Virus record (IMG/VR): IMGVR_UViG_3300043540_000084
Location: 1-40,625 of that record
DNA length: 40,625 bases
Strand: one strand, 5' to 3'
Source: a virus
This document shows positions 1 through 40,625 of the stretch, in pieces. The first letter of the stretch is position 1, and every line of letters starts with the position of its first letter. The notes beneath the pieces were generated by a model. That model made no database searches, was not told the origin of the DNA, and saw nothing but the letters and a program-made list of their open reading frames with translations. A program made the translations under genes and the position numbers.

Positions 1-106
1 CGAACAGCAACAGACACCACACTGAAACCGAAAGGCAAGGACGGCTACGCCGTCCGCGCTATCCTTCCCCGCCCTGAACGGCGGGGCTTGTCGCGCACCG
101 GGTCAA
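1..106. mobile_element. Left-edge fragment of an IS200/IS605-family element
   Basis: Bases 1-99 are identical to 40383-40481 in the complete element at the right end. Base 100 differs (g versus c), and GGTCAA is then shared up to 106, after which the two copies diverge. The fragment holds the last codons of tnpA, a GC stem-loop (67-73 pairing with 80-86) and the element tip. Read on the minus strand, the tip is preceded by TTGAC, a plausible insertion target. The rest of this copy would lie to the left of the window. An exactly 99-base identity is also what a contig edge with k-mer overlap would produce, so a real second copy is not certain. Confidence 0.75.
2..25 (+). CDS. tnpA: Partial TnpA (last seven codons)
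   Basis: The frame encodes EQQQTPH and a stop, identical to the C-terminus of the complete TnpA at the right end. Only this tail is inside the window, so nothing can be said about whether the copy is intact. Confidence 0.7.
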   Translation, partial: EQQQTPH

Positions 107-227
107 AGTCCTGGCCGTCGAATACAACGCCGATCCGTCCCTAGGCATCATGGAAATCGTCAGCGCAGACTCAGCGTCGGCGAATGGGGCGTGGGCCTTC
201 ACGGCCGGCGCAAAGCCAGCAAAATGA
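102..227 (+). CDS. Truncated reading frame of unknown function, 5' end cut by the IS tip
   Basis: An open frame of 41 codons (starting VKVLAVEYNADPSLGIMEIV) runs from the IS boundary to a TGA at 225-227. It has no start of its own, so it is the C-terminal remnant of a longer protein whose beginning lies beyond the IS element. The TGA overlaps the ATG of the HNH gene (ATGA), as in translationally coupled operon genes, which supports it being real. I do not recognise the family. Its position between the IS and the early promoter means it may belong to the immunity region, but it does not look like the C-terminus of a LexA-type CI repressor. Confidence 0.5.
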   Translation, partial: VKVLAVEYNADPSLGIMEIVSADSASANGAWAFTAGAKPAK

Positions 228-517
228 CGGTTCCCGGCGCACTGCTTGCAGCCATACTGGCCGCAACGCTGGTTTTCCCCATTGCGGCGGACGCAAAAAC
301 TCCCCGAAGCGCGGCAGCCAAGGCCGAATTCAAGCGGGCACACCCATGCCCATCTACCGGCAAATCGCGCGGCGCATGCCCGGGCTACGTCGTGGACCAC
401 ATCCAGCCACTGTGCGCCGGCGGCCCCGACCGGCCCGACAATACGCAATGGCAAACGGTGTCCGACGCCAAGGCCAAAGACCGCAAAGAGCGGCGTCTAT
501 GCCGCGCCAAGCGCTGA
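224..517 (+). CDS. Exported HNH-nuclease-like protein
   Basis: A 97-residue protein. The start at 224 is chosen because it overlaps the upstream stop (ATGA) and gives a clean signal peptide: a hydrophobic stretch at about residues 5-22 ending in ADA. The mature part carries an HNH-like core: Cys residues, CPGYVVDHIQPLCAGG, and an Asn in DNTQWQT, followed by a basic KAKDRKERR tail. HNH proteins of this compact type cut DNA; a signal peptide would place this one in the periplasm. A second signal-peptide HNH protein is encoded at 10583-11080. The gene ends 29 bases before a strong terminator, so it is the last gene of its transcript. Role in the phage is unknown; superinfection exclusion is a guess. 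Confidence 0.65.
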   Translation: MTVPGALLAAILAATLVFPIAADAKTPRSAAAKAEFKRAHPCPSTGKSRGACPGYVVDHIQPLCAGGPDRPDNTQWQTVSDAKAKDRKERRLCRAKR

Positions 518-546
518 AACCCTGAACCTTTCGCCCGATAGCACCA

Positions 547-571
547 AGCCCGCCTAGTGCGGGCTTTTTTT
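547..571 (+). terminator. Rho-independent terminator
   Basis: Stem AGCCCGC (547-553) pairs with GCGGGCT (559-565) around a 5-base loop and is followed by seven T. It closes the short transcript ending with the HNH gene and insulates the early promoter that begins 20 bases later. Confidence 0.9.
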
Positions 572-590
572 GCACCAACGCGAAAAATAT

Positions 591-631
591 ATAGCGCGGC
601 TATTGACAACGGCATTTAGCGCGGCTATAGT
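591..631 (+). promoter_or_regulatory. Rightward early promoter with two palindromic operators
   Basis: TTGACA (603-608), a 17-base spacer and TATAGT (626-631) form a near-consensus sigma-70 promoter. Two copies of a 13-bp palindrome overlap it: ATAGCGCGGCTAT (591-603) touches the -35 and TTAGCGCGGCTAT (616-628) covers the spacer and the first -10 bases. Their centres are 25 bp apart. The same arrangement with the same palindrome occurs at 38591-38631 on the other strand. It should drive the recombination operon starting at 659 and be shut by the phage repressor or Cro-like protein (inference). Confidence 0.85.
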
Positions 632-658
632 TGGCTCACCGTCAACCAAGGAGCCGCC

Positions 659-985
659 ATGATCGATTTAAACGCATACGAAGACAGCCTCGCCGAGAAA
701 TTCGCGCGCGAGTACACCGACAACCCAGACTGGAAAGATGTGGCCGAGCGGGCCGACGCCGAATCCATCGGGGAGGTGCTGAGTCTTTTGACTGCTGGCC
801 AACAATTCCAGGCCAAACAGAAGCTGGGCCACATTCTGGTTGCAGTAGCACGGGACCACGGCGAGCTGCAAGCCGCCCGCATCGTCAACCAGATTGCGTC
901 AGCAATCGTCGCCTTTGGAGCCGCGCAGATCGTGTGCGGCAACCGGAGGGGTGTAGAGGACAGGAAAAGCGAAAGGAGAGAATGA
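659..985 (+). CDS. Small phage protein of unknown function, first gene of the early operon
   Basis: A 108-residue, mainly helical and acidic protein (LAEKFAREYTDNPDWKDVAER near the N-terminus). AAGGAG at 648-653 lies five bases before the ATG, and the predicted transcript starts only about 20 bases upstream. The last codon overlaps the next start (TGATG at 983-987). Being first under the early promoter, next to an exonuclease, it could be a modulator of host nucleases or of recombination, but no motif shows this. I do not recognise the family. Confidence 0.75.
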   Translation: MIDLNAYEDSLAEKFAREYTDNPDWKDVAERADAESIGEVLSLLTAGQQFQAKQKLGHILVAVARDHGELQAARIVNQIASAIVAFGAAQIVCGNRRGVEDRKSERRE

Positions 986-1881
986 TGAACGCACATGAGC
1001 AATGGTTGCAGGCGCGGCGGTCTGGCATCGGAGGCAGCGATGCGGCGGCCATCCTCGGGCTGTCGAAATGGAAGACCCCGCTCGAGGTGTATATGGAAAA
1101 GCGCGGCGAACTCGCGCCACGCCCCGACAACGAGTCCATGCGCTGGGGGCGCGTCCTAGAGCCGGTGATCCGGCAGCAGTATGCCGAGCGCACCGGGCGC
1201 GTGGTGCGCGTGCCGGACTACATCGTCTATCACCAGGATCATTCGTTCATGCTCGCTAACCTCGACGGCGTGACCGATGATCGCCGGGTCGTCGAGATCA
1301 AGACGGCGCGCACATCCAACGGATGGGGAGACCCTGGAACCGACGAGGTTCCGCAGGAGTATCTACTCCAGGTGCAGCACTACATGGCCGTGACCGGGTT
1401 CGGTGTGGCCGACGTGGCGGTGCTCATCGGCGGGTCCGATTTTCGCATCTACGAGGTGCCGGCGGACCGGGAACTGCAGGAGATGCTCATCGAGAGCGAG
1501 GCCGAATTCTGGCATCGCGTCAACCGTGGCATTCCGCCCGAGCCGGTGAGCTACGCCGACATGCAGGCCCGCTTTGGCCGGTCCAGCCGTAGCGGGTCGG
1601 TGGAAGCGACTGACGAAGTGCTCGATGCGGTCTCCAGGTTGATCGCCATCAAAGCCCAGATGACCAAGCTCGAAGGCGAGGAAGAAGCCGCCAAGGCCGT
1701 CATCATGAAGGCGCTCGGCGAATGCGACACCCTCACCTCCGGCGGCGAGGTCATCGCCACCTGGAAGGCCGCCAAGCCGGCGCAGCGGTTCGATACCAAG
1801 GCATTCCAGGCCGCGCACCCCGAGCTTTACCAGCAGTACATCAAAACCGGCGAAGCAAGCCGCCGATTCCTGCTCAAGTGA
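985..1881 (+). CDS. YqaJ-type phage recombination exonuclease
   Basis: A 298-residue lambda-exonuclease-superfamily nuclease (YqaJ family), which resects double-stranded ends to feed a single-strand annealing protein. The PD-(D/E)XK core is visible: RSGIGGSDAAAILG at the N-terminus, E59, D94 in ANLDG, E104 and K106 in VEIKTA, and the following QVQHYM helix (about 129-134). The C-terminal third has a coiled-coil-like, charged stretch typical of the family. The second of two adjacent ATG codons is chosen because AAGGAG is better spaced and the upstream TGA overlaps it. It is followed by the annealing protein and SSB, the classic phage recombination trio. Confidence 0.9.
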   Translation: MNAHEQWLQARRSGIGGSDAAAILGLSKWKTPLEVYMEKRGELAPRPDNESMRWGRVLEPVIRQQYAERTGRVVRVPDYIVYHQDHSFMLANLDGVTDDRRVVEIKTARTSNGWGDPGTDEVPQEYLLQVQHYMAVTGFGVADVAVLIGGSDFRIYEVPADRELQEMLIESEAEFWHRVNRGIPPEPVSYADMQARFGRSSRSGSVEATDEVLDAVSRLIAIKAQMTKLEGEEEAAKAVIMKALGECDTLTSGGEVIATWKAAKPAQRFDTKAFQAAHPELYQQYIKTGEASRRFLLK

Positions 1882-1909
1882 GCCACACCCAACCAGCAAG
1901 GAGCAAAAC

Positions 1910-2902
1910 ATGAACGCCATCGAGAAAAACAACCCGTTCGAATCCTCCCCGGTAGCCGCCCGCCAGACCGGCGGCAACGCCGTGGCCCAGTCCGACCAAC
2001 AGCGCGCCATCGCCGAAGTGCAGGCGGCGATGATGATCGCCCGCATGAACCCGCGCGACCCCATCGCCGCGATGGACAGGATTTTGAATGCCTGCTCCAG
2101 GCCGACGCTGGCCGATGCGGCGGTCTACACCTACTCCCGCGGCGGGTCAGAGGTGTCCGGCCCGAGCATCCGCCTCGCCGAGGCGATTGCCCAGTGCTGG
2201 GGCAACATCCAGTTCGGCATCCGCGAGCTGGACCAGCGCAACGGCGAGTCAACCGTCCAGGCCTTCGCGTGGGACGTCGAGACCAACACCCGCCGCGAAG
2301 TCACGTTCCAGGTGCCGCACATCCGCTACACCAAGAAGGGCGGCTACAAGCTCGAAGACCCGCGCGACATCTACGAGATGGTGGCAAACCAGGGTGCGCG
2401 CCGGCTGCGGGCCTGCATCCTTGCCGTAATCCCTGGCGACGTCACGGAAGCGGCGGTGGCGCAGTGCGAGGCCACCATGAAGACCAAGGCGGACACGTCG
2501 CCCGAGGCCATGCAGAAGATGCTTACCGCATTCGAGGCATTCGGCGTTACCAAGGAACAGATCGAGAAACGTATCCAGCGCCGCCTCGACTCCATCCAGC
2601 CCGCCCAAGTCGTTGGCCTGAAGAAAATCTACGCCAGCCTGCGCGACGGCATGAGCAGCCCCGCCGACTGGTTCGAGCAGGAGGACACGACCGAGCGCGC
2701 AGCCCCGGCATCCCGCATCGACGCCGTGAAGGAGAAGATTCGCGCGCGGAAGACAGCACCAGATGCGACCAAGGAAGCGGCCGAGCCATCAGAGCCGCAT
2801 GACGATGCGCTCAGCCTGGCCCGCGACATCGCCCACAGTCTGGCGGAAGGGCAGGAAAAGGCCATTGAGCAGGTCTTCGCCAACGCCCACGGGGCTGTGT
2901 AA
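1910..2902 (+). CDS. Putative single-strand annealing (recombination) protein
   Basis: A 330-residue protein between the exonuclease and SSB, the place of a RecT/Erf/Bet-type annealing protein. It has a conserved-looking core ([20 protein letters not shown], then [20 protein letters not shown]), a middle block with [18 protein letters not shown] and [18 protein letters not shown], and a charged, low-complexity C-terminal tail. The AAGGAG before the ATG is strong, and the stop overlaps the SSB start (TAATG). The family is recognised from gene order and general sequence style rather than a diagnostic motif, so the annealing role is inference. Confidence 0.7.
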
Positions 2903-3342
2903 TGGCCAGCGTCAACAAAGTGATCCTCGTCGGCAACCTCGGGGCCGAGCCGGAAATGCGCAATCTGCCGAATGGTGATGCCGTGGCGAATATCCGGCTC
3001 GCCACCACCGACACCTGGAAGGACAAGAACGGCGAGAAGCAGGAGCGCACCGAATGGCACCGCGTGGCCTTCTTCGGCAAGCTCGCCGAGATCGCCGGCG
3101 AATACCTGAAGAAGGGCAGCCAGGTATACGTCGAAGGCCGCATCCAGACGCGCAAGTGGCAGGACAAGGACGGCCAGGACCGCTACACGATGGAAATCGT
3201 CGCCGACCGCATGCAGATGCTCGGAAGTCGCGGCGGTGGGAATGCCGAGACACAGAAATCCGGGGCATTTGCCGGCGGCGGCTCCAAGCAAGCGCAGATT
3301 GGCAATGACTTCGAAGAGTTCGCGGACGACGCGCCGTTTTAG
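2902..3342 (+). CDS. ssb: Single-stranded DNA-binding protein
   Basis: A 146-residue SSB. The N-terminal OB fold starts [17 protein letters not shown] and continues with the EWHRV block and [17 protein letters not shown]. The C-terminus is a glycine-rich linker ending in the acidic tip DDAPF, through which bacterial SSBs recruit repair and replication proteins. The start overlaps the previous stop (TAATG), so it is probably translated by coupling. It would coat the 3' tails made by the exonuclease and support phage replication. Confidence 0.95.
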
Positions 3343-3425
3343 GACGGCTCTCCAGGCGCGTCAGTCCAGGCCAAGCCGCCCCCGCCGACAAGTGGGGCGG
3401 CATCCCGGAAAAGAAAGGAAATGAC

Positions 3426-3581
3426 ATGACCATATTCGTCCCAGACACGGCTCGGGTCATAGATGTAGCCCGGCAGGCGCGGGCCCGTGGATTGCATCTG
3501 ATCACCGATGGACGGCGAACGCTGCTCTCCGCGCGAATCCTGCCGGGATGGACCAAGGTCTCCGTGAGGGTCAAGCGATGA
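3426..3581 (+). CDS. Small unknown phage protein (51 aa)
   Basis: Preceded by AAAGAAAGGAA at a good distance, this frame encodes a 51-residue basic protein containing VIDVARQARARGLHLITDGRRTLLS in two parts. Its TGA overlaps the next ATG (ATGA). It falls in a stretch of tiny overlapping genes after SSB, typical of phage early operons. Function unknown. Confidence 0.55.
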   Translation: MTIFVPDTARVIDVARQARARGLHLITDGRRTLLSARILPGWTKVSVRVKR

Positions 3582-3705
3582 TGGAGCCGGAGCATCTGGT
3601 AACGCCGACCACCTGGCCGGCTTGATGGCAACCACCCAAACCTGGGCTGATGGACTGCCGCTTGCTGCGGCCGGCTTCGAGGCTCGCAGATACAGAAAGG
3701 ACTGA
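3578..3705 (+). other. Two coupled micro-frames (15 and 26 codons)
   Basis: A 15-codon frame starts inside the previous stop (ATGA at 3578) and ends TGATG at 3623-3627, where a 26-codon frame begins (MATTQTWADGLPLAAAGFEA) and ends at 3703-3705, three bases before the next gene. The chain of overlaps suggests translation passes from one to the next. They could also be the two halves of one small gene split by a frameshift. Coding status is uncertain. Confidence 0.35.
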
Positions 3706-3708
3706 GAC

Positions 3709-3909
3709 ATGCGCAAGCCAAGCCTGCTAGACCCGAATTTTCGGTACGTACCTGCACGGGAGACCAACGTCGCCGAGACATTCAGACGCATCCGCGAGGA
3801 ACTGGCGCGGGAAGCTGAAGCCAAGGAATTTAACCGGCTGCGCCCGGCGAATACTGATGAGCGAGCGAGCGGAAGCCACGAAATGAAAGACCGCCTACGC
3901 GGCATTTAA
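3709..3909 (+). CDS. Small unknown phage protein (66 aa)
   Basis: A 66-residue, highly charged protein (NVAETFRRIREELAREAEAK, helical) with AAAGGA about eight bases before the ATG. It follows the micro-frames and precedes a small membrane protein. No family recognised. Confidence 0.6.
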   Translation: MRKPSLLDPNFRYVPARETNVAETFRRIREELAREAEAKEFNRLRPANTDERASGSHEMKDRLRGI

Positions 3910-3932
3910 TCATCAGCGCCCTGGAGAATGCA

Positions 3933-4061
3933 ATGAACATGCTCGCCTTGTACGGCGCCCTTGTGCTGGCCTTCATAGCGGGATTCTCAACCTGCGCCCT
4001 TCTGTGTTTTGGCAAGGTAGGAGACGGCGGGTTGGCGGAAACTACTGACCGCGAAGACTGA
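3933..4061 (+). CDS. Small single-span membrane protein (42 aa)
   Basis: The frame starting at 3933 encodes 42 residues: a hydrophobic segment at about 3-24 (LALYGALVLAFIAGFSTCAL) followed by a short acidic tail. CTGGAG precedes the start. Such peptides sit in the inner membrane; in phage early operons they are often morons or host-modifying peptides, but nothing here fixes the role. Confidence 0.5.
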   Translation: MNMLALYGALVLAFIAGFSTCALLCFGKVGDGGLAETTDRED

Positions 4062-4072
4062 GCCTCGGCACG

Positions 4073-4234
4073 GTGATTGCGATCTGCAACGAGACGGCAA
4101 CCGTGCGGCACGGCAAAGAGGAGACGCGGATGCTGCTGTCCGAGCTCTTGGAAGAGGACTACAAGTCGCAGGATCGCTACATGGCGAGCCTGTGGGAAGC
4201 GCTAAACAGCGGTGACGGTGAGTATAGACCATGA
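4073..4234 (+). CDS. Small unknown protein coupled to the methyltransferase
   Basis: An open frame of 53 codons from GTG 4073 (an ATG at 4130 is an alternative) ends in TGA 4232-4234, overlapping the methyltransferase ATG (ATGA). It is acidic and helical (MLLSELLEEDYKSQDRYMAS). The overlap argues that it is translated; the start is uncertain and the function unknown. Confidence 0.45.
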   Translation: MIAICNETATVRHGKEETRMLLSELLEEDYKSQDRYMASLWEALNSGDGEYRP

Positions 4235-5142
4235 CGCAACCGGCCGCCTATTACAACGAGATTGACCCCTACGCGGCCCAATGGCTGCGCAACCTGATTG
4301 CAGCCGGGCACATCGCGCCCGGTGAAGTAGATGAAAGGAGCATCATTGATGTTAGACCAGACGACCTGCGCGGATACACCCAGTGTCACTTCTTCGCAGG
4401 AATCGGCGTGTGGAGCTACGCGCTGCGAAGAGCCGGATGGCCTGATGACCGCCACGTGTGGACGGGCTCCTGCCCTTGTCAACCTTTCAGCGCGGCAGGC
4501 AAAGGAGCTGGGTTTGCTGACGAGCGGCACCTGTGGCCTGCATGGTTCCACCTCATCGAGCAGTGCCGCCCTCCAGTCCTATTCGGTGAGCAGGTTGCAA
4601 GCCAGGACGGCTATGCTTGGCTCGACCTTGTTCAAACTGACATGGAAGCAGCAGGCTACGCCTTCGGGCCGGTCGTTCTACCTGCTGCGGGCTTCGGTGC
4701 GCCGCACGGCAGGCACAGGATTTACTTCGTGGCCGACGCCGACAGCGCGCGATTGGAAGGACGGGGCGGCGTGCGAGAACGTTCCTATCAATGCGCTATT
4801 GGGGCGCGCTGTGTGGCTGGCGGGGTGGACAACACCCATGGCGAACGACGCGACCGGCAGCACGCACTGTTACGGGCCGAAGAAGCCGGATGGACAGCGG
4901 GCGGAGTATCTGAAACTTCCGGGGCAGGCGAACCTTTCGCAGCCAGTCCGGTTAATGGCTTCTGGCGAGATGCTGACTGGCTCTTGTGCCGAGATGACCG
5001 GTGGCGGCCGGTTGAACCCGGCGCATTCCCGTTGGCTGATGGGATTGCCGCCAGAGTGGGACGACTGCGCGCCTACGGGAATGCCATCGTCGCGCCAGTC
5101 GCGGAGGCGTTCGTGAAGGCGTCCATCGAGGGTATGACATGA
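4231..5142 (+). CDS. DNA (cytosine-5) methyltransferase
   Basis: A 303-residue C5-cytosine methylase, shorter than free-standing restriction methylases, as is usual in phages. Motif I is FFAGIG (54-59), motif IV is GSCPCQPFS with catalytic Cys83, motif VI appears as GEQV (119-122), motif VIII as [10 protein letters not shown] (157-166) and motif X as YGNAIV (282-287). The target-recognition region between VIII and X is short. It probably methylates phage DNA against host restriction. The start overlaps the preceding small frame and the stop overlaps the next ATG. Most of the gene is also open in the +1 frame (see 4349-5116). Confidence 0.92.
4349..5116 (+). CDS. Overlapping +1-frame gene inside the methyltransferase (255 aa)
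   Basis: Within the methylase gene a second frame is open for 255 codons. It has its own AAAGGAG (4334-4340) eight bases before ATG 4349. The product is not the basic, low-complexity junk typical of shadow frames: it contains [12 protein letters not shown] (128-139) and, near the end, [16 protein letters not shown] (222-237). From memory these signatures recur in phage proteins found beside or fused to cytosine methylases; that recollection needs a search. If real, 768 bases encode two conserved proteins on one strand. A helper or specificity role for methylation is inference. The alternative is that it is an unselected shadow frame. Confidence 0.6.
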
Positions 5143-5429
5143 ACCAATCCATCATCCTGACACATGAAGAACTCGCGGACATGATCCGCGACGCCGCCCG
5201 CACAGCCGCGCAGGAAGTCCTGCGGCAGATGCGCCCGTCGCAGGACGAAGGCGAGCTGTGGGACGCCAGGCAGATCGCGGAATACCTTGGACTGTCGGCT
5301 TACACCGTCTCGTACCAGCTCGCCTACCGGCGCGGATTCCCAACCGCGATCAGGCTGGGCGATGGACCCAAGGCAAAGCGACGCTGGAAGGCGGCGGAAG
5401 TGAGGGAATGGGCGGAGCGGAGGAAGTGA
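5139..5429 (+). CDS. Helix-turn-helix protein, excisionase/AlpA-like
   Basis: A 96-residue protein. After a helical N-terminus the C-terminal half is a MerR/AlpA-type winged HTH: LWDARQIAEYLGLSAYTVSY, then the wing RRGFPTAIRLG and the closing helix EVREWAERRK. Excisionases of tyrosine recombinases and AlpA regulators share this fold. Lying upstream of the integrase region in the early operon, it is a good candidate for the directionality factor. It overlaps the methylase stop (ATGA). Confidence 0.7.
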   Translation: MNQSIILTHEELADMIRDAARTAAQEVLRQMRPSQDEGELWDARQIAEYLGLSAYTVSYQLAYRRGFPTAIRLGDGPKAKRRWKAAEVREWAERRK

Positions 5430-5665
5430 TGAATGAGAATCTTAAGGAGAATCTTCTCGTAACCCTGAAACACGTGGCAAGCATTGCCCACTGCGGGTGG
5501 CGCGGGCTTGGGTTGATGGCGGTGGAGATGTTGGCAGGCGGTGGTGATGTATCTGGCCCGCCAGATGGCGCGGGCGGCAATCCATGGAGGCAATCATGGC
5601 GAAAGCGCAATTTCGGCCCGTGTCGCGGGTCATGGCTGGGCAGGTGCTGGTGGCGTCGATCCTGA
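5429..5665 (+). CDS. Small unknown protein (78 aa)
   Basis: Starts inside the stop of the HTH gene (TGATG). The first ~40 residues (MNENLKENLLVTLKHVASIA and on) look protein-like; the Arg/Trp/Gly-rich C-terminal half overlaps the next gene by 70 bases and looks like an out-of-frame run-on. Coupling favours translation; function unknown. Confidence 0.4.
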   Translation: MNENLKENLLVTLKHVASIAHCGWRGLGLMAVEMLAGGGDVSGPPDGAGGNPWRQSWRKRNFGPCRGSWLGRCWWRRS

Positions 5666-5862
5666 GGCGTGGCAACGGGCGGGCGGGCTCGCCGGTGCGG
5701 TGGCTGGTGTACTGGTCGCCGGTTGCGGAGCGAATGGGCGCTCAGCCGGGGCAGACATTCGGCTATCGGCAAGAGGCGGAAGCGGCGGCACTGCAATGGG
5801 CTACCCATCGCATTACACAGCATGGGCTCGGCCCGTCGCCACACGTGGAGGTTAGAAGATGA
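5596..5862 (+). CDS. Small unknown phage protein (88 aa)
   Basis: GGAGG at 5586-5590 lies five bases before ATG 5596. The protein begins MAKAQFRPVSRVMAGQVLVA and includes a WLVYWSPVAERMG block and a helical AEAAALQWATHRI stretch. The TGA overlaps the next start (ATGA at 5859). No family recognised. Confidence 0.55.
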   Translation: MAKAQFRPVSRVMAGQVLVASILRRGNGRAGSPVRWLVYWSPVAERMGAQPGQTFGYRQEAEAAALQWATHRITQHGLGPSPHVEVRR

Positions 5863-6017
5863 CGCCACTAGAAGCGGTGCAGCGCCTTGTTGAGGCGGCC
5901 CGGCAGACCGGGCTGTCTCCCCATGGCGTCTGCGACGCCGTGCTGCGTGTGCGGCGCGCAGATGCGCTCATCTCTCAGTCCATGCGTCGCGCAATATCCT
6001 CCACCGACTCGCGGTAG
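5859..6017 (+). CDS. Small unknown protein (52 aa), tail overlaps the integrase 3' end
   Basis: Coupled by ATGA to the preceding gene, it encodes 52 residues (MTPLEAVQRLVEAARQTGLS at the start). Its last 43 bases run into the integrase gene on the other strand, so the early operon and integrase are convergent and overlap. Small and unrecognised; coding status moderate. Confidence 0.45.
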   Translation: MTPLEAVQRLVEAARQTGLSPHGVCDAVLRVRRADALISQSMRRAISSTDSR

Positions 6018-6994
6018 TAGGTCTGGTAGAGGATCCGCAAATCCCGATGCCCGGACACCCGGGCCAGCTGCATCACGTCCAGCTTCTTCGACAGCCGCGT
6101 GAGCGCCTCTGCCCGCGTGTCGTGGAAATGCAGCCCCTCCACCATCGCCCGGGCCTTCGCCTTGCGGAACAGCGCATCCAGCGTGCTCGCGTCCAGCCAG
6201 AACACCGTCTCACCGCTGCGCGGCAGTAGCCCGAGAATGCGCAGCGCCTCCCGGGAGAGCGGCACATCCCGCGCCTGCCGGGTCTTCCGCGCCCCACGCT
6301 CGATGGCAGCCACGTGCGCGATGCGCCGCTCCGCGTCGATGTCCTGCCAGCGCAACGCGCAGATTTCCCCGGCCCGCATCGCCGTCTCGATGGCCCACAG
6401 GAACGCCAGCCCGACCCGCCCCTGCGCCGTCCCGTAGTCGCTGCCGCAGGCGTGCAGGATGCGCTCGATCTCATCCTCCGAGACCCGGCGCGTCCTGGGC
6501 GGCGGCGCATCGGGGCGTCGCACCCCGCGCATGGGATGCTCCCGCAGCCAGCGCCACTCCCTGACCGCAGTCGAGCAGATGGCAGAGAGCAGATTCCACT
6601 CCCTGCGCACCGTCGCAGCCGACACATCCCGCAGACGACGATCCCGCCAGGCCGCGAAATGCTCCGGCCCCAGATCGGGCAGACGCACATGGGACAGCGG
6701 ATCCGCGTCCCGCCGTGTCCCATCCCGCCCAGGCTCGCCCAGTAGCACGGCAATGCGGATCAACTCCCAGCGTGCGCCGTCCTTCTTGGCCGATACGTCC
6801 TCCCGATAGCGCCGCAGCAGATCCGCGAAACTCTTGTCCGGCACCCGACCGAGCTTACCGGCCAGGATGTCAGCCTCCGTCCGCGCGGCCCAGGCGGCAG
6901 CTTCTGATTTCGTGCGGAACGATTCCGATATGTCATGCCCGTCTCGGCGCACGCGCACACGCCAGCGCGCGCCCCGTTTCTCGATGGTCGCCAT
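5975..6994 (-). CDS. int: Phage tyrosine integrase
   Basis: A 339-residue tyrosine recombinase that catalyses integration and excision at att sites. The start at 6994 is set by AGGAGGG just upstream and an N-terminus MATIEKRGARWRVRVRRDG typical of the arm-binding domain. A SAM-like core-binding domain follows (about 55-155). The catalytic set is complete: R207 in AMRAGE, K237, H291 and R294 in HDTR, H316 in SGHRD, and the nucleophile Tyr326 or Tyr327 in QTYYRES. It lies on the late-gene strand just downstream of the late operon and beside attP. Confidence 0.95.
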   Translation of the reverse strand: MATIEKRGARWRVRVRRDGHDISESFRTKSEAAAWAARTEADILAGKLGRVPDKSFADLLRRYREDVSAKKDGARWELIRIAVLLGEPGRDGTRRDADPLSHVRLPDLGPEHFAAWRDRRLRDVSAATVRREWNLLSAICSTAVREWRWLREHPMRGVRRPDAPPPRTRRVSEDEIERILHACGSDYGTAQGRVGLAFLWAIETAMRAGEICALRWQDIDAERRIAHVAAIERGARKTRQARDVPLSREALRILGLLPRSGETVFWLDASTLDALFRKAKARAMVEGLHFHDTRAEALTRLSKKLDVMQLARVSGHRDLRILYQTYYRESVEDIARRMD

Positions 6995-7016
6995 GCTCCC
7001 TCCTGTTGCGCCCGCT

Positions 7017-7231
7017 GGGACAATCAGCGGGACGAATTTGGGACACAGCCTAGCTACATTTGCCCAATTTGGGCAAGATGCTGCAAGCGTAGAAATGGGG
7101 CAAATACTTGAAACGAAAAGAAATGCGAGATTACGCGAGAAGTGCTTAAATGTATGGTGGTGCCCAGAAGAGGACTCCGAGATCACCTGGCGGCGCGGGT
7201 TTCAGGCGATTGTGGGACACGGATGGGACAC
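7017..7231. other. Probable phage attachment site (attP) with candidate arm sites
   Basis: On the minus strand, 7181-7155 reads GAGTCCTCTTCTGGGC followed by ACCACCA, which matches the T-stem, acceptor stem and CCA end of a tRNA (tRNA-Leu-like) but not a whole tRNA. This is what a phage att core looks like. It lies 160 bases upstream of the integrase start. Around it are five GGGAC(A/G) repeats: 7017, 7029 and 7040 on one side, 7214 and 7225 on the other, 11-12 bases apart, as arm-type integrase sites would be. A perfect inverted repeat, TTGCCCAA-T-TTGGGCAA (7060-7076), is between. Phage genes flank both sides, so the site is not split by integration. Confidence 0.65.
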
Positions 7232-7236
7232 TGCGA

Positions 7237-7548
7237 TCAGGAATCCACCCGATTCGCCACCGTCAGCTCGATGGCGATGGTGGGCCGGTAGCTGGTGCCG
7301 GACACGTCAACGTTGCACGTGACGCGGTATTTGACGCCCGCCGACACGGGCTGGAAAAACTGCGTCACCACCAGGCCGGCGACTGAGGCGGTTCCGTAGA
7401 GACGGCTGGCGGGGGTGGCGTCGGTGCCGCTCACCACGCTGATGGCGATACGCTGGCCGGTGATGGCCGCTGAGGGGTAGTCTGCCAGCAGTTCCGAGAA
7501 ATCAAACTCCAGCGGGACAATCTCGGTCGGGTCGATGGTTGGTAGCAT
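7237..7548 (-). CDS. Phage structural protein, end of the late operon
   Basis: A 103-residue, beta-rich protein (FDFSELLADYPSAAITGQRI, VVSGTDATPASRLYG, QFFQPVSAGVKYRVTC). The start MLPTIDPTE at 7548 overlaps the previous stop (TAATG). Small proteins with this VSGTDATP-type sequence occur beside phage fibre genes, so a minor tail or decoration role is likely (inference). It is the last late gene before the attP region. Confidence 0.65.
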   Translation of the reverse strand: MLPTIDPTEIVPLEFDFSELLADYPSAAITGQRIAISVVSGTDATPASRLYGTASVAGLVVTQFFQPVSAGVKYRVTCNVDVSGTSYRPTIAIELTVANRVDS

Positions 7549-8645
7549 TACCGGCTCCCTGAATAGTGTCGTCGATGGGGTGTCACGCGCCATGACCGAG
7601 ACGGTGTGGCCGTGTAATGACGGGCATGTGGACGGATGAGCCACGTGTGGTCGATGATGGCAACGCCATTGCCGAGCACGCCCGTGGCCGATGCGAGCGA
7701 GAGGGCCGCCCCTGACAGCGTAATCCGCGTGGTCAAATTTCCAGAGGCCAGCGCCGTTGCCAACGCCGCGCCGGACATCGTTGCGGAAACCGTCAGGTCC
7801 CCGGTAGCCGAGGACACAGAAGCGGCAGCCCCCGACAGCTTGATCAACGTGGTCAGGCCGCCCGATGCAGTTGCGTAGGCGCGTGCATCCCCGACAAGCG
7901 GGATAGCGGTCGCCAGCGATCCGTTGGCCGTGGCCTGAGCCTGTGCCGATCCGGACATGCCTGCACCTGGCGCGGTCAGTAAGCCGGACGCTACCGCGGA
8001 TGCGAGTGCCGCGCCAACCAGCGTAATCTGGGTGGTCATGCTGCCGCTGGCGATAGCGGCGACGGCGGCCGCGCCGGTTAGCGGGATGGCTGTAGACAAC
8101 CCGCCGCTGGCAGAGGTCTGAGCTTGCGCGGATCCGGATAATCCCGCGCCCGGCGCGGTCAACGCGCCGGATGCCAGTGCTGATGCAATCGCAGCGCCGG
8201 AAAGCGTAATCTGCGTGGTGAGGCTGGCAGTCGCCCCGGCGCTCCCCGCCGCCGCGCCAGCGAGCAGGATGGCGCTACTCAGCCCGGCCTGAGCGGCGGC
8301 TTGGGCGAGCGCCGCACCGGCGAGATTGATGGTTGTGGTGAGCGCGCCGCCGGAGATAGACACCGACGCGGCGACGCCGGAAAGCGGTATGGCGGTGGAC
8401 AGTCCGCCGCCTGCCGTGGATGAGACAGCGGCGGCGCCAGTCAGCGGAATCTGGGTGGTGAGGGCACCGCCTGCCGTGGAGGATACAGCGGCCGCGCCAA
8501 CCAGCGGAATCTGGGTGGTGAGGCCGCCACTGGCCGTGGCGGTGGATAAAGCCGACCCGCCGAGCGCGGCTCCACCGCCGCCCGCTTCCTGCGCAGGCGC
8601 AAGCCCAAGTGATTCTAGACCGAGGGACTCAAGTCCGAAGCTCAT
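7548..8645 (-). CDS. Repeat-built fibre-like protein (14 x ~20 residues)
   Basis: A 365-residue protein. A short N-terminus with a doubled SLGLE motif is followed by fourteen tandem repeats (residues 39-320), each near SGGLTTQIPLSGAAAVSSTA, with period 20 (19-21). A 45-residue C-terminus rich in His, Arg and Tyr ends it. The regular alternation of short beta-like LTTQI segments with small Ala/Gly/Ser runs suggests a repetitive shaft or solenoid, as in fibres. Two repeats carry a variant LTAPGAGLSGSAQAQ core. It lies among tail-fibre-like genes, so an extended virion fibre or adhesin is the best guess. Confidence 0.65.
   Translation of the reverse strand: MSFGLESLGLESLGLAPAQEAGGGGAALGGSALSTATASGGLTTQIPLVGAAAVSSTAGGALTTQIPLTGAAAVSSTAGGGLSTAIPLSGVAASVSISGGALTTTINLAGAALAQAAAQAGLSSAILLAGAAAGSAGATASLTTQITLSGAAIASALASGALTAPGAGLSGSAQAQTSASGGLSTAIPLTGAAAVAAIASGSMTTQITLVGAALASAVASGLLTAPGAGMSGSAQAQATANGSLATAIPLVGDARAYATASGGLTTLIKLSGAAASVSSATGDLTVSATMSGAALATALASGNLTTRITLSGAALSLASATGVLGNGVAIIDHTWLIRPHARHYTATPSRSWRVTPHRRHYSGSR
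7686..8531 (-). repeat. Tandem ~60-bp coding repeats
   Basis: Fourteen in-frame units of about 60 bp encode the 20-residue repeats. Units are diverged but keep conserved segments such as GCCGTGGA[T/G]GA[T/C]ACAGC (plus strand, 8413-8490), where neighbouring copies are nearly identical. Such an array can gain or lose units by recombination, changing fibre length. Confidence 0.8.
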
Positions 8646-9161
8646 TTACGCGGGCCAGACAATGCCAGCAACAATTGCCTGCACTGCCGCCATCGTCGCA
8701 GCAGCAGAACCTTGATCCGTCACAGCTTTGATGGACGCGATTGCAGTTTTTGCGGCTGCGCGGGTGTTAAGCACCTTCTGCCATGCAGTCGTTGCCGTCT
8801 TTGCCGAGGCGTTTATGGACGCCCACAGATCGAGCATTGCGTCGATTGCGTTGCCGAAGTTGTCCTGGAACTCGGCTTCGATGTTCGGATCGGTGGCGGT
8901 AAACGCTGGCGTGTAGAGTGTGTAGTAGTTGGCGGTCTTGGCCGTATTCACCTGCTGAATGCCGGTTTTCTTGGCATACGGTAGGATGCTGTAGCCGTTG
9001 ATGATCGTCTGCACGGCAGCGTCAACCTGATTTTGCGTCATGGTCGATGGGCCAAACGCCATCCATACGCCATCGGTCTGCACAAGCTGATACCCGGCCT
9101 TCATGATTTTGTTGCCAAGGTCCTCCCATTGCAGGGCGGTTGGATCGGGAAATGTAATCAT
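8646..9161 (-). CDS. Unknown virion-region protein (171 aa)
   Basis: A 171-residue protein starting MITFPDPTALQWEDLGNKIM. The second half is helical and Ala-rich (TAWQKVLNTRAAAKTAIASI, then AATMAAVQAIVAGIV). It sits immediately before the repeat protein and after a probable receptor-binding protein, so a fibre-associated or fibre-assembly role is likely. Family not recognised. Confidence 0.6.
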   Translation of the reverse strand: MITFPDPTALQWEDLGNKIMKAGYQLVQTDGVWMAFGPSTMTQNQVDAAVQTIINGYSILPYAKKTGIQQVNTAKTANYYTLYTPAFTATDPNIEAEFQDNFGNAIDAMLDLWASINASAKTATTAWQKVLNTRAAAKTAIASIKAVTDQGSAAATMAAVQAIVAGIVWPA

Positions 9162-9162
9162 G

Positions 9163-10044
9163 TTAGGACATCCTTAAAAAGGCTTTTGGGGCTGTGCTAT
9201 TGTTTGCAATAGAGTACCAATTGCCTGTTGAAGTTAAAGCAGGGAACGGATCAGGTATGTTTGTCTGACTACCTATAACCACAAAACTTAGTGCGCTATA
9301 AGGTGAAGTTCCTCCATTGCCAAAAGGCGTGTTTCCAGGGGCGCCAAAATGCACTTGCGGGGCAGTTCCGTTCAGAGCTAGGAGTCCCGTCCAATACCAG
9401 CCGGGTTTCAGCCTTATTTGTTCCGCCACTGCGTTCATCTTCAATCCGGTACTGGTGCTATCTAGTGGCGAACCAGTGGTAGCAAGCAGTTTTCCTGGAT
9501 GCCCGTCTGGCTTGACGTCGTATAACCCAACCAGAATTTGCGACCCCGCGCCGGCCGTATTAACCCACACCCCCATGTGTGTAAGCACACCGGCACATTC
9601 GAGCCTGAATGGCACTCCATATAGAGTTCCGAGTGTCAACGTAGTGGTGGCAGGGGCGCCATACAAATGACAACTAGATACGTTCCGTGATGCGGCAGCA
9701 GCAGCGAAAGTGGTCGGGAAAGCAAGCGGCTCGAAAAAGCCGTCAGTCAATGGCGTGATGAACACCTGATGCGTACCTGCGGACAGGTTCAATGCCGACG
9801 GAGTGACGTCGCTGTAAGTCGATCCGTCCCATGTTGCGACTATCCTGGTGCGCACTAGCATGTTGGATGCCGCTACCTGCCCGATGCCGGCTTCCTTAGA
9901 CCCATTGGCATCCAGAAGGGAATACTGGACGTAGGAGTTCACGCCAAACACGTCTGATGGGAGCGGGAATCCAGTAACCGCACTCAGCGTGAGTGTGTCG
10001 GTACCGGTAGTGGTTGTGGTGGCTTTAGTCCAGTTACTCAGCAT
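9163..10044 (-). CDS. Probable tail fibre / receptor-binding protein
   Basis: A 293-residue, Ser/Thr/Gly-rich, beta-sheet protein. The N-terminal ~100 residues (YVQYSLLDANGSKEAGIG, then LNLSAGTHQVFITP) resemble attachment domains of phage tail proteins. The rest is a lectin-like beta domain with aromatic patches (KPGWYWTGLLALNG). It lies one base upstream of the 171-residue gene. Its lower GC and different composition from the baseplate genes fit a horizontally exchanged host-range module. Confidence 0.6.
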   Translation of the reverse strand: MLSNWTKATTTTTGTDTLTLSAVTGFPLPSDVFGVNSYVQYSLLDANGSKEAGIGQVAASNMLVRTRIVATWDGSTYSDVTPSALNLSAGTHQVFITPLTDGFFEPLAFPTTFAAAAASRNVSSCHLYGAPATTTLTLGTLYGVPFRLECAGVLTHMGVWVNTAGAGSQILVGLYDVKPDGHPGKLLATTGSPLDSTSTGLKMNAVAEQIRLKPGWYWTGLLALNGTAPQVHFGAPGNTPFGNGGTSPYSALSFVVIGSQTNIPDPFPALTSTGNWYSIANNSTAPKAFLRMS

Positions 10045-10089
10045 CGATCAGCTCTCCAGAGGTTTGGATTGCATGGCGCACGCCAACCG

Positions 10090-10530
10090 TTAGTTATCCA
10101 CCTGCACGGACAACTGCCCGGCAGCAAAGCTTGGCGCGGCATCGCCGTTGTTGATGGTCTTGGCGGTGTTCAGGTTGCCGTAGACCAGCAGGTTGCCGCC
10201 GGTCGCGGCGTCGAACACGCCGAACGCCGTCACGGTCCCCCAGTTTGCAGTCGGGGCCGGGAACGTGATGGCATTGTTGTTGGTCGTCGTCCCGCTCGAC
10301 CCGGTAGACGCCGTGGTACTGCCGGCAGACTGCGTGCCGGCCCAGTTGGCGAGCGAGGACGTGACAGCCACTCGAGCGTAGGAACCGCCAGACACCTCCG
10401 TACCGCCGCCAGCGTCGGTCGGCGCAGCGGTGAACAGCCCAACATACACCGTCGCGGGCGGGGTGAACGTCTGGCCGCGCAGCAGCCAGTCAACGATTTT
10501 GTTTTCCAGATAGTCAGTCATTGCAGCCAT
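10090..10530 (-). CDS. Phage tail/fibre-associated protein with YVGLFTAAP signature
   Basis: A 146-residue protein: a helical start (MTDYLENKIVDWLLRGQTF), then VYVGLFTAAPTDAGGGTE, a Ser/Thr-rich stretch, and a beta-rich end with AFGVFDAATGGNLL. Proteins with the YVGLFT motif are common among phage tail-tip and fibre genes. It probably connects or trims a fibre; the exact role is not visible. Confidence 0.65.
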   Translation of the reverse strand: MAAMTDYLENKIVDWLLRGQTFTPPATVYVGLFTAAPTDAGGGTEVSGGSYARVAVTSSLANWAGTQSAGSTTASTGSSGTTTNNNAITFPAPTANWGTVTAFGVFDAATGGNLLVYGNLNTAKTINNGDAAPSFAAGQLSVQVDN

Positions 10531-10582
10531 TTCAATCTCCTTCGATAAGTTGTTAACAGGTACGTACTACAGCTTGCATCGC

Positions 10583-11080
10583 CTACCGCACATTAAGCGT
10601 GCATTCTCCGTGCGTTTTCGTGCTTTTAACTTGTCCAATATAGGTGCGGTGCGCCGCCACCCAATCCGTAGCTATGGCACGTTGCGCATCCTCAAGCGGC
10701 ATTTCTCCGGCGCACACCATCCTGTGCAGCCGGTTTTCCAGCCTGTCCTTGTCGATGGCATTGCACGGCCCGCCGTATGGTTGCGGCCATAGGTTCCGCA
10801 CGTCATCCGCGCCGCCTAGCTCTCGAGGGATCAGGTGGTCAATCTCGCAGCCGCGCGGCGACAATGCGCATTCGCCGCTGTGCGGCACCATGTGGTAACT
10901 GGCGTAGACCTGCCGCTTCATGCTTGCCGTCACGGCGCGGCTGTCACGTCCCCACCTTGTATTGCACACCTTGCCCAGCGTCAGGTCGCGCGTTACCCCA
11001 GGCGTCAGCGTAGGATCAGGTAGCGGCCCGGCAAATGCCGCTACAGAGAAGCACCAGAGGATCAGCATGGACAGCGGCAT
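10583..11080 (-). CDS. Exported HNH-nuclease-like protein
   Basis: A 165-residue protein. The start at 11080 gives a signal peptide (MPLSMLILWCFSVAAFAG). The nuclease core is CEIDHLIPRELGGADDVRN, with paired Cys residues further on and an NAIDKDRLENRLH helix. HNH enzymes use the DH histidine and a downstream Asn/His to bind metal and cut DNA. The gene is at the distal end of the lysis cassette. It is unrelated in detail to the other exported HNH protein at 224-517, so this phage has two. Possible roles are degradation of host or incoming DNA in the periplasm; this is inference. Confidence 0.75.
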   Translation of the reverse strand: MPLSMLILWCFSVAAFAGPLPDPTLTPGVTRDLTLGKVCNTRWGRDSRAVTASMKRQVYASYHMVPHSGECALSPRGCEIDHLIPRELGGADDVRNLWPQPYGGPCNAIDKDRLENRLHRMVCAGEMPLEDAQRAIATDWVAAHRTYIGQVKSTKTHGECTLNVR

Positions 11081-11096
11081 GTGATGGTCCCCCCAA

Positions 11097-11498
11097 TCAA
11101 TCCGAATTGAACGTACGCACAGCAGCAAAGTACGCCTCACACATATCTTCCGGGTATCCGGCATCGTACAGCGCCTCACGAAATACCAGATGCGCGACCT
11201 TCGCCGGCACCGGCGTCTTGCCATCCTTGCCCTTGCGCCGCAAGTAGTCGTGCAGCACGCCTTCTTTAAAGCCCATCCATACACCTTGCCCGAAAAACCG
11301 CAGCGCCAATGCCTGACCGACAACTGGAACAGCAATCAGCGCCTTCGGAACTGAACTGCCGTCCGTGCGAAACCACTTAGGCACGGTGTACGTCTCGCCG
11401 GTCAGTTCGCTCGAATACACAAGCGGTGCGGTTGTGAGCCACGGAAAGACCGAGCGGTCGTCGAGTAGTTGCACCAGCAGTGGAGTATGGAACGGCAT
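11097..11498 (-). CDS. DUF1353 family protein
   Basis: A 133-residue protein matching DUF1353: FPWLTTAPLVYSSELTGETY, VPKWFRTDGSSVPKALIAVP, then GVLHDYLRRKG and a C-terminal helical FREALYDAGYPEDMC. DUF1353 proteins are frequent in phage lysis regions and are thought to act on the cell wall; the conserved D-G-S-S and H-D are candidate catalytic residues. The start at 11498 overlaps the lipoprotein stop (TAATG). Confidence 0.8.
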   Translation of the reverse strand: MPFHTPLLVQLLDDRSVFPWLTTAPLVYSSELTGETYTVPKWFRTDGSSVPKALIAVPVVGQALALRFFGQGVWMGFKEGVLHDYLRRKGKDGKTPVPAKVAHLVFREALYDAGYPEDMCEAYFAAVRTFNSD

Positions 11499-11746
11499 TA
11501 CGGAGCCACCGCGTCCTGCTGCTTGACAGAGCAGAAGGCTTGCCAAGCCTTGAGCCCTTCCGGGTCGTTGGCAAAGCGCCGCCTGATCGCGCCCACAGTC
11601 GCCGCCTCACAGGTAGCCCATCGCGCCGCGATGAGTTCCTGGTCAGCAACGGCCGCGCCATGCTCGGCCACGGACGTTTTGACCGCCGTCCATTCAGCGC
11701 ATCCAGTGAGGGCCGCGCAAGCGGCCACCAGATACAGCGCCTTCAT
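11498..11746 (-). CDS. Small phage lipoprotein of the lysis cassette
   Basis: An 82-residue protein with a lipobox: MKALYLVAACAALTGC, Cys16 being the lipidated residue. The rest is helical and Ala-rich. Following endolysin and a small membrane protein, it occupies the place of an Rz1-like outer-membrane spanin subunit. It is longer and less proline-rich than typical Rz1, so the spanin role is only possible. It overlaps the upstream gene by four bases. Confidence 0.65.
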   Translation of the reverse strand: MKALYLVAACAALTGCAEWTAVKTSVAEHGAAVADQELIAARWATCEAATVGAIRRRFANDPEGLKAWQAFCSVKQQDAVAP

Positions 11747-11913
11747 TTCGTGGCCTCGACGCCAGCACGCAGCGCCGCGAGACCAGCGCCGACAAGCCCG
11801 GCATTGACGGCCTCGCCGAGTGTCATTTCGCCAGTAAGGAACGACACGATGGCCGAGACGATAGCGCCGACGGCCACGATATAGGTGCGCTTGCCTTGCA
11901 GTCCTTGGAACAT
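11743..11913 (-). CDS. Small membrane protein, holin-like
   Basis: A 56-residue protein with two hydrophobic segments (TYIVAVGAIVSAIVSFL at about 9-25, and AGLVGAGLAALRAG). The ATG at 11913 is chosen because AAGGAG lies seven bases upstream. Located between endolysin and lipoprotein, it may be a second holin, an antiholin or a spanin partner. Confidence 0.65.
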   Translation of the reverse strand: MFQGLQGKRTYIVAVGAIVSAIVSFLTGEMTLGEAVNAGLVGAGLAALRAGVEATK

Positions 11914-11946
11914 GATTTTCTCCTTCACAAAGATTGATTCACGGCT

Positions 11947-12456
11947 TCACGCCGTCCCGTCTACAAAATCCGCCACCCGGTTCATCCATCCAGCCGCGAA
12001 CACCGCGTTTGCGGGCCGCGACCGGATGACCTCTCCGAGATAACGAATGCGTTCCGCGAGAAACCTGCGGTATAGCAAATCGGTGCCAGCGCGCTGCATG
12101 GCGGCCTTAGTTGCCGGCCCGAGAATCCCATCCACCGGGGCGACACCGAGCGCCTTTTGCAACATCAGGACGGCAGCCTTGACGCCGCTGTGCACGGCTG
12201 TGTCCACAACGAGCCCAAGCAGCGGATCGGGAATGCTGGCGAAGCCGGGTTCGTCGACGTACTTGCGGCGATAGATAGCGCGTGCTTCGCCAACTGTTAG
12301 AGCCGCAATATCATCCCGAGTAACAGAGCGTCCGCGCGCCTCAGCAAGCGTAGCCTGCGTGATGCCGTACTTCGTCGGCCCGCCACGGTCGGCAGGGTTA
12401 TCGACGAAGCCGCCTTCCCGCTGGATGATGTCGTCGATGATCTTGTCTATGCTCAT
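11947..12456 (-). CDS. Endolysin, GH108 N-acetylmuramidase with C-terminal binding domain
   Basis: A 169-residue cytoplasmic lysozyme. The GH108 catalytic domain starts MSIDKIIDDIIQREGGFVDN with catalytic Glu14 in REGGF, followed by the family signature DRGGPTKYGIT. The C-terminal half has a peptidoglycan-binding motif (LMLQKALGVAPVDGILGPAT). No signal peptide is seen, so release needs a holin. The ATG overlaps the stop of the zinc-ribbon gene (ATGA). Confidence 0.9.
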   Translation of the reverse strand: MSIDKIIDDIIQREGGFVDNPADRGGPTKYGITQATLAEARGRSVTRDDIAALTVGEARAIYRRKYVDEPGFASIPDPLLGLVVDTAVHSGVKAAVLMLQKALGVAPVDGILGPATKAAMQRAGTDLLYRRFLAERIRYLGEVIRSRPANAVFAAGWMNRVADFVDGTA

Positions 12457-12662
12457 GAGCGATTTCCGTGCTTTCTGTATCGTTCCCAATCGTCGGCGCA
12501 TTCTCCAGAACAAAACAGCTTGTCGCCTTTGACGTACTCGTTGCACCAGTGGCACGCGCCGATTGGTTGCAATTCGCGTGACGCGAGCAGCTTGCGAATC
12601 CTGGCAAGTTCAGATTGCGCTATTCCGTCGCCGTTGTCGCTGCGGTCAGCTTCGTCCGCCAT
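12453..12662 (-). CDS. Small zinc-ribbon protein
   Basis: A 69-residue protein with a treble-clef or ribbon motif: CHWC at about 37-40 and CSGEC near 51-55, followed by ADDWERYRKHG. Phage zinc-ribbon proteins of this size occur near lysis and late genes and are usually DsbA- or DksA-like orphans of unknown role. It overlaps both the 32-codon membrane frame upstream and endolysin downstream. Confidence 0.65.
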   Translation of the reverse strand: MADEADRSDNGDGIAQSELARIRKLLASRELQPIGACHWCNEYVKGDKLFCSGECADDWERYRKHGNRS

Positions 12663-12744
12663 CGCCGCCTCCTAGTATCGCCGACAGGCCCATTCCGATC
12701 AGCATGCCAACCGCTGCGCCAATCCAGAATGCAAGCCAGCACAT
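12646..12744 (-). CDS. Tiny membrane protein (32 aa)
   Basis: MCWLAFWIGAAVGMLIGMGL starts a 32-residue peptide with one membrane span and a GGGDGGRS tail. The ATG overlaps the stop of the 24-codon frame (TAATG), and AGGA lies about eight bases upstream. It overlaps the zinc-ribbon start. Between holin and endolysin it could be an accessory holin or antiholin peptide. Confidence 0.5.
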   Translation of the reverse strand: MCWLAFWIGAAVGMLIGMGLSAILGGGDGGRS

Positions 12745-12818
12745 TAGAAAAGTCCTACCCGATGCGCCACGAATATAGCCGCAGCGCGGATGACCGTGAT
12801 CTGCTGCGCGATAATCAC
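12744..12818 (-). CDS. Possible coupled micro-gene (24 aa)
   Basis: A GTG at 12818 overlaps the holin stop (GTGA) and follows AAGGATAG. The frame encodes a hydrophobic 24-residue peptide (VIIAQQITVIRAAAIFVAHR) and stops inside the next start (TAATG). Double overlap argues for translational relay, but a non-coding coupling device is equally possible. Confidence 0.3.
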   Translation of the reverse strand: MIIAQQITVIRAAAIFVAHRVGLF

Positions 12819-13147
12819 GACCTATCCTTCGTCATGGCGCGCAACCGGCGCTCGATCCACTTCTCGATCGAGAACAGCAACCTGGTCGCCATGTGGCCGC
12901 CGACGCCAGCCAGCGCGGCGCAGAGGCCCACCGGTTCGCCCATCGACTGGGCCGCCATGAACACCGCCAGCCCAACGAAGGCGCTGGTGAAAATCTCGCC
13001 GATCAGCTCGATGATGTTGAAAGCCCGCGTGTGCCCCTGCTTCACGCGGGCATACCAATTCACGAGGCCACCGGCAACGGACATTCCGATGGCGAGCAGC
13101 CAAATCGACATGCCCCATGTGGTCGGGTCTTTTTCTGGCATTCCCAT
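12815..13147 (-). CDS. Holin, LydA-like
   Basis: About 110 residues (start 13147, or 13141 six bases later). There are three hydrophobic segments: SIWLLAIGMSVAGGLVNW, EIFTSAFVGLAVFMAAQ and GLCAALAGVGGHMATRLLF. A charged N-terminus and basic C-terminus (IEKWIERRLRAM) frame them. This matches LydA-type holins, which perforate the inner membrane to release endolysin. It heads the lysis cassette. Confidence 0.8.
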   Translation of the reverse strand: MGMPEKDPTTWGMSIWLLAIGMSVAGGLVNWYARVKQGHTRAFNIIELIGEIFTSAFVGLAVFMAAQSMGEPVGLCAALAGVGGHMATRLLFSIEKWIERRLRAMTKDRS

Positions 13148-13209
13148 TTCTTTCTGCGCGGGAGAAGTCAGAGCCGCGCGAGGCAGGTTAAAAAGAAAAC
13201 ATGAATTGA

Positions 13210-13719
13210 TCACTCGCCGAATGACTGGGGCCAGCCGGTCGAGAAGTCGTAACTGGCAGGGTCGGCGCTGGCCTCCATCGCCGCCTTGTGCGCTTCGGCG
13301 GTGGCGAAAAGCTGCGCATCCAGATCGCCAACCGCAGCCACGATGTCGAATGCGAGTTGGGCGGTGATCTCAACGAACGACCCGTCCATCGTCTTCCATT
13401 CCACGGTCTGGCCGAGGATAGTCAGATTGCCGGTCATTGCCCCGCCAGCTGCAAGCAGATCGCGGGCCCTGTCCTTCAAGCCAAGAAGCTGAATCCGGCT
13501 GTCGGCGTCACTGTGGAACCACTTGTCGGCGCTGCCGACCTTGACCTTGACGCCGCCGGATTTGCGACGATCGCGTTCAGCTTTGATGCGGTCCCAAACC
13601 TGGGTAGCATCCGGTTTAATTGCGACAGGCGTCTCGCTGTAGTACTCGTCCTGTCCAAGGTCGCTGGGCCCAGTCACGGCGCGCCAGCCTTGCCCATCTT
13701 TGCGGATTGCGTAGCTCAT
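13210..13719 (-). CDS. DUF4376-type tail fibre accessory protein
   Basis: A 169-residue protein. The N-terminal part (MSYAIRKDGQGWRAVTG, then YYSETPV) resembles fibre-assembly proteins. The C-terminal part is a DUF4376-like block: WDRIKAERDRRKSGGVKV, WFHSDADSRIQLLGL, WKTMDGSFVEIT. DUF4376 is usually attached to fibre or fibre-assembly proteins. It follows the large tail fibre gene, so it probably assists that fibre. Confidence 0.75.
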   Translation of the reverse strand: MSYAIRKDGQGWRAVTGPSDLGQDEYYSETPVAIKPDATQVWDRIKAERDRRKSGGVKVKVGSADKWFHSDADSRIQLLGLKDRARDLLAAGGAMTGNLTILGQTVEWKTMDGSFVEITAQLAFDIVAAVGDLDAQLFATAEAHKAAMEASADPASYDFSTGWPQSFGE

Positions 13720-13730
13720 CTTGTATCCCC

Positions 13731-15485
13731 TTAAATGTTGTCAACCCATCCGGCCGCCAGTACCTCTATCGTTCCGCTACCCGGAGACAGAGCGACGTAG
13801 ATATTGGCACTTTCGAGTACCATTAGCGCCCGTATGCTGCGGCCATTAGCAGCGGTGGTTGCGCCTACGTTGTTGTCGGAAATCGGCGGAGGATTGCTTG
13901 ACGAGAGATAACCTCCGTAGCTACTGTTGGGAGCCACCATTCCTTGATAGGCCGAGCCTGTTGTCAACTGACCAACCAAAACAAGATCAATCTCGGATGC
14001 TGTCGTAGGAACAAATGCCCCTGTCGCTACCGCAACCCAGGTTGGTGTCGAAACCGATCCTTGTGTGCCCGAGACCATCACTGGCATTGCTGTTACATTT
14101 GACCCGGACGCCACGACGTACTGCACGTGCCGCCCGTATTGCTTGAACCCAAGCGGGTATTTGTTGGCAGTGCTATCGGTGCGAATCCAGCCGACGCGGG
14201 CTTTCATCGTATAGCCGCTCGGCATGGTCGGCGCAGTGGCTGACAAAGACAGCAGGCCGGCGGTCGTCTGTGCAGTCGGGTTATAGATTACCCAAACCGC
14301 GTACCAGGTCGATGCTGCCAGCGTTCCCGTGTCCAAGCCGTTGGCACCAGATGCTGCGGAGTTGATCGCCAGCGACACGGAGCGCGTGGTCTTGTATGTA
14401 TTGCTGCTGTCCTCGACGACGAGTTCGTCGGCGGAGACGCTCACTGTTGCGGCCGTGCCGCTGGCGGACAATTGCAGGTTTTTGAACGCACCTGACACGG
14501 AGGCGACTGCGGCGGAGGAGACACCAGTCGCCGGATTCAGCAGCACCCACTTATCGAGCGCCTGATCGTATTGCAGCTCGATCCAATGCCCCGCGCCTGC
14601 GATGTCCCCCGCCACCAGCGCAAGGCCGTTGCCCTTGACGATGGTCTTGGCCGGGATGGTTCCGCTGTTCGGGGTGAAGGTCGGCGTGGTCGTGGTGTTG
14701 GCCGAGGCGGCGCGGACATAGAGCGTCATGCCGTTCGTCAGCGCGGTGATGCCGGGGCTGTAGCTGCCGGTGATGGCGTCGGCGCTCCCCCCTGCCGCCG
14801 AGATGTTGCAGGCGTTGCCCTGCAGCCCGCCGACGACAAGGCCCGCTGCGGGCAGGAACGGCGCGCCCGGATAGACGCTGATATTGCCCGAAAGAATCTG
14901 CGTCTGGCCGTTGGCTACGGTCACGACATACGCGCCGATGTAGCCTGCGTCCGGTGCGGGCGTGGTCTGACTGCCGGTGGCGGCCGCGACCCCCGCCTTG
15001 ACGGACACGGTGCACACGCCTTTCCGGGTCGTGTAGTTCTGCGCGCCGCTGTTGTTCGGCCCGCTGTATGCCTGGGCCGGGTTGCTGGCGTTGTAGTAGG
15101 GCAGCACGACCGGATCCGAGTCCTGATCCTGATAGGCGACCTGGACCAGATAGTTGATGCTGTAGCCGCTCGTCGCCGGGGCCGGGCAGGACAGCAGAAC
15201 GCCGTCCAGCAGGATGCCCTGCTTCAGAATGCTGTGGGTGGTATCGGCGGCAAGCGACGAATAGGCCGTGCCGTCGATGTTCTGCAGGCTGTAGATTTCG
15301 CCGGGCGCGACCTTGACTTGCAGCGACGCCGGGCTGTCTGGGGTGCACGCCAGCCCGTTCAGAAACGTGCCGGTACCCAGGATGCCGGCGGCCAGCTTCG
15401 CCAGCCCGATCATCGCGTACTTGTTCGTGTTGAGCAGGTCGGTTTCGAGCGGAATTGCGCCCGGATAGACGATTTGCCGATGCAT
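13731..15485 (-). CDS. Large tail fibre protein
   Basis: A 584-residue, Gly/Ser/Thr/Ala-rich, beta-structured protein. The N-terminus (MHRQIVYPGAIPLETDLLNT) is typical of the baseplate-attaching end of phage fibres. The middle holds repeated beta segments (GMTLYVRAASANTTTTPTF), and the C-terminus resembles receptor-binding tips (WYAVWVIYNPTAQTTAGLL and a LMVLESANIYVALSPG end). It follows baseplate genes, after an AlpA-like gene and a terminator, so it may be transcribed separately from the baseplate genes. Confidence 0.85.
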   Translation of the reverse strand: MHRQIVYPGAIPLETDLLNTNKYAMIGLAKLAAGILGTGTFLNGLACTPDSPASLQVKVAPGEIYSLQNIDGTAYSSLAADTTHSILKQGILLDGVLLSCPAPATSGYSINYLVQVAYQDQDSDPVVLPYYNASNPAQAYSGPNNSGAQNYTTRKGVCTVSVKAGVAAATGSQTTPAPDAGYIGAYVVTVANGQTQILSGNISVYPGAPFLPAAGLVVGGLQGNACNISAAGGSADAITGSYSPGITALTNGMTLYVRAASANTTTTPTFTPNSGTIPAKTIVKGNGLALVAGDIAGAGHWIELQYDQALDKWVLLNPATGVSSAAVASVSGAFKNLQLSASGTAATVSVSADELVVEDSSNTYKTTRSVSLAINSAASGANGLDTGTLAASTWYAVWVIYNPTAQTTAGLLSLSATAPTMPSGYTMKARVGWIRTDSTANKYPLGFKQYGRHVQYVVASGSNVTAMPVMVSGTQGSVSTPTWVAVATGAFVPTTASEIDLVLVGQLTTGSAYQGMVAPNSSYGGYLSSSNPPPISDNNVGATTAANGRSIRALMVLESANIYVALSPGSGTIEVLAAGWVDNI

Positions 15486-15498
15486 GTTTTCTCCAATG

Positions 15499-15521
15499 AA
15501 AAAAGGCCGCTTGCGGCGGCC
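15499..15521 (-). terminator. Rho-independent terminator upstream of the tail fibre gene
   Basis: On the minus strand GGCCGC (15521-15516) pairs with GCGGCC (15510-15505) around a five-base loop, followed by six T. It follows the AlpA-like gene and lies 14 bases before the fibre start, so fibre expression needs read-through or an own promoter. Confidence 0.85.
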
Positions 15522-15542
15522 TGTTGCGGTATTGCGGATGCT

Positions 15543-15794
15543 CTAATTTCGGATGGCGCGGCTTTTCTTAACCTGGGCAGCCAGCCATGCATCAAGTTCG
15601 CTCTCGATCCAGCCGACGGCTCGTGCGCCGAGAGATACGGGCCGCGGGAAGGTGGGGTCGTACTCGCTGGGGCGCTTCGGATCGAGCCGCAACTTCCCGT
15701 AGATGGCAGAACGTGAGAGCCCGGTGCGGGCTTCAACCTGTTTGCGCCGAAGGATGGTTATCGTGTTGTGATCTTGTGCTGCCGCTGCGGACAT
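15543..15794 (-). CDS. AlpA-family transcriptional regulator within the tail genes
   Basis: An 83-residue AlpA-type HTH protein: ITILRRKQVEARTGLSRSAI forms the HTH, FPRPVSLGARAVGW the wing, and ESELDAWLAAQVKKSR the final helix. AlpA proteins activate or repress prophage genes. The start MSAAAAQDH at 15794 is preferred. Having a regulator between baseplate and fibre genes on the late strand, followed by its own terminator, is unusual and suggests local control of the fibre or of a nearby switch. About 138 bases without a gene (15795-15932) lie upstream and may hold its promoter, but I see no convincing -35/-10 pair. Confidence 0.8.
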   Translation of the reverse strand: MSAAAAQDHNTITILRRKQVEARTGLSRSAIYGKLRLDPKRPSEYDPTFPRPVSLGARAVGWIESELDAWLAAQVKKSRAIRN

Positions 15795-15932
15795 GCTCGT
15801 TGCTCCATACAGTTCGCCGGGACATACCGGCATGGACACGAACAATATCCGCCTGCTTTGGGGCTGTCACCGATCAAAAAATCCCTATTTATTGGTTCGG
15901 CGGCGAGCCCCGCTTGCCACGGCGGTAGCGTT

Positions 15933-16598
15933 TTAGCTGCTGATCGCCGTCCAGACGATCGTCCCGGCCGGCTTGACGCCATCGACGGCGGCGTAGATGT
16001 CAGCGTCGGTCACGGCTCCCTGAATCATGCTCATCGACCCGTATTCGGCTCTGGACGCCTGGCCGTAGCCGCCCGTCGAAATGCCGTAGCCGGCGACCAG
16101 CGGGATGCCCGTCCCAGTCGGGCGGAATGCGGTCACGAAGCCCTGATAGGGCAGCAGCAGCGATCCGTAGCCGCCGGCCAAGCCGTAGGCCAGCCCCTGC
16201 GCCTGCCCATATCCGCCGGTGTCAGCCGGGCGCATCGGCTCAAAAATCAGCGGCGTGCGGCCGGTCAGGTCTTGCAGCACCTTGACGATGGCCTGGCGGG
16301 TTCCGCGCTCACGGAACATGTTGATGATGATCCGCGCCCGGAAGCTGGCGTCGCTCTGGTTCGCACCCCGCAGCAGCGAGTTGCCGAAGAAGTCCGCCGC
16401 GATCATGTCCAGCCAGCCGTCGGTGGCGGTCAGGATGCGGGTTTGCAGCTTGGCGTAGGCCCAGAGCGAATAGACGAAGCTGCCCGCCCATGCCAGACCC
16501 TGGAGCACCCCGTCGAGGGTCGGCGAGCCGTCCCCGAACCAGCGCGGCAGGAGCGCCCTGATCCGGCGGAAGATGTCCTGTTGATCGCCGGTCGCCAT
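15933..16598 (-). CDS. Baseplate/tail protein (P2 gpI- or Mu gp48-like position)
   Basis: A 221-residue protein following baseplate J. The N-terminus is helical (QQDIFRRIRALLPRWFGDG), with FRARIIINMFRERGTRQAI mid-way, as in tail protein I and Mu gp48 families. The C-terminal third has Gly/Tyr repeats (GGYGQA recurring) and ends DGVKPAGTIVWTAIS. The gene order J-then-I is standard for P2/Mu-like baseplates. Confidence 0.75.
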   Translation of the reverse strand: MATGDQQDIFRRIRALLPRWFGDGSPTLDGVLQGLAWAGSFVYSLWAYAKLQTRILTATDGWLDMIAADFFGNSLLRGANQSDASFRARIIINMFRERGTRQAIVKVLQDLTGRTPLIFEPMRPADTGGYGQAQGLAYGLAGGYGSLLLPYQGFVTAFRPTGTGIPLVAGYGISTGGYGQASRAEYGSMSMIQGAVTDADIYAAVDGVKPAGTIVWTAISS

Positions 16599-17720
16599 CT
16601 ACGCCACCGTGACCGTGCCGGCCTTGATGACCTGCTGCGACGTCGCCGCCAGGTCGGACGTGCCGCCGTTCAGCGTCACGCCGGTGACGTTGGTCACGCC
16701 GGGCGATGCGTCATAGGCCACCTGTGCAAGCCGCGAGTAGGCCAGGGTCTGGCCCAGTGACAGCGCGTTGATGTAGTTCTGGACCGCTGACTGCACCAGC
16801 AGCGCAGTTGCCGCGTGGTCGTAGCCGCTGGCGGTGGTGATCGTCATCCCGACGTTCGCCGTGACCACGACCGGGGCGAAGACGCCGAAGGACACGGTAA
16901 AGGGCCGCACCGCGTCGATGGCGTTGTTGGCTGTCGCAAGCAGGGATGATCCGGGTGCGCCGGTTCCGTCGTCGATGACGGCGTAGAAATAACCGTTCTG
17001 CGTGGCCCCGCTGTAAAGCTGGTTCTCCACCAGAACGCCGACCATCCCCTGCTTCAGGGACGTGATGGCGTACAGGATCGCCCCCTTGGTTGCCTTCGAC
17101 AGGCTGGCGACGTAGGACACGAAGCGCGCACGCAGCGCGGCGTCCGTCTCGGGATCGGCACCGTTGGTGAATGCGGCCGGGTTGGTGACGGTATCGACGC
17201 CGGGGATCGGCTGCGCCAGGGTGTTGATCTGTCCGATCTGCGCGTTCCCGGCAGCGCCCACGCTGGACGCCTGAACCGGTACGCCGATGCTGGCGACGCC
17301 CGCCGCCAGCACGTAGCCGCCCAGCCCGGCGTTATAGGCTGGGTTGGTCGTATCGATCGTGACCGCGAACTGCTGGCTGCCGTCGCCGGTCTGGATGGTC
17401 GCGCCGACCGGAACGACGGCCTGCTGCGTCGGCGTGAAGCGCGAGAACGTCACCAGGCCGATGGCGGCCACGCCTGGCAGCCTGGTCAGGCCGAAGTCAG
17501 CGACCCAGCTATCCAGGTCGGCTCCGCTGCTGGTCGCGGCGCGGGTCGTCGCCAGCAGTTGCAGGATCAATCCTTGCAGCCAGAGAACGACCGCCGCGTT
17601 CGCCTCAACAACGGCCCGCAGGATGCTGCCGACGGTCAGATCGACCAGCCCGCGCGCCGCGCCTTGGATGGCCGTGACCTGATTCCGAACCAGCGTCGTG
17701 AAATCTTGGGTCGTAATCAT
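16599..17720 (-). CDS. Baseplate assembly protein J (Mu gp47-like)
   Basis: A 373-residue Baseplate_J protein: VDLTVGSILRAVVEANAAVV at the N-terminus, LDSWVADFGLTRLPG, then the VPVGATIQTGDG beta domain, and NGADPETDAALRARFVSYVA, a hallmark segment of the family. J forms the wedge of the contractile-tail baseplate. It is in order with V, W/gp25-like and the gpI-like protein. Confidence 0.93.
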   Translation of the reverse strand: MITTQDFTTLVRNQVTAIQGAARGLVDLTVGSILRAVVEANAAVVLWLQGLILQLLATTRAATSSGADLDSWVADFGLTRLPGVAAIGLVTFSRFTPTQQAVVPVGATIQTGDGSQQFAVTIDTTNPAYNAGLGGYVLAAGVASIGVPVQASSVGAAGNAQIGQINTLAQPIPGVDTVTNPAAFTNGADPETDAALRARFVSYVASLSKATKGAILYAITSLKQGMVGVLVENQLYSGATQNGYFYAVIDDGTGAPGSSLLATANNAIDAVRPFTVSFGVFAPVVVTANVGMTITTASGYDHAATALLVQSAVQNYINALSLGQTLAYSRLAQVAYDASPGVTNVTGVTLNGGTSDLAATSQQVIKAGTVTVA

Positions 17721-17724
17721 GCTG

Positions 17725-18132
17725 TCACCTGTTGACGTTGAAGCTCAGGACGGCGGGCGCTTTCGCAACCGCATCGACATAGCGGATCGTGCAGGACACG
17801 CCGCCGTGGATCGGCTTGACGACGACCTCCGGTTCCGGCGTCCGTGCTACGGCATCCTCGAGCAGCACTTGCCCACGGATGCGGGCGCGGATTTTTGCCA
17901 CATCCAGGGTATCGCCGACCATGCGCGGCAACCCGGCACCGTATTCCGGGTGGAAAATGTAATCCGGCGGCAGGATCGTCCCGTCCGGCAAAACCTCCCG
18001 CGGGTTGGTCAGGAGCCGCCGGAGAATGCGTTGCTGCCCCAGCTCGATGCCGTTGACCGGCTGCAAATCGCCGGTGGCCGAGGTGCCGACGTCGTTTCCG
18101 AAGTATTGGTAAATGTCGTTCATGGCGCTCAT
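17725..18132 (-). CDS. Baseplate wedge protein, gp25/gpW-like (Mu gp46-like)
   Basis: A 135-residue protein with a gp25-type core: QRILRRLLTNPREVLPDG, DYIFHPEYGAGLPRMVG and PEPEVVVKPIHGG. It initiates sheath attachment to the baseplate in contractile phages. The ATG overlaps the upstream stop. Confidence 0.85.
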   Translation of the reverse strand: MSAMNDIYQYFGNDVGTSATGDLQPVNGIELGQQRILRRLLTNPREVLPDGTILPPDYIFHPEYGAGLPRMVGDTLDVAKIRARIRGQVLLEDAVARTPEPEVVVKPIHGGVSCTIRYVDAVAKAPAVLSFNVNR

Positions 18133-18746
18133 GCCGTCTGGTTCGGCGTGCCGGTCGGGCCGCCGGAGACGTTGTTCTCGTTGTGGGTGTGGCCGTTATA
18201 GACCGCCCGCAAGCCAGCGACTGTGCGGCTCTGCGTTGTGTAGCGGTCGGTGATGTCGCCCGAGGCTTTGGCGTTGCCGGTGATGGTCACGTCCCCGGTG
18301 ATATTCACCGGCCCGGCATGGTTCCAGACCGGCGCGCTGCTGTTGATCGCCGTGCTCGCGTGCATCTCCACCGTCCCGTCGTTGTGGAACTTGAGCAGCG
18401 AACCGGATTGGTGGATCAGCCAGAATTCGCCGCTCGGCACGTCCTGGGGGCGGTCGCTGTCGTTGTAGAACCGACCGCACACGAATCCGGCCTCGATGTG
18501 GCCTTCCTGGAACTGGACCTCGACCATATCGCCCGGCGTCGGCGGAGCGAACATGCCCCAGCCGTTCCCGACCCAGGGCGACGTGACCGGCAGCCAGCCG
18601 GTTTCAACGTCCTCGGGTTGCAGGCGGACCTTCGCGCAGTAGTTGGCGTGGTCGTAGCTGCTGACGATACCCAACCGGACGGACGCCTTGCCTCCGGCAG
18701 CCAGCGCGGCCTGGGCCCGCATGGCGTTCAAAAGCGGCCCCATCAT
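18129..18746 (-). CDS. Baseplate assembly protein V / spike (Mu gp45-like)
   Basis: A 205-residue central spike protein: an N-terminal OB-like domain (VRLGIVSSYDHANYCAKVRL, WLPVTSPWVGNGWG, PTPGDMVEVQFQEG), then the beta-helical shaft (SSAPVWNHAGPVNITGDVTI) and a His-containing tip segment (YNGHTHNENNVSG). It pierces the outer membrane at infection. It overlaps both neighbours by four bases. Confidence 0.92.
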   Translation of the reverse strand: MMGPLLNAMRAQAALAAGGKASVRLGIVSSYDHANYCAKVRLQPEDVETGWLPVTSPWVGNGWGMFAPPTPGDMVEVQFQEGHIEAGFVCGRFYNDSDRPQDVPSGEFWLIHQSGSLLKFHNDGTVEMHASTAINSSAPVWNHAGPVNITGDVTITGNAKASGDITDRYTTQSRTVAGLRAVYNGHTHNENNVSGGPTGTPNQTA

Positions 18747-19870
18747 GGCAGCACCACGCTCTCAGGGCTGTGGTTCTTGGCGTTGAGGGTCATGCTGTAG
18801 CCCTCCATGACGCTCATATGCCGCACGATGCTGGCGGGGTAGTAAATCTGATCGAAAGCCGTTCCCGTCCCGGTGACCTTGACGATGTTGGTGATGGCGA
18901 GAACGTTGTCAGCCGGCAGCGTGGCCGTCAGCTTCATCTCGTGGGCCGTGATCTCCTTGAGCAGCGCCTGCGCCCGTTGCAACGCCTGTTCCGGCGTCAG
19001 TCCCGGAATGGTGTAGCTGTAGGTCTGTGCCTCGCCGATGGGCTGGGCTGCGCCGATCAACACCGTGTTCTTGTTGTGGGTCGCCTGGGCGACCTTGGTA
19101 AAGCCCTTCTTGTGCTTGGCGTTCCAGGAGCGGACCTTCACGATGACGTCCTTCGCCAGTGTCAGGTTCCGCGAGAATACGAGCGTCTTGCCACTGAATA
19201 CCGGGTGGCCTCTCTCGTCGGTTGGCGCATCCCACTGCAACACGTAGGGGTCATCGTCTGGGTTGGGCTTGGGCACGAAGTGCAGCTCCTTGCCCTTGAC
19301 GAACACCATGAACTGCTCCTCATGGGCGAGCCAGGTCAACAGGTCCCACTCGCTGCGCTGATCGTTCATCCGCGCGTGGTCGATTTCGTAGTAGCGCCCG
19401 GTCTTGGTTTCCGTCTTGGTCACGACCGCCGTCATGCCGTGCCGCTGTGCGAGCTGCTCGACGACCTGGCTGCTGGTCAGGTTCTGGAATTTCTCGGTGG
19501 TTTTGGTGTCGATGAACTCCGAAGTCAAATCCCGGCCGGAAATCTCGATCTGCCCAGAGACCGGATCGAAGGTCAGGTCATCGACGCGGCCATAGATCAG
19601 GCTGTCCAGTTCTGCGGCGGTGAAGCTCTGCGGGTCCTTTGGAAACCCCGCGAGAATCTCCACGTCGATCTGCTGAAGGCCCGCCCACCAGCCCGGGCCG
19701 CGCGCGGAGGGCAGCCTTGACAGGGCAAACGTGCAGCGGAAGGTGTCCGCCTGGTAGAAGGCGTTGTTGTCCACCTCCCAGATAACCCATCCCGGCATCA
19801 CCTCGCCGTTGACCCGGACCAATCCGCGCGGCTGACGGGCCGCTGCCGCGACAGGCAAAGCATTACGCAT
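18743..19870 (-). CDS. Baseplate hub protein, gpD/Mu gp44-like
   Basis: A 375-residue hub protein of the phage late control gene D family. It has an N-terminal hub domain (LVRVNGEVMPGWVIWEV), ISGRDLTSEFIDTKTTEKFQ, the long insert with WLAHEEQFMVFVKGKELHFV, and a C-terminal VKVTGTGTAFDQIYYP segment. The hub trimer joins tail tube and spike. It lies between the LysM-type protein and the spike as expected. Confidence 0.88.
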   Translation of the reverse strand: MRNALPVAAAARQPRGLVRVNGEVMPGWVIWEVDNNAFYQADTFRCTFALSRLPSARGPGWWAGLQQIDVEILAGFPKDPQSFTAAELDSLIYGRVDDLTFDPVSGQIEISGRDLTSEFIDTKTTEKFQNLTSSQVVEQLAQRHGMTAVVTKTETKTGRYYEIDHARMNDQRSEWDLLTWLAHEEQFMVFVKGKELHFVPKPNPDDDPYVLQWDAPTDERGHPVFSGKTLVFSRNLTLAKDVIVKVRSWNAKHKKGFTKVAQATHNKNTVLIGAAQPIGEAQTYSYTIPGLTPEQALQRAQALLKEITAHEMKLTATLPADNVLAITNIVKVTGTGTAFDQIYYPASIVRHMSVMEGYSMTLNAKNHSPESVVLP

Positions 19871-20822
19871 GCAGCACCCCGCCGGAATCGCCCGGAACCG
19901 GCGGAACCGTCACCGTCTTCACGCCCTGGATCATCGGGTCAGTCAGGCCGCTGGCTCTGGCGATGGCCGTCCAGCTCGCGGCGTCTCCGTAGGCATCCGC
20001 CGCCAACTGGTAGAGATTTCCGCCGGCGACCGATACCGAACGGCCCGCTGCGCCAGCGCTGCCCAGGTTGCCGCCGATCCGGCCAAGCACGGATTGCAGA
20101 GCGTAGAGCTGCGGCAGTTGGGTCATCGCTGCCAACTGCGCGTTCAGCCTGGCCGCCTGCTGTGCGATGGGATTGTTCGGCAGGATGCCGCCCAAGGTCG
20201 TGACGTTGGTCAGGACGTTGCCGACCGACCCGACCAGAATGCTGACGCGAGCCTGTGCCGCCGCCAGCGGGGCCAGGACGCTGTTGATCGTGCTCTGCAC
20301 TGCGTTGGCGAAGCTGGAAACCGCGCTGATGGCGCTGTCCAGTGATTGCAGCAGGCCGGACAGTTGCGCGTCTCCGATTGCGTCGCCCAGAGTCTTGGCC
20401 TGCGCCATGTCGTTGGCGATCCACTCATCGACACCGGGCGGGGCGATGTTGGATACCGGAAGGGTCAAATCGTCCACCACCACGCAGGAAATCGAATAGG
20501 GCAGCTTGTAGAACCGCTCGAACTCGCAGCGGAAGGACCGGATAACGACCGTATAGGCCAGATCGGACCAGCGCAGGGATAGCGGAAGCCCGGCTACGCG
20601 CAGGCCGTCCAGATAACGGGCACGCTCGATGGCGGTCTCGCCGATGAACAGGCCGGACCACTCCAGCGGGCCGTCGATCCGCCCCATTGCATCGACCACG
20701 CGCACGCCACCGACGAGCTGATGCACCACAAGCGCCTGCTCGCCGCCGAATGCGATTTTCTGGGGAACCTCGTAGCGGGAGAACTCGAAATCGCCCAGCG
20801 TCAAAACGGTATCCGGCTTCAT
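19863..20822 (-). CDS. Baseplate/tail-end protein with C-terminal LysM-like domain
   Basis: A 319-residue protein. The N-terminal ~140 residues (MGRIDGPLEWSGLFIGETAI, LRWSDLAYTVVIRSFRCEFE) resemble Mu gp43 / DNA circularisation protein N. The middle is helical and Ala-rich. The C-terminus has a LysM-like unit (GGNLYQLAADAYGDAASWTA, then IARASGL) typical of baseplate proteins that link hub and tube. It follows the tape measure. Confidence 0.8.
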   Translation of the reverse strand: MKPDTVLTLGDFEFSRYEVPQKIAFGGEQALVVHQLVGGVRVVDAMGRIDGPLEWSGLFIGETAIERARYLDGLRVAGLPLSLRWSDLAYTVVIRSFRCEFERFYKLPYSISCVVVDDLTLPVSNIAPPGVDEWIANDMAQAKTLGDAIGDAQLSGLLQSLDSAISAVSSFANAVQSTINSVLAPLAAAQARVSILVGSVGNVLTNVTTLGGILPNNPIAQQAARLNAQLAAMTQLPQLYALQSVLGRIGGNLGSAGAAGRSVSVAGGNLYQLAADAYGDAASWTAIARASGLTDPMIQGVKTVTVPPVPGDSGGVLHA

Positions 20823-22651
20823 CGCGCGTAGCCCATCCCGACGGGCGGTGCCGCCACGCCGTAGTCGAACGCGCCGGTCCCCGCGAAGGGCTGGCCGGCG
20901 GCCTTCGCCTGGTGATGGCTGACGGCCTCGGCGACCTTGCGCCCGTCCACGTTGATCTTCGTCGTGACCTGCACGCTCTTTCCAGGTGCCCCGGCGACGT
21001 ATGGGCTATCCTTGTGGGTGACGTCGTAAATCCAGCCGCCCAAGGTCTGGTTCTTGTCGCCGGTCAGCTTCTGGATACCGGCATTGACCACGTTGTCATT
21101 CAGCCAGCCGCCTGCTTTCCAGCCGGCATATGCGGCTAGGAACACGCCACCGGCCTTTGACAGCACGCCGAACGCGCTGGCTACGGAACGGATCGTGCCG
21201 GCAAGGCCCCCGGACGCACTCCCCACCCCAAGGGCCAGACCGAGCGCCTTGAATGCCGCCGTCGTCGTCAGGACCACGCCGCCCAGCGCCATCGCGCCAA
21301 AAAGGGCGGTGAAGCCCACCGCCAGGTCTTTCGCCAGATTCGGATGTTTCCGCGCCCAGTCCCCGAGCGCATTGAACGCGTTCGTAAGTTTGATGAGAGC
21401 CGGAATCAGAACAGGGACCACGCCCATGGTGAACGCCGTCTTGAAATTCTCCCACTGCGCATGGAGGGCCTTGAATGCGGTATTCGGATCGTTCGAGACG
21501 GCTGCCTTGTAGGCGTCAGCCGTGGACATCGTGCCGCGAATATTGGCCTGGTCGCGAAGGAAGTTCACCGGCTTGTAGGCAAACTCGCCGATCAGGGACG
21601 TCGCGAGCTGGTTGCCGCGCGTGATCTCGCCAACGTGCGCCATGAGCTGGTCATTGCTCAGATTGCCGTATTTGCGCCGCAATGCTGGCACCAGAACGGT
21701 CTGAACCCACAGGAACGGGTTTTGAGCCGCAAGCTCCGCACCGAGAAGCGGCCCGACCGTCGTGCCCGAGGTCGTCGTCTTGAGCGCCGTGCTCGGATCC
21801 ACGAGTCCGAGCGATTTCAGCTCCTCCAGCGATTTCTTGTTGACGTACCCCTGGTTGGTGAACCTATAGAACGCCGCGAGCATGGGCCCCACACCACGGG
21901 AGCCGCCGCCCCCGCCGCCGGATGCCGCGTTTTCCTGGATCAGCGATGGAAGAATTTCGTACTTGAACTCGTCTGACAGCCTGTAGCGGGCCTGCCGGGC
22001 ATAGACCATCGTCGATTTGAATGCCTCGGGCGTCACGCGGCCCTGGGTTGCGATGATGACCTTCGCCATCATTTCCGCCTGGCGCTCGAACATCTGCTTG
22101 TTCTGCGCCGCGCCGATCACGTCCAGCGCCTTTGCCATGCTGTAGGCCAGCTCTTTGGAGTTCCCGCTGATCTGGCCTCCGGACGATGATGCCAACACGG
22201 CCTGAATGCGCGAGACGATGGGCAGCGCCATCCGCGCCTCGTCCATGTTCCCGAGCACGTTGCGCAGGTCCAGCAGGCTGCGCAGGTTCTCGGTCGCCGT
22301 GGTGGTGATGATCTCGCCCGTGTTCTTCCACGCATCCCCGACGGCTTCGGCAAGCTCCTTGTGCTTCAGCCCGGCCATGTTCATGATGTTGAGCTGGTGG
22401 GCGTATTCCATGGATGGCTTGACCATGGCGCCGATCATGCCCAGCCCGGCGAAGCCCACACCCGCCGTCGCCCCGCCGATCAGGCCAAGGCGCTTGAGGC
22501 CGAGCAGTTGGCGCTCCAGGTTGGCGACGCTGCCCTGAACGGCGCCGATCTGCTTGTTGAGCGTATGGAACTGGCCGGCCAGCAGGAGGAGGCCGCTGCT
22601 CACGTTGTTGATGAGCGAGAGCTTGACTGCTACTTTGTAGGCTTCGAACAT
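20819..22651 (-). CDS. Tail tape measure protein
   Basis: A 610-residue protein with a helical N-terminus, hydrophobic segments (LGLIGGATAGVGFAGLGMIG; ALFGAMALGGVVLTTTAAF; AGGVFLAAYAGWKAGGWL), and a Gly-rich insert SGGGGGGSRG. Length sets the tail: at about 1.5 Angstrom per residue it implies a tail near 90 nm, short for a myovirus. It lies between the chaperones and baseplate genes. Confidence 0.9.
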   Translation of the reverse strand: MFEAYKVAVKLSLINNVSSGLLLLAGQFHTLNKQIGAVQGSVANLERQLLGLKRLGLIGGATAGVGFAGLGMIGAMVKPSMEYAHQLNIMNMAGLKHKELAEAVGDAWKNTGEIITTTATENLRSLLDLRNVLGNMDEARMALPIVSRIQAVLASSSGGQISGNSKELAYSMAKALDVIGAAQNKQMFERQAEMMAKVIIATQGRVTPEAFKSTMVYARQARYRLSDEFKYEILPSLIQENAASGGGGGGSRGVGPMLAAFYRFTNQGYVNKKSLEELKSLGLVDPSTALKTTTSGTTVGPLLGAELAAQNPFLWVQTVLVPALRRKYGNLSNDQLMAHVGEITRGNQLATSLIGEFAYKPVNFLRDQANIRGTMSTADAYKAAVSNDPNTAFKALHAQWENFKTAFTMGVVPVLIPALIKLTNAFNALGDWARKHPNLAKDLAVGFTALFGAMALGGVVLTTTAAFKALGLALGVGSASGGLAGTIRSVASAFGVLSKAGGVFLAAYAGWKAGGWLNDNVVNAGIQKLTGDKNQTLGGWIYDVTHKDSPYVAGAPGKSVQVTTKINVDGRKVAEAVSHHQAKAAGQPFAGTGAFDYGVAAPPVGMGYAR

Positions 22652-22668
22652 CGTCCGAGGTCCCTAAA

Positions 22669-22893
22669 ATGAGATTTCCAACACGCGCCCAGGAATGGCT
22701 GGCGGACAGGATGCGGTGGGTCCAGTACCCGGAACCTAGGAGGGTCGTCAGCCGCCGTGGGATTTCATGGAAACATCAGATGCCGCTGACCGTGCGCATC
22801 TTCGTTGCGCTGCTCAGTATCACCGTGATCATTGTGTCCGGGCTGCTTTCCATCCTGATCGGCATGTTCCTGGTGGCCCTGTTGACGTCCTGA
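22669..22893 (+). CDS. Small membrane protein on the opposite strand, moron candidate
   Basis: A 74-residue protein with a basic N-terminal half and one long or two short hydrophobic segments at about 40-73 (RIFVALLSITVIIVSGLLSI onward). GAGG lies eight bases before the ATG. It exactly fills the 242-base space between the tape measure start and the stop of the next minus-strand gene, but on the other strand. Genes of this kind are often morons (superinfection exclusion or lysogenic conversion); no promoter is clear, although TTGACT occurs at about 22622. A shadow frame cannot be fully excluded. Confidence 0.5.
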   Translation: MRFPTRAQEWLADRMRWVQYPEPRRVVSRRGISWKHQMPLTVRIFVALLSITVIIVSGLLSILIGMFLVALLTS

Positions 22894-23382
22894 TCAGGTT
22901 TCGAAGTCGTACCCCAGGGCCGCGGGAGCCGCCGTTCCGCCCATGATGCCCTCGACCACGGCCTTGCCGAGGATCCTCTGGATCGCCTCTTTGTTCTTGA
23001 ATGCCGCCGGGCCGATGAACGGACGCGGCGGGATCGTGTTCGTGCCGAACTCCTGATAGGCCGCGATCGGCGACTTCGAGCCGATGACGGCCTCCATGCC
23101 GCTGACCTCGTGCTCGATCGAGTCGCGCAGATCCCCCTCGCGCAGGAGGGGCGCATTCAGCGGATAGCCCAGCCTGGCCTTTTCCTGCTCAGTGCGCACC
23201 GCCAGCGGCGCCCACTCCGGGAATGGCCCGACAGCCTGCTGATAGTGGCCGATCTGGCTCTTGGCATCGCGCTCGATCAGCCGCGCCGCCCGCTCCAGCC
23301 CGCGGTGTATGGATTCCGCTATCGCCAGGTCCAGCGCCAGCAGATGCTCAGCGAAGGCGGCGATGTTGGCGAACTCCTTCAT
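22894..23382 (-). CDS. HK97 gp10-like / virion morphogenesis protein
   Basis: A 162-residue protein starting MKEFANIAAFAEHLL. It carries IERDAKSQIGHYQQAVGPFP, then REGDLRDSIEHEV and the hallmark YQEFGTNTIPPRPFIGPAAF of the HK97 gp10 / gpS-like tail completion family. The start overlaps the stop of the frameshifted chaperone (ATGA). Confidence 0.8.
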   Translation of the reverse strand: MKEFANIAAFAEHLLALDLAIAESIHRGLERAARLIERDAKSQIGHYQQAVGPFPEWAPLAVRTEQEKARLGYPLNAPLLREGDLRDSIEHEVSGMEAVIGSKSPIAAYQEFGTNTIPPRPFIGPAAFKNKEAIQRILGKAVVEGIMGGTAAPAALGYDFET

Positions 23383-23920
23383 GTCTGCTCCTCGAACTGC
23401 ATGCTGTTCCAGTTGAACCGCGCGCCTTCCATCTCGCTGAACACGATGCACCAGGCCGCGCGGGTCACGTCGTCAACCTGAAACGCCACGTCGAAGGGAA
23501 CGCCGTTCTTGACCAGCCACAGGCATTCGCGGATCGGACCGGCGGTGGCTACTTTTTTAGAGCTGCCTTGTCCGCCTCCGGGTCGGCCTTGCCGAAGTGC
23601 TCCTGCACGCCGGCCAGGACAGCGGCGATGCCATCCTCGTCCAATTGCTGGATCAGGGCTTCCACCTCGCGCTTGCTGGAGGGCTGATACACCGGATCGT
23701 CGTCGATGGCGGTCACGAAGATCAGCGGCAGCACCATGCCGGTGTATACCTCATTCTTTGCGGCATCGCCCAGCGCCTCGATCAAGCGGAACTGCGCCAG
23801 CACGCCGGGCTTCTTGAGCTTGATGACGCGCCCGCGTGCGTCGGTGACTGTCACCTCGGCATTCGCCCGCTCGATGACCTGTTCGCTCGGATTGAGCGAC
23901 ACCTTCACCTTGTCTGCCAT
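23379..23920 (-). CDS. Tail assembly chaperone, -1 frameshift long form (G-T-like)
   Basis: The last sense codons of the short form are CTA AAA AAG before TAG. A -1 slip on A-AAA-AAG (minus strand, plus coordinates 23558-23552) continues as VATAGPIRECLWLVKNGV and 39 more residues, ending in a TGA that overlaps the next ATG. The long form is 180 residues. The second frame has well-formed protein sequence (VPFDVAFQVDDVTRAAWC), so the extension is real by sequence quality; frameshifting itself is inferred from the slippery heptamer and the known G/GT arrangement of tailed phages. Confidence 0.85.
23549..23920 (-). CDS. Tail assembly chaperone, short form (G-like)
   Basis: A 123-residue protein between tube and tape measure. 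It has VTVTDARGRVIKLKKPGVLA, a helical QFRLIEALGDAAKNEVYTGM and a C-terminal acidic helix, ending ALKK at a slippery A-AAA-AAG. Such chaperones bind the tape measure and are made with a longer frameshift form. Confidence 0.88.
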   Translation of the reverse strand: MADKVKVSLNPSEQVIERANAEVTVTDARGRVIKLKKPGVLAQFRLIEALGDAAKNEVYTGMVLPLIFVTAIDDDPVYQPSSKREVEALIQQLDEDGIAAVLAGVQEHFGKADPEADKAALKK

Positions 23921-23921
23921 C

Positions 23922-24353
23922 TTATGCCACCTTCACGCGGCGGGCGGCGACGAAGCTCAGTTTCTGCTTCACCGCCTGATCGCCCTGCCACTGGCCGGCA
24001 TCGTCGAGCTTGAGCAGGACTTGCAGGTAGCGGTACTGCGTCACCGCGCCGGACACCTCGGTGATGGTCTCGGTGATGGTGATGGGCTGCTCGTTGAGGC
24101 CCGCGTAGTAGTTCGCCTCCAGCTGCGCGAAGTAGTCATCGATGGTGCTGTCGGAGCGGGTAATGTCGAAGCTGCCCGACCATCCATCCGGGAAGCGGAC
24201 ATGGCGGGTAATGCCGTCCAGCCCCTTGATCTTCTGGTCGGTGATGTCCGGCTTGCTGTTGAATCCGGTAATGAGATTGAACCGCAGCGGCCCCGAAGGG
24301 CCGATGATGTCCAGCGAAATGTCGCGGCCGACGCTAAAACCGTTGAGTGGCAT
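23922..24353 (-). CDS. Tail tube protein
   Basis: A 143-residue protein directly downstream of the sheath gene, as in contractile phages. It starts MPLNGFSVGRDISLDI and contains FPDGWSGSFDITRSDSTIDD, ITITETITEVSGAVTQYRYL and a C-terminal KQKLSFVAARRVKV, a small beta-barrel pattern typical of tail tube proteins. Confidence 0.85.
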   Translation of the reverse strand: MPLNGFSVGRDISLDIIGPSGPLRFNLITGFNSKPDITDQKIKGLDGITRHVRFPDGWSGSFDITRSDSTIDDYFAQLEANYYAGLNEQPITITETITEVSGAVTQYRYLQVLLKLDDAGQWQGDQAVKQKLSFVAARRVKVA

Positions 24354-24366
24354 GGTTGCCTCCTAA

Positions 24367-25902
24367 TTAAGCCAGTTGGGTCGATTGGCGGTTGATCTGG
24401 ACGGATTGGCCGCCCTCCACGTTGATGAGGAACTTCTCGATGATGGACAGGTAGATGACCTTGACGTCGGCCTGCATGTAGCCCAAGGCGACGCGGGACA
24501 TGGGATTGTTCGCCGCGTCGATCTGGACGCTGTAGGCCGGGCCGCCATTGACCGCGCCGATCATCCCTTGCTGCTCCATGTTGGCGAGGAAGCTGCTGAT
24601 GGTCGCGGCGGCATTGCGGCGCACCGTGGCGCTCTGCAACTGGCCGACGAACAGGCCCATACCGGCGTTCAGGGTGTAGGCGATGTAGTTGGTCATGCGG
24701 GTGTAGTTATCCCCGTTCGTGACCGCGTTGCTGCTGGTGTTGTGGCCGAAGCGGACGCCAAACATGCTGCCAGCCGGGATTGGGTTCGTAATCACGTCGA
24801 TACCGGCCTGCCCCAGCGCCTGAAGTTCCGCGCTGCTGTAGGTCAGGTTCTGGTAGCTCTTTTGCGTGCCCACGATGCCGTAAAGCGGCTTGTTCAGGCT
24901 GGACTGTTCCGGCGACAGGTTCGCCAGACGGCCCGCGACGAAGCCTTGCGGCGAAATCATGCGAATCTGGCCGTTCACGGTGTCGTTGAAGTAGACCCAA
25001 TCACCGAACAGCAGCTTGGCCGTGTAGCTGTCGATGCCTGCGGTCGCCTTGGTGGTGATGGCGTTGCTTATCGAATCGCCGGCCGGGCCGGTCAGGATCA
25101 TGTAGATGCCCTCGGACAGGCCGAAAGCCACCTGATTCGACCAGGACGTGCTGTCGTCGCAGTCGGCCAGCATGGCGATGCTGGCATAGGTGCCGCGCAG
25201 CGCATACATGCCCTTGCGGGGAACGGTGTCCTGACCCAGCAGCACGGAACTGGTGATGCTCGTCGCGCCGTCGGTGCCACCTGCCAGGGTGTAGCTCGTG
25301 CTCGTCGGCGCGGCGGTTCCTGCGCCAGCGGTTGCGACGATCAACTGGGACGGCCCGCGCAGGCCGGATTGCCCGTTGTTGATGGCGGTCGCAATGGCGA
25401 CCCAGAGCGCGTTGCCGGACAGACCGGCTCCGATGTTGTCGAACACCTCTGGCACCACGCCCGGCATTGTGACAGTCGCCCGGTAGGTGCTGGCTTGGCT
25501 ACCCGCACCGATGCTGACGGAGAGGGCATTGCCCAGCGTCCCGGTGTACTTTGCGGTCAGCGTCAGGCAGTTGGTCTGCACGACCGCGCTGGCGGCGACG
25601 TCGGTGCCGTCGGTGACGCGCACGCAGCGGAAATTCGACGCGCCTTGCAGCACGGCGGCCGCGACTGCCGTGCCCATGTCGTATTTCCGGGCCTGGATCG
25701 CGCCGAACAGGCGGGCGTAATCGGCCATGCTGCCGACGATGGTGGGCGCGTTGACCGGCCCCCATGTGGCGGTGCCAACGACGCCAAGGATGTTGGTGGG
25801 CAGGCCATTGAGCAGCGTGACCTGGGGCGGGACGATCTGGACGTAGACATCCGGCACGATCAGTGCGGTGGTGTTGATCGAGCCTTGTTGAACGACTGGC
25901 AT
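24367..25902 (-). CDS. Contractile tail sheath protein
   Basis: A 511-residue sheath protein. Its N-terminal strand region is VPDVYVQIVPPQVTLLNGLP; VVGTATWGPVNAPTIV follows, then the variable beta domain, DWVYFNDTVNGQIRMISPQG, IDVITNPIPAGSMFGVRFGH, and the C-terminal NYIAYTLNAGMGLFVGQLQS domain that interlocks subunits. Its presence defines the virion as a myovirus. A strong terminator lies just upstream, so a separate promoter is likely. Confidence 0.93.
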   Translation of the reverse strand: MPVVQQGSINTTALIVPDVYVQIVPPQVTLLNGLPTNILGVVGTATWGPVNAPTIVGSMADYARLFGAIQARKYDMGTAVAAAVLQGASNFRCVRVTDGTDVAASAVVQTNCLTLTAKYTGTLGNALSVSIGAGSQASTYRATVTMPGVVPEVFDNIGAGLSGNALWVAIATAINNGQSGLRGPSQLIVATAGAGTAAPTSTSYTLAGGTDGATSITSSVLLGQDTVPRKGMYALRGTYASIAMLADCDDSTSWSNQVAFGLSEGIYMILTGPAGDSISNAITTKATAGIDSYTAKLLFGDWVYFNDTVNGQIRMISPQGFVAGRLANLSPEQSSLNKPLYGIVGTQKSYQNLTYSSAELQALGQAGIDVITNPIPAGSMFGVRFGHNTSSNAVTNGDNYTRMTNYIAYTLNAGMGLFVGQLQSATVRRNAAATISSFLANMEQQGMIGAVNGGPAYSVQIDAANNPMSRVALGYMQADVKVIYLSIIEKFLINVEGGQSVQINRQSTQLA

Positions 25903-25918
25903 GGGGAACCTCCGGGCA

Positions 25919-25944
25919 ATAAAAAAGCCGCCCGAAGGCGGCTT
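25919..25944 (-). terminator. Rho-independent terminator upstream of the sheath gene
   Basis: On the minus strand AAGCCGCC and GGCGGCTT form an eight-base-pair stem with a TTCG tetraloop, followed by a T-run. It separates the head/neck genes from the sheath-tube block and would reduce or end transcription coming from capsid genes. Confidence 0.9.
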
Positions 25945-25972
25945 CTATGGGTTGAATGGGCGGCTTGCGCCG

Positions 25973-26137
25973 TCAGTCCTTGGTGGCCTCGAACGGCGGT
26001 GTATCGGGAATCTGTGTCTTGACGACATGGCCTGCATGCTCGGAATCGAGCAGGTTGGCGATGGTTTTGGGGTCGTCGATGATCGCCCCGCGCTCGTAGC
26101 CGCCGAACGGCTCGGTCACTACCAATACGGTTTTCAT
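25973..26137 (-). CDS. Small phage protein upstream of the sheath gene (54 aa)
   Basis: A 54-residue protein: MKTVLVVTEPFGGYERGAII, DDPKTIANLLDSE, then a polar tail. It occupies the position of Mu gp38 (DUF2635), a small protein preceding the sheath in Mu-like phages, though sequence similarity is not obvious. Confidence 0.7.
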   Translation of the reverse strand: MKTVLVVTEPFGGYERGAIIDDPKTIANLLDSEHAGHVVKTQIPDTPPFEATKD

Positions 26138-26150
26138 GGCTCAATCCTCA

Positions 26151-27011
26151 CTAGAAGTTGATGGTCAGGGTTTGGATGGGCTGCGACGCGCCATCGGGTT
26201 GCATGGCGATGTCGAGCTGCGGATCGGTGATTTGCGTTTCGGTCTCGGTCTGCGTGGTGGCGTACTCGACGCTGTAAATCATGTCGCGCCGGTACAGCCT
26301 GGCCTTCTGGAGGTCATCGGTGATGGGGCTTCCCACGTAGATGATGCGGGCGGCCATACCGTCTGGCATGGTCAGGAACCGGGTCAGCGCGAGCGCCCGA
26401 TCAACGGGCTGCGTGACGGCATCCCGGTGCGCCGGGGTATCCGCCCACACGGTGATCTGAAACTGGCGTTCCTGCCGCCTGATCTCCATGACTGCGGCCC
26501 CCGTCACGCCGACCCGAACCGCGCCGATGCGGTCCGCAGCCCCCACGGTGAGCGCTGCCCCGGCCGCGCCGGTGCCGGGTATCTCGGCACCGATCAGGGC
26601 CGCCAGCGCCGCCGCGATGCTGGACAGCGTATCGGCGGACTGGACCGCGTAGACGTAGGTCTTGCCGTTCACCAGCACCGCCAGATTGTGCGGATTGGTG
26701 GCCGGAGGAACGCTCCCGCCCACCGTGATCTGCTGGCCGCTGACGGTCAGCGTCAGCGTGGGCGTATTCACGGTCTGCTGCTGCCAGTCCAGCGGCATAC
26801 GGGTTGTATTCCGCTCTTCCGGGCGCGGGAACACGGTCACATGCGCAATCCCGGCTGCAAGGTCAGCATCGAGCTGGCTCTGCGTGGGCCATCCCGCATA
26901 GACCTTGCACGGCACACCCGCCGCCGCGCTCGGCTGTCCGGTGCCGTTGGGGTACAGCGCGTTCGCTGCCAGCGCGACCAGCGCGTTCTGAACATCGATG
27001 ACGTCTGCCAT
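26151..27011 (-). CDS. Neck/tail terminator-region protein
   Basis: A 286-residue protein. The start MADVIDVQNALVALAANALY overlaps the preceding stop. It includes AGWPTQSQLDADLAAGIAHV, a beta-rich TLTLTVSGQQITVGGSVPP insert, an Ala-rich stretch (DTLSSIAAALAALIGAEI), and QFQITVWADTPAHRDAV. Between connectors and sheath, it is a candidate tail terminator. Confidence 0.65.
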   Translation of the reverse strand: MADVIDVQNALVALAANALYPNGTGQPSAAAGVPCKVYAGWPTQSQLDADLAAGIAHVTVFPRPEERNTTRMPLDWQQQTVNTPTLTLTVSGQQITVGGSVPPATNPHNLAVLVNGKTYVYAVQSADTLSSIAAALAALIGAEIPGTGAAGAALTVGAADRIGAVRVGVTGAAVMEIRRQERQFQITVWADTPAHRDAVTQPVDRALALTRFLTMPDGMAARIIYVGSPITDDLQKARLYRRDMIYSVEYATTQTETETQITDPQLDIAMQPDGASQPIQTLTINF

Positions 27012-27658
27012 CACGTTTGCGCCTGCATGGCGGTCAGCCGCCAGCCGAGATCGGTCAACTCGGCGCTGGAGACCACATAGCGCCGGCTCAGATCGTCGGT
27101 GATAATGTCCCCCGAGCGCAGAGTGGCGCGATCCCAGAACGGCAGCAGGATGGCCCACCAGGGGTTGCGCGCATCGCCTGGGAGTTCAACCTGGCCCTTA
27201 TCGCCCTTCGTGCCCTGCAGCACGGACGCGGGCCAGCCGACCATCAGCGGCGTTTCGGTGGACGCTGTATCGCCACCATAGCCCAGCGCACCGACTCCGG
27301 CCTGCTGCTGCGGGCGGAGCACGTTGACCGTCCTATTGCAGCTCACGACCAGGATTGGCAGCGCCGTCTGCTGGGCCGCGATAAAGAAGGTGCCGTCGTG
27401 ATCGTTCTGGAGGTAGTCGCCGACCCGGCTCTGGCTGCCGTCCAGCAGGGCAAACCACGTCGATTTGCCGTACTTGTTCGGGCGCTGGTAGGCCATGTCC
27501 TCGGCGTTGAAACTGGCGAACAGATCCGCGACCTTGTTGCCCCCGGCAATCGGGTTGCGGTAGCTCGTGGGGCGGTAGAGGGCGGTCGTGTAGCCGATGC
27601 GCTGGGCCGCCTTGGCGTAACCCGAATACAGCCGCGCCTGTAGTGTCGCTGCGTCCAT
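27011..27658 (-). CDS. Head-tail connector/neck protein
   Basis: A 215-residue protein of the neck cluster, with ARLYSGYAKAAQRIGYTTAL at the N-terminus, then FASFNAEDMAYQRPNKYGKS and beta-rich segments. It overlaps both neighbours by one codon or base. Assignment is mainly from order (capsid, small genes, neck, sheath). Confidence 0.65.
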   Translation of the reverse strand: MDAATLQARLYSGYAKAAQRIGYTTALYRPTSYRNPIAGGNKVADLFASFNAEDMAYQRPNKYGKSTWFALLDGSQSRVGDYLQNDHDGTFFIAAQQTALPILVVSCNRTVNVLRPQQQAGVGALGYGGDTASTETPLMVGWPASVLQGTKGDKGQVELPGDARNPWWAILLPFWDRATLRSGDIITDDLSRRYVVSSAELTDLGWRLTAMQAQT

Positions 27659-28056
27659 TACACCACCATCTGCACAGCCCCGCCGGCGTCAAACTGCGGG
27701 CCGGGAGGCACACCCAGGAACTCGCACAGTCGCCGCCGCCAAGACGTGAACAACCGCTCGCGGTCGCGCTGCTCGTTGGCGTTATGCACCCACGGCCCTG
27801 CCGATGCGGTGTCCAGGTTGCTCGACGCCGAGACGATGGCAGTTTCCAGCGTGTAAAGGTTCGCCAGATAGGTGTTGACCACAACCGCGCCCTCGTCCGC
27901 GCTCATGTGCTGCAGGCGGTATTCAAGCGCCAGGTACTGCTGCATGATCCAGGGGTAGGGGAATACCACATTGCCGTCCCCAAGCGCCGGATAGCCGCAG
28001 AAACGCCGGATGTCCACCATCTGCGCGGAGGTGAACGTGTAGGGCGTGAAGGCCAT
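27658..28056 (-). CDS. Head-completion/connector protein
   Basis: A 132-residue, helical protein: FTSAQMVDIRRFCGYPALGD, LEYRLQHMSADEGAVVVNTY and RERLFTSWRRRLCEFLGVPP. Size, helical nature and position two genes after capsid fit gp6/gp15-type head completion proteins. Confidence 0.65.
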   Translation of the reverse strand: MAFTPYTFTSAQMVDIRRFCGYPALGDGNVVFPYPWIMQQYLALEYRLQHMSADEGAVVVNTYLANLYTLETAIVSASSNLDTASAGPWVHNANEQRDRERLFTSWRRRLCEFLGVPPGPQFDAGGAVQMVV

Positions 28057-28250
28057 CAGTCAGCCACCAGCGCGCCCATGCGCATCAGGAACGCGATCAG
28101 CTCCGCGTCTCCCACCGGGTCCAGACGCGTGCCGGCCTCCAGCCAGCGGTGCACACCATTGGCGTCGATCCAGCCCACGTTCTGCGACAACACGACCCCC
28201 GAAACGTCAGGGGCCGCGTCGTCCTTCCCCTTTTTGGAGGGCGCGGCCAT
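28056..28250 (-). CDS. Small phage protein downstream of capsid (64 aa)
   Basis: A 64-residue protein with a Lys-rich start and VGWIDANGVHRWLEAGTRLD followed by a helical end. It lies two bases from the capsid stop. Small proteins here are often decoration or joining proteins; no family recognised. Confidence 0.6.
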   Translation of the reverse strand: MAAPSKKGKDDAAPDVSGVVLSQNVGWIDANGVHRWLEAGTRLDPVGDAELIAFLMRMGALVAD

Positions 28251-28252
28251 GC

Positions 28253-29608
28253 TTACAGGCTCTCGACCAGCACAGCCCGCTTGTAGGCCGAGTTGGTGGC
28301 CGTCGGAATGGTGTTGGGGTTGGTCGTAACGTCAGACGGGACCGCGAAGCCGCCGATGTACGCCCACGACTGCGTGACGACCTGCTTGAGCGCGTCCAAC
28401 GGCTCGCGGGTGACGTGCGCGATCCCGTCAACGACAGCGATCATGCCTTCGTCGTCCGCCGCTTGTGCGGCACGGTATGCCTCGGGAGTAAACGTGCCCT
28501 CAACCAGCGTGCCCTCGCCGCACAGGATGCCGTACTGCACCGTATTACCCGAGAAGGTCGCGGCGGGGTTGAGGTTGGTTTCGATCAGCTGGATACCCAG
28601 CAGCTCGGCCACCACGCCCTGACGGTATTCCTGGGTCGTCGGTTGACCACGGAACAGCGTCTTGAAGTCCGGGTCGTTGAACAGGCCCACGGTTTGCTTG
28701 GGCGAAGCGTAGAGGTTGTACATGCCCGTCGCGCTGACCGGCTGCACACCGTTGGCACGCATGACCGCCTTGGCCTGCAGCAGCATCTGCATCGAAAGAC
28801 GGCCACCGTTGTATAGGCTGGGGGTGATGCCCCACACGGTAGAGGCTGGGGTGGTGTTGGTCGAGTTGTCCATCGGGCGGGCGACGAACGGAGCCACGGC
28901 AGACACCACGGCGTTGTGCGAGGTGCCGTCGGCAACGGTGACGCTGCCGGAGAACGTCAGGGTGCCAGAGACGCCGCCCGGAGTCACGGAGACGTTGGTG
29001 CCATCCGCCGCGACGCCAGTCAGCGAGTAGGTGTTGGAACCGACCACGACGTTGACCGGGTTGGATGCCGAGACGGACACCAACTGGCCGGACGAATTCC
29101 AAGTGTACTGGAAGCCGCGAATGTCATCGACGGTGATGGTCGGGTTGGCACTGCCCAGCGTGGTGCGCACGAAGGTATTGCCGCCCATGTAGCCCGCGAA
29201 CAGCGCCTGTTGTGCGAGGGTGTCGACGGATCGCGCGGCCTGTTCGCCCAGCGCCATGGCGTTGCGCAGAAACAGGCTGTCGATGGCGACGCGGCTGGTG
29301 GCGAGGTTGAGCTGCATGTTCGCCGCGTATTGCGCGACAGACAGCGTGAACTGCTCGACGCCGTAGTTCTGCGGGGTCAGACCGCTGGTGATGTCGCTGT
29401 TGGCTGCGGGCGACATGGGAGACGTGACGGCCGGCAAGAGACCGGTGCGCGTCTTGATGATGGTCTCGCCGATGCCGGCGGGGAAGTCCATCTGCTCCGC
29501 GATGGCGCGGAAGCCGATCTTGGCGCGCAGCGGAACCTGGAACGCGCGCTCCAGGAAGTTCTGCTGGATAACGCTTTGCAGCGATGCGGGGAGATTATTG
29601 AGTGCCAT
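28253..29608 (-). CDS. Major capsid protein
   Basis: A 451-residue protein between scaffold and connectors. The N-arm (LQSVIQQNFLERAFQVPLRA) and E-loop-like region (GIGETIIKTRTGLLPAVTSP) are typical of HK97-fold coat proteins, and the spine helix VDTLAQQALFAGYMGGN follows. A beta-rich insertion of about 70 residues (NTYSLTGVAADGTNVSVTPG to ADGTSHNAVVSAVAP) is inside the core. The C-terminal half has the A-domain (GIQLIETNLNPAATFSGNTV). A good ribosome site (AAAGGAAATG-type) precedes the start. Confidence 0.88.
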   Translation of the reverse strand: MALNNLPASLQSVIQQNFLERAFQVPLRAKIGFRAIAEQMDFPAGIGETIIKTRTGLLPAVTSPMSPAANSDITSGLTPQNYGVEQFTLSVAQYAANMQLNLATSRVAIDSLFLRNAMALGEQAARSVDTLAQQALFAGYMGGNTFVRTTLGSANPTITVDDIRGFQYTWNSSGQLVSVSASNPVNVVVGSNTYSLTGVAADGTNVSVTPGGVSGTLTFSGSVTVADGTSHNAVVSAVAPFVARPMDNSTNTTPASTVWGITPSLYNGGRLSMQMLLQAKAVMRANGVQPVSATGMYNLYASPKQTVGLFNDPDFKTLFRGQPTTQEYRQGVVAELLGIQLIETNLNPAATFSGNTVQYGILCGEGTLVEGTFTPEAYRAAQAADDEGMIAVVDGIAHVTREPLDALKQVVTQSWAYIGGFAVPSDVTTNPNTIPTATNSAYKRAVLVESL

Positions 29609-29698
29609 GTTTCATTTCCTTTCGTCAAAAAGAGGAGATGTCCCATGGATGCCTGATCCCGATGGACTGCTGCCGGCGTGCCGGCGTGATTGCTGTGA

Positions 29699-30202
29699 TT
29701 AAATGCGGATGCCGAATTTCGATCCCATAGCCGCGCGGAAATCGGCATCGGACAAATCCCGCGCGGTGGTTTTCTGCTGATCGCCCTTGGGCGGCTGCTG
29801 AGTGCTGGCCGTGGTTTGGGCGAACAGATAGGGTTTGCTCTTTTTCAGCGCATCGAGCGCGGCTTCAGCGCCCTCGATCTCGCCGTTGTCGTTGAGCTTG
29901 ACGCCGGAGAGATCGGCGAGAGCGAGCGCATCAAGGTCAACAATCCCTGCCTTGATCGCATAGGCTTTGAGCTCCGCCTTGATGATGCGCGCAGCAGCTC
30001 GCTGCTCGGCTTCCTGAGCCTTGGCGATGGCTTCCTCTTGCGCTTTCTTGGCCGCCTCGGCGGCCTCCTGCGCTTTCAGGCGGTAGCCTGCGTTTTCGTG
30101 GCGCAGCTCTCGCACGTACTCTTTCGAAAACACCTCCGGCTCGGTGGTGTTGCTTTTGGTCTCGGGTTTTCTAACTTCGTCGTTGCTGTTTTCGTCAGCC
30201 AT
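29699..30202 (-). CDS. Scaffolding protein
   Basis: A 167-residue, highly charged coiled-coil protein: EVFSKEYVRELRHENAGYRL followed by the Ala/Glu/Lys-rich helix EAAEAAKKAQEEAIAKAQEA. The C-terminus (ARDLSDADFRAAMGSKFGIR) is a probable capsid-binding segment. The start at 30202 is set by GGAGG six bases upstream. It is right upstream of the capsid gene. Confidence 0.8.
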   Translation of the reverse strand: MADENSNDEVRKPETKSNTTEPEVFSKEYVRELRHENAGYRLKAQEAAEAAKKAQEEAIAKAQEAEQRAAARIIKAELKAYAIKAGIVDLDALALADLSGVKLNDNGEIEGAEAALDALKKSKPYLFAQTTASTQQPPKGDQQKTTARDLSDADFRAAMGSKFGIRI

Positions 30203-30216
30203 CGGGGCCTCCAAAC

Positions 30217-30241
30217 AAAAAAGGCCCGCATCAGGCGGGCC
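30217..30241 (-). terminator. Rho-independent terminator after the portal gene
   Basis: GGCCCGC (minus, 30241-30235) pairs with GCGGGCC (30229-30223) around five bases, followed by six T. It separates terminase/portal from scaffold/capsid and may tune their ratio. Confidence 0.88.
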
Positions 30242-30260
30242 GCTGAACGGCTATGGGCCG

Positions 30261-31721
30261 TCACTCCACGATCTTGACTTGCTTCTGCGCCTGCTCGTTG
30301 CGCTCCGCCTTCTCTGCGGCGATCCTCGCCAGCTCCGACGGCACATCCTCCACGTCGTAGACTGGGGCCAGCGTGCCGACGGCGGTTTCCGTGCTCATCA
30401 GCCCGGCGTCGGTCAGCGTGCGCAGGGTGGCCGCGTCACTGCCGCGATCCTGGCTCGTGGGCGCATACCATGGCGGCCATTTCAGCGCGATGCGGCCTGC
30501 TGCCATCTTCGGGATGGGGTCGCCCTCGGAATCAACCAATGCCATCCTGGCGCTGGCGCGGACGATCATTTGCAACAGCTTTTTCAGCCCATATTCGCCA
30601 TAGCTGATCCGCAGCTTGTCCGCCAGCCAGATCAGCGCCTGGTTGAGCAGCTCCATCGCGCGGCCGGATTGCGCCGCCGACAGTTTGTCGGCATTCGCCC
30701 GGTTTCCGTTAAGCTGCTCCAGCACGAACTCGCGCAGGGTGCGCACATACTCCAGCACCGCAGCCGTGGCCGCGCCGTCGATTTCGACCAGCTTGGCGTC
30801 GCCGTCCTTGCCCACGATGATCGCGTTGCTGGCGCTGCGCACCATTTCGCGCCCTGGATCGACCGCCGGCTCTTTGATCATCAGCAGCGGGTCGCTGGCG
30901 TATTTCAGGCCGCGCCCCGCCTGGCTCAGCATGTACTCGATCTCGATGTTGGTCTCGATGGCCTCATCGGAAAATGTCGGCGCACCGTCGATGTCGTCCC
31001 CGACCGGCAGGTTGCGAATCCACACCATCGGCACGAACCCCAGCCCGTGCTGGATGCTCCGCTGGCTGTCCTCTGCGAGCGTGTCCTGTGCGGCTGGCTT
31101 GTCCTTGTCCGCCTTGACGGGCAGATACCAGACCTCGGCCTCGGCTGTCCAATCCCGCGTCCACCAATGCATCGCGTCGAGATCGGTGTCCTTGATCGCG
31201 TAGCCCATGTCGCGGAGCGCGCGCCCGCGCAGCTTGTACTGCTCGCGCACCATCAGCAGATCATCCGGCCGCTGCGGATTCCACGTCGGGGTCAGGTACT
31301 CCGTCGTGAGCGCCGAGACGTAGATGCGCCCCCCCAGGATGCGCAGCCACAGGCAGACCGAGCCGACAGAGCCTTTCTCGGCCGCGTCGATCATGACCTC
31401 GTTGAGCCGTACGTCGCGGATCACGTCATTCAGCGCGTTGCGCGTGGTCTTGTCATCGTGGGTCACCTCCGGGAAATGGCCCTCGCTGAACAACATCGCC
31501 GTGGACTGCTGCACCACCAGTTTGCACAGGTTGTAGCGCACAGACGGCCGGCGATCGCGCAGCCTGACGTACTCGCCCGCGCCGTTGGTCTCTTCATGAA
31601 ACGCATAGCGCAGGTTTTCGTAGATCGTGCCCGCGAGCACACGCTGCAACGCCTGGATGCGCGCCACGCGGGGCGGCATATCGCGGTCGCTGCCGAATCC
31701 CGTCTTGAGCGTCTTCCACAT
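30261..31721 (-). CDS. Portal protein
   Basis: A 486-residue portal (SPP1 gp6-like): VRYNLCKLVVQQSTAMLFSE, TWNPQRPDDLLMVREQYKLR, the long helical stem and ANADKLSAAQSGRAMELLNQ, then the C-terminal coiled segment ARIAAEKAERNEQAQ. The start MWKTLKTGFG at 31721 is chosen because it follows the terminase stop by eight bases; a longer open frame upstream overlaps terminase. Confidence 0.92.
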   Translation of the reverse strand: MWKTLKTGFGSDRDMPPRVARIQALQRVLAGTIYENLRYAFHEETNGAGEYVRLRDRRPSVRYNLCKLVVQQSTAMLFSEGHFPEVTHDDKTTRNALNDVIRDVRLNEVMIDAAEKGSVGSVCLWLRILGGRIYVSALTTEYLTPTWNPQRPDDLLMVREQYKLRGRALRDMGYAIKDTDLDAMHWWTRDWTAEAEVWYLPVKADKDKPAAQDTLAEDSQRSIQHGLGFVPMVWIRNLPVGDDIDGAPTFSDEAIETNIEIEYMLSQAGRGLKYASDPLLMIKEPAVDPGREMVRSASNAIIVGKDGDAKLVEIDGAATAAVLEYVRTLREFVLEQLNGNRANADKLSAAQSGRAMELLNQALIWLADKLRISYGEYGLKKLLQMIVRASARMALVDSEGDPIPKMAAGRIALKWPPWYAPTSQDRGSDAATLRTLTDAGLMSTETAVGTLAPVYDVEDVPSELARIAAEKAERNEQAQKQVKIVE

Positions 31722-31729
31722 GCGGACTG

Positions 31730-32977
31730 TTACCTCGACATATACGGCAGCGTGACGGCCTGCGTCGGCGTCTGCCTGCGAATGATCGGGCCGAGTGCAT
31801 AGCGCACCGCGTCCCAACAGTGGTCGTTCCCCGGCATCAGGTCGGGCTTAACGTCGCCCGTTAGCCGGTCGATCTTATAGCTCCACAGCCGCGCCTCGCG
31901 CGCCGCATGCTCGCAGCGCGGATGGATGACGATGCGCTCGTAGCTGCGCAGATGCTCGATGCCGTCCTCGACGCTGCCCGGCCATTTGTCGGCTGGTCGC
32001 ATGTAGCGGTAGCCGTTGCGCACCATGTAGCTGATCGTCTCAGGCCGCGCACTGTCGGCGTAGCTCACATGCTCGCGCGCGCCTGGGATCACGGCAAACA
32101 GCTGCGGCAGGTTATCGATCTCCACACCGTGGCCGTATGCCTCGTGCTCGACGTAGAGCACGCGGCCATGTATCCAGCAGCGCACCATCACCGATGGATC
32201 GACCGAGAATCCCCAGTCGATGCCGTAGTACGGGCCATCCCAGCCCTGCTGCGGCTCGAACGCCTCGACCGCATGCCGGCCACGCAGCACCAGCGCATCC
32301 GAGCGGGTGAGGCACGCGCCTTCCCAAACGTGGTCATACTGGTCCGGGCGGTAGCGCAGATCGTCCTGGCGCTCCTGCTCTAGCTCAGTCGGGAACCAGG
32401 GGTTGTCCCGCCAGTTGACCTGCGCGATCTTCGCGCCCGCTGGCTGGTTGACTATAAACCGCTGGCGCGTGGGCGAATCCTCGCGCTCAGGGTTCCAAGT
32501 CAGCCAAATTTCCGAACCCGGCGCGCGGATGGTCGGGATCAGCACCCGCCATGATTCCTCGCTGACGGTTTCGGCCTCCTCGACCCAGCAGATACCGATC
32601 CCAGCCATCGACTTGATGGACTGGTAGTTGTGGCGCAGGCCCCGGAACACAAACTCCGTCCCGTTGCGCCCCCGGATGTAGGAGTCCCCGACGTCGTAGT
32701 GCGCCGCCAGAAACGGCACGCTCTCGATTGCGCGGGCGATCTCCGCCTGGGAGCTATCGCGGATCGAGTTTTGGTACTCACGCGCGCACAGGATGCGCAG
32801 CGGCTGCTGTGCCCCGCGCAACGCGAGCATCAACGCGAACGTGTAGCTTTTCCCGCTGCCGCGCCCGCCGTATGCGCCGCGATACCGGGCCTTTCCGCCA
32901 AAAACCGGAACCAATTTGCGCGGGATTTTTACGACGAAGCGCTCATTCACCCTCGCCCTCGATGATGATCTGGACAT
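31730..32977 (-). CDS. terL: Terminase large subunit
   Basis: A ~415-residue packaging ATPase/nuclease (Terminase_3, PBSX-like). It has the Walker A motif YGGRGSGKS, the ATPase-coupling and Walker B region GIGICWVEEAE, a LTWNPE motif, and the RNase-H-like nuclease with DWGFSVDPS and a C-terminal HCWDAVRYAL. GTG 32950 (VNERFVVKIP) is an alternative start, since the first residues are serine/arginine-rich and overlap the small subunit by 35 bases. Confidence 0.95.
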   Translation of the reverse strand: MSRSSSRARVNERFVVKIPRKLVPVFGGKARYRGAYGGRGSGKSYTFALMLALRGAQQPLRILCAREYQNSIRDSSQAEIARAIESVPFLAAHYDVGDSYIRGRNGTEFVFRGLRHNYQSIKSMAGIGICWVEEAETVSEESWRVLIPTIRAPGSEIWLTWNPEREDSPTRQRFIVNQPAGAKIAQVNWRDNPWFPTELEQERQDDLRYRPDQYDHVWEGACLTRSDALVLRGRHAVEAFEPQQGWDGPYYGIDWGFSVDPSVMVRCWIHGRVLYVEHEAYGHGVEIDNLPQLFAVIPGAREHVSYADSARPETISYMVRNGYRYMRPADKWPGSVEDGIEHLRSYERIVIHPRCEHAAREARLWSYKIDRLTGDVKPDLMPGNDHCWDAVRYALGPIIRRQTPTQAVTLPYMSR

Positions 32978-33389
32978 TGCTGCGCGGGGTCATACTGCCG
33001 TCCTGGCTCGTCAGATCAAGCTGACTGCGGTCGCCATATCGCTGCGGGCACCATTTGGCAAGCAGCTGCAAGCGCGTCCAGATCTGCAACTTGCGATGTC
33101 CGAGCATGTCGGATCGCCTGACCTTGACCTTATCGCCATCGTCCTCGATCTCCTCGCCCATCACGGGCGTGTTTGCGATCTCGAGCGCTTCCTCAGCGAT
33201 GGCGTCAAACCCGAGCTGTCTTGCACGCGCGATATGTGCGGCAAACTCGCTATTCGCCTCGATCCAGTCATACACCGTGCGCCACGCCGGCATGTGCGGA
33301 TCGCGGCAAATCGCGCGCAGCGGCTCGCCTTCAGCGAGGCGGCGGCAAATCTCCTCGGCTACCTGCGGCGTGTATTTTGATTTGCGCAT
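32943..33389 (-). CDS. terS: Terminase small subunit
   Basis: A 148-residue DNA-recognition subunit. The N-terminal HTH (YTPQVAEEICRRLAEGEPLR, then MPAWRTVYDWIEANSEFAAH) and the helical oligomerisation region (IARARQLGFDAIAEEALEIA) match the family. The C-terminal tail ends in EGEGE. The start MRKSKYTPQ at 33389 fits the family better than upstream codons. Confidence 0.88.
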   Translation of the reverse strand: MRKSKYTPQVAEEICRRLAEGEPLRAICRDPHMPAWRTVYDWIEANSEFAAHIARARQLGFDAIAEEALEIANTPVMGEEIEDDGDKVKVRRSDMLGHRKLQIWTRLQLLAKWCPQRYGDRSQLDLTSQDGSMTPRSNVQIIIEGEGE

Positions 33390-33396
33390 GATTCTC

Positions 33397-33529
33397 GGTC
33401 CGTCCCCACCTATCAAACCGGCTTATGGTTCCGATAAAAACTTTTCATGGCCGAACCACTTGACAACGTATCACACCTATATCATACTGCAAACATACAC
33501 AGCAGCACGGCACCGGGGACGGACCCCGG
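33397..33529. promoter_or_regulatory. Divergent control region with + promoter and 11-bp inverted repeats
   Basis: On the + strand TTGACA (33460-33465), a 17-base spacer and CATACT (33483-33488) form a promoter for the three-gene cassette beginning at 33552. GGTCCGTCCCC (33397-33407) and its exact complement GGGGACGGACC (33515-33525) bracket it at 107 bases; the second copy is also part of a CCGGGG-ACGGA-CCCCGG hairpin in the leader. The repeats could bind a regulator of both the cassette and terS, or form part of a packaging site next to terS. Confidence 0.6.
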
Positions 33530-33551
33530 AAACTGAGACTAGGAGATTGAG

Positions 33552-33863
33552 ATGATCGACACAGTAACCATCCCGAGCCACTGCATCGTGACTGTGCGCC
33601 GCCCTGACGGCGCCATCGAGACCATCAATTACACCGACGCAACCAAAGGCAAGGTAAAAGAGATGACAGAGCGGGTTTTGTCAATTGTCAACAAAGCGAT
33701 GGCGGACGCCGGACGCGGTCAGATCGTCGCGTATCAAAACCATACCGTTACCAAGCCTGCCCCGCAGCCTACATCCGGCGAGCTTGCTCTGGATCAATAT
33801 TTCCGCGAGCACAACGCAATCCTGCGCGCATCGGCCGGCGGCGAGCTGTGCGACCGAGTTTGA
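33552..33863 (+). CDS. Unknown protein, first gene of opposed cassette (103 aa)
   Basis: A 103-residue protein: a beta-rich N-terminus (TVTIPSHCIVTVRRPDGAIE), a helix KEMTERVLSIVNKAMAD and a tail with YFREHNAILRASAGG. TAGGAGATTGAG precedes the ATG. It lies in a + strand cassette placed against the late genes. No family recognised; host-takeover, anti-defence or moron function is possible. Confidence 0.7.
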   Translation: MIDTVTIPSHCIVTVRRPDGAIETINYTDATKGKVKEMTERVLSIVNKAMADAGRGQIVAYQNHTVTKPAPQPTSGELALDQYFREHNAILRASAGGELCDRV

Positions 33864-33877
33864 AGGTGGACAAAAAA

Positions 33878-34117
33878 ATGAAACACGTTCAAGACCTTAT
33901 CACTAACACTAAACATCCGATCTACATCATCGCTGGCGAAGGCGAGGTTGGATCGATCGAGGAATACACCGGCAAGCGGACGGTGCGCGCAATCAAGCTC
34001 CGTCTTGCGCGCGAACGCCGCGGCGGCGACCGCTGGGCGCGTGCCAGCGTTTACTCCCACGAGGCCCTGCTGGGCGGCGAGGTGTGGTTCGACGTTGAGA
34101 CCGGAGAGTATGCATGA
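33878..34117 (+). CDS. Unknown protein, second gene of opposed cassette (79 aa)
   Basis: A 79-residue protein starting MKHVQDLITNTKHPIYIIAG and containing RTVRAIKLRLARERRGGDRW and GGEVWFDVETGEYA, a compact alpha/beta pattern. AAGGTGGA precedes the ATG. Its stop overlaps the next start (ATGA). Function unknown. Confidence 0.65.
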   Translation: MKHVQDLITNTKHPIYIIAGEGEVGSIEEYTGKRTVRAIKLRLARERRGGDRWARASVYSHEALLGGEVWFDVETGEYA

Positions 34118-34524
34118 CACGCACGACCATCTTCCGCAGCCAACGCTTCAACGCGGCCATCGGAACCAACCCGCCCAGCGTCTCCGGTCGGTTGACTACC
34201 ATCGCCGACCGGTATCTGGAGATCCTGCGCCGCGCCCGCATCGAGCAGCGGTTCAGCGAGTCCGAGATGAATGCGCTCCGCGACTGCTGCAACGGCTGCA
34301 ACGGCATGGTGTTCGAGCCGGCGGTCCTGATCGACGGCGCGATCCTGGCGAATTTCCGCGACGCCGCGCTCGATAGCCTGTCCGAAAAATGGGGCATCGA
34401 CGGCGAGTCGGTCGCGCAGAAGCTCGCGTCCCTGAGCTATCCCGAGCAGATCGCCCTGGTCGAGTCCATCGAGCAATGGTGGCGTGCGCAGTGCCCGGAC
34501 GGGCCGACCAACGTCGAGGATTGA
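34114..34524 (+). CDS. Unknown protein, third gene of opposed cassette (136 aa)
   Basis: A 136-residue helical protein: RLTTIADRYLEILRRARIEQ, FSESEMNALRDCCNGCNG with three Cys residues, and YPEQIALVESIEQWWRAQCP at the C-terminus. It looks like a conserved prophage protein of unknown role. It is coupled to the gene before and faces two minus-strand terminators. Confidence 0.7.
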   Translation: MTRTTIFRSQRFNAAIGTNPPSVSGRLTTIADRYLEILRRARIEQRFSESEMNALRDCCNGCNGMVFEPAVLIDGAILANFRDAALDSLSEKWGIDGESVAQKLASLSYPEQIALVESIEQWWRAQCPDGPTNVED

Positions 34525-34533
34525 TCCCCCCCC

Positions 34534-34573
34534 AAAAAAATAGCCCGCCCCGGTAAAAATCCGGGTGCGGGCT
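34534..34573 (-). terminator. Rho-independent terminator, distal of a tandem pair
   Basis: AGCCCGC (34542-34548) pairs with GCGGGCT (34567-34573), with an inner CCCGG/CCGGG stem; on the minus strand it is followed by seven T. It serves leftward transcripts from the early operon or a late promoter. The eight C plus seven A run here (34526-34540) is a homopolymer stretch prone to sequencing error. Confidence 0.75.
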
Positions 34574-34602
34574 CAAGCGCGCTCAGGAGGAGCAGGGTAA
34601 AC

Positions 34603-34628
34603 AAAAAAGCCCGTCCGTTTTCACGGGC
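34603..34628 (-). terminator. Rho-independent terminator, proximal of a tandem pair
   Basis: ACGGGC/GCCCGT stem (34628-34623 with 34614-34609) followed by six T on the minus strand. With the next hairpin it would stop leftward transcription between the candidate late regulator and the late genes unless antitermination occurs. Confidence 0.78.
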
Positions 34629-34668
34629 CGGGCCTTGGGCGAACTTCTTGGATTAACAAATCTGAGCC

Positions 34669-34697
34669 TATTTTGGGCATTTTTTGCCCAATGTCAA
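34669..34697 (-). promoter_or_regulatory. Candidate late promoter with a palindrome in its spacer
   Basis: On the minus strand TTGACA (34697-34692) overlaps the stop of the regulator gene. The 17-base spacer is filled by TTGGGCA-AAAAA-TGCCCAA, extending to 34673, and the -10 region (AAAATA) is poor. This could be an activator- or antiterminator-dependent late promoter followed by tandem terminators, like lambda pR'-tR'. The same TTGGGCAA half-sites form a palindrome near attP. Confidence 0.4.
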
Positions 34698-35299
34698 GCA
34701 TTTTCTGCTACCCCGACCATTCCGACCTCGCGCAGCTTGGTCTCGATGGCGTCCATTGCCACTGTCTCCAAGCCTGGCGCATCGCGGCCACGCGAACCGC
34801 CGAGCAGCGCCGCCACCTTCCCAACGTGCGCGCTGACGGTGTTGCGGGCCACGTCATGTCGCTCTGCCAACTCGTCGATGCTGACACGTGCATCGCGCGC
34901 CGTGAAATACCGCACAACGTACTCGCGGCGCAGGATACCGTTTGCCGTGCATCCGGCCAGCGCAGTCGTGCGCACGTGATCGGCCAGGTAGCTGATCGCA
35001 TCCACCCATTCCCGGTTTGGCCGGCGTCCCATGCAGCACGCAGCGCGGCAATGGCACGGCACCGAGCGCGGCGCGAATCGCGCTACCAAAATCGCCTCGG
35101 ACACCCGACCCAGCGCGGCCACCTCTGCCCTGACCATCCCGGCCTGCGCAGCGCCATCGAGACCGGCCAAACCGCGCCCCTTCGACTTGGCCGGCGCGGC
35201 CAGTTTGTTCATCAGCGACCGTTCCGGGCCGGCGGAAAAATTGAACGCGAACACCAATGCGGCATGCGCGCTTTCGAACAGCGGTCCATCCTCCCTCAT
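34694..35299 (-). CDS. Candidate late-gene regulator (Q-like) with HTH
   Basis: A 201-residue DNA-binding protein. The N-terminal part has AHAALVFAFNFSAGPERSLM and GLDGAAQAGMVRAEV. A Cys cluster (PCHCRAACCMG) may bind zinc. The C-terminal third has a clear HTH: ARVSIDELAERHDVARNTVS, AHVGKVAALL. As the last gene of the early minus operon, just before tandem terminators and the late genes, it holds the position of lambda Q. The late-control role is inferred from position. It overlaps the RusA stop (ATGA). Confidence 0.65.
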   Translation of the reverse strand: MREDGPLFESAHAALVFAFNFSAGPERSLMNKLAAPAKSKGRGLAGLDGAAQAGMVRAEVAALGRVSEAILVARFAPRSVPCHCRAACCMGRRPNREWVDAISYLADHVRTTALAGCTANGILRREYVVRYFTARDARVSIDELAERHDVARNTVSAHVGKVAALLGGSRGRDAPGLETVAMDAIETKLREVGMVGVAENA

Positions 35300-35724
35300 A
35301 CGCTCCCCATCGTCTCGATTTTCACCACCGCCTGCGCGGTCTCCCCGTAGCGTTTAGTCACCCGCAGATCGCAGACCTGCCGGTCGTCGTCGTACACGAT
35401 GCCGGTCATCGCGTCCAGGATGGCCTTGGCAACGTTATCCGCGTCCGGCTTGCCGATAGGGCTAATTTCGCCGCAAAGGGCAGCCAGGCGCTTCTTTTTG
35501 CTCCAGCTATGGGTAGGTACAACCTCGACCGAGATAACGCAGCACAGCGCATCCTGGAGCGTTTTAGACCCATTCATGGCGATGCTGGCGTGGAGCCTGA
35601 CCAGGTTCTCGTATGCAGCTGTCTTCTCCGGGGTGTAGGTCGCCACGGAATTCCCGCGCCTGGCAAATCGTGGCCGACCTTTGCCGACTGGCGTCCCCGG
35701 CACCCTGAACACCACGCTCCTCAC
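35296..35724 (-). CDS. rusA: RusA-family Holliday junction resolvase
   Basis: A 142-residue endonuclease resolving branched DNA before packaging. It starts at GTG 35724 inside the preceding stop (GTGA), giving MRSVVFRVPGTPVGKGRPRF, the usual RusA start. The acidic metal-binding core is GKPDADNVAKAILDAMTGIV followed by YDDDRQV. Upstream open frame is Arg/Gly-rich and not part of the protein. Confidence 0.9.
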   Translation of the reverse strand: MRSVVFRVPGTPVGKGRPRFARRGNSVATYTPEKTAAYENLVRLHASIAMNGSKTLQDALCCVISVEVVPTHSWSKKKRLAALCGEISPIGKPDADNVAKAILDAMTGIVYDDDRQVCDLRVTKRYGETAQAVVKIETMGSV

Positions 35725-36023
35725 CCGAACAGGCTCCGCTGACGGAAACGCGGCAGCCCCACCAGTTCCTGCATTTTCCCGGTCGCCGGGTCCCGGACCT
35801 CGCCGATCACCTCCAGCAGACCGGCCGCGATCAGGCTGTTGACGCGACCACAAACGCTGGACAGCTCCAGCCCAGTCATGTCGCGCAGCTGTTTGCGGGT
35901 GTAGCCTCGCCCACAATCCCCCGCGAAACACGCCAGGATGCGCTCCTGCATCGGCTGCAGCCTGCGCTCCTGCCGCAGCGTCCGGTACGCATCACGCGCT
36001 GTGTCACTCTGTGCGATTCGCAT
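35721..36023 (-). CDS. Winged-helix DNA-binding protein
   Basis: A 100-residue protein: basic N-terminal helix, then a winged helix with PMQERILACFAGDCGRGYTR, KQLRDMTGLELSSVCGRVNS (recognition helix) and LIAAGLLEVIGEVRDPATGK (wing). Similar small proteins sit near replication genes of phages. It overlaps its neighbours on both sides. Confidence 0.72.
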   Translation of the reverse strand: MRIAQSDTARDAYRTLRQERRLQPMQERILACFAGDCGRGYTRKQLRDMTGLELSSVCGRVNSLIAAGLLEVIGEVRDPATGKMQELVGLPRFRQRSLFG

Positions 36024-36225
36024 TTCCCTTCCTCCTCTGATCGAGCCAATCCATCCTCGCCGCCACAGCGTTCCCGTCCGCCTGGCGGAAGTTCCCGCAC
36101 TCCCGGCTACGGACGCCGCTGACGAACTCCGACGCGCGTTTCAGGGCGCAGTGGCCGAATCCGTTGCACGCCAGCTTCGAGCCGCGCAGGGCGAAGTTCG
36201 AGCATTCCACGCACCGGACGCTCAT
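36004..36225 (-). CDS. Small cysteine-rich, probably zinc-binding protein
   Basis: A 73-residue protein with CVEC at the N-terminus and further Cys residues in LACNGFGHCALKR and SRECGNF, a zinc-finger-like pattern. It overlaps the winged-helix gene by 20 bases and follows the replication gene directly. Function unknown. Confidence 0.6.
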   Translation of the reverse strand: MSVRCVECSNFALRGSKLACNGFGHCALKRASEFVSGVRSRECGNFRQADGNAVAARMDWLDQRRKGNANRTE

Positions 36226-36847
36226 TCACGCCGCGCCCACATCGCGCTGCACCTGCGCCACGAGCTGCCTGGGGAATCCGATCAGCGGCGTGTCGGCGCC
36301 ACCCTCCAGCACGGCCATGCATCGGCCGTGATCGCCAATCAGCCGGGGCGGATCGTCACCGAATCCGAGCCGGCGGTTCTGCGCGTTCGCCAGCCCGACC
36401 AGCACCGCCGGATACGGCGGCCGCTCGTTGCGCATGCGGTAGCCGCGGTAGCGGTTCTCGAACTCGCGCGCGACGAACGGCCACTCGTCCTCGCGTTTGC
36501 CGCCCAGGCTGATCCAGCCGCCCATGTCGTGCAGCACGCGGTGGATCAACGGATCATCGAACACCACGTCGGCGTAGCAGCCGACCTGTCGCACGGCGCG
36601 GTCCACCATGGCCCACGCCCTCAGCGCGGCGTCCTGTGTCGTGCCGCCGATCATCCGGCGGATGTCGGCGATCTTGGGCATGTACTGCCCGGTGTCCGGG
36701 TTCTGGACATGTGCATTGAGCGCGTGCCGCAGCGCGGCCAGATCGAGATCGCGCAGTCCTTGCCAGTAGATCGCGATCACACCCGGCGAGAGCGTTCGGC
36801 CGCAGTACTCCGCCACCGCCTCGATCATCGCCGCAAAATCCGCGTAG

Positions 36848-36861
<14 letters not shown>
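36226..36861 (-). CDS. Phage replication-region protein, helicase-loader position
   Basis: A 211-residue protein starting MRESDYADFAAMIEAVAEYC. It has IAIYWQGLRDLDLAALRHAL, PDTGQYMPKIADIRRMIGG and a C-terminal EDEWPFVAREFENRYRGYRM block, features I associate with phage replication proteins near a DUF1376/O-like gene. It overlaps the upstream gene by 14 bases. The helicase-loading role (lambda P-like) is inferred from position. Confidence 0.65.
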
Positions 36862-37824
<963 letters not shown>

Positions 37825-37828
<4 letters not shown>

Positions 37829-38253
37829 TCCACCGCCCTCCCTTGCAGCAGCTCGGTGAGGAAGCGCACCTTCTCGCGCTCCGCCTGCAGGGCGCGCTCG
37901 GCCATCTCTGCCCGGCGCTCTGCCTCGCTCTTGAGCACCACCAGCCCGTAGCCGCGCGAGTGCGCCAGCCACATCAGCGGAGCCTCGTTGCCGCACAAAT
38001 CCATGAGCGTGTTCAACTTGTTCACCGGGAAATGCGCGTCGCCCTTCATGATCCGCGTCCAGTGGCCGGCGTCGATTTCGAGCGACAGATAGACCTCTTT
38101 TTCCTCGAGGCCGGATACCTGGACACAGAGTGCAATGGCCGCCGAAAGGTTGGGCTGCTTGACCACCAGATCGAGCGGCAAATCCACGCGATCCGCCTTC
38201 CGGGCTAGTGGAAGCTCATGGTGCTCAACGTGGCTCAAATGTTTTGACCGCAT
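37825..38253 (-). CDS. HTH regulator of the early minus operon
   Basis: A 142-residue protein starting at 38253, with GGAGG eight bases upstream. The middle has VSGLEEKEVYLSLEIDAGHW, TRIMKGDAHFPVNKLNTLMD, an HTH of the lambda-repressor-like type; the C-terminus is a coiled coil (SEAERRAEMAERALQAEREK). It is between the Cro-like gene and the initiator, the place of cII-type regulators. Function as CII analogue is inference. Confidence 0.7.
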
Positions 38254-38304
38254 TTGCCTGTCCTCCATGGGCGAAAAAAACGACACTGGCTGGCATGGCG
38301 AAAA

Positions 38305-38565
38305 TCACTCCATGTAGGCACTGGCGTCTCGGGGAGGGGGAGGTAGATCGCTGAGTTCCGGCCAGATCAGGTGCCAGTCATCTGGCCTCAGGTCCTTGCG
38401 TGTGACCATCCCTTGAGTGGCTTTTTCAATAGCGACGCAGTGCGTGATAGGCACCGGCCGCACGCCGGTGCGCCACTGACTGACGAATCCAGGTGTCACG
38501 CCTAACCTGGACGCGAGGCTGACCGCCGTTTCGATCGTGGAGAGATAGGTGTCGAGATCCATCAT
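38305..38565 (-). CDS. Cro/YdaS-like repressor
   Basis: An 86-residue (85 from the second ATG) DNA-binding protein. It contains VSLASRLGVTPGFVSQWRTG (HTH with recognition helix) and VPITHCVAIEKATQGMVTRK, DLRPDDWHLIWPEL, the YdaS/Cro-type signature. It is the first gene behind the leftward early promoter, with a leader of only about 20 bases and no clear ribosome site. It probably binds the ATAGC-N3-GCTAT operators and acts as the lytic switch protein. Confidence 0.82.
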   Translation of the reverse strand: MMDLDTYLSTIETAVSLASRLGVTPGFVSQWRTGVRPVPITHCVAIEKATQGMVTRKDLRPDDWHLIWPELSDLPPPPRDASAYME

Positions 38566-38590
38566 CGGTAGCCATAAAAGTGATGGACAA

Positions 38591-38650
38591 AAGATAGCCG
38601 AGCTAAATACCACTGTCAATAGCCGCGCTATGTCTAGCGTCGCTTAACAT
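38591..38650. promoter_or_regulatory. Immunity-region promoter/operators
   Basis: Minus strand: TTGACA (38619-38614), 17 bases, TATCTT (38596-38591), driving the Cro-like gene. Operators ATAGCCGCGCTAT (38619-38631) and ATAGCCGAGCTAA (38594-38606) have the same geometry as the pair at 591-628. A third, weaker copy (CTAGCGTCGCTTA, 38634-38646) overlaps TAACAT (38645-38650), a -10-like box placed six bases before the ATG of the CI-like fragment, which suggests a leaderless repressor message as in lambda pRM. Confidence 0.82.
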
Positions 38651-38655
38651 TGGAC

Positions 38656-38707
38656 ATGGATAGAAGAACGATTCTTCAGCGCCTCGTTGATACGAGGTTC
38701 AACGGCA
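38656..38707 (+). pseudogene. 5' fragment of a CI-like repressor gene cut by the IS element
   Basis: ATG 38656 begins MDRRTILQRLVDTRFNG, the style of N-termini in phage CI-type repressors just before the HTH. It is divergent from the Cro-like gene across shared operators, where cI belongs. After 17 codons the IS sequence begins; the frame runs on to a stop at 38764-38766 giving a 36-residue product with no HTH. No continuation of a repressor is visible at 40489-40625 or at 107-227. Identity as cI rests on position and short similarity. Confidence 0.6.
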
Positions 38708-38770
38708 TTGACATCCTCCCCGGCCTGAAGGCCGGAGATTCCTACGGCGCTCAGGCGCGGCATTGAGCCG
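38688..38770 (-). ncRNA. Predicted omega (re)RNA of TnpB with guide from the cI fragment
   Basis: In IS200/IS605 elements TnpB uses an RNA spanning the 3' end of tnpB, the terminal stem-loop and ~16-20 bases of flanking DNA. Here the minus strand through 38751-38708 would be the scaffold (stem-loop 38735-38720), and the guide would be TGCCGTTGAACCTCGTATCA (38707-38688), antisense to the repressor 5' end. The RNA and its ends are predicted, not seen; the upstream boundary is arbitrary. Confidence 0.45.
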
Positions 38771-39971
38771 CCCCTGAGTCGCTTCGGTGGGTTCCTGCTG
38801 CTGACGGCATTACCGCACCGTTCACTTCACAGGCTAACCGGGCGTGTCCCGCCCTTAGCACATTGATCGCGCCGACCACATCGGCGTTGTCCTCGAACCC
38901 ACATTCCACGCATTCGAACCTGGCTTGCGTCTGGCGGTTGTCCGCCGAGATATGGCCGCAGCACGGGCAGGTGCGGCTCGTGTTCTGCGGCGGCACGGCG
39001 ATGAGATGGCCGCCGTTCCATGCCAGCTTGTAATCCAGTTGGCGACGGAACTCGAACCAACCCTGGTCGAGGATGGATTTATTCAGGCCGGACTTGGCCC
39101 GAACGTTTCTTCCCGGCGCATCTGCCGTGCCTGCCGCCGACTTGGACATGTTGCGCACCTGCAAGTCCTCGATACACACCATCGCGTGGTTTTGGCTGAT
39201 CGTGGTCGAGGTCTTGTGCAGGAAGTCGCGGCGGGCGTTGCCGATCCGGGAATGGATGCGCTGGATACGGGCTTTCGCCTTCTTCCAGTTGTTGCTGAAC
39301 TTCACCTTGCGGCTCAAAGCCTGCTGTGCTTTGCGCAGGGATGCTTCGTGCCGCTTGAAGCTGTTGAGGGGGGCGTAGAACGAGCCGTCCGACAGCGTGG
39401 CGAAGCGGGTGATGCCCATGTCGATGCCAACCGCACCGCCGGTTGGAATGGGCTGCTCAATCTCGCGCTCGGTCTGAATCGACACAAACCACTTGCCGCA
39501 GGACTGGCTGACGGTGACGTTCTTCACCGTGCCCAGCACTTTCCGGCTGTTGCGGTAGCGCAGCCAGCCCAGCTTGGGCAGGAAGATACGGTTGTTGGCC
39601 TGGTCGAGCTTGATTTGCTTGGGATCGGGATAGCGGAAGCTGTCCGACCGGCCCTTCTTCTTGAAACGCGGAAAGTCGGCCCGTTTGGCGAAGAAGTTGG
39701 TGTAAGCCCGCTCCAAATCCTTGAGCGTCTGTTGCAGCGGATGAACCGGCGCATCGGCCAGCCAAGCCGTTTCCGCGCTATTGCGCCACTCGGTAAGTAG
39801 CTTGCACAGTCCGGCATAGCCCAGCTTCTTTTCGCCTTGCTCGTAGCGTTCTTTCTGTAACGCCAGCGCCTTGTTGAATACGAACCGGCACGAGCCAGCG
39901 AAGCGGCGCATCTGCCGCTCCTGCTGGCCGTTGGGCATCAATTCGTACCTGAAGGCTTGAAGTCGTTGCAT
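38751..39971 (-). CDS. tnpB: TnpB RNA-guided nuclease
   Basis: A 406-residue TnpB. The N-terminal helical domain (RLQAFRYELMPNGQQERQMR) is followed by the split RuvC core: D184 in GIDMGITRFA, E268 in VCIEDLQVRNM and D364 in DNADVVGAIN. A zinc ribbon has CPCCGH (335-340) and CVECG (354-358). All catalytic residues are present, so it should be active. TnpB cuts targets matching its element-derived guide next to the TAM, here expected to be TTGAC, and helps keep the element. It starts 22 bases from tnpA on the other strand. Confidence 0.95.
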   Translation of the reverse strand: MQRLQAFRYELMPNGQQERQMRRFAGSCRFVFNKALALQKERYEQGEKKLGYAGLCKLLTEWRNSAETAWLADAPVHPLQQTLKDLERAYTNFFAKRADFPRFKKKGRSDSFRYPDPKQIKLDQANNRIFLPKLGWLRYRNSRKVLGTVKNVTVSQSCGKWFVSIQTEREIEQPIPTGGAVGIDMGITRFATLSDGSFYAPLNSFKRHEASLRKAQQALSRKVKFSNNWKKAKARIQRIHSRIGNARRDFLHKTSTTISQNHAMVCIEDLQVRNMSKSAAGTADAPGRNVRAKSGLNKSILDQGWFEFRRQLDYKLAWNGGHLIAVPPQNTSRTCPCCGHISADNRQTQARFECVECGFEDNADVVGAINVLRAGHARLACEVNGAVMPSAAGTHRSDSGAAQCRA

Positions 39972-39993
39972 GGTTCAATCATACTCTTGGTCT

Positions 39994-40407
39994 ATGAGCG
40001 ATGACAAGAATATTCGACACGGAAGACACTGCGTTTTTAAGATGCACGTTCACTTGGTCTTTGTGGCGAAATATCGCCGCAGCGTGTTTGATGGCGACGC
40101 CATCAACCGGCTGCGCGTGATCTTCGCCAAGGTCTGCGCTGACTTCGAGGCGCAACTGATCGAGATGGACGGCGAGGACGACCATGTTCACCTGCTGGTG
40201 GAATATCCGCCCAAGGTCGCCGTCTCGAATCTCGTGAACAGCCTCAAGGGAGTCTCCAGCCGCCTGCTGCGCAAGGAACGGCCCGACATCCAGAAGCGCT
40301 ATTGGAAAGGCGTGCTGTGGTCGCCGTCTTACTTCGCCTCATCCTGCGGTGGTGCGCCAATTTCCATCGTACGGCAGTACATCGAACAGCAACAGACACC
40401 ACACTGA
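39994..40407 (+). CDS. tnpA: TnpA Y1 transposase
   Basis: A 137-residue HUH single-strand transposase: HVHLVFVAKYRRSVF at the N-terminus, the HUH motif DDHVHLLVEY (His64, His66), PPKVAVSNLVNSLKGVSSRL, and the nucleophile Tyr129 in SIVRQYIEQQ. ATG 39994 (MSDDKNIRHG) is preferred over an in-frame start 24 bases upstream. It cuts and joins the element ends as single-stranded DNA. Apparently intact. Confidence 0.95.
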   Translation: MSDDKNIRHGRHCVFKMHVHLVFVAKYRRSVFDGDAINRLRVIFAKVCADFEAQLIEMDGEDDHVHLLVEYPPKVAVSNLVNSLKGVSSRLLRKERPDIQKRYWKGVLWSPSYFASSCGGAPISIVRQYIEQQQTPH

Positions 40408-40510
40408 AACCGAAAGGCAAGGACGGCTACGCCGTCCGCGCTATCCTTCCCCGCCCTGAACGGCGGGGCTTGTCGCGCACCCGGTCAATGGATGAGTGAT
40501 GTGAGGACGA

Positions 40511-40625
40511 TCAGGATGGAAACTCGCCCGGTTTCAGTTGAAGCAGGAACTCCTCGCAGGGCACGCACAGGATGCCGTCACGTAAAAGTCGCTGCTTCCC
40601 CCGATACAACAACCAGCGGCGGCTT
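40511..40625 (-). CDS. Partial unknown gene at the right edge
   Basis: Minus-strand frame of 37 codons running off the window, ending KPGEFPS and a stop at 40511-40513. The visible part contains RRWLLYRGKQRLLRDGILCV and PCEEFLLQL, with two Cys residues. Family not recognised. It is in opposite orientation to the CI-like fragment and does not continue it, so the DNA right of the IS may not be the original neighbour. The 22 bases 40489-40510 hold nothing recognisable. Confidence 0.45.
   Translation of the reverse strand, partial: SRRWLLYRGKQRLLRDGILCVPCEEFLLQLKPGEFPS

Follow-up and report, generated by a model that had tools for sequence, protein, structure and literature searches.

What does a second long reading frame do inside the gene of a phage cytosine methyltransferase? 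The window analysed here, a viral stretch of 40,625 nucleotides, carries a C5-cytosine methylase frame (alpha) and, wholly inside it on the same strand, a +1 frame (beta) that begins just before alpha motif I and runs over almost the whole of the methylase (Table 1). The window, in which matches to a RecE-like exonuclease (631-1878, +), a tyrosine integrase (5975-7186, −) and a tail sheath (24370-25902, −) were found, looks like a temperate phage with a contractile tail. Long same-strand nested genes for which selection has been measured in both frames are rarely documented, and for the nested frame described here a concrete, testable function can be proposed.

Table 1. Features of the methylase locus and its two coding frames, in window coordinates
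Feature	Position	Strand	Basis or remark
alpha: C5-cytosine methyltransferase frame, 303 aa	4231..5142	+	ORF; phrog_363 8.6e-92; PF00145 3.3e-17
beta: nested +1 frame protein, 255 aa	4349..5116	+	phrog_1008 / phrog_31772; 158/158 loci same phase
beta Shine-Dalgarno AAAGGAG	4334..4340	+	overlaps alpha Glu-Arg-Ser codons; sequence
alpha motif I (FFAGIGVW)	4390..4413	+	sequence; columns invariant/near-invariant
alpha motif IV, catalytic PCQ	4474..4482	+	P82 C83 Q84 invariant
alpha motif VI (GEQV)	4585..4596	+	G119 E120 Q121 invariant
alpha motif VIII (GAPHGRHR)	4696..4719	+	G156, R161, R163 invariant
alpha variable (TRD-position) region	4738..4953	+	neutral in alpha, constrained in beta; alpha predicted disordered
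alpha motif X (RLRAYGNAI)	5062..5088	+	L279 R280 G283 N284 A285 invariant
beta confident structural core: helix 70-90 + beta-hairpin 95-117	4556..4699	+	AlphaFold block pLDDT 82-91
beta TRD-like element	4730..4765	+	sequence; repeated in longer homologues; weak profile match
beta motif-IX-like element	5009..5059	+	conserved 90%+
next gene, HTH/excisionase-like protein	5139..5429	+	ATGA-coupled to alpha stop; context

Two genes in one stretch of DNA

Scans of viral sequence with either protein recovered 158 loci, and both frames are present in every one of them, always in the +1 phase, including the loci fetched by the methylase only; the phase is the same in 80/80 loci from bacterial genomes (mostly prophage), where the tally of stops pooled terminal with internal ones and is left aside here. 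When the methylase codons of 115 non-redundant loci are shuffled synonymously, 358 stops are expected in the +1 frame, whereas 15 are seen. At least 11 of these 15 lie upstream of the true start, between the two candidate ATGs (4331 and 4349) from which the +1 ORF could run to 5116. The same shuffle of the same loci gives no such deficit in the +2 frame (1635 stops seen, 1391 expected), and ten canonical chromosomal C5 methylases, taken as a control, show neither a deficit (115 stops, 119.9 expected) nor dual coding. In a distant set of loci, chosen partly by the nested motif, no stop is found where 76.6 are expected. A count anchored on regular expressions, which overlooks motif variants and serves as support only, likewise gives no stop from the core to the LMG segment (the C-terminal element of beta) in the 188 loci with both anchors and countable stops. 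In tblastn over 50,697 phage records, the two proteins give agreeing record counts per genus in those Gram-negative host genera that were listed for both. The claim of the earlier note that two real, long frames share one strand at this methylase is borne out by the constant phase and the missing stops: related phages do not commonly interrupt the inner frame.

Beta also appears to have a translation start of its own, as that note had pointed out: ATG 4349, which opens 255 codons, is preceded eight nucleotides upstream by AAAGGAG. Of 111 loci, 99 retain the homologous ATG, and 84 of these 99 have a Shine-Dalgarno match of at least four bases; in 11 loci an in-frame stop separates the 4331-type from the 4349-type ATG, all of which supports the start at 4349. 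For the alpha arginine that overlaps the Shine-Dalgarno, 45% of loci use AGG, compared with 8% elsewhere in the methylase frame. On the strength of this enrichment and of the conserved ATG, the sequences indicate that the nested start and its Shine-Dalgarno are under selection.

Among the 158 viral, 80 bacterial-genome and distant phage loci examined, no stand-alone relative of the inner protein was seen. The earlier note had counted a lack of homologues outside methylase-overlapping loci against the second gene; the lack is real, but it does not imply that the protein has no function, because selection on the inner frame can be measured directly.

Division of constraint between the frames

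With changes classed by their effect on both proteins, omega is 0.36 (0.27-0.50) for the inner frame and 0.38 (0.27-0.55) for the methylase, both being pairwise estimates that ignore multiple hits. Both frames are under purifying selection. Differences across 51 independent pairs fall on the three methylase codon positions in the proportion 38:23:40 within the overlap, against 17:13:70 in the stretch of the gene that lies 5' of the overlap.

Where in the gene does each frame carry its constraint? Over motifs I-IV, the methylase frame is strongly constrained (about 0.1) and the nested frame weakly; over motifs VI-VIII and IX-X, constraint rests on both frames in two alignments. In the variable region, which forms the target-recognition domain (TRD) of C5 methylases, alpha is indistinguishable from neutral (NS/SS 0.89, 0.69-1.18), while beta is constrained (SN/SS 0.41, 0.29-0.54). 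Bacterial-genome loci, analysed as a replicate of this region, point the same way, with a weaker signal in the inner frame (0.58-0.74). The neutral-looking value of alpha might also reflect a mixture of regimes, diversifying selection among them.

The earlier note is wrong in one detail, that the overlap lies mostly in the poorly conserved specificity region of the methylase, which would tolerate dual coding: the overlap takes in methylase residues 40 to 295 of 303, motifs I to X included. Nor do the results support the idea that the second frame lies mainly where the methylase tolerates it. Two of the motif blocks are constrained in both frames, and within the specificity region the frame free of constraint is that of the methylase, while the inner frame is held.

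A proposed methylase in two chains

Alpha has the hallmarks of a catalytic chain. Its PF00145 match covers residues 76-169, the catalytic signature is complete (PCQ, E120, R161/R163 and G283 N284 are invariant columns), and M.HhaI is the nearest fold in the PDB and the best structural match. The AlphaFold model is confident in the catalytic core and places no structure on residues 176-247 (pLDDT about 37-53). A folded TRD and a canonical motif IX seem to be absent from alpha between motifs VIII and X, where residues 176-247 are predicted to be disordered and evolve neutrally, and the alpha profile matches canonical enzymes in motif X alone. This lack leads us to a two-chain reading. Against it counts a conserved hairpin at alpha residues 249-261, which could itself recognise DNA.

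What, then, does beta resemble? It matches phrog_1008 (4e-34) and phrog_31772 (3e-30), whose label 'DNA methyltransferase' was, in our reading, taken over from the gene around it. Beta matched no family in Pfam or NCBIfam, a PDB sequence search with the inner protein returned nothing useful, Foldseek found no match for the beta model, and a Pfam scan of C-terminal pieces, which were probably too short, was uninformative. The AlphaFold model of beta has a mean pLDDT of 60, with a small confident core at residues 70-117 and low confidence otherwise, as might be expected if beta took up its fold in contact with a partner.

More can be read from the C-terminal element of beta, RLNPxxxRWLMGxPxEW, which is similar to C5-methylase motif IX. 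The methylase frame itself encodes the corresponding segment, PRLxxAFxEWMMGxPxGWVT, immediately ahead of motif X in one group of mycobacteriophages and a Rhodococcus phage, and in the mycobacteriophage group it is frame 0 that is constrained from motif VIII to LMG, and not the +1 frame. A profile of the LMG element from distant relatives in which it is nested matches this in-frame mycobacteriophage segment (probability 96, E 2e-9), and the segment in turn matches canonical motif IX-X (E 8e-5, with 0/60 column shuffles scoring as high). The window's own inner family matches canonical C5 small domains weakly (E 0.02-0.04), with its best local alignment in the TRD-like element and not in motif IX. 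That element is weakly similar (E 0.043) to TISARYYKDG, which precedes motif IX in canonical enzymes, a resemblance that is suggestive only. The case for a motif IX in the family of the window itself goes through this chain of profile matches, and beta looks like the detached small domain of the same enzyme, made up of a TRD-like element and motif IX. The suggestion of the earlier note that the partner may modulate methylation or protect DNA survives in its tie to methylation and becomes more specific.

We consider it quite probable that the two frames of the locus specify the two polypeptides of one C5-cytosine methyltransferase of the M.EcoHK31I type. Alpha would form the catalytic domain, holding motifs I-VIII and X but no canonical motif IX, and its TRD position would be an unconstrained, probably unstructured linker. 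Beta would carry one or more TRD-like WPTPxARDxKDG modules, followed by the motif-IX-like LNPxxxxWLMGxPxxW, and would dock on alpha to complete the DNA-binding cleft. In the resulting heterodimer, beta would be needed for enzyme activity and would probably set the choice of target; by methylating its own DNA, the phage may escape host restriction. A more far-reaching proposal, towards which we lean rather less than we lean away, is that catalysis and target recognition of one enzyme are split over two frames across much of the tailed-phage world. The nested frame would then be the true coding frame in the recognition region, the methylase frame there would merely supply a linker, and indels would move recognition modules between the chains, offering a route to a change of specificity.

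Several relatives are rearranged. In Mycobacterium phage Llama (L184, 1953-2787) and in L294, both frames are displaced together by one indel that lies between motifs VI and VIII; it divides the methylase into genes 74 and 75 and breaks the nested frame as well. Mycobacterium phage Jarcob (L179, 2296-3466) has its methylase divided between genes 69 and 70. The frame of gene 70 begins as the nested one and goes on to encode methylase motif VIII, LLPTP modules, LMG and motif X, so that the two frames trade roles inside the locus. A W/LPTPxAxD module of about 35 residues varies in copy number in Rhodobacter phage RcKeef (L168, 1805-2986) and in L186-L206; depending on the phage, it is encoded by the nested or by the methylase frame, and these modules might be modular target-recognition units. 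Dunaliella viridis virus SI2 (L172, 2294-2698) has lost the catalytic core from its methylase frame through a large internal deletion, and its nested frame retains one module and LMG; this locus is probably degraded. Prophage copies in an Arsenophonus endosymbiont (L244) and in L216 have stops or frame breaks in the methylase and/or the nested frame and appear to be decaying.

Could beta instead lie outside the enzyme, as an independent phage protein (for example an anti-restriction protein, a factor that regulates the methylase, or an effector aimed at the host) overprinted on the gene? Its own Shine-Dalgarno and start and the lack of a recognised fold or of a Pfam or NCBIfam family would agree with this; we nevertheless regard it as unlikely, given that beta never occurs apart from the methylase among the loci examined, that its C-terminal LMG element sits within the methylase polypeptide in mycobacteriophages, and that its constraint persists where that of the methylase frame is lost. 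Programmed ribosomal frameshifting, which would join the alpha N terminus to the beta C terminus and make the nested frame mainly a trans-frame domain, could draw on the occurrence of the same elements in one frame in Jarcob-like and other mycobacteriophages and on the splitting of both frames by the Llama-type indel, yet beta has a conserved Shine-Dalgarno and ATG of its own and a second shift would be needed to regain motif X, which makes it clearly the less probable of these two. A shadow ORF, held open by methylase codons and composition, is virtually ruled out: the GC content of the window (0.63) favours long spurious frames and many other long ORFs overlap in it, but the frame is open too in relatives at 0.40-0.45 GC (in the fetched stretch), and the synonymous shuffle, the codon-position spectrum and the two-frame omega refute it, with the +2 frame and the canonical methylases as controls.

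Breadth of the arrangement and comparison with known systems

The pair of frames is found in N15, in K1G-like, epsilon15-like, Rhodobacter, vequinta- and Krisch-type phages and in Paenibacillus fernviruses, and also in Lacticaseibacillus, Bacteroides, Porphyromonas, Microcystis and Lederbergvirus phages and in mycobacteriophages. Bacterial genomes from several phyla carry it as well, for the most part apparently within prophages. Within one order, the inner gene is present in 3/296 genomes, a distribution consistent with a mobile, phage-borne gene. The arrangement is apparently old and far more widespread among phages than annotations suggest, and its second gene is mostly unannotated or mislabelled as a second 'DNA methyltransferase'. 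A search of the open-access literature found no paper that treats the overlap as a family; as far as we found, its breadth across phages, the map of selection in two frames and the frame-swapped forms have not been remarked on before. If the two-chain reading is true, a codon-optimised alpha gene expressed alone would be missing a subunit, and assays of specificity and counter-defence would be misled.

How does the locus compare with what has been described before? PHROG 363, strongly matched by alpha, and PHROGs 1008 and 31772, strongly matched by beta, are labelled simply as DNA methyltransferases, and the family descriptions seen do not mention the overlap. The ShiLan domain, a hidden HNH endonuclease, is likewise an out-of-frame protein concealed in a phage methylase gene (PMC11855218). 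It is a homing insertion, whereas the nested frame of the window uses the methylase core; an HNH or homing insertion of the ShiLan type was rejected here, since no HNH family matched and the second reading frame extends across the core motifs. Depositors have occasionally marked the second gene: Paenibacillus phage Rani gp51, annotated as 'g50 internal gene', and Escherichia phage K1G ORF30, annotated as 'Mte8-like', have the same arrangement, for which the literature searched contained no analysis of function or selection.

The system that gives our preferred reading its type is M.EcoHK31I, whose small chain is, according to what Lee, Kam and Shaw reportedly described in 1995, encoded inside the large one in another frame; the second chain in the window also lies within the first, in another frame. 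M.EcoHK31I belongs to a restriction-modification system and has a beta chain of about 176 residues, whereas the window's system is phage-borne and its beta is 255 residues long. In M.EcoHK31I, which acts on YGGCCR, the large chain holds motifs I-VIII and X, and motif IX is found in the small polypeptide alone (PMC3404938). The window resembles it in layout, with two polypeptides and motifs I-VIII and X in alpha. The two differ in a point that counts against our reading: the predicted TRD of M.EcoHK31I was placed in the large subunit (PMC3404938), while the TRD region of alpha in the window is neutral and predicted to be disordered. M.AquI is also a split C5 methylase, with part of the variable region and motif IX in its second chain (PMC3404938). 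Its small chain holds motif X as well; here, in contrast, motif X lies in alpha, and a single stretch of DNA encodes both chains. Finally, fragments of naturally monomeric C5 methylases complement each other (PMC3404938), which makes a working enzyme of two chains plausible.
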